In this document: piece after piece, positions 1-64,000 of the stretch
Position numbering within the stretch: the first letter of the stretch is position 1
Layout: every line of letters starts with the position of its first letter
NCBI RefSeq assembly: GCF_025147485.1
Contig: NZ_CP102263.1
Location: forward strand, 3,857,501-3,921,500
DNA: 64,000 nt
Origin: Bacteroides uniformis
Lineage (GTDB): Bacteria; Bacteroidota; Bacteroidia; Bacteroidales; Bacteroidaceae
Direction: 5' to 3'
Translations under genes and position numbers: made by a program
Notes under the pieces: model-generated
Told to the model about the DNA's origin: nothing
The model's input: only the letters and a program-made list of their open reading frames with translations
Database searches by the model: none

Positions 1-1
1 A

Positions 2-415
2 GACCTCTCGCAGATGCGCCTATACACCAACGTATTCTATAAGCTCGGCATTGACTTTGCCGTGGTCAACAGCCTCGACAGCTACGACGAAATCTCCCTG
101 ACGGACGAGTTCAAGGTGATGACCCGCAACTATGAGCGCATCTACCGTCCGCAGGCCCTCGGCTTCAAGGATGCCCGTCCCGAAGAACTCTTCGGCGGCG
201 TATGCAAGGAAGATGCCGCCCGCATCTTCGACAATATCCTTACGGGGCATGCCACACCTGCACAAACGCAATGCGTCATTGTCAACGCCGCCTTTGCCAT
301 CCAGGTGATGGAGCCGCAGAAAGAGATTGAAGAGTGCATCGCCATCGCACGCGAATCATTGGATAGCGGACGGGCGCTGGCGACACTGAAAAAATTTATC
401 GAGATTAATAAATGA
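2..415 (+). CDS. trpD: Anthranilate phosphoribosyltransferase, C-terminal part (cut by window edge)
   Basis: The reading frame is open from base 2 and has no start in the window, so this is the 3' end of a gene that begins upstream; about 137 codons are visible. The product transfers a phosphoribosyl group from PRPP to anthranilate in tryptophan synthesis. Identification rests on the C-terminal sequence (the region around RPQALGFKDARPEELFGG and the helix with NAAFAIQVM, both typical of TrpD) and on trpC, trpF and trpA following in order. The stop lies 4 bp before the trpC start, which suggests translational coupling. The ATG at base 14 is internal. Confidence 0.9.
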   Translation, partial: DLSQMRLYTNVFYKLGIDFAVVNSLDSYDEISLTDEFKVMTRNYERIYRPQALGFKDARPEELFGGVCKEDAARIFDNILTGHATPAQTQCVIVNAAFAIQVMEPQKEIEECIAIARESLDSGRALATLKKFIEINK

Positions 416-419
416 AGCA

Positions 420-1247
420 ATGAAAGATATACTGTCCGAAATCATCGCCCATAAGCAAACAGAAATTGAACTGCAAAAGCAGACCGTCTCTCTGGAACAG
501 TTGCAGGAGCAGGCCGGAGTCATCATCCGGGAGAATGCGGCCCACCGCCGCAGCATGAAGCAGGCCCTTGCCGCTTCTTCTACAGGAATCATCTCCGAGT
601 TCAAACGCCGTTCACCCTCTAAAGGCTGGATAAACGAGGCTGCCCAAGCAGAGGAAATACCCGCCTCCTACGAAGCCGCCGGCGCCGCCGCCCTCTCCAT
701 CCTGACGGATGAGAAGTTCTTCGGCGGTACGCTGCGCGACATCCGCACGGCCCGTCCGCTGGTCCACATCCCCATCCTGCGCAAAGACTTCATCATCGAC
801 GAGTACCAGCTTCTGCAAGCCTGCATCGTAGGTGCCGACGCCGTACTGCTCATTGCCGCCTGCCTCAGTCCGGAGCAGTGCAGCACCCTCACCGCCCAAG
901 CCCACGAACTCGGGCTGGAGGTATTGCTCGAAATCCACAGCCCTTCGGAACTCTCCTATATAAATAAGGAGGTCGACATGGTGGGTGTCAACAACCGCAA
1001 CCTCGGCTCCTTCGTCACCGATGTAGAAAACTCCTTCCGGATAGCCCGGCAACTGCGCGAAGCCACCCACGGACCGGCATCCCCGCTCCTTGTCTCCGAA
1101 AGCGGCATCTCCGACCCCGAAACCATCTGCCGCCTGCGTGCCGCCGGCTTCCGCGGTTTCCTCATCGGCGAAACCTTCATGAAAACAGCCAATCCGGGCG
1201 AAACCCTGAAAGAGTTCATCCAAGACAGTCTCTTAATTAATAATTGA
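420..1247 (+). CDS. trpC: Indole-3-glycerol phosphate synthase
   Basis: This 275-residue cytoplasmic enzyme closes the ring of carboxyphenylamino-deoxyribulose phosphate to give indole-3-glycerol phosphate. The TIM-barrel signatures are present in order: EFKRRSPSKG at residues 60-69, LRKDFIIDEYQ in the middle (catalytic Lys), GVNNRNL, and SESGI near the C-terminus. The length is normal for the family. It starts 4 bp after trpD and is followed by a 124-bp repeat-rich gap before trpF, so the genes are probably co-transcribed. It is monofunctional, since TrpF is a separate gene here. Confidence 0.97.
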   Translation: MKDILSEIIAHKQTEIELQKQTVSLEQLQEQAGVIIRENAAHRRSMKQALAASSTGIISEFKRRSPSKGWINEAAQAEEIPASYEAAGAAALSILTDEKFFGGTLRDIRTARPLVHIPILRKDFIIDEYQLLQACIVGADAVLLIAACLSPEQCSTLTAQAHELGLEVLLEIHSPSELSYINKEVDMVGVNNRNLGSFVTDVENSFRIARQLREATHGPASPLLVSESGISDPETICRLRAAGFRGFLIGETFMKTANPGETLKEFIQDSLLINN

Positions 1248-1371
1248 AAGCTGAAAGTTGATAATTGTAAATACAAAAGTCTCTCATACAGCGTTACATC
1301 GCGCAGCCAAATTGTAAATCGTAAATTGTAAATCGTAAATTGTAAATCGTAAATTGTAAATCGTAAATAAA
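1248..1371 (+). repeat. Intergenic repeat element with four tandem 14-bp units (trpC-trpF)
   Basis: The gap holds a core GCGCAGCCAAAT at 1301-1312, followed by four perfect tandem copies of a 14-bp unit (AAATTGTAAATCGT) at 1309-1364. The last copy ends 7 bp before the trpF start codon, so the array occupies the position of the ribosome binding site. It belongs to the hairpin and word-repeat family seen at many other gaps in this window. Confidence 0.9.
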
Positions 1372-1995
1372 ATGTCTCCTCTCATCAAAGTATGCGGAAT
1401 GACCGAAGCAGAAAACATCCGCAATGTAGAACTGCAAGGTGTAGATATGATTGGTTTTATCTTCTACCCCAAATCTCCCCGTTGTCTGTGCCAGATGCCC
1501 GGGTATCTGCCAGCCTGCGCCAAGCGCGTCGGCGTCTTTGTCAACGAAAGTAAGGAAAACATCCTGATGTATACCGACCGTTTCAGCCTGGACTACATCC
1601 AGCTGCATGGCAATGAAGCTCCCGAATACTGCCGTTCCCTGCGCAATGCAGGCCTGCACCTCATCAAGGCTTTCTCTATCTTGCTGCCCAAGGACCTGCT
1701 TGCCGTATCTGCCTACAATGGTCTGTGCGACTACTACCTCTTCGACACCAAGACCCCGCAGTACGGCGGTTCCGGCAACCAGTTCGACTGGAACCTCCTG
1801 CACCGCTACAACGGTCCCACCCCGTTCCTGCTCAGCGGTGGCATCAACCCCTACAGCGTAAAAGCCCTCCGGGAGTTCCGCCATCCCTATTTCGCAGGTA
1901 TCGACATCAACAGCCGCTTCGAGACGGCACCGGGAATAAAGGATGTGGAACGCATCTCAAACTTCCTGAAAGAACTCAAGGGAGGTACGATTTGA
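1372..1995 (+). CDS. trpF: Phosphoribosylanthranilate isomerase
   Basis: This 207-residue TIM-barrel enzyme carries out the Amadori rearrangement of phosphoribosylanthranilate, the step before TrpC. Visible signatures are KVCGM near residue 7 (catalytic Cys), IQLHGNE, DTKTPQYGGSG (catalytic Asp and phosphate loop) and LLSGGI near the C-terminus. The start is the first ATG after the 14-bp tandem array. It lies in the trp operon between trpC and trpA, separated from each by a repeat element. Confidence 0.96.
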   Translation: MSPLIKVCGMTEAENIRNVELQGVDMIGFIFYPKSPRCLCQMPGYLPACAKRVGVFVNESKENILMYTDRFSLDYIQLHGNEAPEYCRSLRNAGLHLIKAFSILLPKDLLAVSAYNGLCDYYLFDTKTPQYGGSGNQFDWNLLHRYNGPTPFLLSGGINPYSVKALREFRHPYFAGIDINSRFETAPGIKDVERISNFLKELKGGTI

Positions 1996-2163
1996 CGATT
2001 TACTATTTACTATTTGGCTGCGCAATATACGCCACATGGCAAATTGTACATTGTACATGGTAAATAGTAAATAGTAAATTGTCAAATAGTAAATAGTACC
2101 ATGCAGCGTTATTGCGCAGCCAAATAGTAAATAGTAAATTGTAAAATAGTAAATAAAAATAGT
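1996..2163 (+). repeat. Intergenic inverted repeat with 30-bp arms (trpF-trpA)
   Basis: Perfect inverted arms of 30 bp lie at 1998-2027 and 2110-2139. Each arm contains the core GCGCAGCCAAAT (2114-2125, and its complement at 2012-2023) and copies of the word AAATAGT. The interior (about 2040-2100) holds further AAATAGT and TTGTACA words. A transcript through it could form a long hairpin between trpF and trpA. Confidence 0.92.
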
Positions 2164-2943
2164 ATGTTGAACCGCATTAACCAACTTTTCCAGGACAGCC
2201 CCAAGAATCTGCTGTCCATTTACTTTTGTGCAGGCTGTCCCACCCTCGACGGTACAGCCGACGTTATCCGTGCCCTCGAAAAAAACGGAGTCAGCATGAT
2301 TGAAATCGGAATTCCGTTCAGTGACCCCATGGCCGACGGCATTGTCATCCAGAATGCCGCCACCCGCGCCCTGCATAACGGCATGTCCCTCCGTCTGCTT
2401 TTCGAACAATTGCGCGACATCCGTCGCGATGTCCGCATCCCGCTTGTCCTTATGGGATACCTCAATCCCATCATGCAGTTCGGCTTCGAAGCCTTCTGCC
2501 AGAAGTGCGTGGAATGCGGCATCGATGGCGTCATCATTCCCGACCTCCCTTTCCGCGATTACGAAGAGAGTTACAAAGCCATCGCCTCGAAGTATGACAT
2601 CCGTGTCATCATGCTCATTACCCCCGAAACCAGCGAAGCCCGCGTCCGCGAAATAGACGCCCACACCGACGGCTTCATCTATCTGGTGTCCAGTGCCGCT
2701 ACCACCGGTGCCCAGAAAGACTTCGACACCCGGAAGCAAGCCTACTTCAAGAAGATAGAGGATATGAACCTGCGCAATCCACGCATGGTAGGCTTCGGCA
2801 TCAGCAACAAGCAGACATTCGATGCCGCTTGCGCCCACTCATCCGGTGCCATCATCGGCAGCCGCTTCGTCACGCTGCTCAACGAGAAGGAAGGAGATGC
2901 GGAAAAGGCTATCAGGCAGTTGAAGGAAGATTTGAAACAGTGA
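2164..2943 (+). CDS. trpA: Tryptophan synthase alpha subunit
   Basis: The 259-residue alpha chain cleaves indole-3-glycerol phosphate to indole and glyceraldehyde-3-phosphate and channels indole to TrpB, which is probably encoded upstream of the window. Family signatures are IEIGIPFSDPMADG (catalytic Glu at about residue 46), IIPDLPFRDYEE (catalytic Asp), FIYLVSSAATTG and VGFGISN (phosphate binding). It is the last gene of the operon and is followed by a strong hairpin terminator. Confidence 0.97.
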   Translation: MLNRINQLFQDSPKNLLSIYFCAGCPTLDGTADVIRALEKNGVSMIEIGIPFSDPMADGIVIQNAATRALHNGMSLRLLFEQLRDIRRDVRIPLVLMGYLNPIMQFGFEAFCQKCVECGIDGVIIPDLPFRDYEESYKAIASKYDIRVIMLITPETSEARVREIDAHTDGFIYLVSSAATTGAQKDFDTRKQAYFKKIEDMNLRNPRMVGFGISNKQTFDAACAHSSGAIIGSRFVTLLNEKEGDAEKAIRQLKEDLKQ

Positions 2944-2984
2944 GCTTATTCAAATTTCATACAATATATTTTTCGCAATGAAAT

Positions 2985-3025
2985 AATAAAAGAGACAAAA
3001 TCTGCAAAGACTTGTCTCTTTTATT
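2985..3025 (+). terminator. Terminator of the trp operon
   Basis: Perfect 13-bp inverted arms (2985-2997 and 3013-3025) enclose a 15-nt loop, and the right arm ends in a T-rich stretch. It lies 41 bp after the trpA stop. Confidence 0.85.
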
Positions 3026-3047
3026 TTCTCCCCATCTCATATTTCAC

Positions 3048-3055
3048 TATCTTTG
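3048..3055 (+). promoter_or_regulatory. Promoter -7 box of the asparaginase gene
   Basis: TATCTTTG matches the Bacteroidales -7 consensus TAnnTTTG. Transcription would start about 7 bp downstream. This places the open GTG at 3055 inside the promoter, so the translation start must be the ATG at 3085. Confidence 0.75.
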
Positions 3056-3084
3056 TGCCCGAAAAAAGCTCTAATACGAATATC

Positions 3085-4125
3085 ATGAAAGTCGATTGCC
3101 CTTCCGTACTATTGATTTACACTGGCGGAACTATCGGAATGATAGAAAATCCCGAGACCGGTGCGCTTGAGAACTTCAACTTCGACCAACTGCTACAGCA
3201 TGTTCCCGAACTGAAGCGCTTCAACTACCGCATCTCTTCCTATCAGTTCGACCCACCGATCGACTCTTCCGACATGGAGCCTTCCCTCTGGGCAAAGATT
3301 GTAAAAATCATCAACTACAACTACGACAATTTCGACGGCTTCGTCATCCTGCACGGTACCGATACGATGGCCTATACAGCCTCCGCCCTCAGTTTCATGC
3401 TCGAGAACCTTTCCAAGCCGGTCATCCTCACCGGTTCCCAGCTTCCCATCGGCACCCTGCGCACCGACGGGAAAGAGAACCTCATCACCGCCATTGAAAT
3501 AGCCGCCGCCAAGCATCCGGACGGTACTCCTATCGTCCCCGAAGTGTGCATCTTCTTCGAGAACGAGCTGATGCGGGGCAACCGTACCACCAAAATCAAT
3601 GCCGAGAATTTCAATGCTTTCCGCTCCTTCAACTATCCCGCACTGGCAAAGGCAGGCATCCATATCCGTTATAACGAGCACCTCATCCACCGTCCCGACC
3701 CGTCACGCCCCATGAAGCCGCACTACCTTTTCGACACCAATGTCGTAGTGCTCACCCTCTTTCCCGGCATCCAGGAAAGCATCATCAACTCCGTGCTTCA
3801 TGTTCCCGGCCTGAAAGCTGTTGTCCTCAAGACCTTCGGTTCCGGCAATGCCCCCCAGAAAGAATGGTTCATCCGCCAGCTGAAAGAAGCCAGCGAACGT
3901 GGCATTGTCATCGTCAACATCACCCAATGCCAAAGTGGCGCCGTCGAGATGGGACGTTACGAAACCGGTCTGCAACTTCTCCAGGCAGGTGTCATCAGCG
4001 GCTATGACAGTACCCCCGAATGTGCCGTCACCAAACTCATGTTCCTCCTGGGGCATGGACTGGACCAAGCCGAAATCCGCCACCGCATGAATTCCGACCT
4101 GGCAGGAGAAATCACCAAGATTTAG
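3085..4125 (+). CDS. ansA: L-asparaginase, type I
   Basis: This 346-residue enzyme hydrolyses asparagine to aspartate and ammonia. The two catalytic threonine motifs are visible: LLIYTGGTIGMI near the N-terminus and ILHGTDTMAYTASALS about 90 residues later. There is no signal peptide from the ATG at 3085, so it is probably the cytoplasmic type I form. The frame extends up to a GTG at 3055, but that codon overlaps the -7 promoter box. The gene stands alone between the trp terminator and cluster A. Confidence 0.93.
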   Translation: MKVDCPSVLLIYTGGTIGMIENPETGALENFNFDQLLQHVPELKRFNYRISSYQFDPPIDSSDMEPSLWAKIVKIINYNYDNFDGFVILHGTDTMAYTASALSFMLENLSKPVILTGSQLPIGTLRTDGKENLITAIEIAAAKHPDGTPIVPEVCIFFENELMRGNRTTKINAENFNAFRSFNYPALAKAGIHIRYNEHLIHRPDPSRPMKPHYLFDTNVVVLTLFPGIQESIINSVLHVPGLKAVVLKTFGSGNAPQKEWFIRQLKEASERGIVIVNITQCQSGAVEMGRYETGLQLLQAGVISGYDSTPECAVTKLMFLLGHGLDQAEIRHRMNSDLAGEITKI

Positions 4126-4207
4126 TAAAGCGGCAATACAGAGGGCATTTAGTAATATTGATAATTTTCAAGACAAACTTGCATTATCTATCCATGCAAA
4201 ATCGTTA

Positions 4208-4231
4208 AAAAGCGTTAACCAACACGCTTTT
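4208..4231 (+). terminator. Probable terminator after asparaginase
   Basis: An 8-bp stem (AAAAGCGT at 4208-4215 and ACGCTTTT at 4224-4231) with an 8-nt loop and a T-containing right arm lies about 80 bp after the stop. Confidence 0.5.
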
Positions 4232-4269
4232 ATCCCCCATTAATAAAGCTTATTAGTTTAAATAAACGT

Positions 4270-4277
4270 ACTTTTGC
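4270..4277 (+). promoter_or_regulatory. Promoter -7 box of exopolysaccharide cluster A
   Basis: TACTTTTG matches TAnnTTTG, 28 bp before the LruC lipoprotein start. No good -33 TTTG is present. All genes from 4306 to 17211 follow with gaps of 0-25 bp and no other clear promoter, so this is the likely operon promoter. Confidence 0.65.
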
Positions 4278-4305
4278 TTACAATCAAGCAAAACAAATGT
4301 AAAAT

Positions 4306-6588
4306 ATGGGAGAAAATACCCTATACAAACGCTTTCTGCCGCTTGTTATTCTTACAGTAGGCATACTGCTGCAGGGTTGTAAAGACGATGTTTTTAACCC
4401 CGAAAAAGTGAAAGCAGCCTATCAAGACAGGTTTCCGGTCAAGAACATAGATCCGGCTATGGATTGGAAAATGACTCAGCAGGTCCGGGTCAATGTTTCT
4501 GTATCCGAAGATACCGGCATCGACTATACCATACGTATTTACGACAAGAACCCCTTAATCAGCCGGTCATCTGCCAAACTGCTGACAGAAGGCACCGCCA
4601 ATAATACAACAGTATTTACTACCGTCATGGACTGCCCTTCTGTGCTGACGAGCGCTTTTGTGTGCCGCACCGATGCACACAGCCGCAACATAGTAAAATA
4701 CGTATCCATCCAAAACGGTCAGCTCCATGCCGCTTTCGGCAGTTCCCCCACAACTACACGTGCCGCATGGACACGCAGTGTCAGCATCGAGACCTATTCA
4801 CCGGAAAAGTCTGAGGCAGAAATCACCGCAATGCTATCAAGTGCCGAAGAAATAAGGCCGAATACCGATTTTCAAAACGGAAAAGCCTACAAAATCTCCA
4901 AAGACAATATATATAGGAATAAAATCAGCAAGGACGGCATGGGAAGTGACAATCCGGCCATCATCATCATTGAAGGCAGCTGGGAACCCAATGGAAACAA
5001 CATGACCGTTGAACGAGGCTTCGAATTCTATGTGATTGACGGAGGGGAAATCGTGATACCGGACGAGCACACCTTCACTTTAGTGCAATCCAGCCGGTTT
5101 ATCGTCTACGCGGGTGGAACCATCAAAGGGAACGACATCGAATTGACCAATGCATCCGGAGGCAGCTACAACTACAATGCCGGCACTATGGAAATAGATG
5201 ATTTCCATGTCAGCCAGGGAGGAGCATTCTATAATTGCGGTACTGTGCGTGTCGATGAAATGAATTTCGACAGCGGATGCAAATTCATCAACCAGGGCAA
5301 AGCCTATATCGGGAAAACCGACAGCAACATCACTATAGACAACGGATGCTATCTATATGCGGAAGAATTTGTAGGCACACTGAACATGGGAGACACCTCT
5401 TCTGCAGAGATAGAGGATTTCGGGGACCATAGCAACAATTACAACACCCAAATCACGATGGGTGACAACTCCATGATAACCGTACTTGATGAAGCAGAAT
5501 TGTCACAAGCACAATTTATGGGTCCAAACAATGAATATGCACTGGTAAAAATCAATAAAATTGAAGATATAGGAAATTTCTCCAGCCAGGGAAACATTCA
5601 TTATGAAGTGAAAGAAATTGACGATGATATCACCGAGGATATCTGGTGGGAAGCCAAATTCCTTGATGCCATCAAGAACACCGAAGGAACCATATCCAAA
5701 TGGGGAGAATCCCCCATCACCATTCCTGCCGGAGACTGTACGGGCGAAGGCAATACTCCGGACGAGTCCGGCTCAGAAACCCCTACAGACCCGGTCTCCT
5801 ATACGTACGTATTCGAAGACAACTTCCCGTTGGTAGGCGACTATGACTTCAACGACGTGGTCTTGGACGTGAAGACCTACTATCACCGCGAGAAAAAGAC
5901 GAACCACATCAAGCGCATACAGCTCGACGTGACCCTTGCTGCAGCAGGAGCAAGCAAGCCGTTGGGCGTAGGGCTCCGGATTACCGGAATCAATAAATCC
6001 GATATCCGGGAAGTCAAGACCGGAGGCGACGATTCGCGTTTCCAGGAGTCATTCAACAGCTCGTACAACAAATTCAGGTACAATAACGTTACTTATATGG
6101 AAGATTCCGATCCGAGTGTCGTAATCCCCATTGCAGGCGAAGTACACAATGTATTTGGAGTCGAACCGGGTGAGATGGTAAACACCGGCATTGGAGTAAC
6201 CGCCAAAGAGTATACTTATGAAGTCATTATTGAACTGACAGACCAAACTCGGACAGAGCCCCTATTCTCAAAAGACAATCTGGACTTCTTCATCTGTTAT
6301 CAATATAAAAGCATGGAACAACGCATGGAAGTTCATCTTTACGAATTTTGGGGATATGGCGCCACTGCCGCCGGAACCATACAGCAAGAGAATCTTGACT
6401 TAGCGGGCAACAACACGTGGGCAATCTGCGTGCCGTATGGCTTCCGCTATCCCAAGGAAACCATCAATGTTTCACGTACTGACATCCCCGAAGCAAGCGC
6501 ATATCCGGAATTCATCTATTGGGCCCAAGACAGAACCCAGTATACGGAATGGTACGAACACCCGGTAGAAGAAAATGTATATAGATAA
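4306..6588 (+). CDS. LruC-domain (DUF4842) surface lipoprotein
   Basis: This 760-residue lipoprotein begins with a signal peptide ending in a lipobox (LLQGC, Cys25), so it is exported and lipidated. Residues of about 230-420 contain short Gly/Asn-rich strands of regular length that suggest a beta-solenoid. The C-terminal part from about residue 500 (YVFEDNFPLVGDYDFNDVV onward) is the LruC/DUF4842 domain found in many Bacteroidales surface proteins, whose biochemical role is not established. It is the first gene after the cluster A promoter and lies 25 bp before the receiver gene, so it may work at the cell surface with the exported glycan; this is inference. Confidence 0.8.
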   Translation: MGENTLYKRFLPLVILTVGILLQGCKDDVFNPEKVKAAYQDRFPVKNIDPAMDWKMTQQVRVNVSVSEDTGIDYTIRIYDKNPLISRSSAKLLTEGTANNTTVFTTVMDCPSVLTSAFVCRTDAHSRNIVKYVSIQNGQLHAAFGSSPTTTRAAWTRSVSIETYSPEKSEAEITAMLSSAEEIRPNTDFQNGKAYKISKDNIYRNKISKDGMGSDNPAIIIIEGSWEPNGNNMTVERGFEFYVIDGGEIVIPDEHTFTLVQSSRFIVYAGGTIKGNDIELTNASGGSYNYNAGTMEIDDFHVSQGGAFYNCGTVRVDEMNFDSGCKFINQGKAYIGKTDSNITIDNGCYLYAEEFVGTLNMGDTSSAEIEDFGDHSNNYNTQITMGDNSMITVLDEAELSQAQFMGPNNEYALVKINKIEDIGNFSSQGNIHYEVKEIDDDITEDIWWEAKFLDAIKNTEGTISKWGESPITIPAGDCTGEGNTPDESGSETPTDPVSYTYVFEDNFPLVGDYDFNDVVLDVKTYYHREKKTNHIKRIQLDVTLAAAGASKPLGVGLRITGINKSDIREVKTGGDDSRFQESFNSSYNKFRYNNVTYMEDSDPSVVIPIAGEVHNVFGVEPGEMVNTGIGVTAKEYTYEVIIELTDQTRTEPLFSKDNLDFFICYQYKSMEQRMEVHLYEFWGYGATAAGTIQQENLDLAGNNTWAICVPYGFRYPKETINVSRTDIPEASAYPEFIYWAQDRTQYTEWYEHPVEENVYR

Positions 6589-6613
6589 ATATAGCAAACA
6601 ATTATCATAAACA

Positions 6614-6973
6614 ATGAAACAAATATTATTTGTAGATGACAAACCTGCCATAGGCAAGGTACTCTCGGTCTATTTAGGGAAAGAGAATGAGCTGGTTTAT
6701 TTCGAAGATCCCGTCAGGGCCATAGAATGGCTGAATGAGGGGAACGAACCCGCTCTCATCATTTCGGACATACGCATGCCCAAGATGACCGGCAGTGAAT
6801 TCCTGGCATATCTGAAAAGCAATTCACTTTTCAAGGACATTCCGGTTGTGATGCTTTCCAGTGAAGAAAGTACCACCGAGCGCATCAACCTGCTCGAAGC
6901 CGGGGCCGAGGATTTCATACTGAAACCTTTCAATCCTATGGAGCTGAAGGCCCGCATCAAGAAATTTCTCTAA
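6614..6973 (+). CDS. Single-domain response regulator (CheY-like)
   Basis: This 119-residue protein is only a receiver domain. All key residues are present: acidic pair Asp8-Asp9, phospho-acceptor Asp52 in SDIRMP, Ser82/Ser83 in VMLSSEES and Lys104 in LKPF. It has no output domain, so it must act by protein contact. It is 12 bp upstream of a sugar transferase that carries a receiver-like N-terminal domain, which makes that enzyme a plausible partner. No histidine kinase is encoded in the window. Confidence 0.9.
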   Translation: MKQILFVDDKPAIGKVLSVYLGKENELVYFEDPVRAIEWLNEGNEPALIISDIRMPKMTGSEFLAYLKSNSLFKDIPVVMLSSEESTTERINLLEAGAEDFILKPFNPMELKARIKKFL

Positions 6974-6985
6974 ACAACAAAATCA

Positions 6986-8158
6986 ATGGATATGTTATAT
7001 TATATCTACATAGGTAGCAACCGCGTCACCATCGACCACTTGAGCAAAATTACGGGAGGCATGTTCATGGCTGTTTCATCCTGCAACAAAGCGGCGAAAG
7101 TCATCGACGGTATCCGCGAACGGTACAACACATCCATTCTTTACGAAGAAAGTACCCCTCAAAAGGACAGCCAGAACATCACTTTCCTGCACAAGCGCTT
7201 CCCCCGTGTCTACATCATCCTCATCACCGAAGGACTGCAGAAGGAACACCGCAAGCTCTATCTGCAGGCAGGTGTCAACAACACCCTTTCCCCCATGGCC
7301 AGCGAAGAGAGCCTCCTGCAAATGGTAAAATTCCTCCGGTTGCGCAAGGAGCACAAACTGCAGGAATTCAGCCAGTCACACCGTAAGATATTCAACACCT
7401 TCCACCTGCCTGTGTGGAAGCGCATATTCGACATCCTCTTTGCCGTTGCCGTACTGATTGTGCTGTCTCCCATACTCATCGCGACAGCCATAGCCATCCG
7501 CGTGGAAAGCAAGGGAAGAGTGATTTACAAGTCCCAGCGTGTGGGCAGCAACTACCAGATATTCAACTTCCTGAAGTTCCGCTCCATGTACACCAATGCC
7601 GACAAGCGCCTGAAAGAGCTGAACGCCCTCAACCAATATAAGATAGAGGAAGAGCTTACGGACGAGCAGCCCGATATCCGCTTCGACGACCTGACCGGCA
7701 CTTCTGAAGAAGAGGCTACCCTGCTGATTTCGGACGATTTTGTCATCTCTGAAGAAGATTTCCTCAAAAAGAAGGCCCAAGAAAAACAGAATACGTTCGT
7801 CAAGATAGAGAACGATCCCCGTGTCACCCGCGTAGGCCGTTTCATCCGCAAGTACAGCATTGACGAACTGCCGCAGCTGTTCAACGTCCTCAAAGGAGAC
7901 ATGAGCATCGTGGGCAACCGCCCGCTCCCCCTCTACGAGGCCGAGCTGCTGACCAGCGACGCATATATCGAGCGCTTCATGGCCCCCGCCGGACTGACGG
8001 GACTGTGGCAAGTGGAGAAACGAGGCGGCGCCGGGAAGATGTCGGCCGAAGAGCGCAAGCAACTGGACATTAAGTACGCCCAAGAATTCTCATTCTGGCT
8101 GGACATGAAGATACTGTGCAAGACGCTGACGGCGTTTGTGCAAAAAGAGAATGTATAA
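6986..8158 (+). CDS. Polyprenyl-phosphate sugar transferase with N-terminal pseudo-receiver domain
   Basis: The C-terminal part (about 140-390) is a bacterial sugar transferase that loads the first sugar-1-phosphate onto undecaprenyl phosphate at the inner membrane. It shows a membrane anchor ([16 protein letters not shown]), KFRSMY, and the block [21 protein letters not shown]. An acidic insert of about 60 residues separates the last two. The first 130 residues look like a receiver fold (AGVNN...SP near the end) but lack the expected phospho-acceptor Asp (YEES in its place) and the conserved Lys (SPM instead of KP). It would initiate glycan synthesis for cluster A. Confidence 0.85.
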
Positions 8159-8176
8159 AAAGATAATAGGAATTAT

Positions 8177-9025
8177 ATGGTTTTAGAGATGATAAAAAGA
8201 TATATCAAGTCCATCATTTACAGTGTAATCCTTTTAGGATTGTTGGGGGTACCTTTGTCTGTGGCTGCGCAGCAGGAGTTGACACGGGAGGAGCGCATCA
8301 AGATATTGGAGCAACTCAAGATGGAGGATAAAAAAATAGAAGTCAACACATTGGGTTTAATCAGTCCGAAGACATCAATAGATATTGAGAAATTAGAATT
8401 GCCCCCTCTATCTGTCTTTCTTGATGCAGTGACAGAGAATGCGTCAGTAAAAAGAGCCCAATCCCAAGTAGAGCAACTCAAGAACCAATATCGCCTGGAA
8501 AAGCGGAACTGGTGGAACTACTTCAGACTGAACGGTAACTATTCTTACGGACGCTACAATATTATAGGCAATGCCAGTGACGAGTTCACCCCTATGTACC
8601 AGACAACCATGTCGAGTGCCCAGCACAACTTCAATGTCGGGGCCAGCTTCGGCATCACCTTAGGAGACTTGTTCAACCGACCACTGAAACTGAAAGACTA
8701 CCGCTATCAGATAGAACAATTGCAATATATGCAAGAAGATGTCATGGAAGAACGGAGACTAAAGGTATTGGAAGCCTACAATGCAGTTACCGAACAATTA
8801 GCCACTATAAAAGCCAAAGCAGAAACGGCCGCCTTGTATAACGCACAGATGAAAATTTCAGAAAACAACTTCATACAAGGAGCCATTGATATCATTGCAC
8901 TTTCTTTGGAACGTGCACGCCGCACCGGTGCCGTGACTAATTATGAGCAAAGCCGCGTAGCTTTACACAATTCAATCGTATTGTTAGAGATGCTGACTAA
9001 TGTTAAAGTTATAACAGACAAGTAA
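8177..9025 (+). CDS. Short TolC-family outer-membrane protein
   Basis: This 282-residue protein has a signal peptide (LLGLLGVPLSVAAQQ) and coiled-coil stretches with one TolC/OEP-type repeat (QVEQLKNQY... and the long helix with EERRLKVLEAYNAV). Full TolC proteins have about 430-480 residues and two such repeats, so this is roughly half length, yet the frame is intact. It sits between the initiating transferase and the chain-length protein, which suggests an outer-membrane export role. No Wza-type (SLBB/Poly_export) protein is encoded in cluster A. An alternative start is the ATG at 8189. Confidence 0.7.
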   Translation: MVLEMIKRYIKSIIYSVILLGLLGVPLSVAAQQELTREERIKILEQLKMEDKKIEVNTLGLISPKTSIDIEKLELPPLSVFLDAVTENASVKRAQSQVEQLKNQYRLEKRNWWNYFRLNGNYSYGRYNIIGNASDEFTPMYQTTMSSAQHNFNVGASFGITLGDLFNRPLKLKDYRYQIEQLQYMQEDVMEERRLKVLEAYNAVTEQLATIKAKAETAALYNAQMKISENNFIQGAIDIIALSLERARRTGAVTNYEQSRVALHNSIVLLEMLTNVKVITDK

Positions 9026-9033
9026 AACTAATT

Positions 9034-11193
9034 ATGAATATAGTACAATTTTTGGCAAGCTTCTTTTACCGCATCCGTTATTGGTTATTGTGGGGAAGCC
9101 TCCTTGTTACAGCATTAGTCATATACTTTACACAGTTTTTACCATACAGTTATACGGTAAACAGCAGTCTATATGCAGGTGTAACCAACAGCACCAATCT
9201 GGACGGAAGCCAGCTTATCAATATCAACAGTACCTTCGACAATATCATCAATATAGGCAAGTCCAAAAACACTTTGGCAAAGGTTTCGGTACGTCTGCTT
9301 GCAACCAGCCTCGTATACGGTGATGAGTGGAAAGACAACATGTACATTCAAGCCAAACATTATAGGCAGCTCGTCCAAATCCTTCCTAAAGAAGTGCTGG
9401 CTTTGGTAGACCGTTCCTCTTTGGATAAAACTACAAATAATCTGATGAATTACCGGAAAGAGAACAGCAGTAATTTTGTCTATTCCATATTCAACCGTCC
9501 CTACCCTTATTACAGTTATAGCGCATTAAGCACAATCACCATTAAACGACTGGGTACCAGCGACCTGATAGAATTGGTATATACCTCCTCCGATCCCGGT
9601 ATTACGCAAAACACCCTCAAGATATTGGAAGATGAACTGTTAAAGGCTTATGAGCAACTCCGGTTCAGTGCCACGAACAGTGCTATCGCCTATTTTGAAG
9701 AACAAGTGCGCATAGCCAAAAAAGCACTTACTGCAGAAGAAGATGATTTAACAGACTATAGTGTTCAAAAACAAGTCATCAACTACGACGAGCAATCCAA
9801 GGCATTAGCTTTGACCAAATATGCGACGGACGACCGTATGGAAGAAGTGCAGCGAAACTATGGAAGCGCAGTGGCTTTACGCCAGATGTTAGAGAATAAA
9901 ATGGACATACGTGCCAAGATTATACGCACAAATACTAATTTGTTGCAAGAACTGGAAAAAGTTAGTACCCTGAACCAAAGTATTCTTGAGCAAGAAATAT
10001 TCACCACAGAACAGAGCCAGCAGAATAGTGATAAACTTCAAAGAGAAAAAGACGCTCTGCAAAAGGCAGAAGAAAAGATAAGCCATCTCTCCGATAATTT
10101 AAACGAGTATGGTTTCTCCAAGGAAGGGGTAGGCATTCAAGAAATGGTGACAGAATGGCTGACGGCATGCATCAATGAGGCGAAAGCCAAAGCTGAAGTG
10201 AAAGTATTGGTTGACCGCCAACGGGACATTATCGACCAATACCGGGAATTCTCACCCGTAGGCACTCAAATCAAGCGGAAAGAACGTGCCGTAGGCATTG
10301 CCGAAGACAATTATCGCCGACAAATAGGAGGCCTTGCCGAAGCACACCTCCGTTTGCAGAATATCAAGATGACAACTGCCAACCTGCAGGTCATAGCATC
10401 CCCCGAGTATCCGCTGACAGACAATGGCAGAAAAAGAATTATCTACGTCCTTGCCGCATTCTTCGGCAGTATGATATTCATAAGCGGCTACTTCCTGCTG
10501 ATTGAATTGTTAGACCGCACTCTCCGCGACCCGGACCGCAGCAAACGCCTGACCGGACTCTCTGTCATTGCAGCATTCAACGGTGTAAGCAACTTGAAGT
10601 ATCGTGGATTCCTCAAGGCCTGTAACCGGCTTGCCGCTGCCTATAGTTGCCGGCAATTGAACAACTACCTGCACCCGGACCGTCCTACTGTCATAAACCT
10701 GCTCAGCATGGAGAAACGTGAAGGAAAATCATTCCTTGCCAAATATTTCATTGATTACTGGGAAACTGAGGGTATAAAAGTGCGCCTTGTAAAATATGAC
10801 CACGATTTCGATACCCAAAACAAGGGATATGTACAAGCTCAAGAATTGTCTGACTTCTGGGTTCTGAATGAAGCAGAAGAAATACCGGACATCATTTTAG
10901 TGGAATATCCTGCTGTCAGTACCGCAACTCTACCTATGTCGGTATTGAAAAAAGCAGATTTCAATTTGCTGATAGCCAACGCCGCCCGATTGTGGGGCAG
11001 AGATGACGACACCCGGTTGAAACCGTTAAAGGAAGAATTGGAAGGAACTCCTCTATTTATGTATCTCAACAATGCAGACCGCGAAGTGGTTGAAAGCTTC
11101 ACCGGAGAATTGCCTCCTCACACCCCGGTTCACAGCTTCTTCAGCCGGTTGGCACAATTAGGTTTAACATCAAAATCAGCAGCTGTCAAATAA
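9034..11193 (+). CDS. Wzc/GumC-like polysaccharide chain-length protein with degenerate P-loop domain
   Basis: The 719-residue protein has an N-terminal membrane segment (WLLWGSLLVTALVIYF), a long periplasmic coiled-coil region (about 200-450), a second membrane segment near residue 470 and a cytoplasmic C-terminal domain. This is the layout of Wzz/Wzc co-polymerases. The C-terminal domain resembles a BY-kinase ATPase: a Walker A-like EKREGKS lacking the first Gly, and ILVEYPA where a Walker A' Asp is usual. There is no tyrosine-rich tail. Kinase activity is therefore doubtful. It probably sets chain length together with the Wzy-like protein, whose gene follows without a gap. Confidence 0.8.
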   Translation: MNIVQFLASFFYRIRYWLLWGSLLVTALVIYFTQFLPYSYTVNSSLYAGVTNSTNLDGSQLININSTFDNIINIGKSKNTLAKVSVRLLATSLVYGDEWKDNMYIQAKHYRQLVQILPKEVLALVDRSSLDKTTNNLMNYRKENSSNFVYSIFNRPYPYYSYSALSTITIKRLGTSDLIELVYTSSDPGITQNTLKILEDELLKAYEQLRFSATNSAIAYFEEQVRIAKKALTAEEDDLTDYSVQKQVINYDEQSKALALTKYATDDRMEEVQRNYGSAVALRQMLENKMDIRAKIIRTNTNLLQELEKVSTLNQSILEQEIFTTEQSQQNSDKLQREKDALQKAEEKISHLSDNLNEYGFSKEGVGIQEMVTEWLTACINEAKAKAEVKVLVDRQRDIIDQYREFSPVGTQIKRKERAVGIAEDNYRRQIGGLAEAHLRLQNIKMTTANLQVIASPEYPLTDNGRKRIIYVLAAFFGSMIFISGYFLLIELLDRTLRDPDRSKRLTGLSVIAAFNGVSNLKYRGFLKACNRLAAAYSCRQLNNYLHPDRPTVINLLSMEKREGKSFLAKYFIDYWETEGIKVRLVKYDHDFDTQNKGYVQAQELSDFWVLNEAEEIPDIILVEYPAVSTATLPMSVLKKADFNLLIANAARLWGRDDDTRLKPLKEELEGTPLFMYLNNADREVVESFTGELPPHTPVHSFFSRLAQLGLTSKSAAVK

Positions 11194-12651
11194 ATGCAAA
11201 CGGATATCAAAGGACATAGCATATCTCCCTTGGCGGTAACATTATTAGTGTTCATCATCGGACTGGGTGCGCTCATCTATAGCATATTATTCAGTACTTG
11301 GGATATCACTGCATACGTTTGCCTTTCCCCTTTCTTCCTGATAATAGCAATACAAGCATTAAGAAACCCTTTTGCCGGTGTATGTTTCCTATTCACATTC
11401 AATTACTTTTTCATTCCCTGGTACAGATACACGCAGGGCAGTGGGTTGAGTGTCTGGTATGATGTCGCAACCGTCACCCTGCTTGTGACGCTCCTGATAT
11501 ATTCCTATCACCAACAAGGTAAGATTGCATGGAAATACACCAAAAACATTCTGACGTTCGGAGGTTGCATATGGGCCATATATACTGCGGCTGAAATCAT
11601 GAATCCAACAGCTCTCACGGAAGCTTGGATTTACTCCCGTGGAATCATATACAGTACCCTTGTCATGTCATTAATTGGCGTTTTAACAATGACCTCCTAC
11701 AAGCGGTTGCGCGTCATTATGCTTTTTCTGTCCATATTCACATTGACAGCCGTAGCCAAAGCTGTTTACCAGAAATATGCAGGTTTTGATGAGACAGAAA
11801 CAACCATGCTGATTGAAACGGAAATGTACAAGACACACCTTTTATCCGATGTCACCCGATATTTTTCCTTTTTCACAGATGCCGGAAATTTCGGTTCCAA
11901 CATGGGCTTTGCCGCCATTCTGTTCGGTATCTCGGCTATCTTCATAAAAGAACGTTCCATAAGAATCTATTATGCAATTATTGCCGTCTGTTCCATATAT
12001 GCCTTGTTCATTTCCGGAACCCGCGGTGCACTGTTTGTCCCCATCGGAGGAATCATATTGTTAACTTTCCTCAGTAAAAATATCAAGCTCATGGGAGCTA
12101 CAGTCTTCTTCGGATTGTTTTTTTATGTCTTTTTCGCCCATACCTATATCGGTGAAAGCAACACTTCCATCAGACGCATGCGTACAGCTTTCAGACCTAC
12201 AGAAGACGCCTCATACATTGTCCGCAAAGAAAACCAAAAAAGATTGGCTGAATATCTAAAATACAAACCTTTCGGAGAAGGACTTGGTTTGGGAGGGGTA
12301 GAAGCCAGAAAATATGGTTCCCGTCTCACAACACTCATTCCCCATGATTCTTTTTATGTCAAGATATGGATGGAAACCGGCATTGTAGGATTAGTGCTTT
12401 TTCTTACCATATATGTCTGTACATTGTTAAGAGGTTGCTATCTTATCATGTTTCGGATTAAGAATAACGAGCTACGTGGAATACTCACGGCCATTGCTTG
12501 CGGTATTTTCGGACTAATGATAAGTGCCTATGGAAATGCCTTTTTCTTTCAATTCCCTACAGGATTTATAATCATTTTATTTTTGTCAGTTCTGATTAAC
12601 GGGGAGCATATCGACCAACTGCTGACCCAACAAAAAATGAAAAAGAAATAG
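11194..12651 (+). CDS. O-antigen polymerase/ligase family membrane protein (Wzy-like)
   Basis: This 485-residue protein has roughly a dozen hydrophobic segments and a larger periplasmic loop after about residue 310 (RENQKRLAEYLKYKPFGEGLGLGG), as in the O-antigen ligase/Wzy family. Its ATG directly follows the stop of the chain-length gene, so translation is probably coupled. In this context polymerisation of lipid-linked repeat units is more likely than ligation to lipid A, but the sequence cannot distinguish the two. Confidence 0.8.
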   Translation: MQTDIKGHSISPLAVTLLVFIIGLGALIYSILFSTWDITAYVCLSPFFLIIAIQALRNPFAGVCFLFTFNYFFIPWYRYTQGSGLSVWYDVATVTLLVTLLIYSYHQQGKIAWKYTKNILTFGGCIWAIYTAAEIMNPTALTEAWIYSRGIIYSTLVMSLIGVLTMTSYKRLRVIMLFLSIFTLTAVAKAVYQKYAGFDETETTMLIETEMYKTHLLSDVTRYFSFFTDAGNFGSNMGFAAILFGISAIFIKERSIRIYYAIIAVCSIYALFISGTRGALFVPIGGIILLTFLSKNIKLMGATVFFGLFFYVFFAHTYIGESNTSIRRMRTAFRPTEDASYIVRKENQKRLAEYLKYKPFGEGLGLGGVEARKYGSRLTTLIPHDSFYVKIWMETGIVGLVLFLTIYVCTLLRGCYLIMFRIKNNELRGILTAIACGIFGLMISAYGNAFFFQFPTGFIIILFLSVLINGEHIDQLLTQQKMKKK

Positions 12652-12674
12652 AAAATATTAAATAGAAAACATAT

Positions 12675-13880
12675 ATGAACGACATTTTTTCCATATTCAA
12701 TCCCGACTGGTGGATGGACGAGAACAACAATGCCTTGCAAATGACAGACGCGGTTCTTTTCTTATTGCTGGCCATCCCCGTAGCCTACTTGTTTATCTAT
12801 GCATTGGCCTCCTTGCGGAAATACAAGAATCCCTATCCACCGTCCCCCAAGCGACATCGGTTCCTGGTCCTCTTTGTTGTGCTGAAAAACGGCAAGGAAG
12901 TGATAGAGTCCATCAATCATTTCCTTGACACGCAGACGTATCCGAGAGAAAAATACGACATCGCAGTGGCTGCCACACAACTGTCCGAAGAAGATTTGGT
13001 TACGCTGCTCCAGATGCCGGTCAACATTGTCGTGCCCGATAAAGAACATTGCACAAAGATATATGCCATACAGCAGGTCATGGAGCGCTATTCTCCTCAT
13101 GAGTACGATGCCATCACCATATTCAATTCAGACAACAAAGTTGTTCCTAACGCATTAGAGCTTTTCAACAATGCCTACTACTCCGGATGTGATGCCATCC
13201 AAGCCCACCGCATGACGGAAAACCTGAATACTAACATCGCCGTATTAAACGCCACCAGCGAAGAAATCAACAACCACCTCTTCCGCAAGGCACATACGGC
13301 ACTGGGATTCTCCTCCGCCCTCATCGGTTCGGGCATGATGTTTGATTTTGAGATGTTCCAGGAAATCGCTCCCAGATTATCAGGAAGCGATTTGGCCAAA
13401 GCTACAGAAATGGAACTTCTGAAGGAAAACATATATACCGAATACATGGAAGAAATAGTCTGCTATTGCAAAAAGACGGACGATACATCGGGGTACAGCA
13501 AAGAACGCCAGCGCTGGTTGGGCTCACAGTACCGCAGCTCCATACTGGCATTGCAACAATTTCCGATAGCATTCTTACAAGGAAAGTGGGATTTATGCGA
13601 AAAATTATTCCAATGGCTACTTCCATCCCGTTTCCTGCTCATCTTATATATCACGATATGTGCCGTAGCAATGACGTTTCTGGAGTGGCCGCTTGCTACA
13701 AAATGGTATGCACTTTTAGCCGTTTTATTCATCACTTTTTTGATGGCCATGCCCGAAGGGGAAATCAGCCGCAAATTCCGGAGCGCTTTCTGGTCTCTGC
13801 CCATATTGGTAGTCACCTCTTCCATGAGCCACATCACAAGAATCTTTAAACGGAAAAAGAAAAGAAAGGCAGCAAAATGA
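12675..13880 (+). CDS. Membrane GT2-like glycosyltransferase with degenerate catalytic motifs
   Basis: This 401-residue protein has an N-terminal membrane segment, a GT-A-like domain and several C-terminal membrane segments. It aligns end to end by eye with the GT2 at 34120-35292 (shared SEEIN, ALIGSGM, WDFCDKLFQ/WDLCEKLFQ). Compared with that paralog, DADN has become NSDN, the first acidic motif (VISDRM) has become VAATQL, and QRRRW has become ERQRW. It may be an inactive or altered transferase. It overlaps the next gene by 4 bp (ATGA). Confidence 0.75.
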   Translation: MNDIFSIFNPDWWMDENNNALQMTDAVLFLLLAIPVAYLFIYALASLRKYKNPYPPSPKRHRFLVLFVVLKNGKEVIESINHFLDTQTYPREKYDIAVAATQLSEEDLVTLLQMPVNIVVPDKEHCTKIYAIQQVMERYSPHEYDAITIFNSDNKVVPNALELFNNAYYSGCDAIQAHRMTENLNTNIAVLNATSEEINNHLFRKAHTALGFSSALIGSGMMFDFEMFQEIAPRLSGSDLAKATEMELLKENIYTEYMEEIVCYCKKTDDTSGYSKERQRWLGSQYRSSILALQQFPIAFLQGKWDLCEKLFQWLLPSRFLLILYITICAVAMTFLEWPLATKWYALLAVLFITFLMAMPEGEISRKFRSAFWSLPILVVTSSMSHITRIFKRKKKRKAAK

Positions 13881-14998
13881 GAATCGCCATCGAAGCCCAA
13901 CGCATTTTCCGCAAAGACAAGCATGGCATGGACTTTGTCATCCTGGAGACACTGAAAGAACTGCAAAAGCGGAAAGACGGTAATGAATATTACGTATTCG
14001 TTGCTCCGGGGGAGGACTGGTGCCTGGAAGAATCGGAAAACCTCCATATCATTGAGCTTCGCTGCCCTACTTATCCTTTGTGGGAGCAGATAGCATTGCC
14101 CCAGGCCGTCAGGAAGCTGAAAGCGGACTTGCTGCATTGTACATCGAATACAGCCCCGTTATGGTGTCCCGTCCCTTTGGTGCTGACGCTTCATGACATT
14201 ATCTATTTGGAGCCGCGTCAGCATCGCAGTCCTTCCTTCTATCAGGAAATGGGATGGCATTACCGTCGCCTGATTGTTCCCCGCATCCTGAAGAAAGCAA
14301 GAAATATTATTACAGTTTCTCAGTTCGAGTGTACCCGCATACGCGAAGCGCTGCAACTTCCCAAAGAAGTCATTAAAGCCGTTTACAACGGCTACAGCGC
14401 TTACTTTACGATGCAGGAAACACCCGATGAGAGTATTGTGCAGAAATACATACCGCACCCAGACTTTCTTTTCTTTCTTGGAAATACAGACCCCAAAAAG
14501 AATGCGGCACGTACCCTGAAAGCATACGCGTTGTATCTGAAAGCATCCCAAACGAAACGCCCCCTTCTCATTGCCGATTTAAAAGAAGAATATATCGACC
14601 AGCTTCTTCAGCAAGAAGGAATCACCGGGATAAAAGAACATCTGTATTATCCGGGATATATCGGCAACAAAGATTTAGCAACCCTTTATAATGCAGCATT
14701 TGCATTTCTCTATCCTTCCTTGCGTGAAAGTTTCGGGATTCCGATACTGGAGGCTATGGCTTGCGGCACTCCCGTAGTGACGGGCAACGTTTCGGCAATG
14801 CCCGAAGTAGCCGGTAAAGGTGCCATTTTAGTCGACCCTCAAGAACCGCAAAAAATAGCAGATGCCTTGCTACGCCTGGAAAATGATGCGACACTCTATC
14901 AGCAACAAGTAAATTACAGTCTGGAACGTGTAAAACTGTTCTCCTGGAAACACACTGCAGAAGAATATGTAAAGATATATCACTGTATTCACCAGTAA
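13877..14998 (+). CDS. Glycosyltransferase, GT4 family
   Basis: This 373-residue GT-B enzyme resembles mannosyl- and other hexosyl-transferases of O-antigen and EPS clusters. The N-terminal domain contains PLVLTLHDIIYL, and the C-terminal domain has the donor-binding motif ESFGIPILEAMACGTPVV (E-x7-E, about residues 280-297). It is cytoplasmic or membrane-associated. It starts in a 4-bp ATGA overlap with the preceding gene, so translation is coupled. The sugar specificity cannot be read from sequence. Confidence 0.88.
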   Translation: MRIAIEAQRIFRKDKHGMDFVILETLKELQKRKDGNEYYVFVAPGEDWCLEESENLHIIELRCPTYPLWEQIALPQAVRKLKADLLHCTSNTAPLWCPVPLVLTLHDIIYLEPRQHRSPSFYQEMGWHYRRLIVPRILKKARNIITVSQFECTRIREALQLPKEVIKAVYNGYSAYFTMQETPDESIVQKYIPHPDFLFFLGNTDPKKNAARTLKAYALYLKASQTKRPLLIADLKEEYIDQLLQQEGITGIKEHLYYPGYIGNKDLATLYNAAFAFLYPSLRESFGIPILEAMACGTPVVTGNVSAMPEVAGKGAILVDPQEPQKIADALLRLENDATLYQQQVNYSLERVKLFSWKHTAEEYVKIYHCIHQ

Positions 14999-15010
14999 CC
15001 GGCAAACATC

Positions 15011-16213
15011 ATGAGAGACTTCATCATCACCAGCCTGCAAACATGGGACATCGAAATAGGTAGTACCATCAAGAATACTGCATTGGAAATTTCAAAGCAG
15101 AACCGAGTGCTCTACATAAACACTCCGATGGACATTTCCATCCGGCTGAGAGGGAACAGACAATCTCCGTCCTACATCCGGCGCATGGCTGTCATCAAGG
15201 GAGAGACTTCACCGCTCCGGCAAATCAACGCCAACATGTGGGTGCTGGACTGTCCTTTCATGTTGTTCTCGGCCAACTTCCTACCTGCACCGCTTTTCAA
15301 TATCGTCAACAGAAAAAACAATGCCCGCATAGCCCGATGGATTGTAGAGCAGGCTGCCGCGCTCGACTTCAAAAATTACATCCACCTTATCGATACAGAC
15401 ATTTACCGCAGCCGCTATCTAAAGGAGTATATCCATCCGTCTGTTAGCATCTATTACCGGCGCGACTACGTCATAGGCGAAGCCTACTGGCGCAGGCACG
15501 GCACCCGTCTTGAACCGGAACTGGCTGCTTCGGCCGACCTTGTTCTGGCAAACTCCACCCGTTTTGCCGCAGAGTTGCAAGCCTACAATCCCCATACCTA
15601 CCCCATCGAAACCGGCGTAAACCTAAAGCTGTACAATCCGGCCAAGAAATACGAAACACCCGGTGACATGCAAGACATTCCACGCCCTATCATCGGATAT
15701 ATGGGTACGATAAACAGTACCCGCCTTGACGGAGACCTGCTTTATCAGATAATAAGTCAGCGTCCCGATTATAGTTTTGTGTTCACCGGACCAGAAGATG
15801 ACATTTTCCGTCGGAACCGTATCCATAGTTTGAAAAATGCCTATTTCACCGGACAAAAAAAAGTGGACGAATTACCGGCCTACATAGCTGCCTACGATGT
15901 CTGCATCAATCCGCAAATGGTGAACGAGATTACCGACGGTAACTATCCATTGAAAATAGACGAATACCTGGCTATGGGTAAACCCACTGTCGCAACCAGT
16001 ACCCACACCATGCGCCACATATTCGCAAATCACACGCACCTGGCCACCACCCCGGAAGAATGGCTTTCGGCCATAGACCGTGCTGTGACCGAAGCCGATG
16101 ACGAAGAACTTGCCAAACAGCGCATAGCCTTTGCCGAGACCCACAGCTGGGGGCACAGTGTAAAGAAAATATACGACATAATCGATAATTTTTTGAAGGA
16201 GAAAGCTACATGA
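15011..16213 (+). CDS. Glycosyltransferase, GT-B fold (GT1/GT4-like)
   Basis: This 400-residue protein has a GT-B arrangement: an N-terminal domain starting DFIITSLQTWD and a C-terminal part with IIGYMGTINSTRLD, a loop with YFTGQKKVDELPAYIAAYDVCINPQ, and LKIDEYLAMGKPTVAT as the acceptor of the nucleotide-sugar. It resembles glycosyltransferases found next to UDP-galactopyranose mutase genes in other clusters, although none is present here. It lies 12 bp after the GT4 gene and overlaps the PRTase gene by 4 bp. Confidence 0.82.
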   Translation: MRDFIITSLQTWDIEIGSTIKNTALEISKQNRVLYINTPMDISIRLRGNRQSPSYIRRMAVIKGETSPLRQINANMWVLDCPFMLFSANFLPAPLFNIVNRKNNARIARWIVEQAAALDFKNYIHLIDTDIYRSRYLKEYIHPSVSIYYRRDYVIGEAYWRRHGTRLEPELAASADLVLANSTRFAAELQAYNPHTYPIETGVNLKLYNPAKKYETPGDMQDIPRPIIGYMGTINSTRLDGDLLYQIISQRPDYSFVFTGPEDDIFRRNRIHSLKNAYFTGQKKVDELPAYIAAYDVCINPQMVNEITDGNYPLKIDEYLAMGKPTVATSTHTMRHIFANHTHLATTPEEWLSAIDRAVTEADDEELAKQRIAFAETHSWGHSVKKIYDIIDNFLKEKAT

Positions 16214-17211
16214 ACTATCGTAACATAGACGACCTGAACCATTGCATCCTGCAACATCTCAGCATTCTGCCACGGGATTTCGACCTCATTGTCGGCGTGC
16301 CCCGCAGTGGCATGTTTCCCGCCAACCTGCTGGCGCTCTACCTGAACCTGCCGGTCACGGACATAGACTCTTTCCGCAACGGGCATATCTATCAGACCGG
16401 AGAACGGGGGAAAACTTTCAACATGAACAATATACATAATGTATTGGTTGTGGATGATAGCATAGCCACGGGAAAAGCCATGAAGAAATGCCGCGAGCTC
16501 CTGAAGGACATAGAACATTTATACAACATCCAATATTGCGTCATTTATGCAGTCCCACTACACTCCCATTCCGTAGACTATTTTTTCGAAATAGTCGATT
16601 ATCCCCGTTTCTTCCAATGGAACATAATGAACCACTCCATCCTGCAAAAAACGTGTATGGACATTGACGGCGTGCTTTGCGCAGACCCCACTCCGGAAGA
16701 GAACGACGACGGCGAGAAGTACCGTCATTTCCTGCTGAACGCTCCTCCGCTATTCATTCCCAAAGTCACCATCGGCACACTGGTCACTTCACGCTTGGAG
16801 AAATACCGTCCGGAGACGGAAGCCTGGCTCCAGAAGAACCATGTAAAATACAATAAGCTCGTCATGCTGAACCTGCCGGATATGGCTGCACGCCAACGGG
16901 CGAATTGCCACGCCTCCTTCAAAGCCAAAGAATACGGTTCATCCACAGACAACATGCTGTTTGTAGAAAGTTCCATGACACAAGCTGTCGAAATCAACCG
17001 CCTGACCAAGAAACCGGTACTCTGTACGGAAACGTTCCAGATGATTTATGAATCCAAATCGTTGTACTACAACCTGAAGTCGGGAGAAACATTCCCGTGG
17101 CTGCGGCGTTTTATGATAAGGATGCGCAACAAATTAAGCTCTCATTCAACCTCTTCCACCTGTAATAATGGCTGTAAAATGTGGAAAAAGTTTTTTCAAC
17201 GAAGCGTATAA
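16210..17211 (+). CDS. Phosphoribosyltransferase-HAD fusion protein
   Basis: The N-terminal part (about 1-130) is a type I PRTase: GVPRSGMFPAN and the PRPP loop VLVVDDSIATGKAM (residues 78-91). The second part begins with a HAD motif I, MDIDGVL at 150-156, followed by VTSRLEKYRPET, which fits HAD motif II and region III. The protein has 333 residues and overlaps the preceding transferase gene by 4 bp, so it belongs to cluster A. A role in forming or trimming a phosphoribosyl or pentose donor for the glycan is possible but inferred. The last 66 bp overlap the convergent acyltransferase gene. Confidence 0.78.
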   Translation: MNYRNIDDLNHCILQHLSILPRDFDLIVGVPRSGMFPANLLALYLNLPVTDIDSFRNGHIYQTGERGKTFNMNNIHNVLVVDDSIATGKAMKKCRELLKDIEHLYNIQYCVIYAVPLHSHSVDYFFEIVDYPRFFQWNIMNHSILQKTCMDIDGVLCADPTPEENDDGEKYRHFLLNAPPLFIPKVTIGTLVTSRLEKYRPETEAWLQKNHVKYNKLVMLNLPDMAARQRANCHASFKAKEYGSSTDNMLFVESSMTQAVEINRLTKKPVLCTETFQMIYESKSLYYNLKSGETFPWLRRFMIRMRNKLSSHSTSSTCNNGCKMWKKFFQRSV

Positions 17212-18210
17212 CAAAAGATTAACAAGAATAATCACCAAAGGGCTAACAATATAAATAAGCATAAATTGCCAATCAGAAACGGGAGACATAAACTTAAACA
17301 GAATACGGACGAACATATTCAAGGGAAGCTGGTGACATGCATACACTAAAAAACAAGAGCTTATCAAAAAATAAGAAGATTTCCATCTTTCCCGTTCCAC
17401 AAAGTAAGCAGTCAAAGCTATAATCGATACAATGCCCAATAATATGCCGGCATTGGCTACATATAGAAATCCATCTGCTCCTCTTACGCCAATTGTACCT
17501 ATAGCAAAAAGAAAGTACAAGGCTACTCCCCAAGGAAAAAAAGATTTAAAGTCAGCAACAAAGTTACGTCCGGTAATACTAAACCATGCTCCCACAAAAA
17601 AGAAAAAGACAGCATCCATTCTTGGAATCTCCAAAGTTCCCCCTACCAGCCAAATACAACCAAACACTACCAATATATACCAACGAAAATAACGAAGACA
17701 CCAGTATACTAATGGAGAAAAGGCCAACATGACCATTAAATCACGTATAAACCATAAAGCTCCATTTACCGGCATTCCATTAATATTCCAAAAACTAATC
17801 AGATAATCACAAACAGTATAATCGCTCACTTGTTTATAAGCACCTGATGTCAATTGTACCGGTGATAAAACTGTAACAATCCAATGTCCCACAAGTACTA
17901 CAAAGTTCCAAAACAAATATGGTATTAATAAGGTTTTAATCCTTGACTTTAGCTTCTTTTTATAGACATCAACAGAAAAGGCAGTGCGAAAGAAAAAGAG
18001 ATACCCTGAAATAAAAAAAAATAAAGGAACTGCCACTGAAGCCAAAATACGTGATATAAAAAAAGAAGTAGTATGATATATCGGTATCCCTGAATCCGGA
18101 ATATCCAATCCCATAATACCTTCAAAAAAAGAATGCCACAGAACGACTCCAACAATCATAGGAAACCGCAGTACATCTATAACTCTTGATTGCAAAATAT
18201 TTTTTTCCAT
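17146..18210 (-). CDS. Acyltransferase family 3 membrane protein
   Basis: This 354-residue integral membrane protein has about ten hydrophobic segments and the N-terminal signature of the acyltransferase 3 (OafA/NodX) family: RVIDVLRFPMIVGVVLWHSFFEG, in which the His is the conserved catalytic-site residue. Such enzymes O-acetylate or succinylate cell-surface sugars. It faces cluster A and its 3' end overlaps the PRTase-HAD gene by 66 bp. It has its own consensus promoter just upstream (18231-18261), so it is regulated separately. Confidence 0.88.
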   Translation of the reverse strand: MEKNILQSRVIDVLRFPMIVGVVLWHSFFEGIMGLDIPDSGIPIYHTTSFFISRILASVAVPLFFFISGYLFFFRTAFSVDVYKKKLKSRIKTLLIPYLFWNFVVLVGHWIVTVLSPVQLTSGAYKQVSDYTVCDYLISFWNINGMPVNGALWFIRDLMVMLAFSPLVYWCLRYFRWYILVVFGCIWLVGGTLEIPRMDAVFFFFVGAWFSITGRNFVADFKSFFPWGVALYFLFAIGTIGVRGADGFLYVANAGILLGIVSIIALTAYFVERERWKSSYFLISSCFLVYACHQLPLNMFVRILFKFMSPVSDWQFMLIYIVSPLVIILVNLLLYASLKKLFPHFTAIITGGRG

Positions 18211-18230
18211 TTGATTTAAGTAATCATGTA

Positions 18231-18261
18231 CAAAGTTAATGATTTATAGATGTTTTACAAA
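18231..18261 (-). promoter_or_regulatory. Promoter of the acyltransferase gene
   Basis: Read on the minus strand, the -33 box TTTG is at 18258-18261 and the -7 box TAACTTTG at 18231-18238, with a 19-bp spacer. The predicted transcript start is only about 14 nt before the start codon. Confidence 0.75.
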
Positions 18262-18328
18262 TTCTCCCCCATTTTTTTCGTGCACTTTTCTTTTTCGTAT
18301 AGTAAATGGTAGAATACCAATAATTAAG

Positions 18329-18336
18329 TATCTTTG
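18329..18336 (+). promoter_or_regulatory. Promoter -7 box before the small frameshifted ORF
   Basis: TATCTTTG at 18329-18336 matches TAnnTTTG; no clear -33 box is present. It lies 23 bp before the ATG at 18359. Confidence 0.6.
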
Positions 18337-18358
18337 CCAAGATATTTTTTAACTAATA

Positions 18359-18588
18359 ATGAACATAAAAAAACAACCTTGACCCTCCAAAGCGGAGGTC
18401 AAAACGCAGTAAGCATCGAAAAGAATACTGCACACAGTAGAAATCCATTATTGGATCAGTTGGAAATCATTGCAGAGGCAATTGGCGGCTTGCTGGAAGG
18501 GAAATCGTCTTTCTCCCAAAGCGAACTGCGCAGTCTGGCCCACATACGGCAGATGACACGTATGCACAAAACAAAGTCCGGAGAGTAA
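18359..18588 (+). pseudogene. Small ORF of unknown function, interrupted at an A7 run
   Basis: An ATG at 18359 opens a frame that ends after seven codons. After a -1 shift in the seven-A run (18367-18373) the reading continues to 18588 and would give a smooth protein of about 75 residues starting MNIKKTTLTLQSGG and containing a helical segment (LLDQLEIIAEAIGGLLEG). Without a shift, the only in-frame start is a TTG at 18379. I do not recognise the family. Possible explanations are a one-base indel, a sequencing error in the homopolymer, or programmed slippage. It is the first ORF of the phage-like module. Confidence 0.45.
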
Positions 18589-18909
18589 TAGCCACTGTGA
18601 GTCAAATGTTTACGAATGTAACAAGTAGAAGGCCGCCTAAAGAGCGAGCTCCACCGGCTACTTTCTATAAAAAAATCACATATTTCACCATTGTAGGCTT
18701 CAGTTCCCCAGACGAAGGCCAGAACCCCCATACAATAGCTTCTGGACACGCCAAAGCATACATTAAGCCTACAAAAGTCCATTTGCAGGCTTATCCTATT
18801 ATCCCTACCTTTGCATCACTAAACATAGAGAAAAATACTACGGAAAACGCCGTCGCCACAACAAGCAGCCCCGCTTTACGCACTACTTTTTCCCTCTAAA
18901 AAAATATAT
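18589..18909 (+). other. Non-coding gap before DUF4373, with promoter and inverted repeat
   Basis: A frame at 18597-18899 lacks codon bias and starts with GTG, so I do not call it a gene. The stretch contains 10-bp inverted arms (TTGTAGGCTT at 18691-18700 and its complement at 18765-18774) and the promoter at 18782-18813. Confidence 0.5.
18782..18813 (+). promoter_or_regulatory. Promoter of the DUF4373 gene
   Basis: TTTG at 18782-18785, a 20-bp spacer, and TACCTTTG at 18806-18813 form a near-perfect Bacteroidales promoter. The leader to the ATG at 18910 is about 90 nt. Confidence 0.8.
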
Positions 18910-19929
18910 ATGAAAAAGAATTTTTATTTCCAACACTCCTTAATGTCAATGTTCGACCCCAGAATGAAACACTTGGTAGACAACGAAGGACTCAGAGGAC
19001 TGGGTGCCTACTGGATTATCATCGAAAAACTGTCAATCTTGCCAGAACCGCGCGCGCAACTGGATTATCTCCGTGCCTACTGCGACAGCAAGAAAATTAC
19101 CTTATGCTACCTTAAGAAAATCATCCTGGAATACGACCTTTTTGAACTGGACGAAGACGGATACTTTATGCCCAAAGAGTTGAATCCCCTACACAAAAAA
19201 GGCGAAAAAACGGAAAAAACTACTCAGGAAAAGCCGGATTCCAAAGCAAAAAATGACGAAAAACAGCAAAAAGTATCGAGGAATAAAAGCAAAAAACAGT
19301 CTGATTTGTCAAGCAATACACTAAACAACAAGCATTTAGCTAAAAACGCCACAAATACTAATAAGAAGACTATAGATATTAATAAAACAACAACAGCAAC
19401 AACAGAAGAAAAAGAAGCTGCTGCTGCCGATGCACTTTCATCACCCCAAACAACACCCGCTCCCATCGAACCCTGGCATACGCTGATAGACAAACTCACC
19501 GAAGAAAGTGCCTGGCTGGACGTGGCCTGCATGCACAGCGGCTATGGCAGCTTGCTGAAGACGCACATCAAAGAGGCTGTGGAGGTATTCAGGCAGCACG
19601 TCATACTGCACGACAACGGCAATGTGCTGCTGAACATGAAAGACACCCGACAATATTTCGTCAACTTTGTAAGGGCCGGCCAGCGCACCTCGCAGGAACT
19701 GCATATGCTGTTGCAGGGCCTCGAAAAGCAGCAGTCCGCCGCTGCACCTCCCGACCCCTACCGCTACGAGCTGCTTGTGGACGGACGGCGCACCTACCTG
19801 GGCTGCCCCATCCCCGACGGAGCGCCACCCCGACCAGACAATACCGCCTTCTGGAACGAAACTGCCCGTTCGTGGACGTCGCAAACCCCGCCGCCTTCAT
19901 CGAAAAAGCCGAAACAGAAACCCGGCTGA
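18910..19929 (+). CDS. DUF4373 (Lin1244/Lin1753-like) replication-initiator-type protein
   Basis: The first 95 residues (FYFQHSLMSMFDPRMKHLV... and GLGAYWIIIEKL) match the DUF4373 N-terminal winged-helix-like domain found in phage and plasmid replication proteins. A Lys/Asn/Thr-rich low-complexity linker runs from about 100 to 190. A C-terminal domain of about 90 residues (EESAWLDVACMHSGYG... to MLLQGLEKQQ) follows. The 339-residue protein ends 1 bp before the 22-bp-phased array, and the next gene is a primase-helicase. A role in DNA binding and replisome loading is inferred from this order. The AT-rich linker contrasts with the GC-rich helicase gene. Confidence 0.75.
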   Translation: MKKNFYFQHSLMSMFDPRMKHLVDNEGLRGLGAYWIIIEKLSILPEPRAQLDYLRAYCDSKKITLCYLKKIILEYDLFELDEDGYFMPKELNPLHKKGEKTEKTTQEKPDSKAKNDEKQQKVSRNKSKKQSDLSSNTLNNKHLAKNATNTNKKTIDINKTTTATTEEKEAAAADALSSPQTTPAPIEPWHTLIDKLTEESAWLDVACMHSGYGSLLKTHIKEAVEVFRQHVILHDNGNVLLNMKDTRQYFVNFVRAGQRTSQELHMLLQGLEKQQSAAAPPDPYRYELLVDGRRTYLGCPIPDGAPPRPDNTAFWNETARSWTSQTPPPSSKKPKQKPG

Positions 19930-19930
19930 A

Positions 19931-20106
19931 ACGCCACACTCCGGCACCCGGAATGCCACACGTCAGCGTTCCGAATGCCACATGTCAACGTTCCGAATGC
20001 CACACCTCAGCACGTCCCAAGTGTGGCATTTACCCCCGTGAAGTGTGGCATTTCAACCCGCTAAGTGTGGCATTTCAACCCGCTAAGTGTGGCATTTCAA
20101 CCCCTC
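19931..20106 (+). repeat. 22-bp-phased palindromic array, eight units
   Basis: Four units beginning with the word ATGCCACAC (or close variants) start at 19931, 19953, 19975 and 19997. Four units beginning with its complement-type word AAGTGTGGCAT start at 20019, 20041, 20063 and 20085. Every step is exactly 22 bp, about two helical turns. The units at 20041 and 20063 are identical over all 22 bp. The two halves face each other, so the array is one large inverted repeat. It fills the gap between the DUF4373 and primase-helicase genes. A second array of the same kind lies at 44586-44706. Confidence 0.95.
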
Positions 20107-20170
20107 AGGCTGCCCTGAAACTAAAATCTGCGTCTAAAAAATTATCAGAAAACTACTAAAGCAAACCTAT

Positions 20171-21985
20171 ATGAGAAATTTCCATCAACACGGCATTGAT
20201 ACCCGCGGCCGCATCAGCGGCAAAATCAAGATCATCTGCCCGCAATGTAACGACACCCGCGGACACAAAGGCAACAAGTCACTCTCCGTAGACCTGGACA
20301 AAGGCTTGTGCTACTGCCACCACTGCGGCTACAAGCTCTACGTGCCCGACGACGCCGAAGAACGCCTCAAGCAGCAACGCCGCGACATGCACCGGAAGCC
20401 CACCGCACCGCCCCAGCACTTCCGCCGTCCCACCTTCAACCCTGCCCGGATGCAACTCTCCGAGAACCTGGAACGCTACTGGACCACCGTCCGCTGCCTG
20501 CCGCAGGAGCTGCTGCGCACCCTGCGCATCACCGAAGAGACGGTGCGCCTCCCGGAGAGCAGCCAGGAGGAGAACTGCATCTGCTTCAACTACTTCGAGA
20601 ACGGGACGCTCGTCAACACCAAGTACCGCAGCGCCCTGAAGCACTTCATGATGGTGAAGGGGGCCGAGCTCATCCCCTACAACGTGGACAGCATCCTCGG
20701 CACCCCGGAGTGCATCATCACCGAAGGCGAGTTCGACGCGGCAGCCGTCATCGCCGCCGGACGCAAGGACGTCGTCTCCGTGCCCGCCGGCGCCCAGAGC
20801 AACCTCACGTGGCTGGACCGCTTCGTGGAGTCGCACTTCGAAGACAAGCAGACCATCTACATCGCCGTAGACGAGGACCCGGCAGGGCAGTCGCTCCGGC
20901 AGGAACTCACGCGCCGCATCGGAGTGGAACGCTGCCGCATCGTGCACTTCGGCGAGGGCTGCAAGGATGCCAACGAGCATCTGGTGAAATACGGCGCCGA
21001 AAGCCTCCGCATCTGCATCGAGCAAGCCGAAGAAGTGCCCCTGGAAGGCATCTTCACCGCCGAAGACTGCCGCGACGACCTGCGCTCCCTCTACGAGAAC
21101 GGCCTGCAGCGGGGTGCCGACACCGGCTGGGACAACTTCGACGAACACTGCACCTTCGAGCCCCGCCGCCTGCTGGTGATGACCGGACGCCCCGGCGACG
21201 GCAAGTCCGAATTCACCGACGAGCTGGTGCTGCGCCTCTGCCTGCGCCACGAGTGGAAAATCGCCTTCTTCAGCCCCGAAAACATGCCCATCGCCTACCA
21301 TCTGCACAAGCTGGCGGAGAAGCTGACCGGCCACCGCTTCACCCCCGGACCGGGCATGACGGAAGCCGTCTACGGGCAGGCAGTGGGCTGGCTGGACCGC
21401 AACGTGTCGCACATCCTGCCCGACGACGGGAGCTACGGCATCGACCACATCCTGGAGAAAGCCCGCCAGGTGGTGCGCCGCAAAGGGGTGCGCATCCTCG
21501 TCATCGACCCCATGAACCGCCTGGAACAACGTCTGGAACCGGGGCAGACGGAAATGGACTACATCACCGACACGCTGAACAAGCTGGGACGCTTCGCCAC
21601 CCGCAACCAGTGCCTCGTCATCCTCGTGGCCCACCCCCGCAAGGTGAACCGCAACGAAAAGGACGGCACCCGGCGCCGTGTCGAGATGAACGACATCAAC
21701 GGCTCTGCCAACTTCGCCAACATGTCCGACTTCTGCCTCGTGGTAGACCGTAACGACACGAAACAGATAGCCACCATCTACATCGAGAAAGTCCGCTTCA
21801 AGCACCTGGGCAGCGCCCACACCGAGGCCAAGTTCGTCTACAACCACCTGAACGGACGCTACTGGCCCTGCGAGGAAGACGTCATCCACCCCCCCCAAGG
21901 AGAGCAACTGGGACCGGTGAACACGCAGTTCGACAATGAGAATTGGTTGAAAAATAATGAAGAACAAGGCAGGTTATTCGAGTAA
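20171..21985 (+). CDS. TOPRIM primase / DnaB-like helicase fusion
   Basis: This 604-residue protein has an N-terminal zinc ribbon (C23-x2-C26 ... C49-x2-C52), a TOPRIM domain (TEGEFDAAAV at about 183 and AVDEDPAG at about 232) and a RecA/DnaB-type helicase domain with Walker A GRPGDGKS near 339 and Walker B ILVIDPMN near 443. This is the gp4/Twinkle layout of phage primase-helicases. It would prime and unwind DNA during replication. It lies directly after the 22-bp array. The gene is markedly GC-rich compared with its neighbours, which produces long false ORFs on both strands. Confidence 0.9.
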   Translation: MRNFHQHGIDTRGRISGKIKIICPQCNDTRGHKGNKSLSVDLDKGLCYCHHCGYKLYVPDDAEERLKQQRRDMHRKPTAPPQHFRRPTFNPARMQLSENLERYWTTVRCLPQELLRTLRITEETVRLPESSQEENCICFNYFENGTLVNTKYRSALKHFMMVKGAELIPYNVDSILGTPECIITEGEFDAAAVIAAGRKDVVSVPAGAQSNLTWLDRFVESHFEDKQTIYIAVDEDPAGQSLRQELTRRIGVERCRIVHFGEGCKDANEHLVKYGAESLRICIEQAEEVPLEGIFTAEDCRDDLRSLYENGLQRGADTGWDNFDEHCTFEPRRLLVMTGRPGDGKSEFTDELVLRLCLRHEWKIAFFSPENMPIAYHLHKLAEKLTGHRFTPGPGMTEAVYGQAVGWLDRNVSHILPDDGSYGIDHILEKARQVVRRKGVRILVIDPMNRLEQRLEPGQTEMDYITDTLNKLGRFATRNQCLVILVAHPRKVNRNEKDGTRRRVEMNDINGSANFANMSDFCLVVDRNDTKQIATIYIEKVRFKHLGSAHTEAKFVYNHLNGRYWPCEEDVIHPPQGEQLGPVNTQFDNENWLKNNEEQGRLFE

Positions 21986-21992
21986 AAATCCG

Positions 21993-22000
21993 TATCTTTA
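21993..22000 (+). promoter_or_regulatory. Possible promoter of the DUF4248 gene
   Basis: TATCTTTA differs from the -7 consensus at the last base only. It lies about 100 bp before the ATG at 22098. No -33 box is evident. Confidence 0.3.
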
Positions 22001-22097
22001 CAAGACGGAAAGAAGAGAATAGGTGCAAGCATGTGCAAACTGTGCAATCACGTGTTATCCCTATCAAAGAAAACATACAACCTGAACTTTAAAGAAT

Positions 22098-22346
22098 ATG
22101 ATGAAACAGAATGATTCCTTTGCAGAGCCACGCTTCCCCGTCCGCAGTTACGGGAAAGGCGAACTGGCCATGTACTACCTTCCGGGCATTGCCCAGCAGA
22201 CTGCCGTCAACCGGCTGAACGAATGGATACGCACCGCCCCCGGGCTGGAACAACGCCTGCTTGCCACGGGCATGAACCCTTATTGCCGACGGTACACGCC
22301 CGCACAAGTGCAGCTTATGATTAATGTCTTCGGGGAGCCTTCTTAG
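22098..22346 (+). CDS. DUF4248 family protein
   Basis: This 82-residue protein matches the DUF4248 family of small Bacteroidales proteins: RSYGKGELAMYYLPG near the N-terminus and the helix pair around AVNRLNEWI and YTPAQVQLMINVFGEP. The function is unknown. The family is commonly found beside HU-like and phage-type genes, as here. The stop codon is inside a terminator hairpin. An alternative start is the second Met, one codon later. Confidence 0.75.
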   Translation: MMKQNDSFAEPRFPVRSYGKGELAMYYLPGIAQQTAVNRLNEWIRTAPGLEQRLLATGMNPYCRRYTPAQVQLMINVFGEPS

Positions 22347-22363
22347 AAGGTTCCCCCCCTTTT
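22332..22363 (+). terminator. Terminator overlapping the DUF4248 stop
   Basis: Arms at 22332-22343 and 22345-22356 pair with a single G-U, and are followed by C and T residues. The hairpin includes the TAG stop codon. Confidence 0.6.
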
Positions 22364-22753
22364 CACATAAATCCTCACCCCCACTCTGTCTATATGCTCA
22401 CGCAATGCCTCGTTTTCAAGATTGGCATATACCACCACTTCACGCACTTCATCAAAACGAGCTAAAACAGCACATATCCTGATTACTGTTTTCCAACATA
22501 TTCCATGTCTTTTTATTCAGTTTACGCACATCTATGCGAATACAAATATACCTCCTATTTGTCACAAATCCAAAACAAAAGAAACAATAACCTCCCTTAT
22601 CCTCTCCCAACCTCCTCCTACCTCCCCCAACCTCCCATCCTCCCTGCCCCATGTCCTATCTTTGTATCAACGAAACGGAGCAGAGGCCATCGCCGCGGAG
22701 ACACCTCCTTTCCCCCTTCGGAATGAAACATTAACCATTAAACATCAAACATC
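22364..22753 (+). other. Long leader before the HU-like gene
   Basis: No gene is supported here. A polypyrimidine tract (CCTCC-rich, about 22590-22650) precedes the -7 box TATCTTTG at 22657-22664. Just before the start codon are short repeated words of the ACCATTAAACATCAAACATC type. On the minus strand a 55-codon open frame without a start covers 22344-22510. Confidence 0.5.
22657..22664 (+). promoter_or_regulatory. Promoter -7 box of the HU-like gene
   Basis: TATCTTTG matches the consensus. No TTTG is seen at -33, where a CT-rich tract lies instead. The leader would be about 83 nt. Confidence 0.65.
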
Positions 22754-23269
22754 ATGCCAACAGCATTAGTAGTGCGCACACAGCGCCACAAGAAAATCGG
22801 AGACAGCAGCTCCCCCATGGTCTACACCCTGAAACGCAAGCCCCAAGATGCCAAAATCTTCGACCTTGCCCGTATCGCGCAAGACATTGAAGCACTGGGA
22901 GCCATGTCGGCCGAAGACGTGGAGCACGTAGGCAAAGCCATCGTACGACAGATGCGCCAGACGCTGACGGACGGCAACAGTGTCCGTCTGGACGGCTTCG
23001 GCATCTTCCACACCACCTTTAAATGCCGTACCACCGAACTGGCCAAAGACTGCACCGTGAAAAACATCGAACGCGTCAATATCCGCTTCAAGGTAGCCAA
23101 CACCCTGCGGCTGGTGAACGACAGCAACGCCACCACCAAAGGTGGAGCAAACAACCTCATCTTTGAGCTTGTAACTGCCGACAAGGATAGCACCGGTGGA
23201 GGTTCCGGCGGCAATAATCCCGATGGCGGAGGTTCCGACGGAGACCAAGGAGAGAATCCGCTGGGATAA
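22754..23269 (+). CDS. HU-like DNA-binding protein (HU-HIG type)
   Basis: This 171-residue protein has an HU/IHF-like fold: an N-terminal strand segment (YTLKRKPQ), helices (IAQDIEALGAMSAEDVEHVGKAI), the beta-arm region RLDGFGIFHTTF, and a second strand segment with NIRFKVANTLR. It ends in a Gly/Asp/Asn-rich tail of about 25 residues, as in Bacteroidales HU-HIG proteins. It probably bends or packages DNA. It is followed by the smalltalk peptide and the amidase, a gene order I recall as recurrent in Bacteroides. Confidence 0.82.
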   Translation: MPTALVVRTQRHKKIGDSSSPMVYTLKRKPQDAKIFDLARIAQDIEALGAMSAEDVEHVGKAIVRQMRQTLTDGNSVRLDGFGIFHTTFKCRTTELAKDCTVKNIERVNIRFKVANTLRLVNDSNATTKGGANNLIFELVTADKDSTGGGSGGNNPDGGGSDGDQGENPLG

Positions 23270-23344
23270 AAAAATAGGGGTTAGCGATAAGCTTGTGTTC
23301 CCTAACCCCTACCCCTAATCACTAACCCCTAACCATTAACCATT
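23270..23344 (+). repeat. Intergenic hairpin element with the word CTAACCCCTA
   Basis: The left arm TAGGGGTTAG at 23275-23284 pairs with CTAACCCCTA at 23302-23311, and the word is repeated at 23322-23331. It has the same design as the other word-repeat elements, with a different word. Confidence 0.75.
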
Positions 23345-23458
23345 ATGAGTACAAAATCATCAGCCTGGGATAAGATTCTGAAAGTAATCATTGCTGTAGC
23401 TTCGGCACTTTTGGGTGCATTCAGCGCACACGCCATGAACAGCGGTGGTCCCTTTTAG
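23345..23458 (+). CDS. Smalltalk-type small membrane protein
   Basis: A 37-residue peptide with one hydrophobic segment (ILKVIIAVASALLGAFSAHA) and the C-terminal end MNSGGPF. It matches what Bacteroidales genomes label smalltalk protein, which is usually found between an HU-like gene and an N-acetylmuramoyl-L-alanine amidase gene, exactly as here. By size and context it could be a holin-like or membrane-signalling peptide; that is inference. Confidence 0.75.
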   Translation: MSTKSSAWDKILKVIIAVASALLGAFSAHAMNSGGPF

Positions 23459-23491
23459 CGAACAGCCCCCAAAGGCAAACAGTAAAGAAAA

Positions 23492-23935
23492 ATGAGAAAA
23501 ATTGATTTGATTGTGATACATTGCAGCGCCACGTGCGAGGACCGTCCCTTTACCGGGCAAGCTCTGGAAGCCGCGCACCGCCGACGTGGATTTGATGGCA
23601 CGGGCTATCATTTCTACATCCGCCGTGACGGACAAATCCTGACTACCCGCCCGGTCGAGAGGGCCGGCGCCCACGCCCGCGGCTACAATGCCCACTCTAT
23701 CGGAATCGCCTATGAAGGCGGATTGGACCACTATGGGAATCCCAAAGACACACGCACGGAATGGCAACGCCACTCGCTCCGCGTATTGGTCCGCGCTTTG
23801 CTGATGGACTATCCGGAAGCAAAAGTGGCGGGACATCGCGACCTCAGCCCCGACCTGAACAACAACGGAGAGGTGGAACCGATGGAATGGACGAAACAAT
23901 GCCCGTGTTTTGAAGTAAAAAAAGAGAAGTGGTAA
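23492..23935 (+). CDS. N-acetylmuramoyl-L-alanine amidase (T7 lysozyme/PGRP type)
   Basis: This 147-residue amidase-2 domain protein would cut the amide bond between muramic acid and the peptide stem. Zinc ligands are His10 (VIHCSAT), the His in AGHRDLSPD near residue 108 and the Cys in QCPCF near the C-terminus. RRGFDGTGYHFYI is also typical. It has no signal peptide, like phage endolysins, so it needs another route to the wall; the preceding small membrane peptide is a candidate. It is the last gene of the module and is followed by a terminator. Confidence 0.9.
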   Translation: MRKIDLIVIHCSATCEDRPFTGQALEAAHRRRGFDGTGYHFYIRRDGQILTTRPVERAGAHARGYNAHSIGIAYEGGLDHYGNPKDTRTEWQRHSLRVLVRALLMDYPEAKVAGHRDLSPDLNNNGEVEPMEWTKQCPCFEVKKEKW

Positions 23936-23946
23936 CCAAGAAAAGG

Positions 23947-23988
23947 GAGGTGACAAAGCATGACAAAAGCTTTGCCACCTCATTTTTT
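23947..23988 (+). terminator. Terminator after the amidase gene
   Basis: GAGGTGACAAAGC and GCTTTGCCACCTC form a 13-bp stem with one mismatch around a short loop, followed by ATTTTTTAT. Confidence 0.75.
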
Positions 23989-24042
23989 ATTCATACATTT
24001 GTTCTAATTAAGCAAAATGCGCATCAAACAAAGTTCAGCCGT

Positions 24043-25194
24043 ATGAAGTACCCTATTGGAATACAGAGTTTTGAGAGCCTTATCAATGACGGATATATCT
24101 ATGTGGACAAAACCGCCCTGATTTATCAGTTAGTACATACCGGTCGTTACTACTTCCTGAGCCGCCCGCGGAGATTCGGAAAGAGTCTGCTCATCAGCAC
24201 ACTGGAAGCCTACTTCAACGGGCAGCAGGAACTGTTCAAGGGACTGGAAATGGAACGGCTCGAAAAAGAATGGACGAAATATCCGGTACTGCATTTGGAT
24301 TTGAACACGAGTAAATACGATGAGAAGAACAGTCTTATCGACATATTGAACGATACCCTCTGCCAATGGGAAAACATCTACGGAGCCGTCTCCAGCGAAG
24401 TCAACCCCGAACTGCGCTTCAAGGGAATCATCCGCCGCGCCTACGAGCAGACCGGCCAGCGCGTGGTCATCCTCGTGGACGAATACGACAAACCCATGCT
24501 CCAGTCCATAGGCAACGAGGAACTGCAGAACGAATACCGCAACACGCTCAAAGCCTTCTACTCCGTAATGAAGACGCAAGACCGGTATATCCGTTTCGGA
24601 TTCCTGACGGGGGTGACGAAATTCGGAAAGGTCAGTGTGTTCAGCGACCTGAACAACCTGATAGACCTCTCCATGGACCGACAGTTCCAGACGCTCTGCG
24701 GAATGACCGACAAGGAGATACACACCTATTTTGAAGAACCGCTGCACCAGATAGCCGAAAACTACGGTATCACCTACGACGAAGTCTGCCTGCGACTGAA
24801 AGAACGGTACGACGGCTACCGCTTCCGTCAGAACGGAACCAATCTGTATAACCCCTTCAGCCTGCTGAATACGTTCCGTTCCTTGGAGTTCGGCAGCTAC
24901 TGGTTCGAGACCGGCACCCCCACCTACCTTGTGAAACTGCTGAAAGACAACAACTTCTGTCTGCCCGACCTTACGAGTGAAGGAGTGACTGCAGAGACAC
25001 TGACAGACGTGGAGTCGTTCAAGGATAATCCCATTGCCGTGATTTACCAAAGCGGCTACCTCACGATAAAGGAATATGACGAAGAATTCAACATCTATCG
25101 GCTGGGATTCCCCAACAAGGAAGTGGCCGAAGGATTCATCAAATATCTGGTTCCCTACTACATGCCGATAAAGGACAGTGAATCCGTCTATTAA
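24043..25194 (+). pseudogene. AAA-ATPase-like / DUF1703 gene, C-terminally truncated
   Basis: The 383 residues from the ATG at 24043 match the N-terminal AAA-ATPase_like part of a common Bacteroidales family: IGIQSFESLINDGYIYVDKT, Walker A RPRRFGKSLLIS near residues 42-53 and Walker B VILVDEYDKPM near 140. Full-length members have about 510-580 residues and end with a PD-(D/E)XK nuclease-like domain, which is missing here: the frame stops after YYMPIKDSESVY, 23 bp before glycan cluster B. The frame also extends upstream to 23929, but that stretch overlaps the terminator and the amidase gene. Probably a decayed gene at a recombination junction. Confidence 0.7.
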
Positions 25195-25217
25195 TAGATG
25201 AACAACAATGCCACTTG

Positions 25218-26273
25218 CTAAAAATGAAGCCAGCGCTTCACCTTATCCTTCAGATTTATATTGACCATGAAGCCAACCAACCACTTTTTAGCGGCCATAG
25301 GCATCATATAGAACAGAAGAAAAGGAAGCAGCTTCATCAAATTTTTATCCAAATGCCAATGTGACGGATAAGAAAAATGGCGGGATAAAAGATTTTCCAG
25401 ATATTGCCGCTTCTTCTCCGGCGAAATACATGCAGAAGCATATACCCGGTTGGCATGATAAAGGCTCATTTTCATGATGTCCAACATCAGTCCGTTATAG
25501 AAAGACTCGCCGGTCAAAGAGTGTATATACCCAGACTTCAACAACTGCGTACCAATATATTGTTCTGTCAAAAACTCTGAATACCCTTGCAGCTCTTTCA
25601 AACTGGTGACCGATTGAGGATTATAAGTAAAGAACAGTGTACAATCCGGCAACAAGCGGCAAGAACGGGCCCGCAATATCACTTGATACGTAAACCAAGG
25701 GTCATCAATCAGATAATGAGGAATACAACGAACCTCATTTTTGCGCAGAAAATCCGTCCGATAAAGCTTGTTCCAAGTAGCTACAAAGATATTCTGCCCC
25801 CGTCCGTAACGATATTTAGCCACTGCATAATCTCCATCAGTAATTAGAGTATCCTCGTACTGGCATCCACCGGGATACACTTTTCCTTCCAAATCACGCC
25901 GGACGAAGGATGCCGCCACAAAATCCACTGGATGTTCCTGCATCTTATTATACAGCAATTCAATGCACTCCGGTATAAGCACATCGTCGCAATCCATTGT
26001 AAACAGATATTCCCCCGTCGCCTTCTCGACAATGGTATTACGTGCCGCCCCCGTACCCTGATTGACCACTTGGTCGATAATACGGACAGCACTTCCGCGT
26101 GGATGTTCCCCGGCTACCCTGCGAACTATATCCATACTATCCCCTTTATCATCGACAAAAATAAATTCAATGTTCGGATACGTTTGGTTAAGGGCAGACA
26201 ATAATGTACGCTCTATAAGACCCGCAGCATTATAAATAGGTATGCCCAGCGTTATAAGCGGAAGAGTATTCAT
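25218..26273 (-). CDS. Glycosyltransferase, GT2 family
   Basis: This 351-residue GT-A enzyme starts TLPLITLGIPIYNAAGLIERTL and has the acidic motifs FVDDKGDS and MDCDDVLIPE (DxD-type metal site). The C-terminal third has basic and hydrophobic stretches that may attach it to the membrane. The start chosen is the ATG at 26273, which overlaps the stop of the upstream GT2 gene as ATGA; the frame is open further upstream to 26351. It is the last gene of cluster B. The sugar specificity is unknown. Confidence 0.85.
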   Translation of the reverse strand: MNTLPLITLGIPIYNAAGLIERTLLSALNQTYPNIEFIFVDDKGDSMDIVRRVAGEHPRGSAVRIIDQVVNQGTGAARNTIVEKATGEYLFTMDCDDVLIPECIELLYNKMQEHPVDFVAASFVRRDLEGKVYPGGCQYEDTLITDGDYAVAKYRYGRGQNIFVATWNKLYRTDFLRKNEVRCIPHYLIDDPWFTYQVILRARSCRLLPDCTLFFTYNPQSVTSLKELQGYSEFLTEQYIGTQLLKSGYIHSLTGESFYNGLMLDIMKMSLYHANRVYASACISPEKKRQYLENLLSRHFSYPSHWHLDKNLMKLLPFLLFYMMPMAAKKWLVGFMVNINLKDKVKRWLHF

Positions 26274-27256
26274 CTTTTTATCCATCGTTTCATTGTACGT
26301 AAAAAACGTTGCACATCCAGTATCAACAGAGGGGAAAGCGAAGCCAGACATAAGACAGCATAATCAATGGACAACCGGAAAGGCAATCGCTCTAACGCCG
26401 ACCTTAGAGCCAATCTCTCCCGGCCAATGAACTCGCCTTTCTCTTTTCTATTATCACAAGCTGTATCCAGCCAAATGTGTACCCGTCGTATATCGTGTAC
26501 ACAAACCCTCATCCAGAAATCAGGGGCCGGATGTTCTTTCACATAGTCACTGTGGTTTTCGAGCCCTTCCAATAAAGACTCTATAATTCTTTTCTGATTA
26601 TCAACATGATGAGACACCGACTGACTACGCATCCGATAATAATAAGCATCGACCGGAAGTGAACAGACAGCATTGGCATGATAAAAACAAAGAGGATTCA
26701 GCACACAATCCTCTGCCTTATTCCCTGGAATATAACGCAAACGGTGCTTTATCAGCAGGTCACGGAGTATCAAGCGATTGGTCAGTACCGGATTGTAATA
26801 GAAATCCTGATAGAGCTCTATCCCCGTCTTTATCGGTGATTCAGGTACGTCAAATCCGACAAAACGCCTGCATTTGCCGTCTTCAAAAGCCACATTATTG
26901 AATATCAGCATGTCCAAATGGCTTTCGCGGGTCTTCTCATAAAAACGAGACAACAAGCCGGGAGCAATGAAATCATCGCTGTCAACAAACCAGATGTATT
27001 TGCCGACCGCCTTTTCAATGGCTTCATTCCGAGTTTCAGCCGCTCCGGAATTAAGATGGGTAAAAACACGGATATTAGCATAATCAGCCCCATATTTCTG
27101 TGCTATCCGCAGACTTCCGTCAGTAGACCCGTCATCATAGAGTATTATCTCATATAGCTCTGACGGAACATCCTGATTCAACAAGCTATCTACACATTCA
27201 GACAGATAATCTTCCACATTGTATACCGGAACAATAAAACTCAGCCATTTCTCCAT
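26270..27256 (-). CDS. Glycosyltransferase, GT2 family
   Basis: This 328-residue GT-A enzyme begins MEKWLSFIVPVYNVEDYLSE and carries LYDDGSTDGS and WFVDSDDFIAPG (DxD site). The ATG at 27256 is preferred over the longer open frame to 27343 because a minus-strand -7 box lies at 27293-27300 and family members start close to the FIVPVYN strand. It overlaps the following GT2 gene by 4 bp. Its promoter is back to back with that of the flippase gene. Confidence 0.87.
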   Translation of the reverse strand: MEKWLSFIVPVYNVEDYLSECVDSLLNQDVPSELYEIILYDDGSTDGSLRIAQKYGADYANIRVFTHLNSGAAETRNEAIEKAVGKYIWFVDSDDFIAPGLLSRFYEKTRESHLDMLIFNNVAFEDGKCRRFVGFDVPESPIKTGIELYQDFYYNPVLTNRLILRDLLIKHRLRYIPGNKAEDCVLNPLCFYHANAVCSLPVDAYYYRMRSQSVSHHVDNQKRIIESLLEGLENHSDYVKEHPAPDFWMRVCVHDIRRVHIWLDTACDNRKEKGEFIGRERLALRSALERLPFRLSIDYAVLCLASLSPLLILDVQRFLRTMKRWIKR

Positions 27257-27292
27257 AAATTCATTATTCAACCATTTACCTACAAAAATACA

Positions 27293-27330
27293 CAAAAAAA
27301 GGGAGCATACTATTTTTTTGTGTACTTTTG
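27293..27330. promoter_or_regulatory. Divergent -7 boxes between GT2 and flippase genes
   Basis: On the minus strand TATTTTTG (27293-27300) precedes the GT2 gene. On the plus strand TACTTTTG (27323-27330) precedes the flippase gene. The two transcripts would start within about 50 bp of each other. Neither has a clear -33 TTTG. Confidence 0.5.
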
Positions 27331-27350
27331 CTGGTAATAACAAAAAACTT

Positions 27351-28886
27351 ATGCCTCAGGAGTCACGCCTTAAAAAATCATTGCTCAATGCGCGGGTTAA
27401 TCTCATTTTTTATTTCCTGAGTTTAGCCCTATCATTTTTTTCCAGAAAAATCTTTCTGGATGCATTGGGCGCAGACTTTATGGGGCTGATAGGTACACTG
27501 AACAATCTCTTGGGTTTTCTGAACCTTGCAGAATTGGGTATCAGCACAGCCATCGGCTACGTTCTGTATAAACCCCTCTTTGAACACGATGAAAAGAAAA
27601 TCAATGAAATAATTTCCGTTTTCGGTTTCATCTACCGCCGTATCGGTTTTATCATTCTAAGTGCAGGATGTGCCTTGGCATGCTTCCTGCCCTTGATATT
27701 CCCCAATAATGTCTTTGATTTAGGCGTCATCTATTTTGCATTTTTCTCGTATCTGACCACTTCACTAATAGGATATTTTGCCAATTACAAGCAAACCCTT
27801 TTGGGAGCAGACCAGAAGAACTATGTAGTGACAGCCTATTTTCAAAGTGCCGTACTGATAAAGACTTGTCTGCAAATGGGATTAGTCTATTATACGGGCA
27901 ACTATTACCTATGGATTAGCCTGGAACTTCTGCTGGGCATTGTCTATTCCATTATCCTGAACTGGAAAGTCAACCAGGTATACCCTTGGCTGAAAAGCGA
28001 AGTGAAACAAGGAAAGCTGCTTTTCAAGAAATATCCGGAAGTAACCCGGTATACCAAACAGCTCTTTGTCCATAAACTGGGCAGTTTCGTACAGTTCCAA
28101 ACCACTCCCTTCCTGGTATATGCCTTCGTCTCACTCAAAACTGTGGCTTACTATGGGAACTATACGCTCATTATTGATAAGATAAGTATATTTATCAGCA
28201 ACCTATTAGGGAGTACCAATGCAGGAGTAGGTAACCTGATAGCCGAAGGTGATTCCAAACGTATCCAGCAAGTATTCTGGGAGTTGATGGGTATCCGTTT
28301 CTTGATAGCCGGAACCATTTCATTTGCCCTGATTCGACTGACCGGCGCTTTTATTTCATTATGGCTGGGAAGTGAATACGTATTGCCCCAACATATTCTG
28401 TATCTGATTATCATCAACTCGTTCATCAGCTACACCCGAGGTGCCATAGACCAATTTACCTATGGGTATGGTTTATTTCAAGATACTTGGGCTCCCATTG
28501 CGGAAGTAATCATCAACCTGACTGTTGCCATCATTGCCGGACATTTTTGGGGACTGCCGGGAATTTTGATGGGCAACATAACCAGCCTATTTCTCATCAT
28601 AGTCATTTGGAAACCTTACTTTCTTTATTCGCAAGGATTCAAAATACCCGTTCTTCACTATTGGATGGGCTACATCAAGCATCTGCTGATTATACTGCTG
28701 CCGGGAATAGTATGCTACCATCTCTATCCAAGCAATGACTTTACACCGGAAAGCTCTTTTACACATTGGATTCTCTATGGAATGATTCTGATTTCCACTT
28801 ATGGGATATTGACCTGCTCGTTGCTCTATCTTTTCACTCCGGGCATACGTGCATTCGCTCACCGGATACTGAAAAGGCATCATTGA
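27351..28886 (+). CDS. Oligosaccharide flippase (Wzx-like, MOP superfamily)
   Basis: This 511-residue protein has about 12-14 hydrophobic segments and the N-terminal pattern of polysaccharide flippases (SLLNARVNLIFYFLSLALSFFSRKIFLDALG). It would move lipid-linked repeat units across the inner membrane. The ATG at 27351 is chosen because the -7 box at 27323-27330 rules out the longer frame to 27219. It is the only gene of cluster B on the plus strand and overlaps the convergent GT4 gene by 7 bp. Cluster A has no flippase, so this one may serve both. Confidence 0.87.
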   Translation: MPQESRLKKSLLNARVNLIFYFLSLALSFFSRKIFLDALGADFMGLIGTLNNLLGFLNLAELGISTAIGYVLYKPLFEHDEKKINEIISVFGFIYRRIGFIILSAGCALACFLPLIFPNNVFDLGVIYFAFFSYLTTSLIGYFANYKQTLLGADQKNYVVTAYFQSAVLIKTCLQMGLVYYTGNYYLWISLELLLGIVYSIILNWKVNQVYPWLKSEVKQGKLLFKKYPEVTRYTKQLFVHKLGSFVQFQTTPFLVYAFVSLKTVAYYGNYTLIIDKISIFISNLLGSTNAGVGNLIAEGDSKRIQQVFWELMGIRFLIAGTISFALIRLTGAFISLWLGSEYVLPQHILYLIIINSFISYTRGAIDQFTYGYGLFQDTWAPIAEVIINLTVAIIAGHFWGLPGILMGNITSLFLIIVIWKPYFLYSQGFKIPVLHYWMGYIKHLLIILLPGIVCYHLYPSNDFTPESSFTHWILYGMILISTYGILTCSLLYLFTPGIRAFAHRILKRHH

Positions 28887-30064
28887 CGAGCTGTTGATTT
28901 CAGTCGGTCAAAGGCATTTTCCCACTCGTCCGCCACATTCTGTATGTCAAAGCGCCTCACATACTGCACACAATTTTTTGACATCTCCCTGCGCAGTTCT
29001 TCATCTTTCATCAATGAGCCCAACTTCCGGGCAAACTCCTTATGCGAGAACGGAGGAACCAACAATCCGTTCTTCCCATCATCAATAATATCTGTGATAG
29101 CTGCATACGAATTGAACGCCACCGGAACCGCCCCGAATGTCATGGCTTCGGTCAATACCATTCCCCACCCTTCAAAGTCACTCGTCAGACATAGGATGCT
29201 TGCATCCCGGTAAAATGGTTCAGGGTCTTGCCAACCGGTGAAAACAACCCGTTCCATCTTTAAGGCTTTCTGTTCCAATGTCTGCCTTATCGGCCCGTCT
29301 CCCACAATGACCAACTCCCAATCGGGAAATTTTTTATATATACGCTTCCAGATATCAATCAGCCGTCCTACACGCTTCTGGCGCCACTCTATCCGGCCTA
29401 CATACAATATCTGCTTCTTCTTGAGAAAATCTGTATTTTCTTGAGCAGGATATGTATTCGGATTGGGGATGGCAATCACCCGGCTCAAATCTTTTGAATA
29501 TATCTGCCACAAATCAGGAAGAAATTTCAAGGAAAGTAAACATAATGCATCTGTATATCGAAAAATGCCTCCATAATCTGATTGTAATGTACGCTTGTAA
29601 TCATACTTAAGCATGGGAATTTTGAGGATACGGGCCACCTTTCTGATTTTTCCCATGATTGTGTTTTTTCCTGATACCCACATTACGAACTCTCCCAAAT
29701 GATGATATATGCCAAGAGGATTATAATGTATCACGGAAATAATATACACGTCCCGCAAGGTTTTAGAGAAGGAATATAATGTATAATAAGTCTGCGGGTC
29801 CTGGTCTATGACCATATCAATACGGTGCTCTTGCAGGAAACTACGGAAAAACAACCCGTTCTTTTCTACTTTCCGAACCTGATATGGGAAAAAATAAGAG
29901 GATGCAGGATATGCATAATCCATGCGGCTTTCATCCCGCACACTATGTAAACAAAGAACATGGTGTCCCCGTCTTATGAATTCACGGCACAAAAGGTCAC
30001 TTACTCTTTCAATCCCTCCCCGTTGGGGATGGAACATGACAGGATGTATAAACAAGATATTCAT
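28880..30064 (-). CDS. Glycosyltransferase, GT4 family
   Basis: This 394-residue GT-B enzyme begins MNILFIHPVMFHPQRGGIERV (glycine loop of the acceptor domain) and contains ILYVGRIEWRQKRV, VIVGDGPIR and the donor motif DFEGWGMVLTEAMTFGAVPVAF with the E-x7-E pattern. The ATG at 30064 is the family-like start; the frame is open to 30130 into the neighbouring gene. It is part of the minus-strand operon of cluster B and overlaps the convergent flippase gene at its 3' end. Confidence 0.88.
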   Translation of the reverse strand: MNILFIHPVMFHPQRGGIERVSDLLCREFIRRGHHVLCLHSVRDESRMDYAYPASSYFFPYQVRKVEKNGLFFRSFLQEHRIDMVIDQDPQTYYTLYSFSKTLRDVYIISVIHYNPLGIYHHLGEFVMWVSGKNTIMGKIRKVARILKIPMLKYDYKRTLQSDYGGIFRYTDALCLLSLKFLPDLWQIYSKDLSRVIAIPNPNTYPAQENTDFLKKKQILYVGRIEWRQKRVGRLIDIWKRIYKKFPDWELVIVGDGPIRQTLEQKALKMERVVFTGWQDPEPFYRDASILCLTSDFEGWGMVLTEAMTFGAVPVAFNSYAAITDIIDDGKNGLLVPPFSHKEFARKLGSLMKDEELRREMSKNCVQYVRRFDIQNVADEWENAFDRLKSTARQ

Positions 30065-30075
30065 AATGCCCTCCG

Positions 30076-31116
30076 TTATTTCGCTCCAAACATTTTCTTG
30101 AATTTTATACCTGACAAGAAACGCATCCACCCATCAAAAGCCGATGCCCCCACCCTGCAAAGCAAGAATTTGCCCAACACATCCGCTTTATACTGTGGAA
30201 GAAAAAATCGTCTTATCCATTCTTTGTCTGATAAAAGGACTTGATGTAAAAAAGACAACCGTTCCTGCCGGGTATACTTATGCTCTGGTTTATAGATGGC
30301 CAAAATCACTTTATGGAAAAAGACAGTCAATGAATTCCATGTTCTATCCAGTGAGCTATCCTCCAAATTAAATTTCTTTTGATACACATAGACCCTTTCC
30401 AAAAAATTGGAGAATGCTGCATATTCTGCCGGAAAGCTGTTTATACGCACAGACAACACATCTACAGAATACCCTACTCTATAAACGTAATTATTGTAAT
30501 CACGAATAACCATAAAATCCGCATACATCAGGTAGTCCAACATAAACAGCATATCTTCCAGTCCGGAAACAAAAGGAACAAAGCCCACCCGGTATTGCTT
30601 GATAATCCGATGGTCGTATAGCTTGCTGCCTGCGTACGCAACACGCTTGTCTATCAAGTCTGTCAATATAAGATACATCTGTTCCGAAGCTATATCTTGT
30701 TCGGGAACGTGAAACGTTTGAAAGTCCCCATTTGGCAGATACGCATCAAGAGAACCGACTATTACTCCCTCCTTCGTTTTATCGGCAGGCAATGCACCGT
30801 ACAGCCTTTCAAGATAACAAGGCTTTACATAATCATCTGAATCAATAAAGGTTACATATCTTCCACGAGCATTCATCAAACCAGTATTCCGGGCACAGCT
30901 CAATCCTGCATTAGCCTGATGGAACACCCGTATCCTCGTATCCTTCCCGGCATACTCTTCACAAATCTCCCCACAACGGTCAGGGCTCCCGTCATCTACC
31001 AGCAACAGCTCAAAATCCGTAAAGGTCTGTGCAAGAATACTGTCAATGCACTGGGGCAAGTACTCTTCTACCTTATAAACGGGTACTATAACGGATATTT
31101 CCGGAAGATTATTCAT
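30076..31116 (-). CDS. Glycosyltransferase, GT2 family
   Basis: This 346-residue GT-A enzyme starts MNNLPEISVIVPVYKVEEYLPQ, with LLVDDGSPDRCGEI and TFIDSDDYVKP as nucleotide- and metal-binding motifs. The C-terminal part (about 220-346) is basic and has amphipathic helices, typical of membrane-associated transferases. It lies 6 bp after the preceding GT2 gene and 11 bp before the GT4 gene, within one operon. The sugar and linkage cannot be read from sequence. Confidence 0.88.
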   Translation of the reverse strand: MNNLPEISVIVPVYKVEEYLPQCIDSILAQTFTDFELLLVDDGSPDRCGEICEEYAGKDTRIRVFHQANAGLSCARNTGLMNARGRYVTFIDSDDYVKPCYLERLYGALPADKTKEGVIVGSLDAYLPNGDFQTFHVPEQDIASEQMYLILTDLIDKRVAYAGSKLYDHRIIKQYRVGFVPFVSGLEDMLFMLDYLMYADFMVIRDYNNYVYRVGYSVDVLSVRINSFPAEYAAFSNFLERVYVYQKKFNLEDSSLDRTWNSLTVFFHKVILAIYKPEHKYTRQERLSFLHQVLLSDKEWIRRFFLPQYKADVLGKFLLCRVGASAFDGWMRFLSGIKFKKMFGAK

Positions 31117-31122
31117 ATTCGC

Positions 31123-32157
31123 TCATTTTGCATGAAACACTGCCTTCATTTTTATAGACAACACCAACAAATAGTAGGCTGACTTTACAAAAGCCTTAAA
31201 ATACAGATAGCCGGCATACGTAGGAAGCACATAATGGATGTTCTGCAGCATCAGCTTCCATTCGGGACGCAGGCCCGTCATCTCCAACAAAGACGCATAC
31301 TTTTTGTTCCTGAATACCAAATAACTCTGATAATGAAAGGATGTGTCTTTCGTGAAATACAGAATACGGTCAAAATATTTCGCCTTCAGACTCTCAAAGT
31401 ATATATATATCAGCCGGTTATCCTGCAAACACCGGGAAGACCGGATAAAGTCGTAGATATAACCAAGCACCAGCACACGACATTCCAAATTACGCATAGA
31501 CGGCGCTCGCATGATGGAATCTGGCTGCATGGAATAATAGTAAGTGGTCTCATTGACGACATACATACTTTGAGACATACATGCCAACTTAAATGACCAT
31601 AAATCATCCTCGTGTACAATGCCCTCCTGGAAGTAGAGTTTATGCTGCAAAACGAGGGGACGACTCACCAGCTTGTTCCATGCCATGACATACCATTTTC
31701 CCTGCACATAAGTGGAAAGTACAAGAGCATTCCCTTCATAAAACCCGGTGCCTAATGATAAAGGAGGAGCCCAACGTCTGGCGCCGGTCACCTCGTAATT
31801 GCCTATCACAAAATCCGGTCGCTTCTGCACCGCTGCATCCGCCAAAAGCTCTATTGCATTCGCTGAAATATAGTCGTCGCTATCCAAGAAGTACAGATAA
31901 TCGCCAACAGACGCTGAAATACCGGTGTTTCTTGCAGCAGAAAGCCCTCTGTTCTCTTCATGTTCCAGACATCTCACCACCGTTCCGCGCGGATGCGAAG
32001 CCACCACCCGTCTGGCTATCTCCATAGAGTTGTCCGGAGTGCAGTCATTCACAAGAATGACTTCCAAATCCTGCCAAGTCTGGTCCAACACGGACAACAA
32101 ACACCGTTCTATGTACTTGGCAACATTATAAACCGGAACAATAATGGAAACTTTCAT
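31123..32157 (-). CDS. Glycosyltransferase, GT2 family
   Basis: This 344-residue GT-A enzyme starts MKVSIIVPVYNVAKYIERC and has ILVNDCTPDNS and YFLDSDDYISA (DxD). An ATG four codons upstream (32169) is the alternative start. It lies 16 bp or less after the asparagine-synthase-like gene. The C-terminal segment ends in hydrophobic and basic residues. It is similar in layout to the other cluster B GT2 enzymes and probably adds one sugar of the same repeat unit. Confidence 0.87.
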   Translation of the reverse strand: MKVSIIVPVYNVAKYIERCLLSVLDQTWQDLEVILVNDCTPDNSMEIARRVVASHPRGTVVRCLEHEENRGLSAARNTGISASVGDYLYFLDSDDYISANAIELLADAAVQKRPDFVIGNYEVTGARRWAPPLSLGTGFYEGNALVLSTYVQGKWYVMAWNKLVSRPLVLQHKLYFQEGIVHEDDLWSFKLACMSQSMYVVNETTYYYSMQPDSIMRAPSMRNLECRVLVLGYIYDFIRSSRCLQDNRLIYIYFESLKAKYFDRILYFTKDTSFHYQSYLVFRNKKYASLLEMTGLRPEWKLMLQNIHYVLPTYAGYLYFKAFVKSAYYLLVLSIKMKAVFHAK

Positions 32158-32173
32158 GCTTTCAATCATATTT

Positions 32174-34075
32174 TCAGAATTTCACCTCATGGCCTTCCAC
32201 AAACTCTTCCCACCACACAACAAGCGTCAACAGATTGAAATATTGCAAAGCCTTGTTCTGCCTATGCCAGAACCAACCACCCTCCTTCTCTGCAACTTGT
32301 TCATAATCTGTAAGAAACTTCTCCACTGCATCACGACGCAGATAGTTGTCCATAATGCCGGAAGCAAGAATAAATTCCTTAAAGAAAGCACGTCGGGCCC
32401 TATCACGGAAGAACAGTGGCATAGGTGCAAAACCGCCCTGCTTCTTCTTCAAGGTAATGGCCTCGGGAAGTAAAGGTTTATAATGGTGCTTTAACAGATA
32501 TTTAGAAACGGAACGACCCCGCGCAATGTCCAGTACACTGTTGCCCCTGCACTTCAACCCTACCGGCAGCTCCTGCAGGAAATGGAAAAGCTCCAGGTCC
32601 ATAAAAGGATACGTCAGATTGTTACCGAACATGCGTGCCATGCTGGAAGCCTTGAAAAGAATGATACGGTTGATTACAGTCTCCAAATCGGAAAGAATGG
32701 CATGCTGCGCATAAAGATGCTCGAAACTGTGGATATCGGGCCGTAGTGATTTTACCGGCTCAAAATCTTCTTTCGGATTTTGCAGAAGGGCACACAAGGC
32801 AGAATCGGAGAAGCCGAAACGCTCCCCTTCCAGAATATGAAGTATCTTATCCAAATGGAAATTGATGCGGGAAAGCTTTCCACCGGTATCAAAGGTTTCA
32901 TGCTCCAGCAGACGGCTGATGCCACGCAGCAAGGGACGCAATCCTATGCGGGCGGATAGATAATGCAACGCCACTTCGCGACCGGAAGTACCGAAATACT
33001 GGTCACTGCCGTCACCTCCCAGAATCACGTCGGGCTTGTCATCGCCTATCATGCGCATGGCACAATAGTTTACCATCAGCCCGCCTTCCATAAAAGGCTC
33101 ACCCAGAAAACGGACAATGTCGGGCAAGGCACTGGTTTCCGTACCGTCAATCTCGTACTCGTGGTGGCGGGTACCAAAGGTTTCAGACATCAGACGGGCC
33201 ATGGGCAGCTCCGTCCAGGCATCTCCTTTAAAGCCCACGGAATAGGAGTCAATCTGGCCGTCGTAAATGCTGCGCAGCGCAGCAAGGTTTGAACCGGAAT
33301 CATAGCCGCCACTCAGCAGGATACCTACCCTGCGGCTATGGCCGATACGCCGGCGGATGGCTTGCGCATGCAATTCTCCATAACGGCGGGAGTAGGTTTC
33401 TACATCCGGATTCCGTTCAGTCGCCACCTTGGGTTCATGCTCAAAAACGCTGTCGCGCTTCAGACAATAAATGTCATCTGCCACCTTTTCATATAAGCTG
33501 GGATTTCTTTCCTTCAGCGAATCAAACATGGAATGTACGTTCGCCTGTGTCTCTAACTTTACAGAAGCCCAAACCGGCATCAGATAACCAAGCTCTGTCA
33601 ACATGTAGAACTTTTCGCCAGCACCTAAAGAATGAACATCGAATAGGGCGAAATTATTCTTCTTCAAAATGCCACGCTGAAGGAATGTACTCAATGAAAC
33701 CAGATTAGGCTCGAAATTTTCTTCCAGCTGGTCCTCTAAAAATTGCCAGGAAGTGGCAAAATTACCATCAATGTGACAATAGACGGGATAATGCGTGCCA
33801 TGATGGTCGCGCACCACTCCGCATTCATTTTCTGAATAATATACTATGGTGAACGAACCGTCCAGGCGTGAAAAGCCATATGCCGGATCGGATAGAAACG
33901 CATCGGCAGCAAGCTTGGCATTGGTATCATCCGGAGTTGCCTGCAAGGTGTCCCGATTATACAAAGTTCCGAAAAAGAAAAGTCTCAGATTATAACTTTC
34001 AAAAGAAGATTCCGGCTCTTCTCCCTCTACGCAGGCTGTACGCCAATCTTCTAAAGTGATTTTTCCGTATATCAT
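32174..34075 (-). CDS. Asparagine-synthase-like amidotransferase lacking the glutaminase Cys
   Basis: This protein of about 633 residues has an N-terminal Ntn-hydrolase-like domain and a C-terminal ATP-pyrophosphatase domain with the PP-loop LLSGGYDSG and LGGDGSDQYFG. True AsnB proteins start with Met-Cys and use Cys as the glutaminase nucleophile. No Cys follows any candidate start here (MIYGKITLEDW at 34075, or a GTG at 34114), so glutamine hydrolysis is unlikely. Homologs in polysaccharide loci are thought to amidate sugar carboxylates. It sits among the GT genes of cluster B. Confidence 0.8.
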   Translation of the reverse strand: MIYGKITLEDWRTACVEGEEPESSFESYNLRLFFFGTLYNRDTLQATPDDTNAKLAADAFLSDPAYGFSRLDGSFTIVYYSENECGVVRDHHGTHYPVYCHIDGNFATSWQFLEDQLEENFEPNLVSLSTFLQRGILKKNNFALFDVHSLGAGEKFYMLTELGYLMPVWASVKLETQANVHSMFDSLKERNPSLYEKVADDIYCLKRDSVFEHEPKVATERNPDVETYSRRYGELHAQAIRRRIGHSRRVGILLSGGYDSGSNLAALRSIYDGQIDSYSVGFKGDAWTELPMARLMSETFGTRHHEYEIDGTETSALPDIVRFLGEPFMEGGLMVNYCAMRMIGDDKPDVILGGDGSDQYFGTSGREVALHYLSARIGLRPLLRGISRLLEHETFDTGGKLSRINFHLDKILHILEGERFGFSDSALCALLQNPKEDFEPVKSLRPDIHSFEHLYAQHAILSDLETVINRIILFKASSMARMFGNNLTYPFMDLELFHFLQELPVGLKCRGNSVLDIARGRSVSKYLLKHHYKPLLPEAITLKKKQGGFAPMPLFFRDRARRAFFKEFILASGIMDNYLRRDAVEKFLTDYEQVAEKEGGWFWHRQNKALQYFNLLTLVVWWEEFVEGHEVKF

Positions 34076-34119
34076 TTGTTTGCTTATAGACTTATTTGTT
34101 TCACGTAAATGCACTTCTT

Positions 34120-35292
34120 CTATTTTTCGACCACCCCATGCTTTGTATGTATAAAGCTCTTGTTTGCCCCCCGCAGCTTAAAGATATTTCCCGCCATCAG
34201 CAGGAAAGTGTAAGGTATCTTTTGCAGGGCCATTGCCAGGCGGCTGGTACAGAATCTTTTGGGAACGGCAACGAGCAATGCCACAGCGAGCAGAACCAGA
34301 AGCAGCCACCACTTCAGTCCCCACGTCCAGCGATAAATCGTAAATAGTACGGAAAAAAAGAACGTGAACCCCATCAACAGCAGGCGGGGAATGGAAAGCT
34401 GCTGGAAAAGCTTGTCGCAGAAGTCCCAGTTACGCGCAGCAAGCGCCTTCCACAGAAACTTGGCGAAGGTCTGGCAGTAATGCCATTGTGCCGACAGCCA
34501 GCGGCGGCGCTGACGGGAGAAATCGTCGGTGTTCTGTATCTTCTCATCGAACACAAAGGTTTCGGGCAGATAATAAAAACGCTTGCCGCGATAGAGCAGG
34601 GTCAGCTCCAATTCACGGTCGAAACCGCCCACAGCCTTGATGTCAGCCATCGTATCACGAAACAAGTCATAACGGAACGCCATACCGGAACCGATAAGGG
34701 CAGCCGACAAGCCCAGCTTGGCATGCCCCAGACGGAAAATGGTATTGTTGATTTCCTCACTGATGGCATCGAGCAGGGCCATGTCATTGTTCAGGTTCTT
34801 GGCACTCCGGTGGGTCTGCACAATCTCGACTTCCGGATTGGCGAAGAGGTCGTTAATATCACTCAGATAATCGTAAGGGATGACATTGTCCGCATCGAGC
34901 ACCAAAGCGATGTCATAGTCATTGCCGATGGCAGCCATGGCGGCATTCAGAGATTTGGACTTGGTGCTTTTCTCAAAATGCACTTCAACCAGGCGGACAG
35001 GAAGCACAGCGAGGGAAGCGTTGGTTTCGGGCTGCATACGGTCCGAAATGACAACCGTATCAAAACAGTCGGCGGGATAATCCTGCTCCAGACATGAATG
35101 GACGCACTCGTGTATCACGGCGTCTTCGCGGTAGGCAGGAATCAGTATGGCAAAACGCTTGTGTTCCTTGGCTGGAGGGGGCAGAGGCAGGTCACGCCGG
35201 CGTGACGCCAGACTGTAAACCAATAGATACAGTATGTTTATTGCAAACCATATGTATAAAAGCCAATCGAATATATTCAATATATGTTCCAA
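34120..35292 (-). CDS. Membrane glycosyltransferase, GT2 family (cellulose-synthase-like)
   Basis: This 390-residue processive-type GT2 has an N-terminal membrane segment (LLYIWFAINILYLLVYSLA), FAILIPAYRED, VISDRM, LVLDADNVIP (DxD), an acidic FDRELELTLL catalytic region, QRRRW, and C-terminal membrane helices. All catalytic motifs are intact. It is paralogous to the degenerate protein at 12675-13880 in cluster A. It is the first gene of the cluster B operon and follows two promoters and a structured leader. Confidence 0.87.
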   Translation of the reverse strand: MEHILNIFDWLLYIWFAINILYLLVYSLASRRRDLPLPPPAKEHKRFAILIPAYREDAVIHECVHSCLEQDYPADCFDTVVISDRMQPETNASLAVLPVRLVEVHFEKSTKSKSLNAAMAAIGNDYDIALVLDADNVIPYDYLSDINDLFANPEVEIVQTHRSAKNLNNDMALLDAISEEINNTIFRLGHAKLGLSAALIGSGMAFRYDLFRDTMADIKAVGGFDRELELTLLYRGKRFYYLPETFVFDEKIQNTDDFSRQRRRWLSAQWHYCQTFAKFLWKALAARNWDFCDKLFQQLSIPRLLLMGFTFFFSVLFTIYRWTWGLKWWLLLVLLAVALLVAVPKRFCTSRLAMALQKIPYTFLLMAGNIFKLRGANKSFIHTKHGVVEK

Positions 35293-35347
35293 AATCAGAG
35301 CTATTTAAGCTTTAGAGTTGCTGCTTGTTTTTAATGGGTATCCGACA

Positions 35348-35381
35348 CAAAGATACAAAAAAGAAGTAGAGTCTGGACAAA
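35348..35381 (-). promoter_or_regulatory. Proximal promoter of cluster B
   Basis: On the minus strand the -7 box TATCTTTG is at 35348-35355 and a TTTG at 35378-35381, with a 22-bp spacer. The leader to the start codon is about 50 nt. Confidence 0.65.
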
Positions 35382-35411
35382 ATATACAAAAAATGCGAAG
35401 AATATAGGAAT

Positions 35412-35478
35412 AAAAAAACGAGCAAGCTCTCACGAACCCCTCGCCCCTGTAAGAAAAGCCTTAAAGGCTTTTCTTTTA
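35412..35478 (-). terminator. Hairpins in the cluster B leader, possible attenuator
   Basis: A perfect palindrome with 12-bp arms lies at 35451-35475. Nearer to the genes on the minus strand, a short GAGC/GCTC stem is followed by a run of seven T (complement of the A run at 35412-35418). Both lie between the distal promoter (35718-35748) and the proximal promoter. They could stop transcripts from the distal promoter. Confidence 0.45.
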
Positions 35479-35491
35479 AACTGCATCAATG

Positions 35492-35645
35492 TTACCTAAA
35501 AATCAATCTTTCTCTTTACCTGAAAAATAAAACTTCAATTACCTATTCTGAAAACTTCAAAATCCAATTTTTACCTTTACCTAATTTACCTATTTATTCA
35601 AAACATTTAGCTTATGAAAAAAATCTATTTTCAATCCTTTTACCT
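35492..35645 (-). repeat. Seven AGGTAA words in the cluster B leader
   Basis: TTACCT on the plus strand (AGGTAA on the minus strand, the sense of cluster B) occurs at 35492, 35516, 35539, 35571, 35577, 35586 and 35640. All copies have the same orientation, within 154 bp, in an otherwise AT-rich non-coding stretch. Confidence 0.8.
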
Positions 35646-35717
35646 AATAACTAATATCCTTTATTGAAAACTGTTTTGTTATTTATCAAATCCAAATGCA
35701 GTTTCCCAACTGCACTG

Positions 35718-35748
35718 CAAAGGTAAGTGTTTTATCCGCGCGCGCAAA
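35718..35748 (-). promoter_or_regulatory. Distal promoter of cluster B
   Basis: On the minus strand TTTG (35745-35748), a 19-bp spacer and TACCTTTG (35718-35725) match the Bacteroidales consensus. A transcript would have a leader of about 420 nt carrying the AGGTAA words and the hairpins. Confidence 0.7.
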
Positions 35749-35850
35749 ACGCCGGCACATTTTTCGCGCGTTTTATAACATTGTTTTAGAGTTTAAGGGT
35801 ACAGTTTACACTTATAAACATTTTATTGTTCATCGGGAGTATACTTTCCA

Positions 35851-35886
35851 GTAAAAAACAAGCCACCGAAGCGCCGAAACGCTTCG
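35851..35886 (-). terminator. Terminator of the eda-kdgK operon
   Basis: CGAAGCG (35867-35873) and CGCTTCG (35880-35886) form a 7-bp stem. On the minus strand it is followed after a few bases by a GTTTTTTAC run. Confidence 0.55.
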
Positions 35887-35931
35887 ATAGCTGTCCCCTT
35901 TAAACACCTTTAAACAAAATGAATTTCTTAT

Positions 35932-36600
35932 TTATTTTCTTGCTTCGGCAATATACCCCAAAGCTTCTTTACATTTTTCTGTAACGTAAGTCCAGTCTTC
36001 GGCAGCGACCTTATCCTTCGGGAAGAGTTTGGAACCCATACCTACGCAGAACACACCCGCCTTAATCCAGGAGGTCAGGTTTTCCTGAGTCGGCTCCACC
36101 CCACCGGTCACCATCAGCTTGGACCAGGGCATCGGAGCCAGCAGACCTTTCACGAGTTTGGCACCAAGCACGTCGCCCGGGAATATCTTGCAGAGGTCGC
36201 ACCCTGCTTCTTGCGCGAAACCTACCTCTGAAACGCTTCCGCATCCCGGAGTATAGGCTACCAGGCGACGGTTACAAATCTTGGCAATCTCCGGGTTGAA
36301 CAACGGGCCTACAACGAAACATGCACCCAACTGCAAATACAGCGCCGCAGTAGCAGGGTCAACGATGGAACCTACACCCATAGCCATCTCCGGGCACTCT
36401 TTGGCCGCAAACTTCACAACTTCCGCAAACACCTCGTGGGCAAAGTCACCACGGTTCGTGAATTCGAACGCACGAACACCTCCATCGTAACAAGCCTTTA
36501 CAACTTTCTTTGCAACTTCTGCATCCTTATGATAAAAGACGGGCACCATGCCGGTAGAACCAATCTTATTCAATACTGAGATTTTATCAAATTTACTCAT
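35932..36600 (-). CDS. eda: KDPG/KHG aldolase (2-keto-3-deoxy-6-phosphogluconate aldolase)
   Basis: This 222-residue class I aldolase splits KDPG into pyruvate and glyceraldehyde-3-phosphate. Features are [18 protein letters not shown], an [11 protein letters not shown] region with the Glu of the active site, and the Schiff-base Lys in [21 protein letters not shown] binds phosphate. It is the last gene of a minus-strand operon with kdgK, and completes the hexuronate route that uxaA starts. Confidence 0.93.
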
Positions 36601-36706
36601 CTTTTTATTTACTATTTACAATGTACAATGTACAATTTACCATGCGGACTACTTGTACAATGCTTAATTGTCATATTACTTAATATATTATACTTACCTC
36701 TATATA
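36601..36706 (-). repeat. Repeat element left of the four-helix-bundle gene
   Basis: The arm at 36614-36638 carries tandem GTACAAT words and is the inverted counterpart of 37082-37099 on the other side of the four-helix-bundle gene, apart from one additional 7-bp word. A CATGCGGA core follows, as at 39580-39587. Confidence 0.8.
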
Positions 36707-37072
36707 TTATACTTTACCATTTACTTTATCACGCATAGTGAGTATAGATTTTACTACAATCTTCAAAAGCTCCTTGTTTTCAAGATACAAATCCTGCAAC
36801 AAATCAGGTTTAACAAGTTCCAATTCCATTATAAGCTCCAACCAATAGGCCGTTTCATCAAGTTCTTCCTCTACCATTTTTAATTTGTTTAAGAAATCCT
36901 TGTCTGATTTTCCAACACAAGCTGCCCGATAATTGGCACCGGGAGAAGTACCGGAACGGACAATCTGGTTGCCAATAGCTCTACCTGCTGATGTATTAGG
37001 CAACTTGTCTACCAGCCTTATTATTCGTACCGCAAACATCTTCAAGCGGTTTTTCATATCATCTCGATTCAT
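36707..37072 (-). CDS. Four-helix-bundle protein (S23 / 23S rRNA IVS family)
   Basis: This 121-residue helical protein has the S23 family pattern: FAVRIIRLVDKLPNTSAGRAIGNQIVRSGTSPGANYRAA (typical RSGTSxGANYREA motif) and a C-terminal helix with EELDETAYWLELI. Members occur in 23S rRNA intervening sequences and as Avd-like accessory proteins of diversity-generating retroelements; no reverse transcriptase is present here. It is inserted between kdgK and eda, and is flanked by inverted copies of the intergenic repeat. The ATG at 37072 is preferred over an upstream GTG at 37081. Confidence 0.87.
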   Translation of the reverse strand: MNRDDMKNRLKMFAVRIIRLVDKLPNTSAGRAIGNQIVRSGTSPGANYRAACVGKSDKDFLNKLKMVEEELDETAYWLELIMELELVKPDLLQDLYLENKELLKIVVKSILTMRDKVNGKV

Positions 37073-37077
37073 CAGCA

Positions 37078-37117
37078 GCACAAATTGTACATTGTAAATG
37101 ATAAATTGTAAATGAAC
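37078..37117 (-). repeat. Repeat element right of the four-helix-bundle gene
   Basis: An 18-bp sequence at 37082-37099 is the inverse of the arm at 36614-36638, and it continues with a further TAAATTGTAAAT word. The two elements enclose the four-helix-bundle gene. Confidence 0.8.
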
Positions 37118-38143
37118 TTATCTCTGCACTCGTCCGCTTGCATCCCCTCCTGCCAGCGCTTCTACCTCTTCTGTGGAAACAAGGTTGAAGTCACCGTTGA
37201 TAGTGTGCTTCAAGGCGGAAGCGGCTACTGCAAATTCGAGGGCGGCACCCTGGTTGGGTTTTGTCAGCAGGCCGTGGATGATACCACCTGAGAAAGAGTC
37301 GCCGCCACCTACGCGGTCGATGATAGGATTGATGTCGTAACGCTTTGACTCGTAGAATTCCTCGCCGTTGTAAATCATTGCTTTCCAGCCGTTGTGGGTA
37401 GCGGAGAAAGACTCGCGCAACGTAGAGATTACGTATTTGAAGCCGAATTCCTTCGCCATCGCCTTGAAGATTCCCTTGTAGCCTTCAGCGTCCGTCTTGC
37501 CGCCTTCCACGTCTGCATCGGGCTTGAAGCCCAGACAGAGTTCAGCATCCTCTTCATTGCCGATGCAGACATCCACATACTGCATCAAAGGCTTCATGAT
37601 GGACTGGGCTTTTTCTTTGGTCCAGAGTTTTTTACGGAAATTGAGGTCTACCGACACCGTAACGCCGTGACGTTTGGCAGCCTCGCAAGCCAGGCGGGTC
37701 AACTCGGCGGCCTTGTCGGAGATGGCGGGAGTGATACCTGACCAGTGAAACCAGTCTGCACCTTCCATGATGGCATCGAAATCAAAGTCTGCCGCATCTG
37801 CCTCGGCAATGGCAGAGTGTGCACGGTCATAGATTACCTTACTGGGACGCATGGAAGCACCGGTCTCAAGATAGTAGATACCTACACGGTCACCACCACG
37901 CGCAATGAAATCTGTCTTTACACCATACTTGCGCAATGCGTTGACAGCCGACTGGCCTATTTCATGTTTCGGCAACTTGGTTACAAAATAAGCATCATGT
38001 CCGTAGTTGGCACAGCTGACAGCCACGTTGGCCTCGCCGCCGCCATATACCACATCAAAAGAGTCGGACTGCACAAAACGGGTGTTTCCCGGAGTAGACA
38101 GCCTCAGCATGATTTCACCTAATGTAACTACTTTCTTTCCCAT
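37118..38143 (-). CDS. kdgK: 2-keto-3-deoxygluconate kinase (PfkB family)
   Basis: This 341-residue ribokinase-family enzyme phosphorylates KDG to KDPG. PfkB signatures are VYGGGEANVAVSCANYGHDAYF near the N-terminus and the C-terminal block IDRVGGGDSFSGGIIHGL with the catalytic Asp. It is the first gene of the operon kdgK - four-helix-bundle gene - eda. A promoter and a possible operator lie upstream, shared with the divergent LacI-type regulator. Confidence 0.9.
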   Translation of the reverse strand: MGKKVVTLGEIMLRLSTPGNTRFVQSDSFDVVYGGGEANVAVSCANYGHDAYFVTKLPKHEIGQSAVNALRKYGVKTDFIARGGDRVGIYYLETGASMRPSKVIYDRAHSAIAEADAADFDFDAIMEGADWFHWSGITPAISDKAAELTRLACEAAKRHGVTVSVDLNFRKKLWTKEKAQSIMKPLMQYVDVCIGNEEDAELCLGFKPDADVEGGKTDAEGYKGIFKAMAKEFGFKYVISTLRESFSATHNGWKAMIYNGEEFYESKRYDINPIIDRVGGGDSFSGGIIHGLLTKPNQGAALEFAVAASALKHTINGDFNLVSTEEVEALAGGDASGRVQR

Positions 38144-38484
38144 AATCTTTCTATGTTTTATTTTAATATGAAATTAATTTGTTTCCTTTCAATTTATCAT
38201 TTCGAGGTATAAACAGAACCTAAACATCTGAAACTATGGAGAGTAAATCAAAATAATATTCGTTCTTCATAGTCTTCGTGTACGGGCACAAAGATACAAC
38301 AATTTTTGAAATACAAAAAATTATCATATATTTGTATCGAAAATATTAAGATTATAATTGTGTGCGAGCACAAGAAGATGTACGATGGGACGATTTACGA
38401 TTAGACGATTGAGATTACATTGTAGAATCGTAGCCAAAGCAACATCAATCGTACATCGTAAATCGTTAAATCGTAAATATACAG
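38144..38484. promoter_or_regulatory. Divergent kdgK / LacI-regulator control region
   Basis: The minus-strand promoter has TATCTTTG at 38289-38296 and TTTG at 38314-38317. The plus-strand promoter has TTTG at 38305-38308 and TATATTTG at 38327-38334. The two -33 regions overlap. Similar words, GTGTACGGGCACAA (38278-38291) and GTGTGCGAGCACAA (about 38360-38373), lie next to each promoter and could be operators for the regulator. The remainder up to 38484 is a word-repeat element. Confidence 0.6.
38377..38484 (+). repeat. Word-repeat hairpin element before the LacI-type gene
   Basis: Left words GACGATTTACGATTAGACGATT (split across 38391-38411) are complementary to right words ATCGTACATCGTAAATCG (about 38449-38466). 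The word ATCGTAA replaces the ATTGTAA or ATAGTAA words of other loci. Confidence 0.75.
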
Positions 38485-39540
38485 ATGGAAAGAGTCAGAA
38501 TAAAGGATATCGCCAAGATGGCCGATGTATCCGTGGGAACCGTCGACCGTGTGATTCACGGGCGTAGCGGTGTGTCCGAGTCCAGCCGGAAGCGGGTGGA
38601 AGAAATCCTGAAACAACTGGATTACCAGCCCAATATGTATGCCAGTGCACTGGCTTCGAACAAGAAGTACGCATTTGCCTGCCTGCTGCCACTGCACGAG
38701 AAAGGCGAATACTGGACAGACGTGGAGACGGGCATACACAACGCCGTAGAGACTTACTCTGACTTCAACGTGGCCGTGCACCTCTCCTACTATGACCCGT
38801 ATGACTATCATTCATTCGCGGAAGCCTCCGGACAGATTCTGGCACTGGAGCCGGACGGAGTGATGTTTGCCCCCACCGTTCCGCAATACACCAAGCCCTT
38901 CACGGATGAGCTGACGCAACATAATATACCTTATATATATATAGACTCCAACATAAAGGAAGAGCCCGCCCTCTCCTTCTACGGGCAGAACTCGCACCAG
39001 AGCGGATATTTTGCCGCCCGCATGCTGATGCTGCTTGCCGGAGAAGACGCGCAGGAAATCGTCATCTTCCGCAAGATAAATGAAGGCATCGTGGGGTCGA
39101 ACCAGCAGGAACGCCGCGAAATAGGTTTCCGCGAATACATGCAGGAGCATCATCCCGCCTGCCGCATCTGGGAACTGGACCTGCATGCCAAGCGCGACAG
39201 CGAGGACACACTGATGCTGGACGAGTTCTTCCAAGAGCATCCTACCGTAAAGAACGGAATCACCTTCAACTCCAAAGCATACATCATCGGGGAATACCTG
39301 CTGAAGAAAGAGAAAAAGGGCTTCAACCTGATGGGCTATGACCTGCTGCAACGCAACGTAGACTGCCTGAAGCAGGGAAGCATCTTCTTCCTCATAGCAC
39401 AGCAGCCCACCCTGCAAGGATTCGACGGCATCAAGGCCTTGTGCGAATACCTGATTCTGAAGAAGGAAATCACAAGGGAGAACTTCATGCCGATTGACTT
39501 GCTGACGAAGGAGAATATAGAGTTTTATTACAATAAATAG
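38485..39540 (+). CDS. LacI-family transcriptional regulator
   Basis: This 351-residue protein has a LacI helix-turn-helix at residues 3-40 (RIKDIAKMADVSVGTVDRVI) and a periplasmic-binding-protein-like sensor domain (about 60-340). It is divergent from kdgK-eda and directly upstream of uxaA, so it probably senses a hexuronate or KDG-type inducer and controls both directions. Bacteroides LacI proteins of this short-sensor type are common next to sugar catabolism genes. The effector is inferred, not seen. Confidence 0.88.
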   Translation: MERVRIKDIAKMADVSVGTVDRVIHGRSGVSESSRKRVEEILKQLDYQPNMYASALASNKKYAFACLLPLHEKGEYWTDVETGIHNAVETYSDFNVAVHLSYYDPYDYHSFAEASGQILALEPDGVMFAPTVPQYTKPFTDELTQHNIPYIYIDSNIKEEPALSFYGQNSHQSGYFAARMLMLLAGEDAQEIVIFRKINEGIVGSNQQERREIGFREYMQEHHPACRIWELDLHAKRDSEDTLMLDEFFQEHPTVKNGITFNSKAYIIGEYLLKKEKKGFNLMGYDLLQRNVDCLKQGSIFFLIAQQPTLQGFDGIKALCEYLILKKEITRENFMPIDLLTKENIEFYYNK

Positions 39541-39654
39541 TTACATGTACAATGCACCATCTACAATGTACAATTCGGCCATGCGGAAGGGGACTAATAC
39601 TAATGCAGCGCAGCCAAATTGTACATTGTAAATGGTAAATGGGAAATTTAAAAG
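39541..39654 (+). repeat. Word-repeat hairpin element (regulator-uxaA)
   Basis: TACAATGTACAATT near 39562-39575 pairs with AATTGTACATTGTA near 39617-39630. The core GCGCAGCCAAAT is at 39608-39619, identical to the cores in the trp operon elements. Confidence 0.88.
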
Positions 39655-41166
39655 ATGGAGGCAAAGTACCTGAAAATCAACCCTGCCGACAATGTTGCAG
39701 TGGCCATCACAGCACTCCCGGCCGGTGAAAAACTCACGGTGGACGGAAAGGAAATCACCTTGAATGAGGATGTTCCTGCCGGACACAAATTTGCACTGAA
39801 AGATTTTGCGGAAGGCGAAAACGTCATTAAATACGGATATCCCATCGGCCACGCCCGGAAAGCGCAGAAGCAGGGGGATTGGATGAATGAAAACAATATC
39901 AAGACCAACTTGTCCGGGTTGCTGGAATACACTTACAACCCCGTCAACGTAGACCTCAATACTACAACCCTAAACCTCAATACCGGCGCGCCAAACCTGA
40001 CCTTTAGAGGGTACAAACGTAAGAACGGCGACGTAGGTGTGCGCAACGAGATATGGATTATTCCGACAGTGGGCTGCGTGAACGGAATCATCAACCAGCT
40101 TGCCGAAGGCCTGCGCCGCGAAACGGGCGGAAAGGGCGTGGATGCCATCATGGCTTATCCCCATAACTACGGCTGCTCCCAGTTGGGCGACGACCACGAG
40201 AATACAAAGAAAATCCTCCGCGACATGGTGCTGCATCCCAATGCGGGAGCCGTACTCGTGGTAGGCTTGGGGTGCGAGAATAATCAGCCGGATGTATTCC
40301 GCGAGTTCCTGGGAGACTATGACCAGGAGCGCGTAAAGTTTATGGTGACCCAGAAAGTGGGTGATGAATACGAAGAAGGAATGGAACTGCTGCGCGAACT
40401 TTATGCCAAAGCCATCCAGGACCAGCGCGAGGATATTCCCTTAAGCGAACTGCGCGTAGGCCTGAAGTGTGGCGGTTCGGACGGTTTCTCCGGTATCACC
40501 GCCAATCCGCTACTGGGCATGTTCTCCGACTTCCTCGTAGCACAAGGCGGCACCAGCGTACTGACGGAAGTGCCGGAAATGTTCGGCGCAGAAACCATAC
40601 TGATGAACCGCTGCCGCACCAAAGAGCTGTTTGAGGACACGGTGAAGCTGATTAATGACTTCAAGGAATATTTCCTCTCACACGGTGAACCGGTAGGTGA
40701 AAACCCGTCTCCGGGAAATAAGGCGGGTGGCATCTCTACATTGGAGGACAAGGCCTTGGGATGCACACAGAAATGCGGCACAAGCTACGTGGAAGGGGTA
40801 CTTCCATATGGCGAACGCCTGAAAGTAAAGGGACTGAACCTGCTGTCTGCTCCGGGAAACGACCTTGTAGCCGCCACTGCCCTTGCCTCTTGCGGATGCC
40901 ACATGGTGCTGTTCACCACAGGACGCGGAACCCCCTTCGGAACCTATGTGCCGACCATGAAGATTTCCACCAACTCCACTTTGGCAAAGAACAAGCCGGG
41001 CTGGATAGACTTCAACGCCGGAGTTATCGTCGAGAACGAACCGATGGAGAAAACCTGCGAACGCTTCATCGAATATATCATCAAAGTAGCAAGCGGTGAA
41101 TTCGTGAACAACGAAAAGAAAGGCTACAAGGAAATAGCCATCTTCAAGACCGGAGTAACTTTGTAA
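39655..41166 (+). CDS. uxaA: Altronate dehydratase
   Basis: This 503-residue enzyme dehydrates altronate to 2-keto-3-deoxygluconate. The first 95 residues form a SAF domain (AVAITALPAGEKLTV...YGYPIGHA). The rest is the iron-dependent UxaA catalytic domain with NYGCSQLGDD, GLGCENNQ, LKCGGSDGFSGI and TRGTPFG-like segments (FTTGRGTPFGTYVP). It is encoded just after the LacI-type regulator and supplies the substrate of KdgK. UxaB and UxaC are not in the window. Confidence 0.92.
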   Translation: MEAKYLKINPADNVAVAITALPAGEKLTVDGKEITLNEDVPAGHKFALKDFAEGENVIKYGYPIGHARKAQKQGDWMNENNIKTNLSGLLEYTYNPVNVDLNTTTLNLNTGAPNLTFRGYKRKNGDVGVRNEIWIIPTVGCVNGIINQLAEGLRRETGGKGVDAIMAYPHNYGCSQLGDDHENTKKILRDMVLHPNAGAVLVVGLGCENNQPDVFREFLGDYDQERVKFMVTQKVGDEYEEGMELLRELYAKAIQDQREDIPLSELRVGLKCGGSDGFSGITANPLLGMFSDFLVAQGGTSVLTEVPEMFGAETILMNRCRTKELFEDTVKLINDFKEYFLSHGEPVGENPSPGNKAGGISTLEDKALGCTQKCGTSYVEGVLPYGERLKVKGLNLLSAPGNDLVAATALASCGCHMVLFTTGRGTPFGTYVPTMKISTNSTLAKNKPGWIDFNAGVIVENEPMEKTCERFIEYIIKVASGEFVNNEKKGYKEIAIFKTGVTL

Positions 41167-41192
41167 ATTGAAAATTAAGGGCTGATAGATGG

Positions 41193-41230
41193 AGGGCGGG
41201 ACAAAACCATTTTGTGCCGCCCTTTGTTTT
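41193..41230 (+). terminator. Terminator after uxaA
   Basis: Arms at 41193-41206 and 41210-41223 pair over 14 bp with one mismatch, followed by TTGTTTTTG. The right arm also carries the -33 box of the next promoter. Confidence 0.75.
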
Positions 41231-41241
41231 TGTTACCTTTG
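41211..41241 (+). promoter_or_regulatory. Promoter of the NhaC-type antiporter gene
   Basis: TTTG at 41211-41214, a 19-bp spacer and TACCTTTG at 41234-41241. The -33 box lies inside the uxaA terminator stem. Confidence 0.7.
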
Positions 41242-41252
41242 CGGCGGAATTG

Positions 41253-41316
41253 ATTTCACCACAGATAACACCGATTAACATGGAATTGATTGAAAGATAG
41301 AAATCTGTGGTGAAAC
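41253..41316 (+). repeat. Inverted repeat in the antiporter leader
   Basis: TTTCACCACAGAT (41254-41266) pairs with ATCTGTGGTGAAA (41303-41315), 13 bp. The interior holds a second partial word (AACACCGATTAACA). Confidence 0.85.
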
Positions 41317-41342
41317 ATTAATCTCAACCAAACAATACAACT

Positions 41343-42653
41343 ATGTCAGCAACAACCGATACAACCCCTAAAACCAAAGGCGGCTGGTGGGCACTCAGCC
41401 CGTTGGCGGTGTTCCTTTGCCTCTACCTGGTGACCTCGCTCCTGGTGAACGACTTCTATAAAGTCCCCATCACGGTAGCCTTCCTCGCCTCATCCTGCTA
41501 TGCCATCGCCATCACGCGCGGCCTGAATCTGGAACAGCGCATCTATCAGTTTTCCGTAGGCGCCAGCAACAAGAACATCATGCTGATGGTATGGATATTC
41601 ATCCTTGCAGGAGCATTCACCCAAAGCGCCAAGCAGATGGGCGCCATTGATGCAACCGTAAATCTGACCCTACATATACTACCGGACAACCTGCTGCTGG
41701 CGGGCATCTTCATTGCCGCCTGCTTCATCTCCCTCTCGATAGGAACAAGCGTAGGAACTATCGTCGCACTGACTCCCGTAGCCGTGGGGCTGGCGGAAAA
41801 GACGGGCATCGACCTGCCCTACATGGTTGCCATCGTGGTGGGAGGCTCGTTCTTCGGAGACAATCTTTCCTTCATATCCGACACCACCATTGCATCGACC
41901 AAGACGCAGGACTGCGTGATGAGGGACAAGTTCCGCGTCAACTTTATGATTGTGGTACCGGCAGCACTTATCATACTGGGCATCTATATCTTTCAAGGAC
42001 TGTCCGTCTCTGCCCCACCACAAGTACAGACCATCGAGTGGATAAAAGTAATCCCCTACCTCATCGTACTGGGTACGGCCGTAGCAGGCGTCAATGTCAT
42101 GCTGGTACTGCTGCTGGGCATCCTCTCTACTGGAATTATCGGTATCTATACCGGCACCGCCTTCTTCGACTGGTTCGGAGCCATGGGAACGGGCATCACC
42201 GGCATGGGCGAGCTCATCATCATCACCCTGCTGGCCGGAGGCATGCTCGAAACCATCCGCTACAACGGCGGCATCGACTTCATCATCTCCCGGCTGACCC
42301 GCCACGTCAGCGGCAAGCGGGGAGCCGAATTCAGCATCGCCGCCCTGGTCGGCATCGCCAATCTCTGCACCGCCAACAACACCATTGCCATCATCACCAC
42401 CGGCCCCATAGCCAAGGACATCGCCCTCCGCTTCCACCTGGACCGCCGGAAAACAGCCAGCATACTGGACACCTTCTCATGCCTCGTGCAAGGAATCATC
42501 CCCTACGGAGCGCAAATGCTGATAGCCTCCGGACTTGCCGGCATTTCACCCATCAGCATCATCGGAAACCTGTATTACCCCTTCTGCATGGGAACATGCG
42601 CCATACTCGCCATTCTGCTGAGATACCCCAGGAAATACTCGGGAGAAGGATGA
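41343..42653 (+). CDS. NhaC-family Na+/H+ antiporter
   Basis: This 436-residue protein has about 11-12 hydrophobic segments and resembles the NhaC family: GASNKNIMLMVWIFILAGAF, a GTSVGTIVALTPVA segment and GGSFFGDNLSFISDTTIAST, the latter typical of the ion path. It exchanges sodium for protons, or a related solute, across the inner membrane. The gene stands alone with its own promoter. The substrate is not certain; some members carry malate/lactate or organic ions. Confidence 0.85.
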   Translation: MSATTDTTPKTKGGWWALSPLAVFLCLYLVTSLLVNDFYKVPITVAFLASSCYAIAITRGLNLEQRIYQFSVGASNKNIMLMVWIFILAGAFTQSAKQMGAIDATVNLTLHILPDNLLLAGIFIAACFISLSIGTSVGTIVALTPVAVGLAEKTGIDLPYMVAIVVGGSFFGDNLSFISDTTIASTKTQDCVMRDKFRVNFMIVVPAALIILGIYIFQGLSVSAPPQVQTIEWIKVIPYLIVLGTAVAGVNVMLVLLLGILSTGIIGIYTGTAFFDWFGAMGTGITGMGELIIITLLAGGMLETIRYNGGIDFIISRLTRHVSGKRGAEFSIAALVGIANLCTANNTIAIITTGPIAKDIALRFHLDRRKTASILDTFSCLVQGIIPYGAQMLIASGLAGISPISIIGNLYYPFCMGTCAILAILLRYPRKYSGEG

Positions 42654-42755
42654 GTGACAAGTGATGAGTTATGGGTGACGTTGTGTGAACATTTAAAAAA
42701 AACACCCCTCGTGCCAACAAATAACTCATAACTCATAACTCAAAACTCAAAATCT
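42654..42755 (+). repeat. Word-repeat element before rpsP
   Basis: ATGAGTTAT at 42664-42672 pairs with ATAACTCAT at 42721-42729; the 7-bp word ATAACTC is repeated three times from 42721. The element lies between the antiporter gene and the rpsP promoter. Confidence 0.8.
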
Positions 42756-42760
42756 TTTCT

Positions 42761-42768
42761 TACCTTTG
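42761..42768 (+). promoter_or_regulatory. Promoter -7 box of rpsP
   Basis: TACCTTTG matches the consensus and lies 60 bp before the rpsP ATG. No strong -33 box is seen. Confidence 0.65.
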
Positions 42769-42828
42769 CACTCGCTATTACGAGATAGTAGCATAATTCA
42801 AATCATTAACTAAAAACATTTTAATTAA

Positions 42829-43332
42829 ATGGCAACAAAAATCAGATTGCAAAGACATGGACGTAAAAGCTACGCTTTCTACTCTATCGTTATTGCAGAC
42901 GTAAGAGCACCACGTGATGGTAAATTTATTGAGAAGATTGGTACTTACAATCCTAACACCAATCCTGCCACAGTAGATTTGAAGTTCGACCGCGCACTTG
43001 ACTGGGTGTTGAAGGGTGCACAACCTACTGACACAGTTCGTAACATCCTCTCTCGCGAAGGTGTTTACATGAAGAAGCACTTGCTGGGCGGTGTAGCGAA
43101 AGGCGCATTCGGCGAAGCTGAAGCTGATGCTAAGTTCGAAGCCTGGAAGAACAACAAACAAAGCGGTTTGGCTGCTCTGAAGGCTAAGGAAGACGAAGCT
43201 AAGAAAGCTGAAGCAAAAGCACTGGCTGAAAAGAAAGCTGCTGAAGCTGCTGCAAAAGCCGCTGCCGAAGCACCGGCCGAAGAGGCTCCTGCCGAAGAAG
43301 CCCCTGCTGCTGAAGAAGCTGCTGCCGAATAA
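42829..43332 (+). CDS. rpsP: 30S ribosomal protein S16 with extended tail
   Basis: The first 80 or so residues are S16 ([23 protein letters not shown]...[12 protein letters not shown]). The protein has 167 residues, whereas many bacteria have about 80-90. The additional C-terminal part is rich in Ala, Glu and Lys ([20 protein letters not shown]), as in other Bacteroidales. It is a component of the small ribosomal subunit. A promoter precedes it and a strong terminator follows. Codon use is that of a highly expressed gene. Confidence 0.96.
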
Positions 43333-43375
43333 TAGTAAGCACAGCGTTATCGCTAAAAATGGGATTAAAACTATA

Positions 43376-43412
43376 AAAATCCTCTCCGGTTCATATCGGA
43401 GGGGATTTTTTA
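43376..43412 (+). terminator. Terminator after rpsP
   Basis: AATCCTCTCCG and CGGAGGGGATT (43378-43388 and 43397-43407) form an 11-bp stem with one G-U, followed by a T run. Confidence 0.85.
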
Positions 43413-43416
43413 TTAC

Positions 43417-43424
43417 TATATTTG
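43417..43424 (+). promoter_or_regulatory. Promoter -7 box of the TlpA-like gene
   Basis: TATATTTG matches the consensus, 32 bp before the ATG at 43456. Confidence 0.6.
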
Positions 43425-43455
43425 CAGCTATAATCATTCATTAAAAAAACAAACA

Positions 43456-44553
43456 ATGAAAAAGTTTACTTATCTGCTCGCTGTAGCCGCTGTATTTACA
43501 GCTTGTAACAGTGGAAACAACGGTTACACCGTAACCGGAACTGTAGAGGGTGCAGCCGACGGCGACACCGTATATCTGGAAACCGTGGAAGGACGCCAAT
43601 TCGTAAAATTGGACTCTGCTGTCATCAAAGATGGAACATTTACCTTCAAGGGTACACAAGATACTGCTGTCAACCGCTACATCTCCTACAAAGCCGAAGG
43701 AAAAGACGGCGCAGCCATCGACTTCTTCCTGGAAAACGGCAAGATTAAAATCAACTTGTCGCAGGAAAACAACTCTGCCACCGGTACTGCCAACAATGAT
43801 GCCTACCAGGAAATCAGAGCCCAAATCAACGGTCTGAACAAACAAATGATGAGCATCTACGAATCCATGTCGGACACCACACTGACCGACGAACAACGCG
43901 AGGCTAAAGGCAAAGAGATGGAAAATCTGGAAAACAGCATGATATCCGCCATCAAAGCCGGCATCAACAAGAACATCACCAACCCGGTGGGTGTACTCCT
44001 GCTGAAGCAGAACTACTACTACATGGATGTGGCAGACCTCGACCCGCTGATGCCCCAAATCCCTGCAGCTTACGACAACGACGAAGCCATCGTCAAGATA
44101 AAGAACAACGTTGAAAAGATGAAAGCCACTGCCGTAGGCCAGAAGTTTACAGACTTCGAGATGCAGACGCCGGAAGGAAAAACGGTAAAACTGTCCGACT
44201 ACGTAGGCAAGGGCAAAGTTGTCCTTGTTGACTTCTGGGCAAGCTGGTGCGGCCCCTGCCGTCGCGAGATGCCCAACCTGGTGGAAGCTTACGCCAAATA
44301 TAAGAACAAGAACTTCGAGATTGTAGGCGTATCTCTGGACCAGAGTGCTGACGCATGGAAAGAAGCCATCAAGAAGCTGAACATCACGTGGCCGCAAATG
44401 TCCGACCTGAAATACTGGAACTGCGAAGGCGCACAGCTTTATGCCGTAAGCAGCATCCCCCACACTGTGTTGATTGACGGTGAAGGAACTATCCTTGCAC
44501 GCGGACTGCACGGTGACGAGCTTCAGGAAAAGATAGCCGAAGCTGTCAAATAA
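43456..44553 (+). CDS. DUF4369/TlpA-like thioredoxin lipoprotein
   Basis: This 365-residue protein has a lipoprotein signal (LLAVAAVFTAC, Cys18), a DUF4369 domain (about 25-130), a helical linker and a C-terminal TlpA/AhpC-type thioredoxin domain with WASWCGPCRREMP (CxxC) near residue 260. It is expected in the periplasm, attached to a membrane, as a disulfide reductase. The gene stands alone, with a promoter upstream and the second 22-bp-phased array after the stop. Confidence 0.9.
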   Translation: MKKFTYLLAVAAVFTACNSGNNGYTVTGTVEGAADGDTVYLETVEGRQFVKLDSAVIKDGTFTFKGTQDTAVNRYISYKAEGKDGAAIDFFLENGKIKINLSQENNSATGTANNDAYQEIRAQINGLNKQMMSIYESMSDTTLTDEQREAKGKEMENLENSMISAIKAGINKNITNPVGVLLLKQNYYYMDVADLDPLMPQIPAAYDNDEAIVKIKNNVEKMKATAVGQKFTDFEMQTPEGKTVKLSDYVGKGKVVLVDFWASWCGPCRREMPNLVEAYAKYKNKNFEIVGVSLDQSADAWKEAIKKLNITWPQMSDLKYWNCEGAQLYAVSSIPHTVLIDGEGTILARGLHGDELQEKIAEAVK

Positions 44554-44585
44554 TAAAACCGGACACACCGGAAACTAAAAAAGGA

Positions 44586-44706
44586 GTGCCACACTTCGTC
44601 AATCGAAATGCCACACTTCACGAGGCCCAATCAATGGCATTTACCTCTGTGAAATGTGGCATTTTCCTTGCTGAAGTGTGGCATTCGGAATGATGGAATG
44701 CGGCGT
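44586..44706 (+). repeat. 22-bp-phased palindromic array, second copy
   Basis: Units start at 44586 and 44608 (GTGCCACACTTC and ATGCCACACTTC), then in the opposite sense at 44630, 44652, 44674 and 44696 (ATCAATGGCAT, AAATGTGGCAT, AAGTGTGGCAT and GAATGCGGCGT). Every step is 22 bp, the same phase and the same words as at 19931-20106, with two degenerate units. It lies between the convergent TlpA-like and MetE-like genes and could also act as a bidirectional terminator. Confidence 0.92.
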
Positions 44707-44709
44707 TTT

Positions 44710-45675
44710 TCAAGAGAAGATACGCGCAGCCATTTCCATCCCCAACCTTACGGTTTCCCACTGTTTCTCCTCATCGGCCTCCGAAGGCGAAAGAAGCGCA
44801 TTGGCATCCGGCAGACATAAAGTGAAACGTTTCAAAGGAATATAGTTCAATACACTTTCGGTTTTCGCCTGCAATTCATCCAATTCGTCTTCCTGAGGAT
44901 AATGGGACAGCACGAAACCGAACACCGCTTCCTTCTCGTGTATGAACCAGAGCAGACGGTTACGGTCGCACGCGCCACAGTCGTAATTCAGGAAATAAGC
45001 ATCGGCCCCATGCAGTTGCACCAGCATATCCGTAGGTGCATGGAATGCAACATACATCCCTGCAGGACGCTCACGCAAAACCCGGTTGTTGAGCCGGATG
45101 GTATCTTCCATTATCACCGAATGTACCCCGTCGAACTGGACGTAGCGGCAGCCTGCATCATAAAGTTTGGTAAGCAAAAATTTGTAGCAGGAAGCAATAT
45201 CATCCGTCAAAAGCCGGATGTCGGAGTAAACGGTTTCTATCTGAGTCCGCTCCACACGTTGAATAATCTGGGTCATAACCTCTGCCGGCGAAGGGATATG
45301 CTGTTTTTTCATCACCCCTCCGTCCACAATGGAATCAAGAAATGCGAATTCTTCCAGAATAGGATGCCGTAGCAAACTGAGCCGTCCTGTAATCTCCAAA
45401 GGAGAGCCTTCGGAGAAAGGCCGGCCGTCTTTGGAACAAATACCCTCCCAGCTTTCCAAAAAATCGCGACTTCGGAAACCACCATCGGAAACAACCTTCA
45501 TGCCTCCCAGCTCCAGCCGTTCCACCAGACTGCGCACTTCCGCATCTTCAACAGCCTGCAATATCTGCCGGCTCACCTGCCCGTTCTGATATTGCTCGCG
45601 GACATCCTTCAATGCACGAGGTACACAAAAAGCCCCAGCTATATCAATTTTAAACGGAGGAAATACATTTGCCAT
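44710..45675 (-). CDS. MetE C-terminal-like / UROD-MetE family methyltransferase-like protein
   Basis: This 321-residue TIM-barrel protein resembles the C-terminal catalytic half of cobalamin-independent methionine synthase and its free-standing relatives. It has FKIDIAGAFCVPRAL at the start, VVSDGGFRS, a YVQFDGVHS segment and YDCGACDRNRLL with Cys residues that could bind zinc. The substrate is unknown. The ATG at 45675 is chosen; another lies at 45681, and the frame is open to 45798. A long leader follows the promoter at 45806. Confidence 0.65.
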   Translation of the reverse strand: MANVFPPFKIDIAGAFCVPRALKDVREQYQNGQVSRQILQAVEDAEVRSLVERLELGGMKVVSDGGFRSRDFLESWEGICSKDGRPFSEGSPLEITGRLSLLRHPILEEFAFLDSIVDGGVMKKQHIPSPAEVMTQIIQRVERTQIETVYSDIRLLTDDIASCYKFLLTKLYDAGCRYVQFDGVHSVIMEDTIRLNNRVLRERPAGMYVAFHAPTDMLVQLHGADAYFLNYDCGACDRNRLLWFIHEKEAVFGFVLSHYPQEDELDELQAKTESVLNYIPLKRFTLCLPDANALLSPSEADEEKQWETVRLGMEMAARIFS

Positions 45676-46100
45676 GTTCATCCTTTCTTTGATTATTATA
45701 ATAATGATACTTTTGCCCCAATACCATGAGCAGCAAAGCAATACAATCGAATGGCAACAAGAAGTATTATCAAGGACTAAAAACCTTAAATAAACCAATT
45801 CGTTGCAAATATAACTAAAAAAATCGAAGATTCACAATCTGCCCAAAAGATTTATCTTCATTTGACACTTCGAAATCAGATGATGCTTATGCATGCAATA
45901 ATAATCAGTAATGAATAACTTTAAAAGTTATTTTTCATTAGAAGTTTTCCACTTTAAACAATTATATCATTAATAATCAATAGATTAACACTTTTTAAAC
46001 TACAAAAAGTTTTCCAAAAAGCAAAACCTATCAATAACTATAATATCTTTGTTTCCGCAATTAAACTAAAAAAGACAGTCACATTTAAGCATAAAAGGTT
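45676..46100. other. Divergent region between MetE-like and nrdD genes
   Basis: No gene is supported. The minus-strand -7 box TATATTTG is at 45806-45813, giving a leader of about 125 nt for the MetE-like gene. The plus-strand -7 box TATCTTTG is at 46044-46051, before nrdD. A 19-nt palindrome (AATAACTTTAAAAGTTATT, 45914-45932) lies in between, in very AT-rich DNA. Confidence 0.6.
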
Positions 46101-48308
46101 ATGATACAGACAGTACTCAAGCGCGACGGGCGCGTTGTCGGATTCAACGAAGAAAAAATAGCAACGGCCATCCGCAAAGCCATGTTGCATACAGACAAGG
46201 GGGAAGACCTGCAACTGATACACCAGATTACGGACCGCATCTCTTTCAAGGGAGATTCGCAGATGACGGTGGAAGCCATCCAGGATTTGGTGGAAGTGGA
46301 GCTGATGAAGAGCAGCCGCAAGGACGTTGCCCAGAAATACATCGCTTACCGCAACCAGCGAAGCATTGCCCGCAAAGCAAAGACGCGCGACATGTTCCTG
46401 GAAATCATTAACATCAAGTCCAACGACATCACACGCGAAAATGCCAACATGAATGCCGATACCCCGGCGGGCATGATGATGAAGTTTGCCAGCGAAACCA
46501 CCAAGCCTTTTGTGGACGACTATCTGCTGAGTGAAGAAGTGCTGGATGCTGTCACCCAGAACTATCTGCACATCCATGACAAGGATTATTATCCCACCAA
46601 GAGCCTGACATGCGTGCAACATCCGCTGGACCATATTCTGAAATACGGCTTCTCTGCCGGACACGGCGAATCGCGCCCGGCCAAACGCATCGAGACTGCC
46701 AGTATCCTGGGATGCATCTCGCTGGAAACAGCCCAGAACGAGATGCACGGCGGACAAGCCATCCCTGCATTCGATTTCTACCTTGCCCCCTACGTGCGCA
46801 ACAGCTTCATCGAGGAAGTCAAGAACCTGGAAGAACTGAATGGAAAAGACTATTCCCATCTCTATCAGAAGGAACTGGCCGACTATCTGCTGCAGCCGTT
46901 GGACGGACTGACGGGCGAGGACCGCATCGTACAGCATGCCGTCAACAAGACCGTATCGCGTGTGCACCAGTCCATGGAGGCGTTTATCCATAACATGAAC
47001 ACCATCCACTCACGCGGCGGCAACCAAGTGGTGTTCAGCTCCATCAACTACGGCACAGACACCTCTGCCGAGGGGCGCTGCATCATCCGCGAGCTGCTGA
47101 AAAGCACCTATCAAGGGGTAGGAAACGGAGAAACCGCCATCTTCCCCATCCAGATATGGAAAAAGAAACGGGGTGTGAGCTACCTGCCTGAAGACCGCAA
47201 CTACGACCTCTACCAACTGGCCTGCAAGGTGACGGCACGGCGTTTCTTCCCGAACTTCCTGAACCTGGACGCCACCTTCAACCAAAGCGAGGACTGGAAA
47301 GCCGATGACCCGAAACGCTACCAGCATGAAGTTGCTACCATGGGATGCCGTACCCGTGTATTCGAAAACCGTTTCGGACCGAAGACCTCCATCGGACGCG
47401 GCAACATCTCTTTCTCTACCATCAACATCGTCCGTCTGGGCATTGAGTGCATGAACATCGAAGACAAAGAACAGCGCATCGCCCGGTTCTTTGCCAAGTT
47501 GGATAGTATGCTCGAAGTGACCGCACGCCAGCTGCACGAGCGCATGGAGTTTCAAAAGACCGCCTTCGCCAAGCAGTTCCCGCTACTGATGTCTGCCTTG
47601 TGGATAGGCAGCGAGAAGCTGAAACCGAACGATACGATTGCTTCCGTCATCAACCAGGGAACACTGGGAATCGGTTTCATCGGGTTGGCAGAATGTCTCG
47701 TGGCATTGCTCGGAAAACATCACGGCGAATCTGGCGAAGCCCAGGAGCTGGGACTGAAAATCGTGACCTATATGCGCGACCGTGCCAACCAGTTCTCGGA
47801 GCAATACCAGCACAACTACAGCGTGCTTGCCACTCCTGCCGAAGGGCTGTCGGGCAAGTTCACCCGCATCGACCGTAAGAAGTTCGGCACGCTGCCGGGC
47901 ATTACGGACCGTGACTACTACACCAACTCCAACCACGTGCCCGTATACTACAAATGCAGCGCCCGCCACAAAGCGGAAGTGGAGGCTCCTTATCATGAGC
48001 TGACCCGCGGCGGACACATCTTCTATGTGGAGATAGACGGTGACGCCACCCACAATCCGGAAGTCATTATGCGTGTAGTGGACATGATGGACCAATACAA
48101 CATCGGCTACGGTTCGGTAAACCACAACCGTAACCGCTGTCTGGAGTGCGGCCACGAAAACTCCACCCCAAACCTGGAAGAATGCCCGAAGTGCGGCAGC
48201 AAGCATATCGACAAGCTGCAACGCATCACCGGCTACCTGGTGGGGACAACCGACCGCTGGAACAATGCCAAGCTGGCAGAGTTGAACGACAGGGTCGTTC
48301 ATAATTAA
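46101..48308 (+). CDS. nrdD: Anaerobic ribonucleoside-triphosphate reductase
   Basis: This 735-residue class III reductase makes dNTPs without oxygen. The N-terminal ATP-cone (VLKRDGRVVGFNEEKIATAI, about 5-90) gives allosteric control. The C-terminal part has four Cys in a zinc site (CLECGHENSTPNLEECPKCGS) and the glycyl-radical loop RITGYLVGT. It is followed by nrdG, which generates the radical. The gene has its own promoter at 46044-46051. A normal length supports an intact, active enzyme suited to a strict anaerobe. Confidence 0.96.
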   Translation: MIQTVLKRDGRVVGFNEEKIATAIRKAMLHTDKGEDLQLIHQITDRISFKGDSQMTVEAIQDLVEVELMKSSRKDVAQKYIAYRNQRSIARKAKTRDMFLEIINIKSNDITRENANMNADTPAGMMMKFASETTKPFVDDYLLSEEVLDAVTQNYLHIHDKDYYPTKSLTCVQHPLDHILKYGFSAGHGESRPAKRIETASILGCISLETAQNEMHGGQAIPAFDFYLAPYVRNSFIEEVKNLEELNGKDYSHLYQKELADYLLQPLDGLTGEDRIVQHAVNKTVSRVHQSMEAFIHNMNTIHSRGGNQVVFSSINYGTDTSAEGRCIIRELLKSTYQGVGNGETAIFPIQIWKKKRGVSYLPEDRNYDLYQLACKVTARRFFPNFLNLDATFNQSEDWKADDPKRYQHEVATMGCRTRVFENRFGPKTSIGRGNISFSTINIVRLGIECMNIEDKEQRIARFFAKLDSMLEVTARQLHERMEFQKTAFAKQFPLLMSALWIGSEKLKPNDTIASVINQGTLGIGFIGLAECLVALLGKHHGESGEAQELGLKIVTYMRDRANQFSEQYQHNYSVLATPAEGLSGKFTRIDRKKFGTLPGITDRDYYTNSNHVPVYYKCSARHKAEVEAPYHELTRGGHIFYVEIDGDATHNPEVIMRVVDMMDQYNIGYGSVNHNRNRCLECGHENSTPNLEECPKCGSKHIDKLQRITGYLVGTTDRWNNAKLAELNDRVVHN

Positions 48309-48445
48309 AAATTGAAAATTAAAAATTAAAGGGCTGCGCAGTGCAAAGCGGAGCTTCATTTTTAATGGTTGACGTTTAATTTTTAATGATTAATGTTCAG
48401 CTTCCTACCTGCGATGTTTAATTTTTAATTATTAATTCCCTACTC
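48309..48445 (+). repeat. Word-repeat element between nrdD and nrdG
   Basis: AAAATTAAAAATTAAA words directly after the stop are complementary to TTTAATTTTTAATGATTAATG and a second similar right arm ending near 48438. A GGGCTGCGCAG core lies at 48331-48341. This is the same family as the trp operon elements. Confidence 0.82.
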
Positions 48446-48952
48446 ATGCTTTCTATTCTCGACATTTTAGAAGATACCACAGTAGACGGTCCGGGCTTCC
48501 GGACCGCCATTTATGCTGCCGGATGCCCCAACGGTTGTCCCGGTTGCCACAATCCGGAGTCGTGGGACATCAACCGCGGGCACTGGATGAGTACGGAAGA
48601 GATTCTGGAAAAAGTCCTTGCCGACAACTTTGCAGACGTCACCTTCAGTGGTGGAGACCCGATGTTCCAGCCGGAAGGATTCACCCAACTGGCGCATGCC
48701 ATCAAGGAGCGGAGCCGGAAAAACATCTGGTGCTATACGGGCTATACTTTCGAAAAACTACTGCGCAACCCGCGCCAAGCCCAACTGCTGAAGTACATCG
48801 ACGTACTGGTGGACGGCAAATTCAAGAAAGAACTGAGGGATGAGGAACTCTATTTCCGGGGAAGCCGCAACCAGCGTCTGATTGACGTACAAACATCCCT
48901 GCAAAAAGGCGAAACCGTCATTTACCACTATAATCCGAAAAAGGGCATTTAA
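48446..48952 (+). CDS. nrdG: Anaerobic ribonucleotide reductase activating protein (radical SAM)
   Basis: This 168-residue radical SAM enzyme installs the glycyl radical in NrdD. The cluster motif is C27-x3-C31-x2-C34 in AAGCPNGCPGCHNPESWD. VTFSGGDPMFQPEG is the SAM-binding GGD region. It is separated from nrdD by a 137-bp repeat element without a promoter, so co-transcription is likely. Confidence 0.95.
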   Translation: MLSILDILEDTTVDGPGFRTAIYAAGCPNGCPGCHNPESWDINRGHWMSTEEILEKVLADNFADVTFSGGDPMFQPEGFTQLAHAIKERSRKNIWCYTGYTFEKLLRNPRQAQLLKYIDVLVDGKFKKELRDEELYFRGSRNQRLIDVQTSLQKGETVIYHYNPKKGI

Positions 48953-49006
48953 AAAAGAAGAGAAGTTTTCAAAAATATATGAGCACTTTTATAATGTTAT
49001 AATATC

Positions 49007-49075
49007 AGGCGCGAATTACACGGAATAACACGGATTCAATAAACAAAATCCGTGAAATCCGCGTAATCCGCGCCT
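49007..49075 (+). repeat. Inverted repeat after nrdG
   Basis: Imperfect arms at 49007-49036 and 49047-49075 are built from the words ACACGGA and ATCCGCG. The element lies between the convergent nrdG and ThrE genes and may terminate both. Confidence 0.8.
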
Positions 49076-49116
49076 AAAAGAAAGTGTTAAGAGTTTTTTG
49101 ACACCCTCCACCTATA

Positions 49117-50463
49117 TCACCATTCTATAAATTTCCCTCTTTCCCTGCGCTTCTGCAGCTCCTCCTGAAGAAAGCGCTGCCTATCCTTGGCAATATACCG
49201 GCGGGCAAAGATATTGGGCACCGCCACTCCCAGCGCTATGCAGAGAATAATCAGTGAAGCCGTGATGCCGTTGGAAACAACCGCCGTCACCTCGCCTACC
49301 ACACCGTGCATATTGATAAGCCCGAAAAGTGCACGATACATCAGCACTCCCGGAATCATCGGGATGACAGAAGGAATCGTCAGTACGTGATTGGGAACAT
49401 GGAACCAATGCACTGCCTTCACGGCTATCAGGCTGACAACCATGCTGCCCATGAACGAACCTATCACCGGTCCGTAACCCAATTCGAAATTGACAAAGTT
49501 ACGCGTACAAACGGCAATGATACCGCCCACCGCAACAACCCACAACAAGCGCCGCTGTATGTTGAATATCATGGAAAATCCCATGGCAGCTATCGCCGCC
49601 GCAATGGCATACACCAGATAACTGTCATGAGGCACCATACTCAATTCGCTGAACTTCTTGTCAATCACGACATCCTCCACCGTCAGCAGGCGCATGGCTA
49701 TTACAATGCCGAAGGCCATTGCACAGACCATCAGCACCGTATTCACAGCCCGCACAATGCCCACCTGGATATAATTGTCAATCATATCATCCACAAAGTT
49801 TATCAGCGGCACCCCCGGAACGATGAACAGTGCACACGCCAACAACGGATGATAGGGAGTTTCCGAGAGCCCGGCAAACGAAGACACATAGGCCAGACAG
49901 GTAGAAATCAATGCGGCAATGGCAATACTCATATAGTGATTGATGCCGAACTCCATGCAACGGGCACGGACGCGGAAGCCGGCAAAAGCGCAGATAGAGG
50001 TAAACAGAAACGCCATCCAGTCACCACCGAACAGTTTACAGAAACCTCCGCAGGCAAAGCCGGCACCGATGGCAACAACGTATGGCACATAGTTCCGCTT
50101 CTTGTTTTTGATTCTTTCCAGTTCCTCCTCATACTGGTCGAGGGAATAGTCATTCTCAATAGCCCGCCAGGACAGTTTGCTGATTTCGGAAATGGCCGTC
50201 ATGTTGATGCCATGCTTTTCACATTTCTGGAATTTGGAGAACGAATGCAGGCCGTCGCTCACATTCACCACCAGCATGGTATAACTTACGTCGATGTGGA
50301 GCTTTTCTTCCGGCAGCCCCAGATAGGCGGCAACACGGTTCAGGTTACGAACAACACGGTTCGTATCAGCCGCACTCTCCACCAGCAGCTGTCCGGTACG
50401 AAGCAATAAATCGAGTTTCCTGCGCAGCAGGGCAATCTCTTGTTCAGTCAAAGTCTTATCCAT
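49117..50463 (-). CDS. Threonine/serine exporter (ThrE family, DUF1212)
   Basis: This 448-residue protein has an N-terminal cytoplasmic part (about 1-120, LLLRTGQLLVESAADTNRVV) and about ten membrane helices, consistent with a ThrE/DUF1212 domain followed by a ThrE_2 domain. Such proteins export threonine or serine. It stands alone, with its own -7 box upstream. The substrate is inferred from the family. Confidence 0.85.
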   Translation of the reverse strand: MDKTLTEQEIALLRRKLDLLLRTGQLLVESAADTNRVVRNLNRVAAYLGLPEEKLHIDVSYTMLVVNVSDGLHSFSKFQKCEKHGINMTAISEISKLSWRAIENDYSLDQYEEELERIKNKKRNYVPYVVAIGAGFACGGFCKLFGGDWMAFLFTSICAFAGFRVRARCMEFGINHYMSIAIAALISTCLAYVSSFAGLSETPYHPLLACALFIVPGVPLINFVDDMIDNYIQVGIVRAVNTVLMVCAMAFGIVIAMRLLTVEDVVIDKKFSELSMVPHDSYLVYAIAAAIAAMGFSMIFNIQRRLLWVVAVGGIIAVCTRNFVNFELGYGPVIGSFMGSMVVSLIAVKAVHWFHVPNHVLTIPSVIPMIPGVLMYRALFGLINMHGVVGEVTAVVSNGITASLIILCIALGVAVPNIFARRYIAKDRQRFLQEELQKRRERGKFIEW

Positions 50464-50492
50464 GAATCTTTTTACCTATTTTTTTGGAGGCA

Positions 50493-50551
50493 CAAAGATA
50501 GGCAAAATGTAGAAAACGATTTCATTCTTTCGGCAGAAAACTCTACCTTTG
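50493..50551. promoter_or_regulatory. Divergent -7 boxes for the ThrE and DUF6064 genes
   Basis: On the minus strand TATCTTTG is at 50493-50500. On the plus strand TACCTTTG is at 50544-50551. Each is about 25-30 bp from its start codon. Confidence 0.65.
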
Positions 50552-50575
50552 CAGCCGTTTTTTTAATGGACACAA

Positions 50576-51298
50576 ATGGAAATATTCTGGAATACTATCG
50601 CACAATACAACGAGGCCACCTGGTGGACACAGCTCCTCATCACCGCAGCAGGTATCCTGCTCACCACGCAACTCTACTGGAAACCGACCTTATGGGCAAA
50701 ACGCTCCATGAAAATCTACATGGTATTTCTGAACGGGTGGATATCCATCGTGTACTACATGATGTATTGCGGAGCGCGCGGACACCACCATATACTCGCC
50801 ATCTTCTGGGGAGTGATTGCAGTGTTGTGGCTATGGGATTTGTTTACCGGCTACACTCCGTTCGAGCGCAACCCGAAATACAAGGTACTGGTGGGGGTAC
50901 TCTATGCAATGCCTTTCCTCTACCCGCTCCTTTCGTGGGCACGCGGAATGGAATTTCCCATGATGACCACCACCGTGATGCCCTGCTCGGTAGCAGTTTT
51001 CACCATCGGGCTGCTGCTGGCTTTCTCGCGCAGGGTCAACCTGCTCGTCATTCTGTTCCTTTGCCACTGGGCGCTCATCGCCTTTTCCAAAGTCTACATC
51101 TACAAGATTCCCGAAGACCTGCTACTGGCAAGCGCCACTGTGCCTGCCATCTATCTGTTCTTCAAGAACTACTTTGAACAGAACTTGCACAAGGAAACCA
51201 AGCTGGGCGCACGGCTCATGAACTGGTTCCTTATCCTCATCTGTATAGTGGTCGGGGTACTGCTCAGCATGACGCTGCTCCATGGGATGAGAGGATAA
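50576..51298 (+). CDS. DUF6064-like membrane protein
   Basis: This 240-residue protein has about seven hydrophobic segments. It resembles the DUF6064 family (NEATWWTQLLITAAG near the N-terminus, conserved FLYPLLSW and the region around SRRVN). The function is unknown. It stands alone and converges on gpmA. Confidence 0.65.
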   Translation: MEIFWNTIAQYNEATWWTQLLITAAGILLTTQLYWKPTLWAKRSMKIYMVFLNGWISIVYYMMYCGARGHHHILAIFWGVIAVLWLWDLFTGYTPFERNPKYKVLVGVLYAMPFLYPLLSWARGMEFPMMTTTVMPCSVAVFTIGLLLAFSRRVNLLVILFLCHWALIAFSKVYIYKIPEDLLLASATVPAIYLFFKNYFEQNLHKETKLGARLMNWFLILICIVVGVLLSMTLLHGMRG

Positions 51299-51299
51299 A

Positions 51300-51325
51300 G
51301 AAATAGCGCGCTTCCGCGCGCCAAA
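51300..51325. terminator. GC-rich hairpin between DUF6064 and gpmA
   Basis: GCGCGC (51306-51311) and GCGCGC (51316-51321) enclose TTCC. It lies between two convergent stops and is followed by A/T-rich sequence on both sides. Confidence 0.5.
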
Positions 51326-51326
51326 A

Positions 51327-52073
51327 TCATTTCTTCTTTCCCTGATTGGCCACAGCCTCCATCAATTTCTTTATCTCCTCGGGGTCACCCAAGAAATAGT
51401 CTTTCGTCAAGTTCAGCTCATCGTCAAACTCAAAGACGTAGGGCACCGCCGTAGGCAGGTTCAGATGCACAATTTCATCGTCCGAAATATGCTTCAGATG
51501 CTTGATAATACCCCGCAGGCTATTGCCATGAGCCACTACCAGCAATTCGTCGGCCGTCTTCAGATTCGGGAAGATGACACATTTCCAGTAAGGCATGATA
51601 CGCTCAATCGTATCTTTCAACGACTCCGTACGGGGCAGTTCGGCATCGGGCACTTCTTGATAACGGTCCTCAAAACGCGGATTACGCGGGTCATCCTCGG
51701 CCAATGCATGCGGAGCCACATCAAAGCTCCGGCGCCATACCAACACCTGCTCGTCACCGTACTTGGCAGCCGTCTCTGCCTTGTTCAGCCCTTGCAACTG
51801 GCCGTAGTGTTTCTCATTCAACCTCCACGATTTCTCCACCGGAATCCAGTCCTGGTCGAGGCGGTCCAGCACACAATCCAGTGTCTTCACGGCACGCTTC
51901 AGATAGGAAGTATACGCCTTCTTGAAGCGGAATCCCTTTTCTGCCAGCAGCTCACCCGCCCTTACAGCTTCAGCAACGCCTTTCTCTGTCAAATCAACAT
52001 CCGTCCACCCCGTGAAGCGGTTTTCCTTATTCCATGCACTCTCGCCGTGGCGAAGCAAAACAATCTTTTTCAT
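51327..52073 (-). CDS. gpmA: 2,3-bisphosphoglycerate-dependent phosphoglycerate mutase
   Basis: This 248-residue glycolytic enzyme interconverts 3- and 2-phosphoglycerate. The phospho-His motif [10 protein letters not shown] is at residues 5-14. [16 protein letters not shown], a WRRSFD region and [14 protein letters not shown] (second catalytic His) are present. The length is normal. The small membrane protein gene upstream ends 36 bp before it, so the two may form one operon. Confidence 0.95.
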
Positions 52074-52109
52074 ATAGTCTCCTTTCAGTTTTACCTATAG
52101 AACACCCGG

Positions 52110-52406
52110 CTACCTCCTCTTGTTCATGCAATAGCGGACCACATATACCAAAAGTATCAGAAACGCCACCCACACCATGCTGATGACCGGCAGGTAGCGG
52201 TTATACAAATATTCCCCTTCCTTCGGGACACGGTTGAAAGTACAGATTATGCAATTACAGCACGCATCGAGTGCATCATGCGAGAATACCGAAAAAACAA
52301 TGATAGCCACCCCCGCAAGAAGCATCATCAAAGTCCCCCACACCAGCCACTTACCAGCCACGGAAGGATGGAATTGCGAATGAGTGGAATGTACGAATCT
52401 AACCAT
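52110..52406 (-). CDS. Small two-helix membrane protein, unknown
   Basis: About 98 residues from the ATG at 52406, with two hydrophobic segments (VWGTLMMLLAGVAIIVFSVF and ISMVWVAFLILLVYVV) and three Cys in between (CCNCIIC). I do not recognise the family. The frame is open further upstream to a TTG at 52454, with another ATG at 52445. It is likely co-transcribed with gpmA. Confidence 0.5.
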   Translation of the reverse strand: MVRFVHSTHSQFHPSVAGKWLVWGTLMMLLAGVAIIVFSVFSHDALDACCNCIICTFNRVPKEGEYLYNRYLPVISMVWVAFLILLVYVVRYCMNKRR

Positions 52407-52462
52407 AAACACTTGTCTATTATTACCGGTACAAATGTCCTTCATTTTTAACAATCCGGCAA

Positions 52463-52620
52463 TACCTACTTTTCATCAAAAAGAGAGTCTGCCATCCCAA
52501 TTAGTAGGTAGCCGCGACCTCTATAAACCACGCCACAAGCTAACCCGAAATGGGGAGCGGCACAACACTAAAAGCCCTACATGTAGGTATTTCACGTTCT
52601 CCGGCAAAGCCTTTACTTTG
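52463..52620 (+). promoter_or_regulatory. Flavodoxin upstream region with repeated GTAGGTA words
   Basis: GTAGGTA occurs at 52504-52510 and 52583-52589, and inverted at 52463-52469. The second copy overlaps a 12-bp palindrome CCTACATGTAGG (52576-52587). A weak -7-like box TTACTTTG is at 52613-52620, about 30 bp before the ATG. Confidence 0.4.
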
Positions 52621-52649
52621 CAGCAAACAATTTAATCACTTTATTTACA

Positions 52650-53156
52650 ATGAAAAAGACTGGTGTTTTTTATGGTTCCAGTACCGGAACCTGCGAAGAG
52701 TTGGCTAACCAGATAGCCGAAAAGTTGGGAGTTTCCTCCACCGACGTACATAGTGTTGACAAGATGACCGCCGATAAAATCAAGGAATATGAAGTGCTGG
52801 TTCTAGGTACCTCCACTTGGGGAGACGGCGAACTGCAGGACGACTGGTATGACGGCGTAAAGGTACTGAAGAGCGCCGACCTTTCCATGAAGTTCGTAGC
52901 CTTATTCGGTTGCGGCGACTCCGACTCCTACTGCGACACATTCTGCGACGGCATCGGAGTACTCTACGAGGACCTGAAGGATAGCGGGTGTACCTTCTTG
53001 GGCAACAAAGTCAGCACGGACGGGTATTCCTTCTCCTCTTCCATCGCCGTGGTAGACGGTGCATTCGTAGGACTTCCCCTCGACGAAGTGAACGAAAGTA
53101 ACAAAACCGCCGAACGCATTGATGCCTGGACAGCCGAAATAAAAAGCAAGCTCTAG
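52650..53156 (+). CDS. fldA: Flavodoxin
   Basis: This 168-residue FMN protein carries electrons at low potential. The FMN-binding loop GSSTGTCEELA is at residues 9-19, and TSTWGDGELQDDWYD and a GCGDSDSYCDTFCDG region match long-chain flavodoxins. It is cytoplasmic. It often replaces ferredoxin under iron limitation. The gene stands alone. Confidence 0.95.
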   Translation: MKKTGVFYGSSTGTCEELANQIAEKLGVSSTDVHSVDKMTADKIKEYEVLVLGTSTWGDGELQDDWYDGVKVLKSADLSMKFVALFGCGDSDSYCDTFCDGIGVLYEDLKDSGCTFLGNKVSTDGYSFSSSIAVVDGAFVGLPLDEVNESNKTAERIDAWTAEIKSKL

Positions 53157-53164
53157 AAAAGAAA

Positions 53165-53197
53165 CAGACCATCCGTTTACTTTAAACGGATGGTCTG
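53165..53197 (+). terminator. Terminator after flavodoxin
   Basis: Perfect 15-bp arms at 53165-53179 and 53183-53197 with a 3-nt loop. Confidence 0.75.
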
Positions 53198-53227
53198 CCT
53201 GCATCATGCAGATGATATCTTTTATCT

Positions 53228-53274
53228 GAACAGATAATGTGTTCTGCCATATCCGCAGGCACATTATCTTTTTT
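53228..53274. terminator. Second hairpin between flavodoxin and glycogen phosphorylase
   Basis: AGATAATGTG and CACATTATCT form the outer stem, followed on the plus strand by a T run. It may serve both convergent genes. Confidence 0.55.
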
Positions 53275-53280
53275 ATGCTC

Positions 53281-55845
53281 TTATACGAACCAGCGAACGT
53301 AGCAGAAGTCCTGACGGTGAGGCAGGTCTGCATTCTTCGGGAACATACGGTAAGAAACCTTGAAGCTACCCGCATTTTCCATCTTGTGCTTAGCTTGGAA
53401 AGTATAAAGGTTACCTTCTTTCTTCACTACATTGAACGGTTCTACGGAATAAACGTGCTGTTTGCCATCCTGAGCCGTATAAGTAGTCACCAGTTCCAGA
53501 CCGATAGCATCGTTCAAGCCCTTCTCGTCGATAACATAAGTAATGGTGTATTCCTTACCGCTCTCGATGGAGCCTTTCACCAGGTCTTCGGTCTTTTCGC
53601 AAGACACCACTTCAATGCTGTCCCACTTCTCGGCAACTTCTTCCTTCCAAGCAGCTATTTCCTTAGCCTTGGCACAACCGTCGGCAGCCAGCATCTTGAA
53701 ACGTTTGGCCTCCTTGATGTAGAACTTGTCGTAATAGTCGTCCAGCTGACGCTTCATTGTATAGTGGGGAGCAATCTGTGCGATGGAGTTCTTGATAGTC
53801 TTCACCCAACCTTCAGAATATCCCTTCTTGTTGCGTGCATAGAACAACGGCAGAATTTCTTGCTCAAGAATGCTGTAGATAGTAGCGGCATCGAGCTGGT
53901 CCTGATGTTCCTGGTTCTGGTAAGTACGCTTTTCGGTCAATGCCCAACCGGCACCTTCACGATAGCCTTCCAACCACCAGCCGTCGAGTACGGAGAAGTT
54001 TACAACACCGTTCATCAACGCCTTTTCGCCGGAAGTACCGGATGCTTCGAGCGGACGTGTCGGAGTGTTCAGCCAGATATCCACACCTGAAACGAGGCGA
54101 CGTGCCAACTGCATGTCATAATTTTCCAGGAAGATAATCTTGCCCAGGAACTCCGGACGACGGGAAATCTCGATGATTCTCTTAATCAAGCCCTGGCCAG
54201 CACCATCGTGCGGGTGAGCCTTACCGGTAAAGAGGAACTGTACCGGATAGTCGGGGTTGTTCACAATCTTGGCCAGACGGTCGAGGTCGGTGAACAGCAA
54301 GTGTGCACGCTTGTAGGTAGCGAAACGGCGTCCGAAACCTATCAGCAGAGCGTTCGGATTGATTTTGTCCAGCAGGGAAACGATGCGTGAAGGGTCACCC
54401 TGGTTCTTCAACCAAGTTTCACGGTATTGCTTGCGAACATAGTCAATCAGTTTGTTCTTCATCACCATGCGCGTCTTCCAGATTTCTTCGTCGGACACGT
54501 TATAGATAGCCTCCCAAATCTTGGGGTTGGACTGGTCGTAGAGGAAGTTCTCATCAAAATGCGCAGCATAGAGATGTTTCCACTCCGTAGCGCTCCAAGT
54601 GGGGAAGTGTACACCGTTGGTAACGTAGCCCACATGGCTTTCTTCGGGGAAGTAACCCTTCCAGATGGAAGCGAACATCTCCTGGGAAACCTTTCCGTGC
54701 AGCCAGCTCACACCGTTCACCTCCTGAGAAGTATTGCAAGCGAATACAGACATACAGAAACGTTCACCCTTGTCGCCCGGATTGTTACGTCCGAGGTCCA
54801 TCAGGTCGTCCCAGCTGATACCCATTCTTGAAGGATAGCCGCCCATGTACTTGCCGAAAAGGCCTTCGTCGAAGTAGTCGTGACCGGCAGGAACCGGAGT
54901 ATGTACAGTATAGAGAGAAGAAGCACGTACCAGCTCGATAGCCTGGTCGTAAGTCAGACCTTCGGCCACGTAGTCACAGATGCGCTGTACGTTGATTAAA
55001 GCAGCATGTCCTTCGTTGCAGTGATAGATATCTTTCTTGATGCCCAGCTTCTTCAGCGTCAGAATACCACCGATACCGAGCAGGATTTCCTGCTTCAAGC
55101 GGTTTTCCCAGTCACCGCCATACAGCTGGTGAGTGATGGAACGGTCGAACTCGCTGTTCATTTCATTGTCAGTATCAAGCAGATAGAGAGAGATACGTCC
55201 AACGTTCACTCTCCACACATAAGCATGCACGTAGTAGTCCAGATAAGGAACATCCACTACCATCTGCTCGCCCTTCTCATCCAATACACGGTCGATGGGC
55301 AACTGGCCAAAGTTCTGTGCCTCGTAATTGGCAATCTGCTGGCCGTCCATAGACAATGTTTGTGTAAAGTAACCGTAGCGGTACAGGAAACCGATTGCAC
55401 ACAAGTCGGCGTTGCTATCGGAAGCTTCTTTCAGGTAGTCACCGGCAAGTACACCCAGACCGCCGGAATATATCTTAAGTACATGGCTCAAACCATACTC
55501 CATACTGAAATAAGCCACGGACGGGCGCTTGCTGTCAGGCTTCACATCCATGTATGTGCGGAACTTGGAGTATACGTCATCCATTCTGCGCAGAATAACT
55601 TTGTCATTTGCGAGTGCCTCGAGTTTAGCATAACTCATACGTTCCAGCAGAAGTACGGGGTTCTGTCCCACTTCTTTCCAGAGAGCAGGGTCAAGGTCTC
55701 TGAACAGTTCGGTGGCTTCATAATTCCATGCCCACCAGATGTTATGTGCCAGTTCAGACAGTTTCTCCAGTTCGGCGGGAATGTGCGATTTCACATTCAC
55801 ATCTTTCCAGTTAGGAGTGTTTACATTACTAACTTTAATCTTCAT
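53281..55845 (-). CDS. glgP: Glycogen / alpha-glucan phosphorylase
   Basis: This 854-residue enzyme releases glucose-1-phosphate from glycogen using PLP. The N-terminal DUF3417 domain ([20 protein letters not shown]) marks the short-type alpha-glucan phosphorylases. The C-terminal half has [10 protein letters not shown], and [14 protein letters not shown] with [13 protein letters not shown] from the catalytic region. It lies 30 bp after the glycogen synthase gene in one operon, so synthesis and breakdown enzymes are co-expressed. Confidence 0.93.
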
Positions 55846-55875
55846 TGTATGATAACTAATTGATTAATAATTCTT

Positions 55876-57537
55876 TTATTTTAGTTGACGCTTCATGGCA
55901 TTGCGCAGTGCAATGTCGTAAGCCTCGTAATAATATTGTATAAAGTGCTTCCACAAAGCCTGCTCTGCCACCTGGCCTGCACGCTTGCGTATTTCCTTGA
56001 TTTCGGCTTCCGTCTTGGTAGAGAACAAGGCTACGGTGTCCTTGATGCCGTCTGCCACTTCGGAATAGTTATAGTCCGAACGGTGCAGCACTTCCACTCC
56101 GTCGTTTATGCCATGCTGGTTTTTCAGGCTGTTCACCCAAAGTCCGAAACCGGCAAGGTCGGTGGTGATGGTAGGCACCCGGAAAGCCACGCTCTCCAGC
56201 GGGGTATATCCCCACGGTTCATAATAGGACGGATAGACACTGAGGTCCTCGCCTAAAATCAAGTCATAATAATGCTTGTTGAGGATGCCATCGTGACCAT
56301 CCTGATAGCAAGGTACAAAAATTACTTTCACCTTATCTTCGGGACGATTGCCCATACCGAGGTATTTCAGCATATCCAGCACCTGGTCGTGCGTCATATT
56401 GTGCAGCCAGTGGGTGATGAAAGGACACTGCAACGGTTCGGTGAACTTATCTTTGCTCTTCAAGCGCTTCTGCAAGTCCTCGCGGGGGTCTCCCACCCAG
56501 CTGGGCACGTTGACAAACGCCAATACTTTCTTCTTTAAATCTTTATCGCGGTTCAGCCGGTTCAATGATTCCAGGAACACATCGATACCCTTATTTTTGA
56601 ACTCATAGCGTCCGCTGGTACCGATAATCAGCGTATCGTCGCCCAAGTCCTCACCCAGCAGGCAGTTTGCCACACGCAGCATGGTGGAACGGGCACGTTT
56701 GCGCTTGCCGGTAAAGGTGGCGCCTTTCGGTACAAAATCATCTTCAAAACCGTTCATCAGCACAACATCCGCAGGCTTGTCAAGCAATTCCCTGCATTCG
56801 TTGTTTGTGATTTCGCTCACAGTGGTGAAACAGTCCACATAGTGGGCCGTCTGCTTTTCAATGGAATGTTTGGACTGCATGTTCAGCTCCTCCGCCATCT
56901 GGTCGCCGTTGTAGGCGAAAAGATAATCGTAAAGCGGCTTGTTGTTGCCAGCTATGGAGCGGCCGATGGACGTGGCATGGGTGGTGAAGATAGTCCCTAT
57001 CTCGGGAACGGCAGACTGAAGATAGAGGGCGGCCATGCCGGTCATCCACTCGTGTGCCTGGAACACCACTTTGTCCGTTTCCGTCAAATTATAGCGATAG
57101 AAGCTCTCTATCACCTTGCCGGTAGCGAAAGCAAACATGGATGCTTCGTCATAATCACCATATCCATGCAGTGAATCCACCTGATAGCGGTTCCACATTT
57201 CTGTATAAATCTCATTTTTTTCTGCAAAGAACGGTTGGAAATCAACCAATATAACAATAGGTTCTCCCGGAATGTTCCAGCGACCTACGCGGACGGAAAG
57301 ATTGTCTTTCAACGCTGCATGTTTTTTCCACGCTGCACAAAGGTTATCAGACTCAATGAACAAAGGGTTCTCTTTTCCCTGCCAGAAATCCGGCCCTATA
57401 AAGAATAATCTATCGCGAAATTTAGTCTGTAAAGTATTTGCCCTTGTAGACAAAACTGTATAGATACCGCCTACTTTATTACACACTTCCCAACTCGCTT
57501 CGAAGATGTAATCGGGGGTAAGTAGTTCTTTAGTCAT
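55876..57537 (-). CDS. Glycogen synthase, GT3-like
   Basis: This 553-residue GT-B enzyme resembles the eukaryotic-type GT3 glycogen synthase found in Bacteroidetes rather than bacterial GlgA. The N-terminal motif is FEASWEVCNKVGGIYTVLSTRA, and the C-terminal donor region is SYYEPWGYTPLESVAFRVPTITTDLAGFG. It elongates glycogen from a nucleotide-glucose donor. Its promoter is at 57573-57580 and glgP follows 30 bp downstream. Confidence 0.93.
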   Translation of the reverse strand: MTKELLTPDYIFEASWEVCNKVGGIYTVLSTRANTLQTKFRDRLFFIGPDFWQGKENPLFIESDNLCAAWKKHAALKDNLSVRVGRWNIPGEPIVILVDFQPFFAEKNEIYTEMWNRYQVDSLHGYGDYDEASMFAFATGKVIESFYRYNLTETDKVVFQAHEWMTGMAALYLQSAVPEIGTIFTTHATSIGRSIAGNNKPLYDYLFAYNGDQMAEELNMQSKHSIEKQTAHYVDCFTTVSEITNNECRELLDKPADVVLMNGFEDDFVPKGATFTGKRKRARSTMLRVANCLLGEDLGDDTLIIGTSGRYEFKNKGIDVFLESLNRLNRDKDLKKKVLAFVNVPSWVGDPREDLQKRLKSKDKFTEPLQCPFITHWLHNMTHDQVLDMLKYLGMGNRPEDKVKVIFVPCYQDGHDGILNKHYYDLILGEDLSVYPSYYEPWGYTPLESVAFRVPTITTDLAGFGLWVNSLKNQHGINDGVEVLHRSDYNYSEVADGIKDTVALFSTKTEAEIKEIRKRAGQVAEQALWKHFIQYYYEAYDIALRNAMKRQLK

Positions 57538-57572
57538 ATTATGTTATAATCTCTTTATCTTAATTACGGCTG

Positions 57573-57580
57573 CAAAAGTA
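57573..57580 (-). promoter_or_regulatory. Promoter -7 box of the glycogen operon
   Basis: On the minus strand TACTTTTG lies 36 bp before the glycogen synthase start. Confidence 0.65.
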
Positions 57581-57778
57581 CGTATTATTCTTTGAAAAAT
57601 AGCCTTTTAATCGAAAAAACTGATTAAATATGCATAAACAATCGTTTGCGGAATGTCATAGTTTAGCCACAAAAGCCCCATTGGCTCGCCCATCCATGCA
57701 TTTTTCGTCTAAAATTCCCGAAGTTTCAAAAAAGAATTCCCGGAGTTTTCAGTTGAAGCCCCAGGAATTTAAACAAAA

Positions 57779-57813
57779 AACCCCAGGGATTTCAATTGTA
57801 AATCCCTGGGGTT
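57779..57813 (-). terminator. Terminator of the V-ATPase operon
   Basis: Perfect 14-bp arms at 57779-57792 and 57800-57813 with a 7-nt loop, followed on the minus strand by a TTTTTTGTTT run. Upstream on the plus strand are related half-words (ATTCCCGAAGTTT, ATTCCCGGAGTTT, CCCAGGAATTT), so it also looks like a member of the word-repeat family. Confidence 0.85.
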
Positions 57814-57832
57814 TATTTTCTTATAATCCGGA

Positions 57833-58276
<444 letters not shown>

Positions 58277-58285
58277 TTAATTTGT

Positions 58286-60112
58286 TTATTTCTTTACTAC
58301 TGTAAAAGGTTTATAGGCTTCGCCCTTACCTTCGTAACCGGAATTCTTGAAGTATTCCACAAATGTCAGACGGAGCGGGTGTACAAAGGCACTCAGACAA
58401 GACATGGCAATGTTCAGCGTATGCCCGAATATCAGTATCAGACCGCAGAACAGCCATCCCAGGGCCGGACCTGCAGCATCGTTCACCATGAAGGCAAGCT
58501 GGTTGAACACGCCTCCAAGCATACCGCCTGCCAAGCCGAGGGCATAGAGACGGATGTAGGAAAGTATATCGCCCATCAATCCGGTTGCCATGTTATAGGT
58601 ATCCCATACTCCGGCACCGATGTTGACAAATACATTCCGGTGGATATTGTTCAGCAGGTAGATACCGATGGCAGAAACACCGCCAATCACGATAAATGCC
58701 CACGTAGACACGTCTTCCGAAATTATTTTGAAGAAGGAAAGTCCGCCGGTGCAGATAAATCCCACCACCAGCAACAGCCATCCCCAGGCACTGAGCGACT
58801 CCTTGAAGCCGAAACGAACGGTCTGTCCCACGGCCTTCACCGTCATGGCAATGCAGATGTGCACCGCACCGATAATCAACGCCAGCAGCATTTGCTTGTC
58901 ATAGGTAGTCTCACCTATCTTACCCACAATCATGAATTCCTTCAGTTTGGCGGGTATCTCCAGGTCAAAGAGGCTTACACCGAAGAAGGTTCCCAATATG
59001 GCACCGATGACGGACGTAAATATACCCAACGTAATCACCAGGTTCATCATGCCTTTCATGGACTTGGACATCTTCCTTTTCAAAATGAACCCGAGTGCAA
59101 TCAGTACCAGACCGTAGCCCGCATCTCCCATACAGAAAGCAAAGAAGAGCGAGAAGAATGGCGCAAGTATCGGTGTCGGGTCGAACTCGGCATATTCGGG
59201 CATACCGTACATTTTGGTAAGCACTTCGTACATGCGTGTATAGGCGTTGTTTTTCAGCTTGATGGGAGCATTGTCCTCGCGCTTGGCAGCCCTTATCTCA
59301 TAATAAGTGCCGCTTTCATCGAGAAGTTTCCTCACATCCGCCTCGCAGTCTTCGGGAATCCAGCCTTCCATCAACACTACGGCACCTTCTGCCATATGTT
59401 CGCTGTTCAGCTTGACTTTCAGCAGGTCTATCTCTTCCTGGAGCTGTAGGTTGTACTTCTCCAACGTGCAGTAATTCGCTTTGCAGAATTCTTTCAATCC
59501 GGCATGTGCCTGCACAAGGGCCTCTTCCGTATCGGCTTTCTTCCGGCTCAGTTCGGAGAGGCTGAGTGAAGGTAGACGGAGCGGTTCCACATCCAGTTCT
59601 ACCGGTTGGGGAGTGACGGTCACGAAATAAAGATGTCCGCCGTTCTCTTTCACCACGATGGCATTGTAGTCCTCTGCCCACGCTTCGTTATAGTCTTTCT
59701 CCGGGCAGGTATAGAACTGCACGAACCAACCAGCATCTTCCAGCTTGCGGATGGCTCTCCAATCGAAATCGCCCCAGACTTCCATCTGCACCACATCCTT
59801 GTCGATGGCGGGAATCTGCTGGTTCAAGTCTTGTATCCGCGCCTGCAAGTCCTCGTAGAATTTCACCAGAGCATCGGCCGACAACTCTTTATGCACCTTT
59901 TCTTCCGGCTGTTTGTCTGCCAGGGTGTGCATGCTCTGAAGCATATTCTTGTAGAGCGTACGCTTCTGCATGAATTGCTGCAAGGTGTCGTCCATCTCGC
60001 CGCACTGCCTTTCCACAACGTGCACCACGCCCAGTTCCCGGATTTGTGCCAGAAATGCTTCGTACTCCTTATGATACACAAGGAACGTGAGCTTCTTCAT
60101 TTTCGTAATCAT
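58286..60112 (-). CDS. V-type ATP synthase subunit I (a-like stator)
   Basis: This 608-residue protein has a cytoplasmic N-terminal half (about 1-310, coiled-coil, TKMKKLTFLVYHKEYEAFLAQI) and a C-terminal half with about seven membrane helices. It forms the ion half-channels and stator next to the K ring. PILAPFFSLFFAFCMGDAGYGL is a typical motif. It overlaps subunit D by 4 bp (ATGA), and subunit K follows 33 bp later. Confidence 0.93.
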   Translation of the reverse strand: MITKMKKLTFLVYHKEYEAFLAQIRELGVVHVVERQCGEMDDTLQQFMQKRTLYKNMLQSMHTLADKQPEEKVHKELSADALVKFYEDLQARIQDLNQQIPAIDKDVVQMEVWGDFDWRAIRKLEDAGWFVQFYTCPEKDYNEAWAEDYNAIVVKENGGHLYFVTVTPQPVELDVEPLRLPSLSLSELSRKKADTEEALVQAHAGLKEFCKANYCTLEKYNLQLQEEIDLLKVKLNSEHMAEGAVVLMEGWIPEDCEADVRKLLDESGTYYEIRAAKREDNAPIKLKNNAYTRMYEVLTKMYGMPEYAEFDPTPILAPFFSLFFAFCMGDAGYGLVLIALGFILKRKMSKSMKGMMNLVITLGIFTSVIGAILGTFFGVSLFDLEIPAKLKEFMIVGKIGETTYDKQMLLALIIGAVHICIAMTVKAVGQTVRFGFKESLSAWGWLLLVVGFICTGGLSFFKIISEDVSTWAFIVIGGVSAIGIYLLNNIHRNVFVNIGAGVWDTYNMATGLMGDILSYIRLYALGLAGGMLGGVFNQLAFMVNDAAGPALGWLFCGLILIFGHTLNIAMSCLSAFVHPLRLTFVEYFKNSGYEGKGEAYKPFTVVKK

Positions 60113-60714
60113 GCCTCTGCCTCCTTCCTTTTCTCCTGATGGGATTTCATGATTTTCTGCGATGACTTGGAAAGGTTCTCCTCGTCTTCCATAAACCGCT
60201 TGATTTTGCGCAGAGCATCCTGATAACCCGGAATCTGTACTTTCTCAAAAAGATTCACCTTCTGGGTGGTCTTTTTACGCGCATGTTCCAACAAGTTCAA
60301 CTTGGCAACAGTAAATTCACGCTCGATGGCAGTATGTGCCAGTGACTTAAGCAAATGCAGCCCGTCTGCATACCATTTGGGCGCATTGAACAAGCTGTAA
60401 GGGCGTATCTCGAAATCTACATTCTCGAGCAACGGCACCCGTACACCGGCAATCTTCTTTACACCGAGATGAACATCGCTGACCTTTATCAATGAAGCGT
60501 CGAACTCATTCCAAAGGGCGAACATGGCTTCGTAAGCTTGGATTTCCTTTTCCAACCTCGCGTCCAACGCGGCAGCGTCTCCCTTGCAGCGCTTCACTTC
60601 CATACGCAGGGCACTCTCCTTATTCTTAATAATGGGGAGTGTGCGCACGCGCACCTTCAGTTGCTTTTCGAGTTGCTGAAGCGAGGTTTTGTTATATTGA
60701 AACTTAATAGCCAT
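60109..60714 (-). CDS. V-type ATP synthase subunit D (central stalk)
   Basis: This 201-residue protein is mostly long coiled-coil helices at both ends, as expected of the rotor shaft that connects the A3B3 head to the K ring. The N-terminal IKFQYNKTSLQQLEKQLKVR matches subunit D. It overlaps subunit I by 4 bp and is separated from subunit B by a 120-bp repeat element. Confidence 0.9.
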   Translation of the reverse strand: MAIKFQYNKTSLQQLEKQLKVRVRTLPIIKNKESALRMEVKRCKGDAAALDARLEKEIQAYEAMFALWNEFDASLIKVSDVHLGVKKIAGVRVPLLENVDFEIRPYSLFNAPKWYADGLHLLKSLAHTAIEREFTVAKLNLLEHARKKTTQKVNLFEKVQIPGYQDALRKIKRFMEDEENLSKSSQKIMKSHQEKRKEAEA

Positions 60715-60834
60715 TTTATTTACGATTTAACGATTTACGATTAGACGACTGAAGCTACTCAATTTCTCAATTTACAGATTTACAATTTCAGTAATATCAA
60801 TCGTAAACCGTAAATCGTCTAATCGTACATTTAT
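60715..60834 (-). repeat. Word-repeat element between V-ATPase subunits B and D
   Basis: TTTACGATTTAACGATTTACG (split 60719-60740) pairs with CGTAAACCGTAAATCGTCTAATCGT near 60800-60825. The word is CGATTTA, the same as at 38391-38466. Confidence 0.82.
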
Positions 60835-62160
60835 TTAGTTTGCTTTCGGCCAGAACTGGTCCACAAGCTCTTTCTTGATATTCACCTCTTCCGGACGGAA
60901 ATACTTGCCGAACAGACTCCATGCCACATCGAGCATCTCTGTGGTATCGAGGTTGACGTCGATGGCCAGCAGTTGGTTGGAGTAGTCCTTGGCAAAGGCA
61001 AGGGTACGTTCGTCGTAGTTCGTCAGGTCGAAACCGTTTTCAAGCTTGGTTTTGGCGTTGGCGGCATCGGCGTACAGACGTACGGCGGCATTCATCACCT
61101 GCGGATGGTCCTTACGTGTCTTTTTGCCCGTAACAAGCTGTTTCAGACGGGACAAGGAACGGAACGGGTCAACGATAACCTTACCGATGTCGCTGTCACG
61201 ACGGAGGAACAACTGGCCTTCCGTGATATAACCCGTATTGTCGGGCACGGCATGCGTAATGTCGCCACCGGACAGAGTCGTCACCGCAATAATCGTGATG
61301 GAACCGCCGCTTGGGAACTGCACCGCCTTTTCGTATATCTTCGCCAAGTCCGAATAAAGGGAACCCGGCATGGAGTCCTTCGAAGGAATCTGGTCCATAC
61401 GGTTGGACACGATGGCGAGCGCATCGGCGTAGGAAGTCATATCCGTCAGCAGCACCAGCACCTTTTCATTATTGTTTACAGCAAAATACTCGGCCGCCGT
61501 CAGTGCCATATCCGGAATCAGCAGACGCTCTACCGGAGGATTCTCGGTGGTATTCATAAAGCTGACGATACGGTCGAGCGCACCGGCATTGGAGAATACG
61601 TTCTTGAAGTAGAGGTAGTCATCGTTCGTCATACCCATACCGCCAAGGATAATCTTGTCGGTCTCCGCACGCAGAGCCACATTCGCCATCACCTGGTTGA
61701 AGGGCTGGTCGGGGTCGGCAAAGAACGGAATCTTCTGTCCGGACACCAGCGTATTGTTCAAGTCGATACCTGCAATACCGGTTGCAATCAGTTCCGAGGG
61801 CTGCTTACGGCGCACCGGATTCACGGATGGACCGCCAATTTCCACCTCCTCGCCTTCAATGGCCGGACCACCGTCGATGGGGTCGCCAAAGGCGTTGAAG
61901 AAGCGTCCGGCAAGCTGCTCGCTCACTTTGATTGTAGGAGCCTTGCCCAAGAATACTACCTCTGCATTGGTGGGAATACCTTCCGTACCCTCAAACACCT
62001 GCAAAGTCACTTCGTCGCCGGCAATCTTCACCACCTGGGCCAGCTTGCCGTTTACGGTCGCCAACTCGTCATACCCCACTCCGGTTGCCTTCAGCGAACA
62101 CGTAGCTTTCGTAATCTGAGTAATCTTGGTATATATTTTTTGAAATGCTTTTGTTGCCAT
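60835..62160 (-). CDS. V-type ATP synthase subunit B
   Basis: This 441-residue non-catalytic nucleotide-binding subunit of the A3B3 head has GRFFNAFGDPIDGGPAIEGEE, a SGQKIPFFADPDQPFNQV segment in place of a full P-loop, and SYADALAIVSNRMDQIPSKDSMPGSLYSDLAKIYE. It is in the middle of the operon, between A and D, with repeat elements on both sides. Confidence 0.95.
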   Translation of the reverse strand: MATKAFQKIYTKITQITKATCSLKATGVGYDELATVNGKLAQVVKIAGDEVTLQVFEGTEGIPTNAEVVFLGKAPTIKVSEQLAGRFFNAFGDPIDGGPAIEGEEVEIGGPSVNPVRRKQPSELIATGIAGIDLNNTLVSGQKIPFFADPDQPFNQVMANVALRAETDKIILGGMGMTNDDYLYFKNVFSNAGALDRIVSFMNTTENPPVERLLIPDMALTAAEYFAVNNNEKVLVLLTDMTSYADALAIVSNRMDQIPSKDSMPGSLYSDLAKIYEKAVQFPSGGSITIIAVTTLSGGDITHAVPDNTGYITEGQLFLRRDSDIGKVIVDPFRSLSRLKQLVTGKKTRKDHPQVMNAAVRLYADAANAKTKLENGFDLTNYDERTLAFAKDYSNQLLAIDVNLDTTEMLDVAWSLFGKYFRPEEVNIKKELVDQFWPKAN

Positions 62161-62300
62161 CTATTTATTTACAATTTAGCAATTTACTATTTACTATTTA
62201 AATCTCTGCCATCCTATTCTACTATTTTCCTATCTACAACCTCCGTACACCTGCATCCGCAAGGCAAATAGTAAATTGTAAATAGTCACATAGTACATCC
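62161..62300 (-). repeat. Word-repeat element between V-ATPase subunits A and B
   Basis: TTTACAATTTAGCAATTTACTATTTACTA (split near 62165-62196) pairs with AAATAGTAAATTGTAAATAG near 62267-62286. The word AAATAGT is the same as at the trpF-trpA element. Confidence 0.82.
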
Positions 62301-64000
62301 TTAGGCTTTACGTTCCTCAACCAGTTCCTGCAACTGCTTATGGAACTTGTCGTATTCTTCCGACTTAAACTTCGAGTAGTTCATCTGCTTGCAGATGTTA
62401 ATCATCTTCTTGAAGTAATCCATTACTTCGTTGAAGTTGTCGAACTCAAATTCGGTATGACAGATTTCTATTACCATATTCAGAATCTCCTCCTGACGCT
62501 CCATCGGGGTCACGGCATCAATTTCATCAAAGGCATCCTGCTGCAGAATAACGAAGTCAATCAATTCCGATTTCCAGAAAGTCACGTGATACTCTACGGG
62601 CACACCGTCGTCACCCAAGATGTTGATTTGCTCGGCAATCTCCTTACCACGCTGCAAACGGGTCTTGATTTCATTCACCTTGCCAATCCACTCACCGTTG
62701 ATGTGCTTGGTGATATACTCTTCAAATTCAGGGTATTCTATATATTTGGAATACGAGTCAATCGGGTTTACGGCAGGATAACGCTTCTTGTCGGCACGGT
62801 CTTGCTCAAGGGCATAGAAGCAGCGTGCCACCTTCTTCGTATTCTCGGTTACCGGCTCCTTCAAGTTACCACCGGCAGGCGATACCGTACCGATGAAAGT
62901 AATGGAACCGGACTCGCCGTTGTTCAGCTTCACATAACCCGCACGGCCGTAGAAGTTGGAGATGATGGAGGACAAGTCCATCGGGAAGGCATCGGGACCG
63001 GGCAACTCCTCCATACGGTTGGACATCTCGCGCAATGCCTGCGCCCAACGTGAAGTGGAGTCCGCCATCAGCAGTACCTTCAATCCCATGCTTCGGTAGT
63101 ATTCTGCAATCGTCATAGCCGTGTAGACAGATGCCTCACGGGCAGCCACCGGCATGTTCGAAGTATTGGCAATGATAATCGTACGTTCCATCAGCTTCCG
63201 TCCCGTATGCGGGTCAACCAATTCGGGGAATTCTGTAAAGATTTCCACAACCTCGTTGGCACGCTCACCGCAGGCAGCGATGATTACGATGTCCGCTTCC
63301 GCTTGTTTTGAAATGGCATGCTGAAGCACCGTTTTTCCAGTACCGAACGGACCGGGGATAAAACCCGTACCACCTTCCACAATCGGGTTTACGGTGTCGA
63401 TTACACGCACACCGGTTTCCAGCAATTTGAAAGGACGCGGTTTTTCCTTATAGTTGGTCATGGCGCGCTTCACGGGCCATTTCTGTATCATGTTCACCCG
63501 GATGTCATTACCTTCGCTATCCGTCAGCACTGCAATGGTATCCTCAATGCTGTAATCACCTTCCTTTGCAATGGATTTCACGGTGCACACACCTTTCTGT
63601 TCAAAAGGCACCATGATTTTCAGAGGTTGGAAGTTTTCGTCCACTTGTCCCAGCCAGGCAGCGGCTTCCACTTGGTCGCCCACCTTTGCCAAAGGCACAA
63701 AATGCCATTTGCTTCCTTTATCCAGCGGATAGGTATATTGCCCGCGTTTCAAGAAAACACCGTCCATCTTATCGAGGTCGTTTTGCAGACCGTCGTAGTT
63801 CTTCGAAAGCATACCGGGCCCCAGTGTTACTTCGAGCATATGTCCGGTAAACTCAGCTTCGGCCCCCACTTTCAGTCCGCGGGTACTCTCAAATACCTGC
63901 ACGTAGACCTGGGTACCTACTACCTTAATCACCTCCGCCATCAACTTGTCTCCTCCGGTCGAGATATAACAAATCTCATTCTGCGCTACCGGTCCGTCGA
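62301..64000 (-). CDS. V-type ATP synthase subunit A (cut by window edge)
   Basis: The catalytic subunit continues beyond base 64000; about 566 residues are visible. The P-loop GPFGTGKTVLQHA is near the middle, along with SRWAQALREMSNRMEELPGPDAFP and the A-subunit insert. Bases 63945-64000 read in frame as DGPVAQNEICYISTGGDKL before LMAEV, so the TTG at 63944 is an internal Leu and not a start. The real start is a few tens of codons upstream. Confidence 0.93.
   Translation of the reverse strand, partial: DGPVAQNEICYISTGGDKLMAEVIKVVGTQVYVQVFESTRGLKVGAEAEFTGHMLEVTLGPGMLSKNYDGLQNDLDKMDGVFLKRGQYTYPLDKGSKWHFVPLAKVGDQVEAAAWLGQVDENFQPLKIMVPFEQKGVCTVKSIAKEGDYSIEDTIAVLTDSEGNDIRVNMIQKWPVKRAMTNYKEKPRPFKLLETGVRVIDTVNPIVEGGTGFIPGPFGTGKTVLQHAISKQAEADIVIIAACGERANEVVEIFTEFPELVDPHTGRKLMERTIIIANTSNMPVAAREASVYTAMTIAEYYRSMGLKVLLMADSTSRWAQALREMSNRMEELPGPDAFPMDLSSIISNFYGRAGYVKLNNGESGSITFIGTVSPAGGNLKEPVTENTKKVARCFYALEQDRADKKRYPAVNPIDSYSKYIEYPEFEEYITKHINGEWIGKVNEIKTRLQRGKEIAEQINILGDDGVPVEYHVTFWKSELIDFVILQQDAFDEIDAVTPMERQEEILNMVIEICHTEFEFDNFNEVMDYFKKMINICKQMNYSKFKSEEYDKFHKQLQELVEERKA

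Follow-up and report, generated by a model that had tools for sequence, protein, structure and literature searches.

Plasmid iterons are multiple sites that follow one another every two turns or so of the helix, next to an initiator-like gene, and a CRISPR array is made up of longer repeats with unique spacers, which run in one orientation and are accompanied by cas genes. Other repeats are dispersed: The REP, BIME and REPIN elements (GTAG- and CGTC-tagged REPs) are extragenic, often palindromic and situated mostly between convergent or tandem genes, according to the excerpt of PMC3733652 that is used here. In Porphyromonas gingivalis, the BrickBuilt MITE comprises intergenic 23-nt tandem repeats with conserved and variable positions; it has a leader and a tail with IS5-type terminal inverted repeats and contains 1 to 22.8 direct repeats (PMC4596501, in its excerpted part). 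The HTCS/AraC-type operators of Bacteroides are likewise direct repeats at about two helical turns and are described, in the excerpted part of PMC3878776, as pairs that lie in promoter regions and have a 20–21-bp pitch (16+5, 12+9, 14+6).

We analyzed a window of 64,000 nucleotides, which corresponds to positions 3,857,501–3,921,500 of the 4.63-Mb single-contig genome of Bacteroides uniformis and contains an array of short repeats beside a primase-helicase gene (Table 1). Both the sequence and a core scan reveal eight 9-bp cores, namely four copies of AAYGCCACA followed by four of TGTGGCATT; the minus core at 19930, AACGCCACA, carries one mismatch. This confirms the four plus four units of opposite orientation that an earlier note on this DNA had reported, as well as the two identical neighboring units (starting at 20044 and 20066, identical over 22 bp) and the start of the array directly after the upstream gene, whose TGA codon (19927–19929) is followed by the first core at the very next base. 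The spacing of exactly 22 bp claimed in the same note applies inside each half, but has to be corrected for the middle, where the step from core to core is 26 bp; the rest of that description is accurate. Between the last core and the ATG of the helicase gene lie 74 bases. In the region upstream of the helicase gene the lag-22 self-match amounts to 72, the maximum in 200 shuffles being 11. No Rfam family matched within the window at gathering thresholds, and a DNA similarity of the array to plasmids was not found. An assignment as CRISPR array was rejected on account of the 9–14-bp cores and the inverted halves, and no Cas domain occurred in the seven window proteins scanned. The HTCS/AraC-type operators, as far as the excerpt describes them, differ as well, since here we deal with arrays of up to eight sites at gene ends.

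Table 1. Positions of the array, its neighboring genes and the further 22-bp-pitch arrays within the window.
Feature	Position	Strand	Details
Lin1244_N (weak)/DUF7833 protein gene ("DUF4373 gene"), upstream neighbor	18910..19929	+	
Left half, four outward-facing sites	19930..20009	-	cores 19930, 19952, 19974, 19996; 22-bp pitch
17-bp centre between the two innermost cores	20005..20021		14-bp sites of both halves extend into the centre
Right half, four outward-facing sites	20017..20096	+	cores 20022, 20044, 20066, 20088; 22-bp pitch
TOPRIM/DnaB_C primase-helicase gene, downstream neighbor	20171..21985	+	
Second array, same word	44585..44707		minus cores 44585, 44607; plus cores 44633, 44655, 44677, 44699
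Third 22-bp-pitch array, different word AATTCCCGRAGTTT / AACCCCAGGGATTT	57713..57814		lag-22 score 22

The architecture of the unit was derived from 59 arrays, which remained of 69 unique candidates after eight non-Bacteroides loci and candidates scoring below 11 had been dropped, and some few of which may be one array counted twice. The unit consists of TNARR-TGTGGCATT-Y and some 7 variable bases after it, TNARR-TGTGGCATT being the 14-bp site. In the 211 units of these arrays the core holds 1.6–2.0 bits per base, a value inflated by the selection of units for a core match, vs 0.05–0.68 bits at the eight spacer positions 9–16; the TNARR part, which played no role in the selection, reaches 1.25 bits at T and 1.48 bits at A. 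The centre fits a division into 5+7+5, from which the halves face outward. Arithmetic from the core scan and the unit consensus yields site-centre spacings of 22, 22, 22, 21, 22, 22 and 22 bp; consequently, all sites lie on about one side of the helix. The register of the centre was assumed in the search for the 69 candidates, and in a register-independent pair list the starts of 28 of 28 nearest minus–plus pairs are separated by 48, 70 or 92 bp (hand count). Contiguous units sum to 5–8 in 53 of 54 arrays, with arm lengths that are weakly anti-correlated (r −0.25, n 54). Moreover, close relatives differ by whole units: The two arms hold 4 and 4 units in the window, 5 and 3 at L119, 5 and 2 at L123, and 3 and 3 at L358.

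We then turned to the neighboring genes and to the same locus in relatives. The product of the DUF7833 gene matches Lin1244_N below the cut-off (17.8 of 25 bits), a comparison of solved structures with the DUF4373 alignment gave no credible match (best E 0.11), and the primase-helicase is of the phage type (PHROG 239, E 3e-92). The earlier note had proposed collecting such gene pairs from Bacteroidales genomes. For this comparison, the 500 bp upstream of 30 fetched helicase homologues (L005–L034, with L005 being the window) were examined; further helicase matches without a fetched locus exist beyond these. A 22-bp-phased array is present at this spot, between the two genes, in 24 of the 30 fetched loci including that of the window, if lag 22 is required to rank first, or second to its double 44, and to exceed all 200 shuffles; in 21 loci the lag-22 score is at least 18. 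The 500 bp upstream of the helicase gave no lag-22 signal at L017 or at four homologues below 50% identity, and at L028, also among the 30, the contig holds only 164 bases upstream, such that the scan read inside the gene. The iteron-like phasing beside Lin1244-like (by the above match below cut-off) and phage-type primase-helicase genes is thereby supported. The word itself differs by lineage: TGTGGCATT is found in L005–L011, other words in most of L012–L027. Hence, place and pitch of the locus array are kept while the word turns over. As a separate observation, a Lin1244–helicase–DUF4248–HU–amidase gene set lies among glycosyltransferase genes in a B. ovatus record labelled as a 190-kb plasmid (L360, NZ_CP081918.1), and the corresponding set in the window likewise adjoins glycan genes.

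Arrays of the same word also occur elsewhere. The second array of the window, which lies between two convergent genes that we take to be TlpA-like and methionine-synthase-like, comprises three exact cores, one with one mismatch and two with two. With a relaxed word pair, more arrays were located near 3.51 and 3.62 Mb in the B. uniformis genome, and a degenerate array of the word is found at 1.99 Mb. The exact pair TGTGGCATT-N13-TGTGGCATT is present in 8 of 99 same-genus genomes (reversed control, 1 of 99); with at most one mismatch, the word pair is present in 14 of 158 (reversed control, 5 of 158). Nine of these 14 genomes have 14 to 42 matches each, and the remaining ones (G022, G062, G072, G088 and G503) have one or two, of which that in G072 is probably due to chance. 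Among 76 stretches, the named species with the exact pair include B. cellulosilyticus, B. timonensis, B. stercorirosoris, B. oleiciplenus, B. rodentium and B. heparinolyticus; unrelated organisms contribute single matches here and there. In a phylum-wide draw of 395 genomes, only the B. uniformis genome was matched by a three-unit pattern for which three mismatches were allowed. Pattern matches outside Bacteroides (for example in Treponema, L087, and at Prevotella-like and Parabacteroides loci) are tandem-only arrays or lone pairs, and some of them may be chance matches inside unrelated repeats. As a test for further genome-wide families, three locus words of other species were each searched in 12 genomes: The first turned up at the DUF4373 locus of G012 and G085 and nowhere else, the second only at that of G092, and the third at that of G001 and G059 as well as at two further places in G001. 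Accordingly, a wide dispersal of the locus word has been demonstrated for the TGTGGCATT clade only.

These distributions bear on the possibility that the array is a set of iterons: The origin of a domesticated or satellite element would be served by the DUF4373 protein and the primase-helicase, and copies of its sites would have strayed into the chromosome. The recurrence of the array in the relatives compared and the phage-type helicase are in line with such an origin, as is the crowding of TGTGGCATT arrays around the DUF4373–helicase locus: By a hand count, 5 of 11 arrays in G073 are packed into about 102 kb (4788, 4810, 4845 (the locus), 4875 and 4890 kb; 25 of 32 matches listed), and 4 of 10 or 11 in G057 into about 71 kb (4400, 4430 (the locus), 4457 and 4471 kb; 25 of 33 matches listed). 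TGTGGCATT arrays crowd too at 120–183 kb of contig C145 in G508, where we presume a DUF4373–helicase locus. Plasmid 68 of B. finegoldii (L357, NZ_OY725970.1) is ambiguous. This 3850-bp record, deposited as "complete" and circular, does carry both a 22-bp array (lag score 47) and the helicase, together with the end of the DUF4373 gene, DUF4248, a nucleotidyltransferase and an antitoxin. However, it retains no more than the final 75 codons or so of the DUF4373 gene and has no end-to-start overlap; judging from its number, the record may have arisen as a by-product of assembly. Faecal samples yielded a 4310-bp clone whose helicase is 97% identical; this clone is linear and without terminal overlap. 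Against an origin, the TGTGGCATT word is found in G022 and G062, which have two or three word cores at the second locus and lack a close helicase homologue, their sole helicase match being DnaB-like (E about 1e-5, 22% identity), and other words of the same pitch sit at unrelated loci. In contrast to plasmid iterons, whose sites are confined to the origin or control locus of the replicon, the Bacteroides arrays share the helical-pitch sites beside an initiator-like gene, but are found at many chromosomal loci, with inverted halves and many words. Of the origin reading put forward in the earlier note, the phasing and the replication-type neighbors stand and are backed by the recurrence at the locus, whereas a private origin is not supported, because the same word recurs at many unrelated loci. 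We consider an iteron origin with strayed copies improbable; the array looks like one of many dispersed intergenic 22-bp arrays and more like a protein docking platform than a private origin.

For this class as a whole, we sampled 1.864 Mb from 12 Bacteroidales genomes (random stretches of four, then of eight more), excluding stretches picked for known arrays or for the DUF4373 locus. The sample contains 50 tandem segments at lag 22, 29 at 44, 13 at 21, 11 at 42 and 8 at 23, compared with a mean of 1.05 segments at 22 other control lags between 15 and 40; neighboring segments of one array may count twice, both here and in the array-pair counts. At least one lag-22 segment was found in each of the 12 genomes, with many words that are mostly not TGTGGCATT, and none was found in 200 kb of E. 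coli or in 100 kb of a class-level relative. In three genomes with usable gene calls (G085 was excluded from the gene-context counts because of a run of N), 49 of 51 lag-22 segments are mostly intergenic, with intergenic bases making up about 14.5% of the sequence and the set of 51 including stretches chosen for known arrays. Different genomes have words in common: A match of at least 17 is reached by 45 of 1378 array pairs vs 0 of 300 shuffled pairs. A dyad-symmetric word was detected at p 0.05 or better in 22 of 50 arrays, and 33 of the 50 sampled arrays are self-inverse. Among the genes flanking 23 segments, no family was found in more than 2 of 39 proteins within the best 25 of 93 matched families (the longest of the 40 proteins was excluded from the scan).

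These arrays were also compared with two of the described elements. They resemble REP, BIME and REPIN elements, as characterized in the excerpt, in being extragenic, dispersed, often palindromic and for the most part located between convergent or tandem genes; they differ in the invariant 22-bp pitch, in the many words per genome and in the 17 of 50 arrays that are not clearly self-inverse. A tagged REP/BIME palindrome of 20–40 bp was rejected for the present word, as the TNARR-TGTGGCATT consensus is without GTAG or CGTC. With BrickBuilt, going by its excerpted description, they share the intergenic location, a nearly equal unit length, conserved and variable positions and the taxonomic order. 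Membership in BrickBuilt was rejected on the same excerpt, since the arrays have a 22-bp pitch and head-to-head halves rather than 23-nt direct repeats. Among the matches listed in open-access full-text searches, none was found to describe a class of gene-end arrays that combines a single exact pitch with many words; a search of open-access full text for the bare core word gave, among the matches listed, none that concerns Bacteroides repeats by its title. The BrickBuilt precedent in P. gingivalis (PMC4596501, in its excerpted part), the dispersed copies and the differences in unit number among relatives would also suit minisatellites or miniature mobile elements that are largely neutral, have no host function and owe their spread to some transposase or to template switching. 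This is very improbable in our view: The pitch is 22 for many unrelated words, arrays are found at orthologous positions in several species, and the variable spacer parts of different arrays are just 35% identical with a near-invariant core, which argues that the dispersed copies are not fresh.

Several further periodic elements were observed in the same material. CTCCGTA-N4 arrays with an 11-bp pitch, that is, one helical turn, are found at L226:19665–19824 (G073) and L284:4798–4936 (G040), the second half of the former being inverted by eye. At L209:345–516 and L220:7778–7953 (G085), ATATAGATNCA and TATTAACACCTGA seem, again by eye, to be successive in one 22-bp register. A weaker second periodicity in multiples of 7 bp (lags 14, 21, 28, 35 and 42) is present in the samples of G000, G073 and G085 and is intergenic in G000 and G073. 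Lastly, G000 contains eight equal weak DnaA-family matches in 264-aa frames (at 1974602, 3427256, 3576567 and five more places), which are probably copies of an insertion-sequence ATPase, presumably IstB.

The main rival explanation operates at the level of RNA: In analogy to REP/BIME, the arrays would be transcribed palindromes at gene 3' ends whose hairpins protect mRNA or stop transcription bidirectionally. Consistent with this, the RNA of the window array folds with −79.9 kcal/mol (z −8.7) and that of the second array with z −6.3, and z falls below −3 on one or both strands in 34 of 50 sampled arrays. According to a crude ORF call, 17 of 59 TGTGGCATT arrays end at most 10 bp from a gene 3' end, and among 27 arrays in tandem gene pairs 18 lie closer to the 3' end of the upstream gene and 8 closer to the start of the downstream gene, with 1 tie. 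Against an RNA element, 10 of 16 folded DUF4373-locus arrays have z above −2 on both strands (2 range from −2 to −3 on one strand or both, and 4 are below −3); thus, the common denominator is the pitch and not the hairpin. Spacers of the same rank on opposite arms are hardly more alike than those of other ranks (identity 0.41 vs 0.38), and core deviations affect 104 positions on one arm only vs 7 on both arms. Canonical terminators are neither replaced nor excluded by the arrays in the three genome samples (Fisher p 1.0 for both convergent and tandem pairs), and the enrichment in convergent gaps is only mild (10 of 42 arrays vs 52 of 365 gaps of at least 90 bp; 44 merged arrays entered this gene-pair count, 2 of them at an edge). 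The ordinary folds at the DUF4373 locus, weak spacer pairing and the 104-to-7 ratio of one-arm changes together favor a role at the level of DNA, and we regard the RNA explanation as rather unlikely. With regard to terminators, two candidates were rejected: A replacement of terminators had been suggested by second-locus orthologues without a long array, which seemed by eye to bear hairpins, and the gap scan showed no exclusion; an intrinsic terminator was sought within 19700–20400, where a scan permitting loops of 3–8 only, shorter than the centre of the window array, gave one match at 19907–19927, outside the array (shuffle mean 1.3). There is no T run after the right half of the window array.

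The words of arrays at two loci of one genome were also compared. At the second locus, the lag-22 score is at least 13 in 10 of 28 orthologues including that of the window, all with at least 62% protein identity. In G056 the arrays at both loci carry a word like GAGSTGCGTSRTT, in G088 both carry one like AAGTGYGGGMTT, and in G031 RAGCCCGCA is found at both, with a weaker match. When the four two-locus genomes are cross-scored in a simple way, the A/B pair of the same genome takes the top rank in all 4 rows and in 3 of the 4 columns, the exception being array B of G088, which scores 34 with array A of G000 and 25 with its own array A. Judging from these sequence comparisons, when a genome has two such loci, their words tend to change jointly. 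Loci A and B are only about 15–25 kb apart in these genomes, so that local gene conversion could mimic a concerted change.

We propose, with a probability of roughly one half, that the arrays are one-face binding platforms for word-specific proteins. The short sites (14 bp in the present case) at a pitch of about two DNA turns would all face one side of the helix, and each word would be read by its own putative sequence-specific DNA-binding protein, which might polymerize along that face. At gene ends, such a platform would act as a boundary or roadblock between neighboring genes or as a chromosome-organizing anchor, and words and binders would co-evolve. Pitch, geometry, dispersal, the placement between genes, conserved cores beside variable spacers, differences by whole units among close relatives and the tendency of the words at two loci to change jointly are seen in the sequences themselves; the binding of proteins, the identity of the binders and the function of the arrays we infer from the DNA. 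Several observations count against a platform: As the flanking genes share no family, each word would need an unlinked regulator; the stable RNA folds and the self-inverse arrays also fit a role of the RNA; opposite-arm spacers are at least 7/8 identical in 12% of 91 same-rank comparisons vs 5% of 162 at other ranks, and 5 of the 7 core positions altered on both arms show the same change. B-DNA has 10.5 bp per turn, so that two turns predict 21 rather than 22 bp. Nor does a platform account for the fact that TGTGGCATT arrays crowd near the DUF4373 locus.

A more far-reaching version, which we put forward tentatively as a possibility, is a genome-wide code of the Bacteroidales: Many words at the invariant 22-bp pitch would be read by matching polymerizing DNA-binding proteins that mark gene boundaries or organize the chromosome, with words and readers diverging per lineage. 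If 10–50 segments per Mb are extrapolated, each genome would have between some tens and a few hundred of these platforms in its intergenic regions. Bacteroides is among the best-studied gut bacteria. If the arrays are platforms, they would imply a still unknown set of DNA-binding proteins whose specificity evolves fast, as well as a new means by which neighboring genes are kept apart or the chromosome is folded, and would provide a ready test bed for the co-evolution of binding sites and binders.
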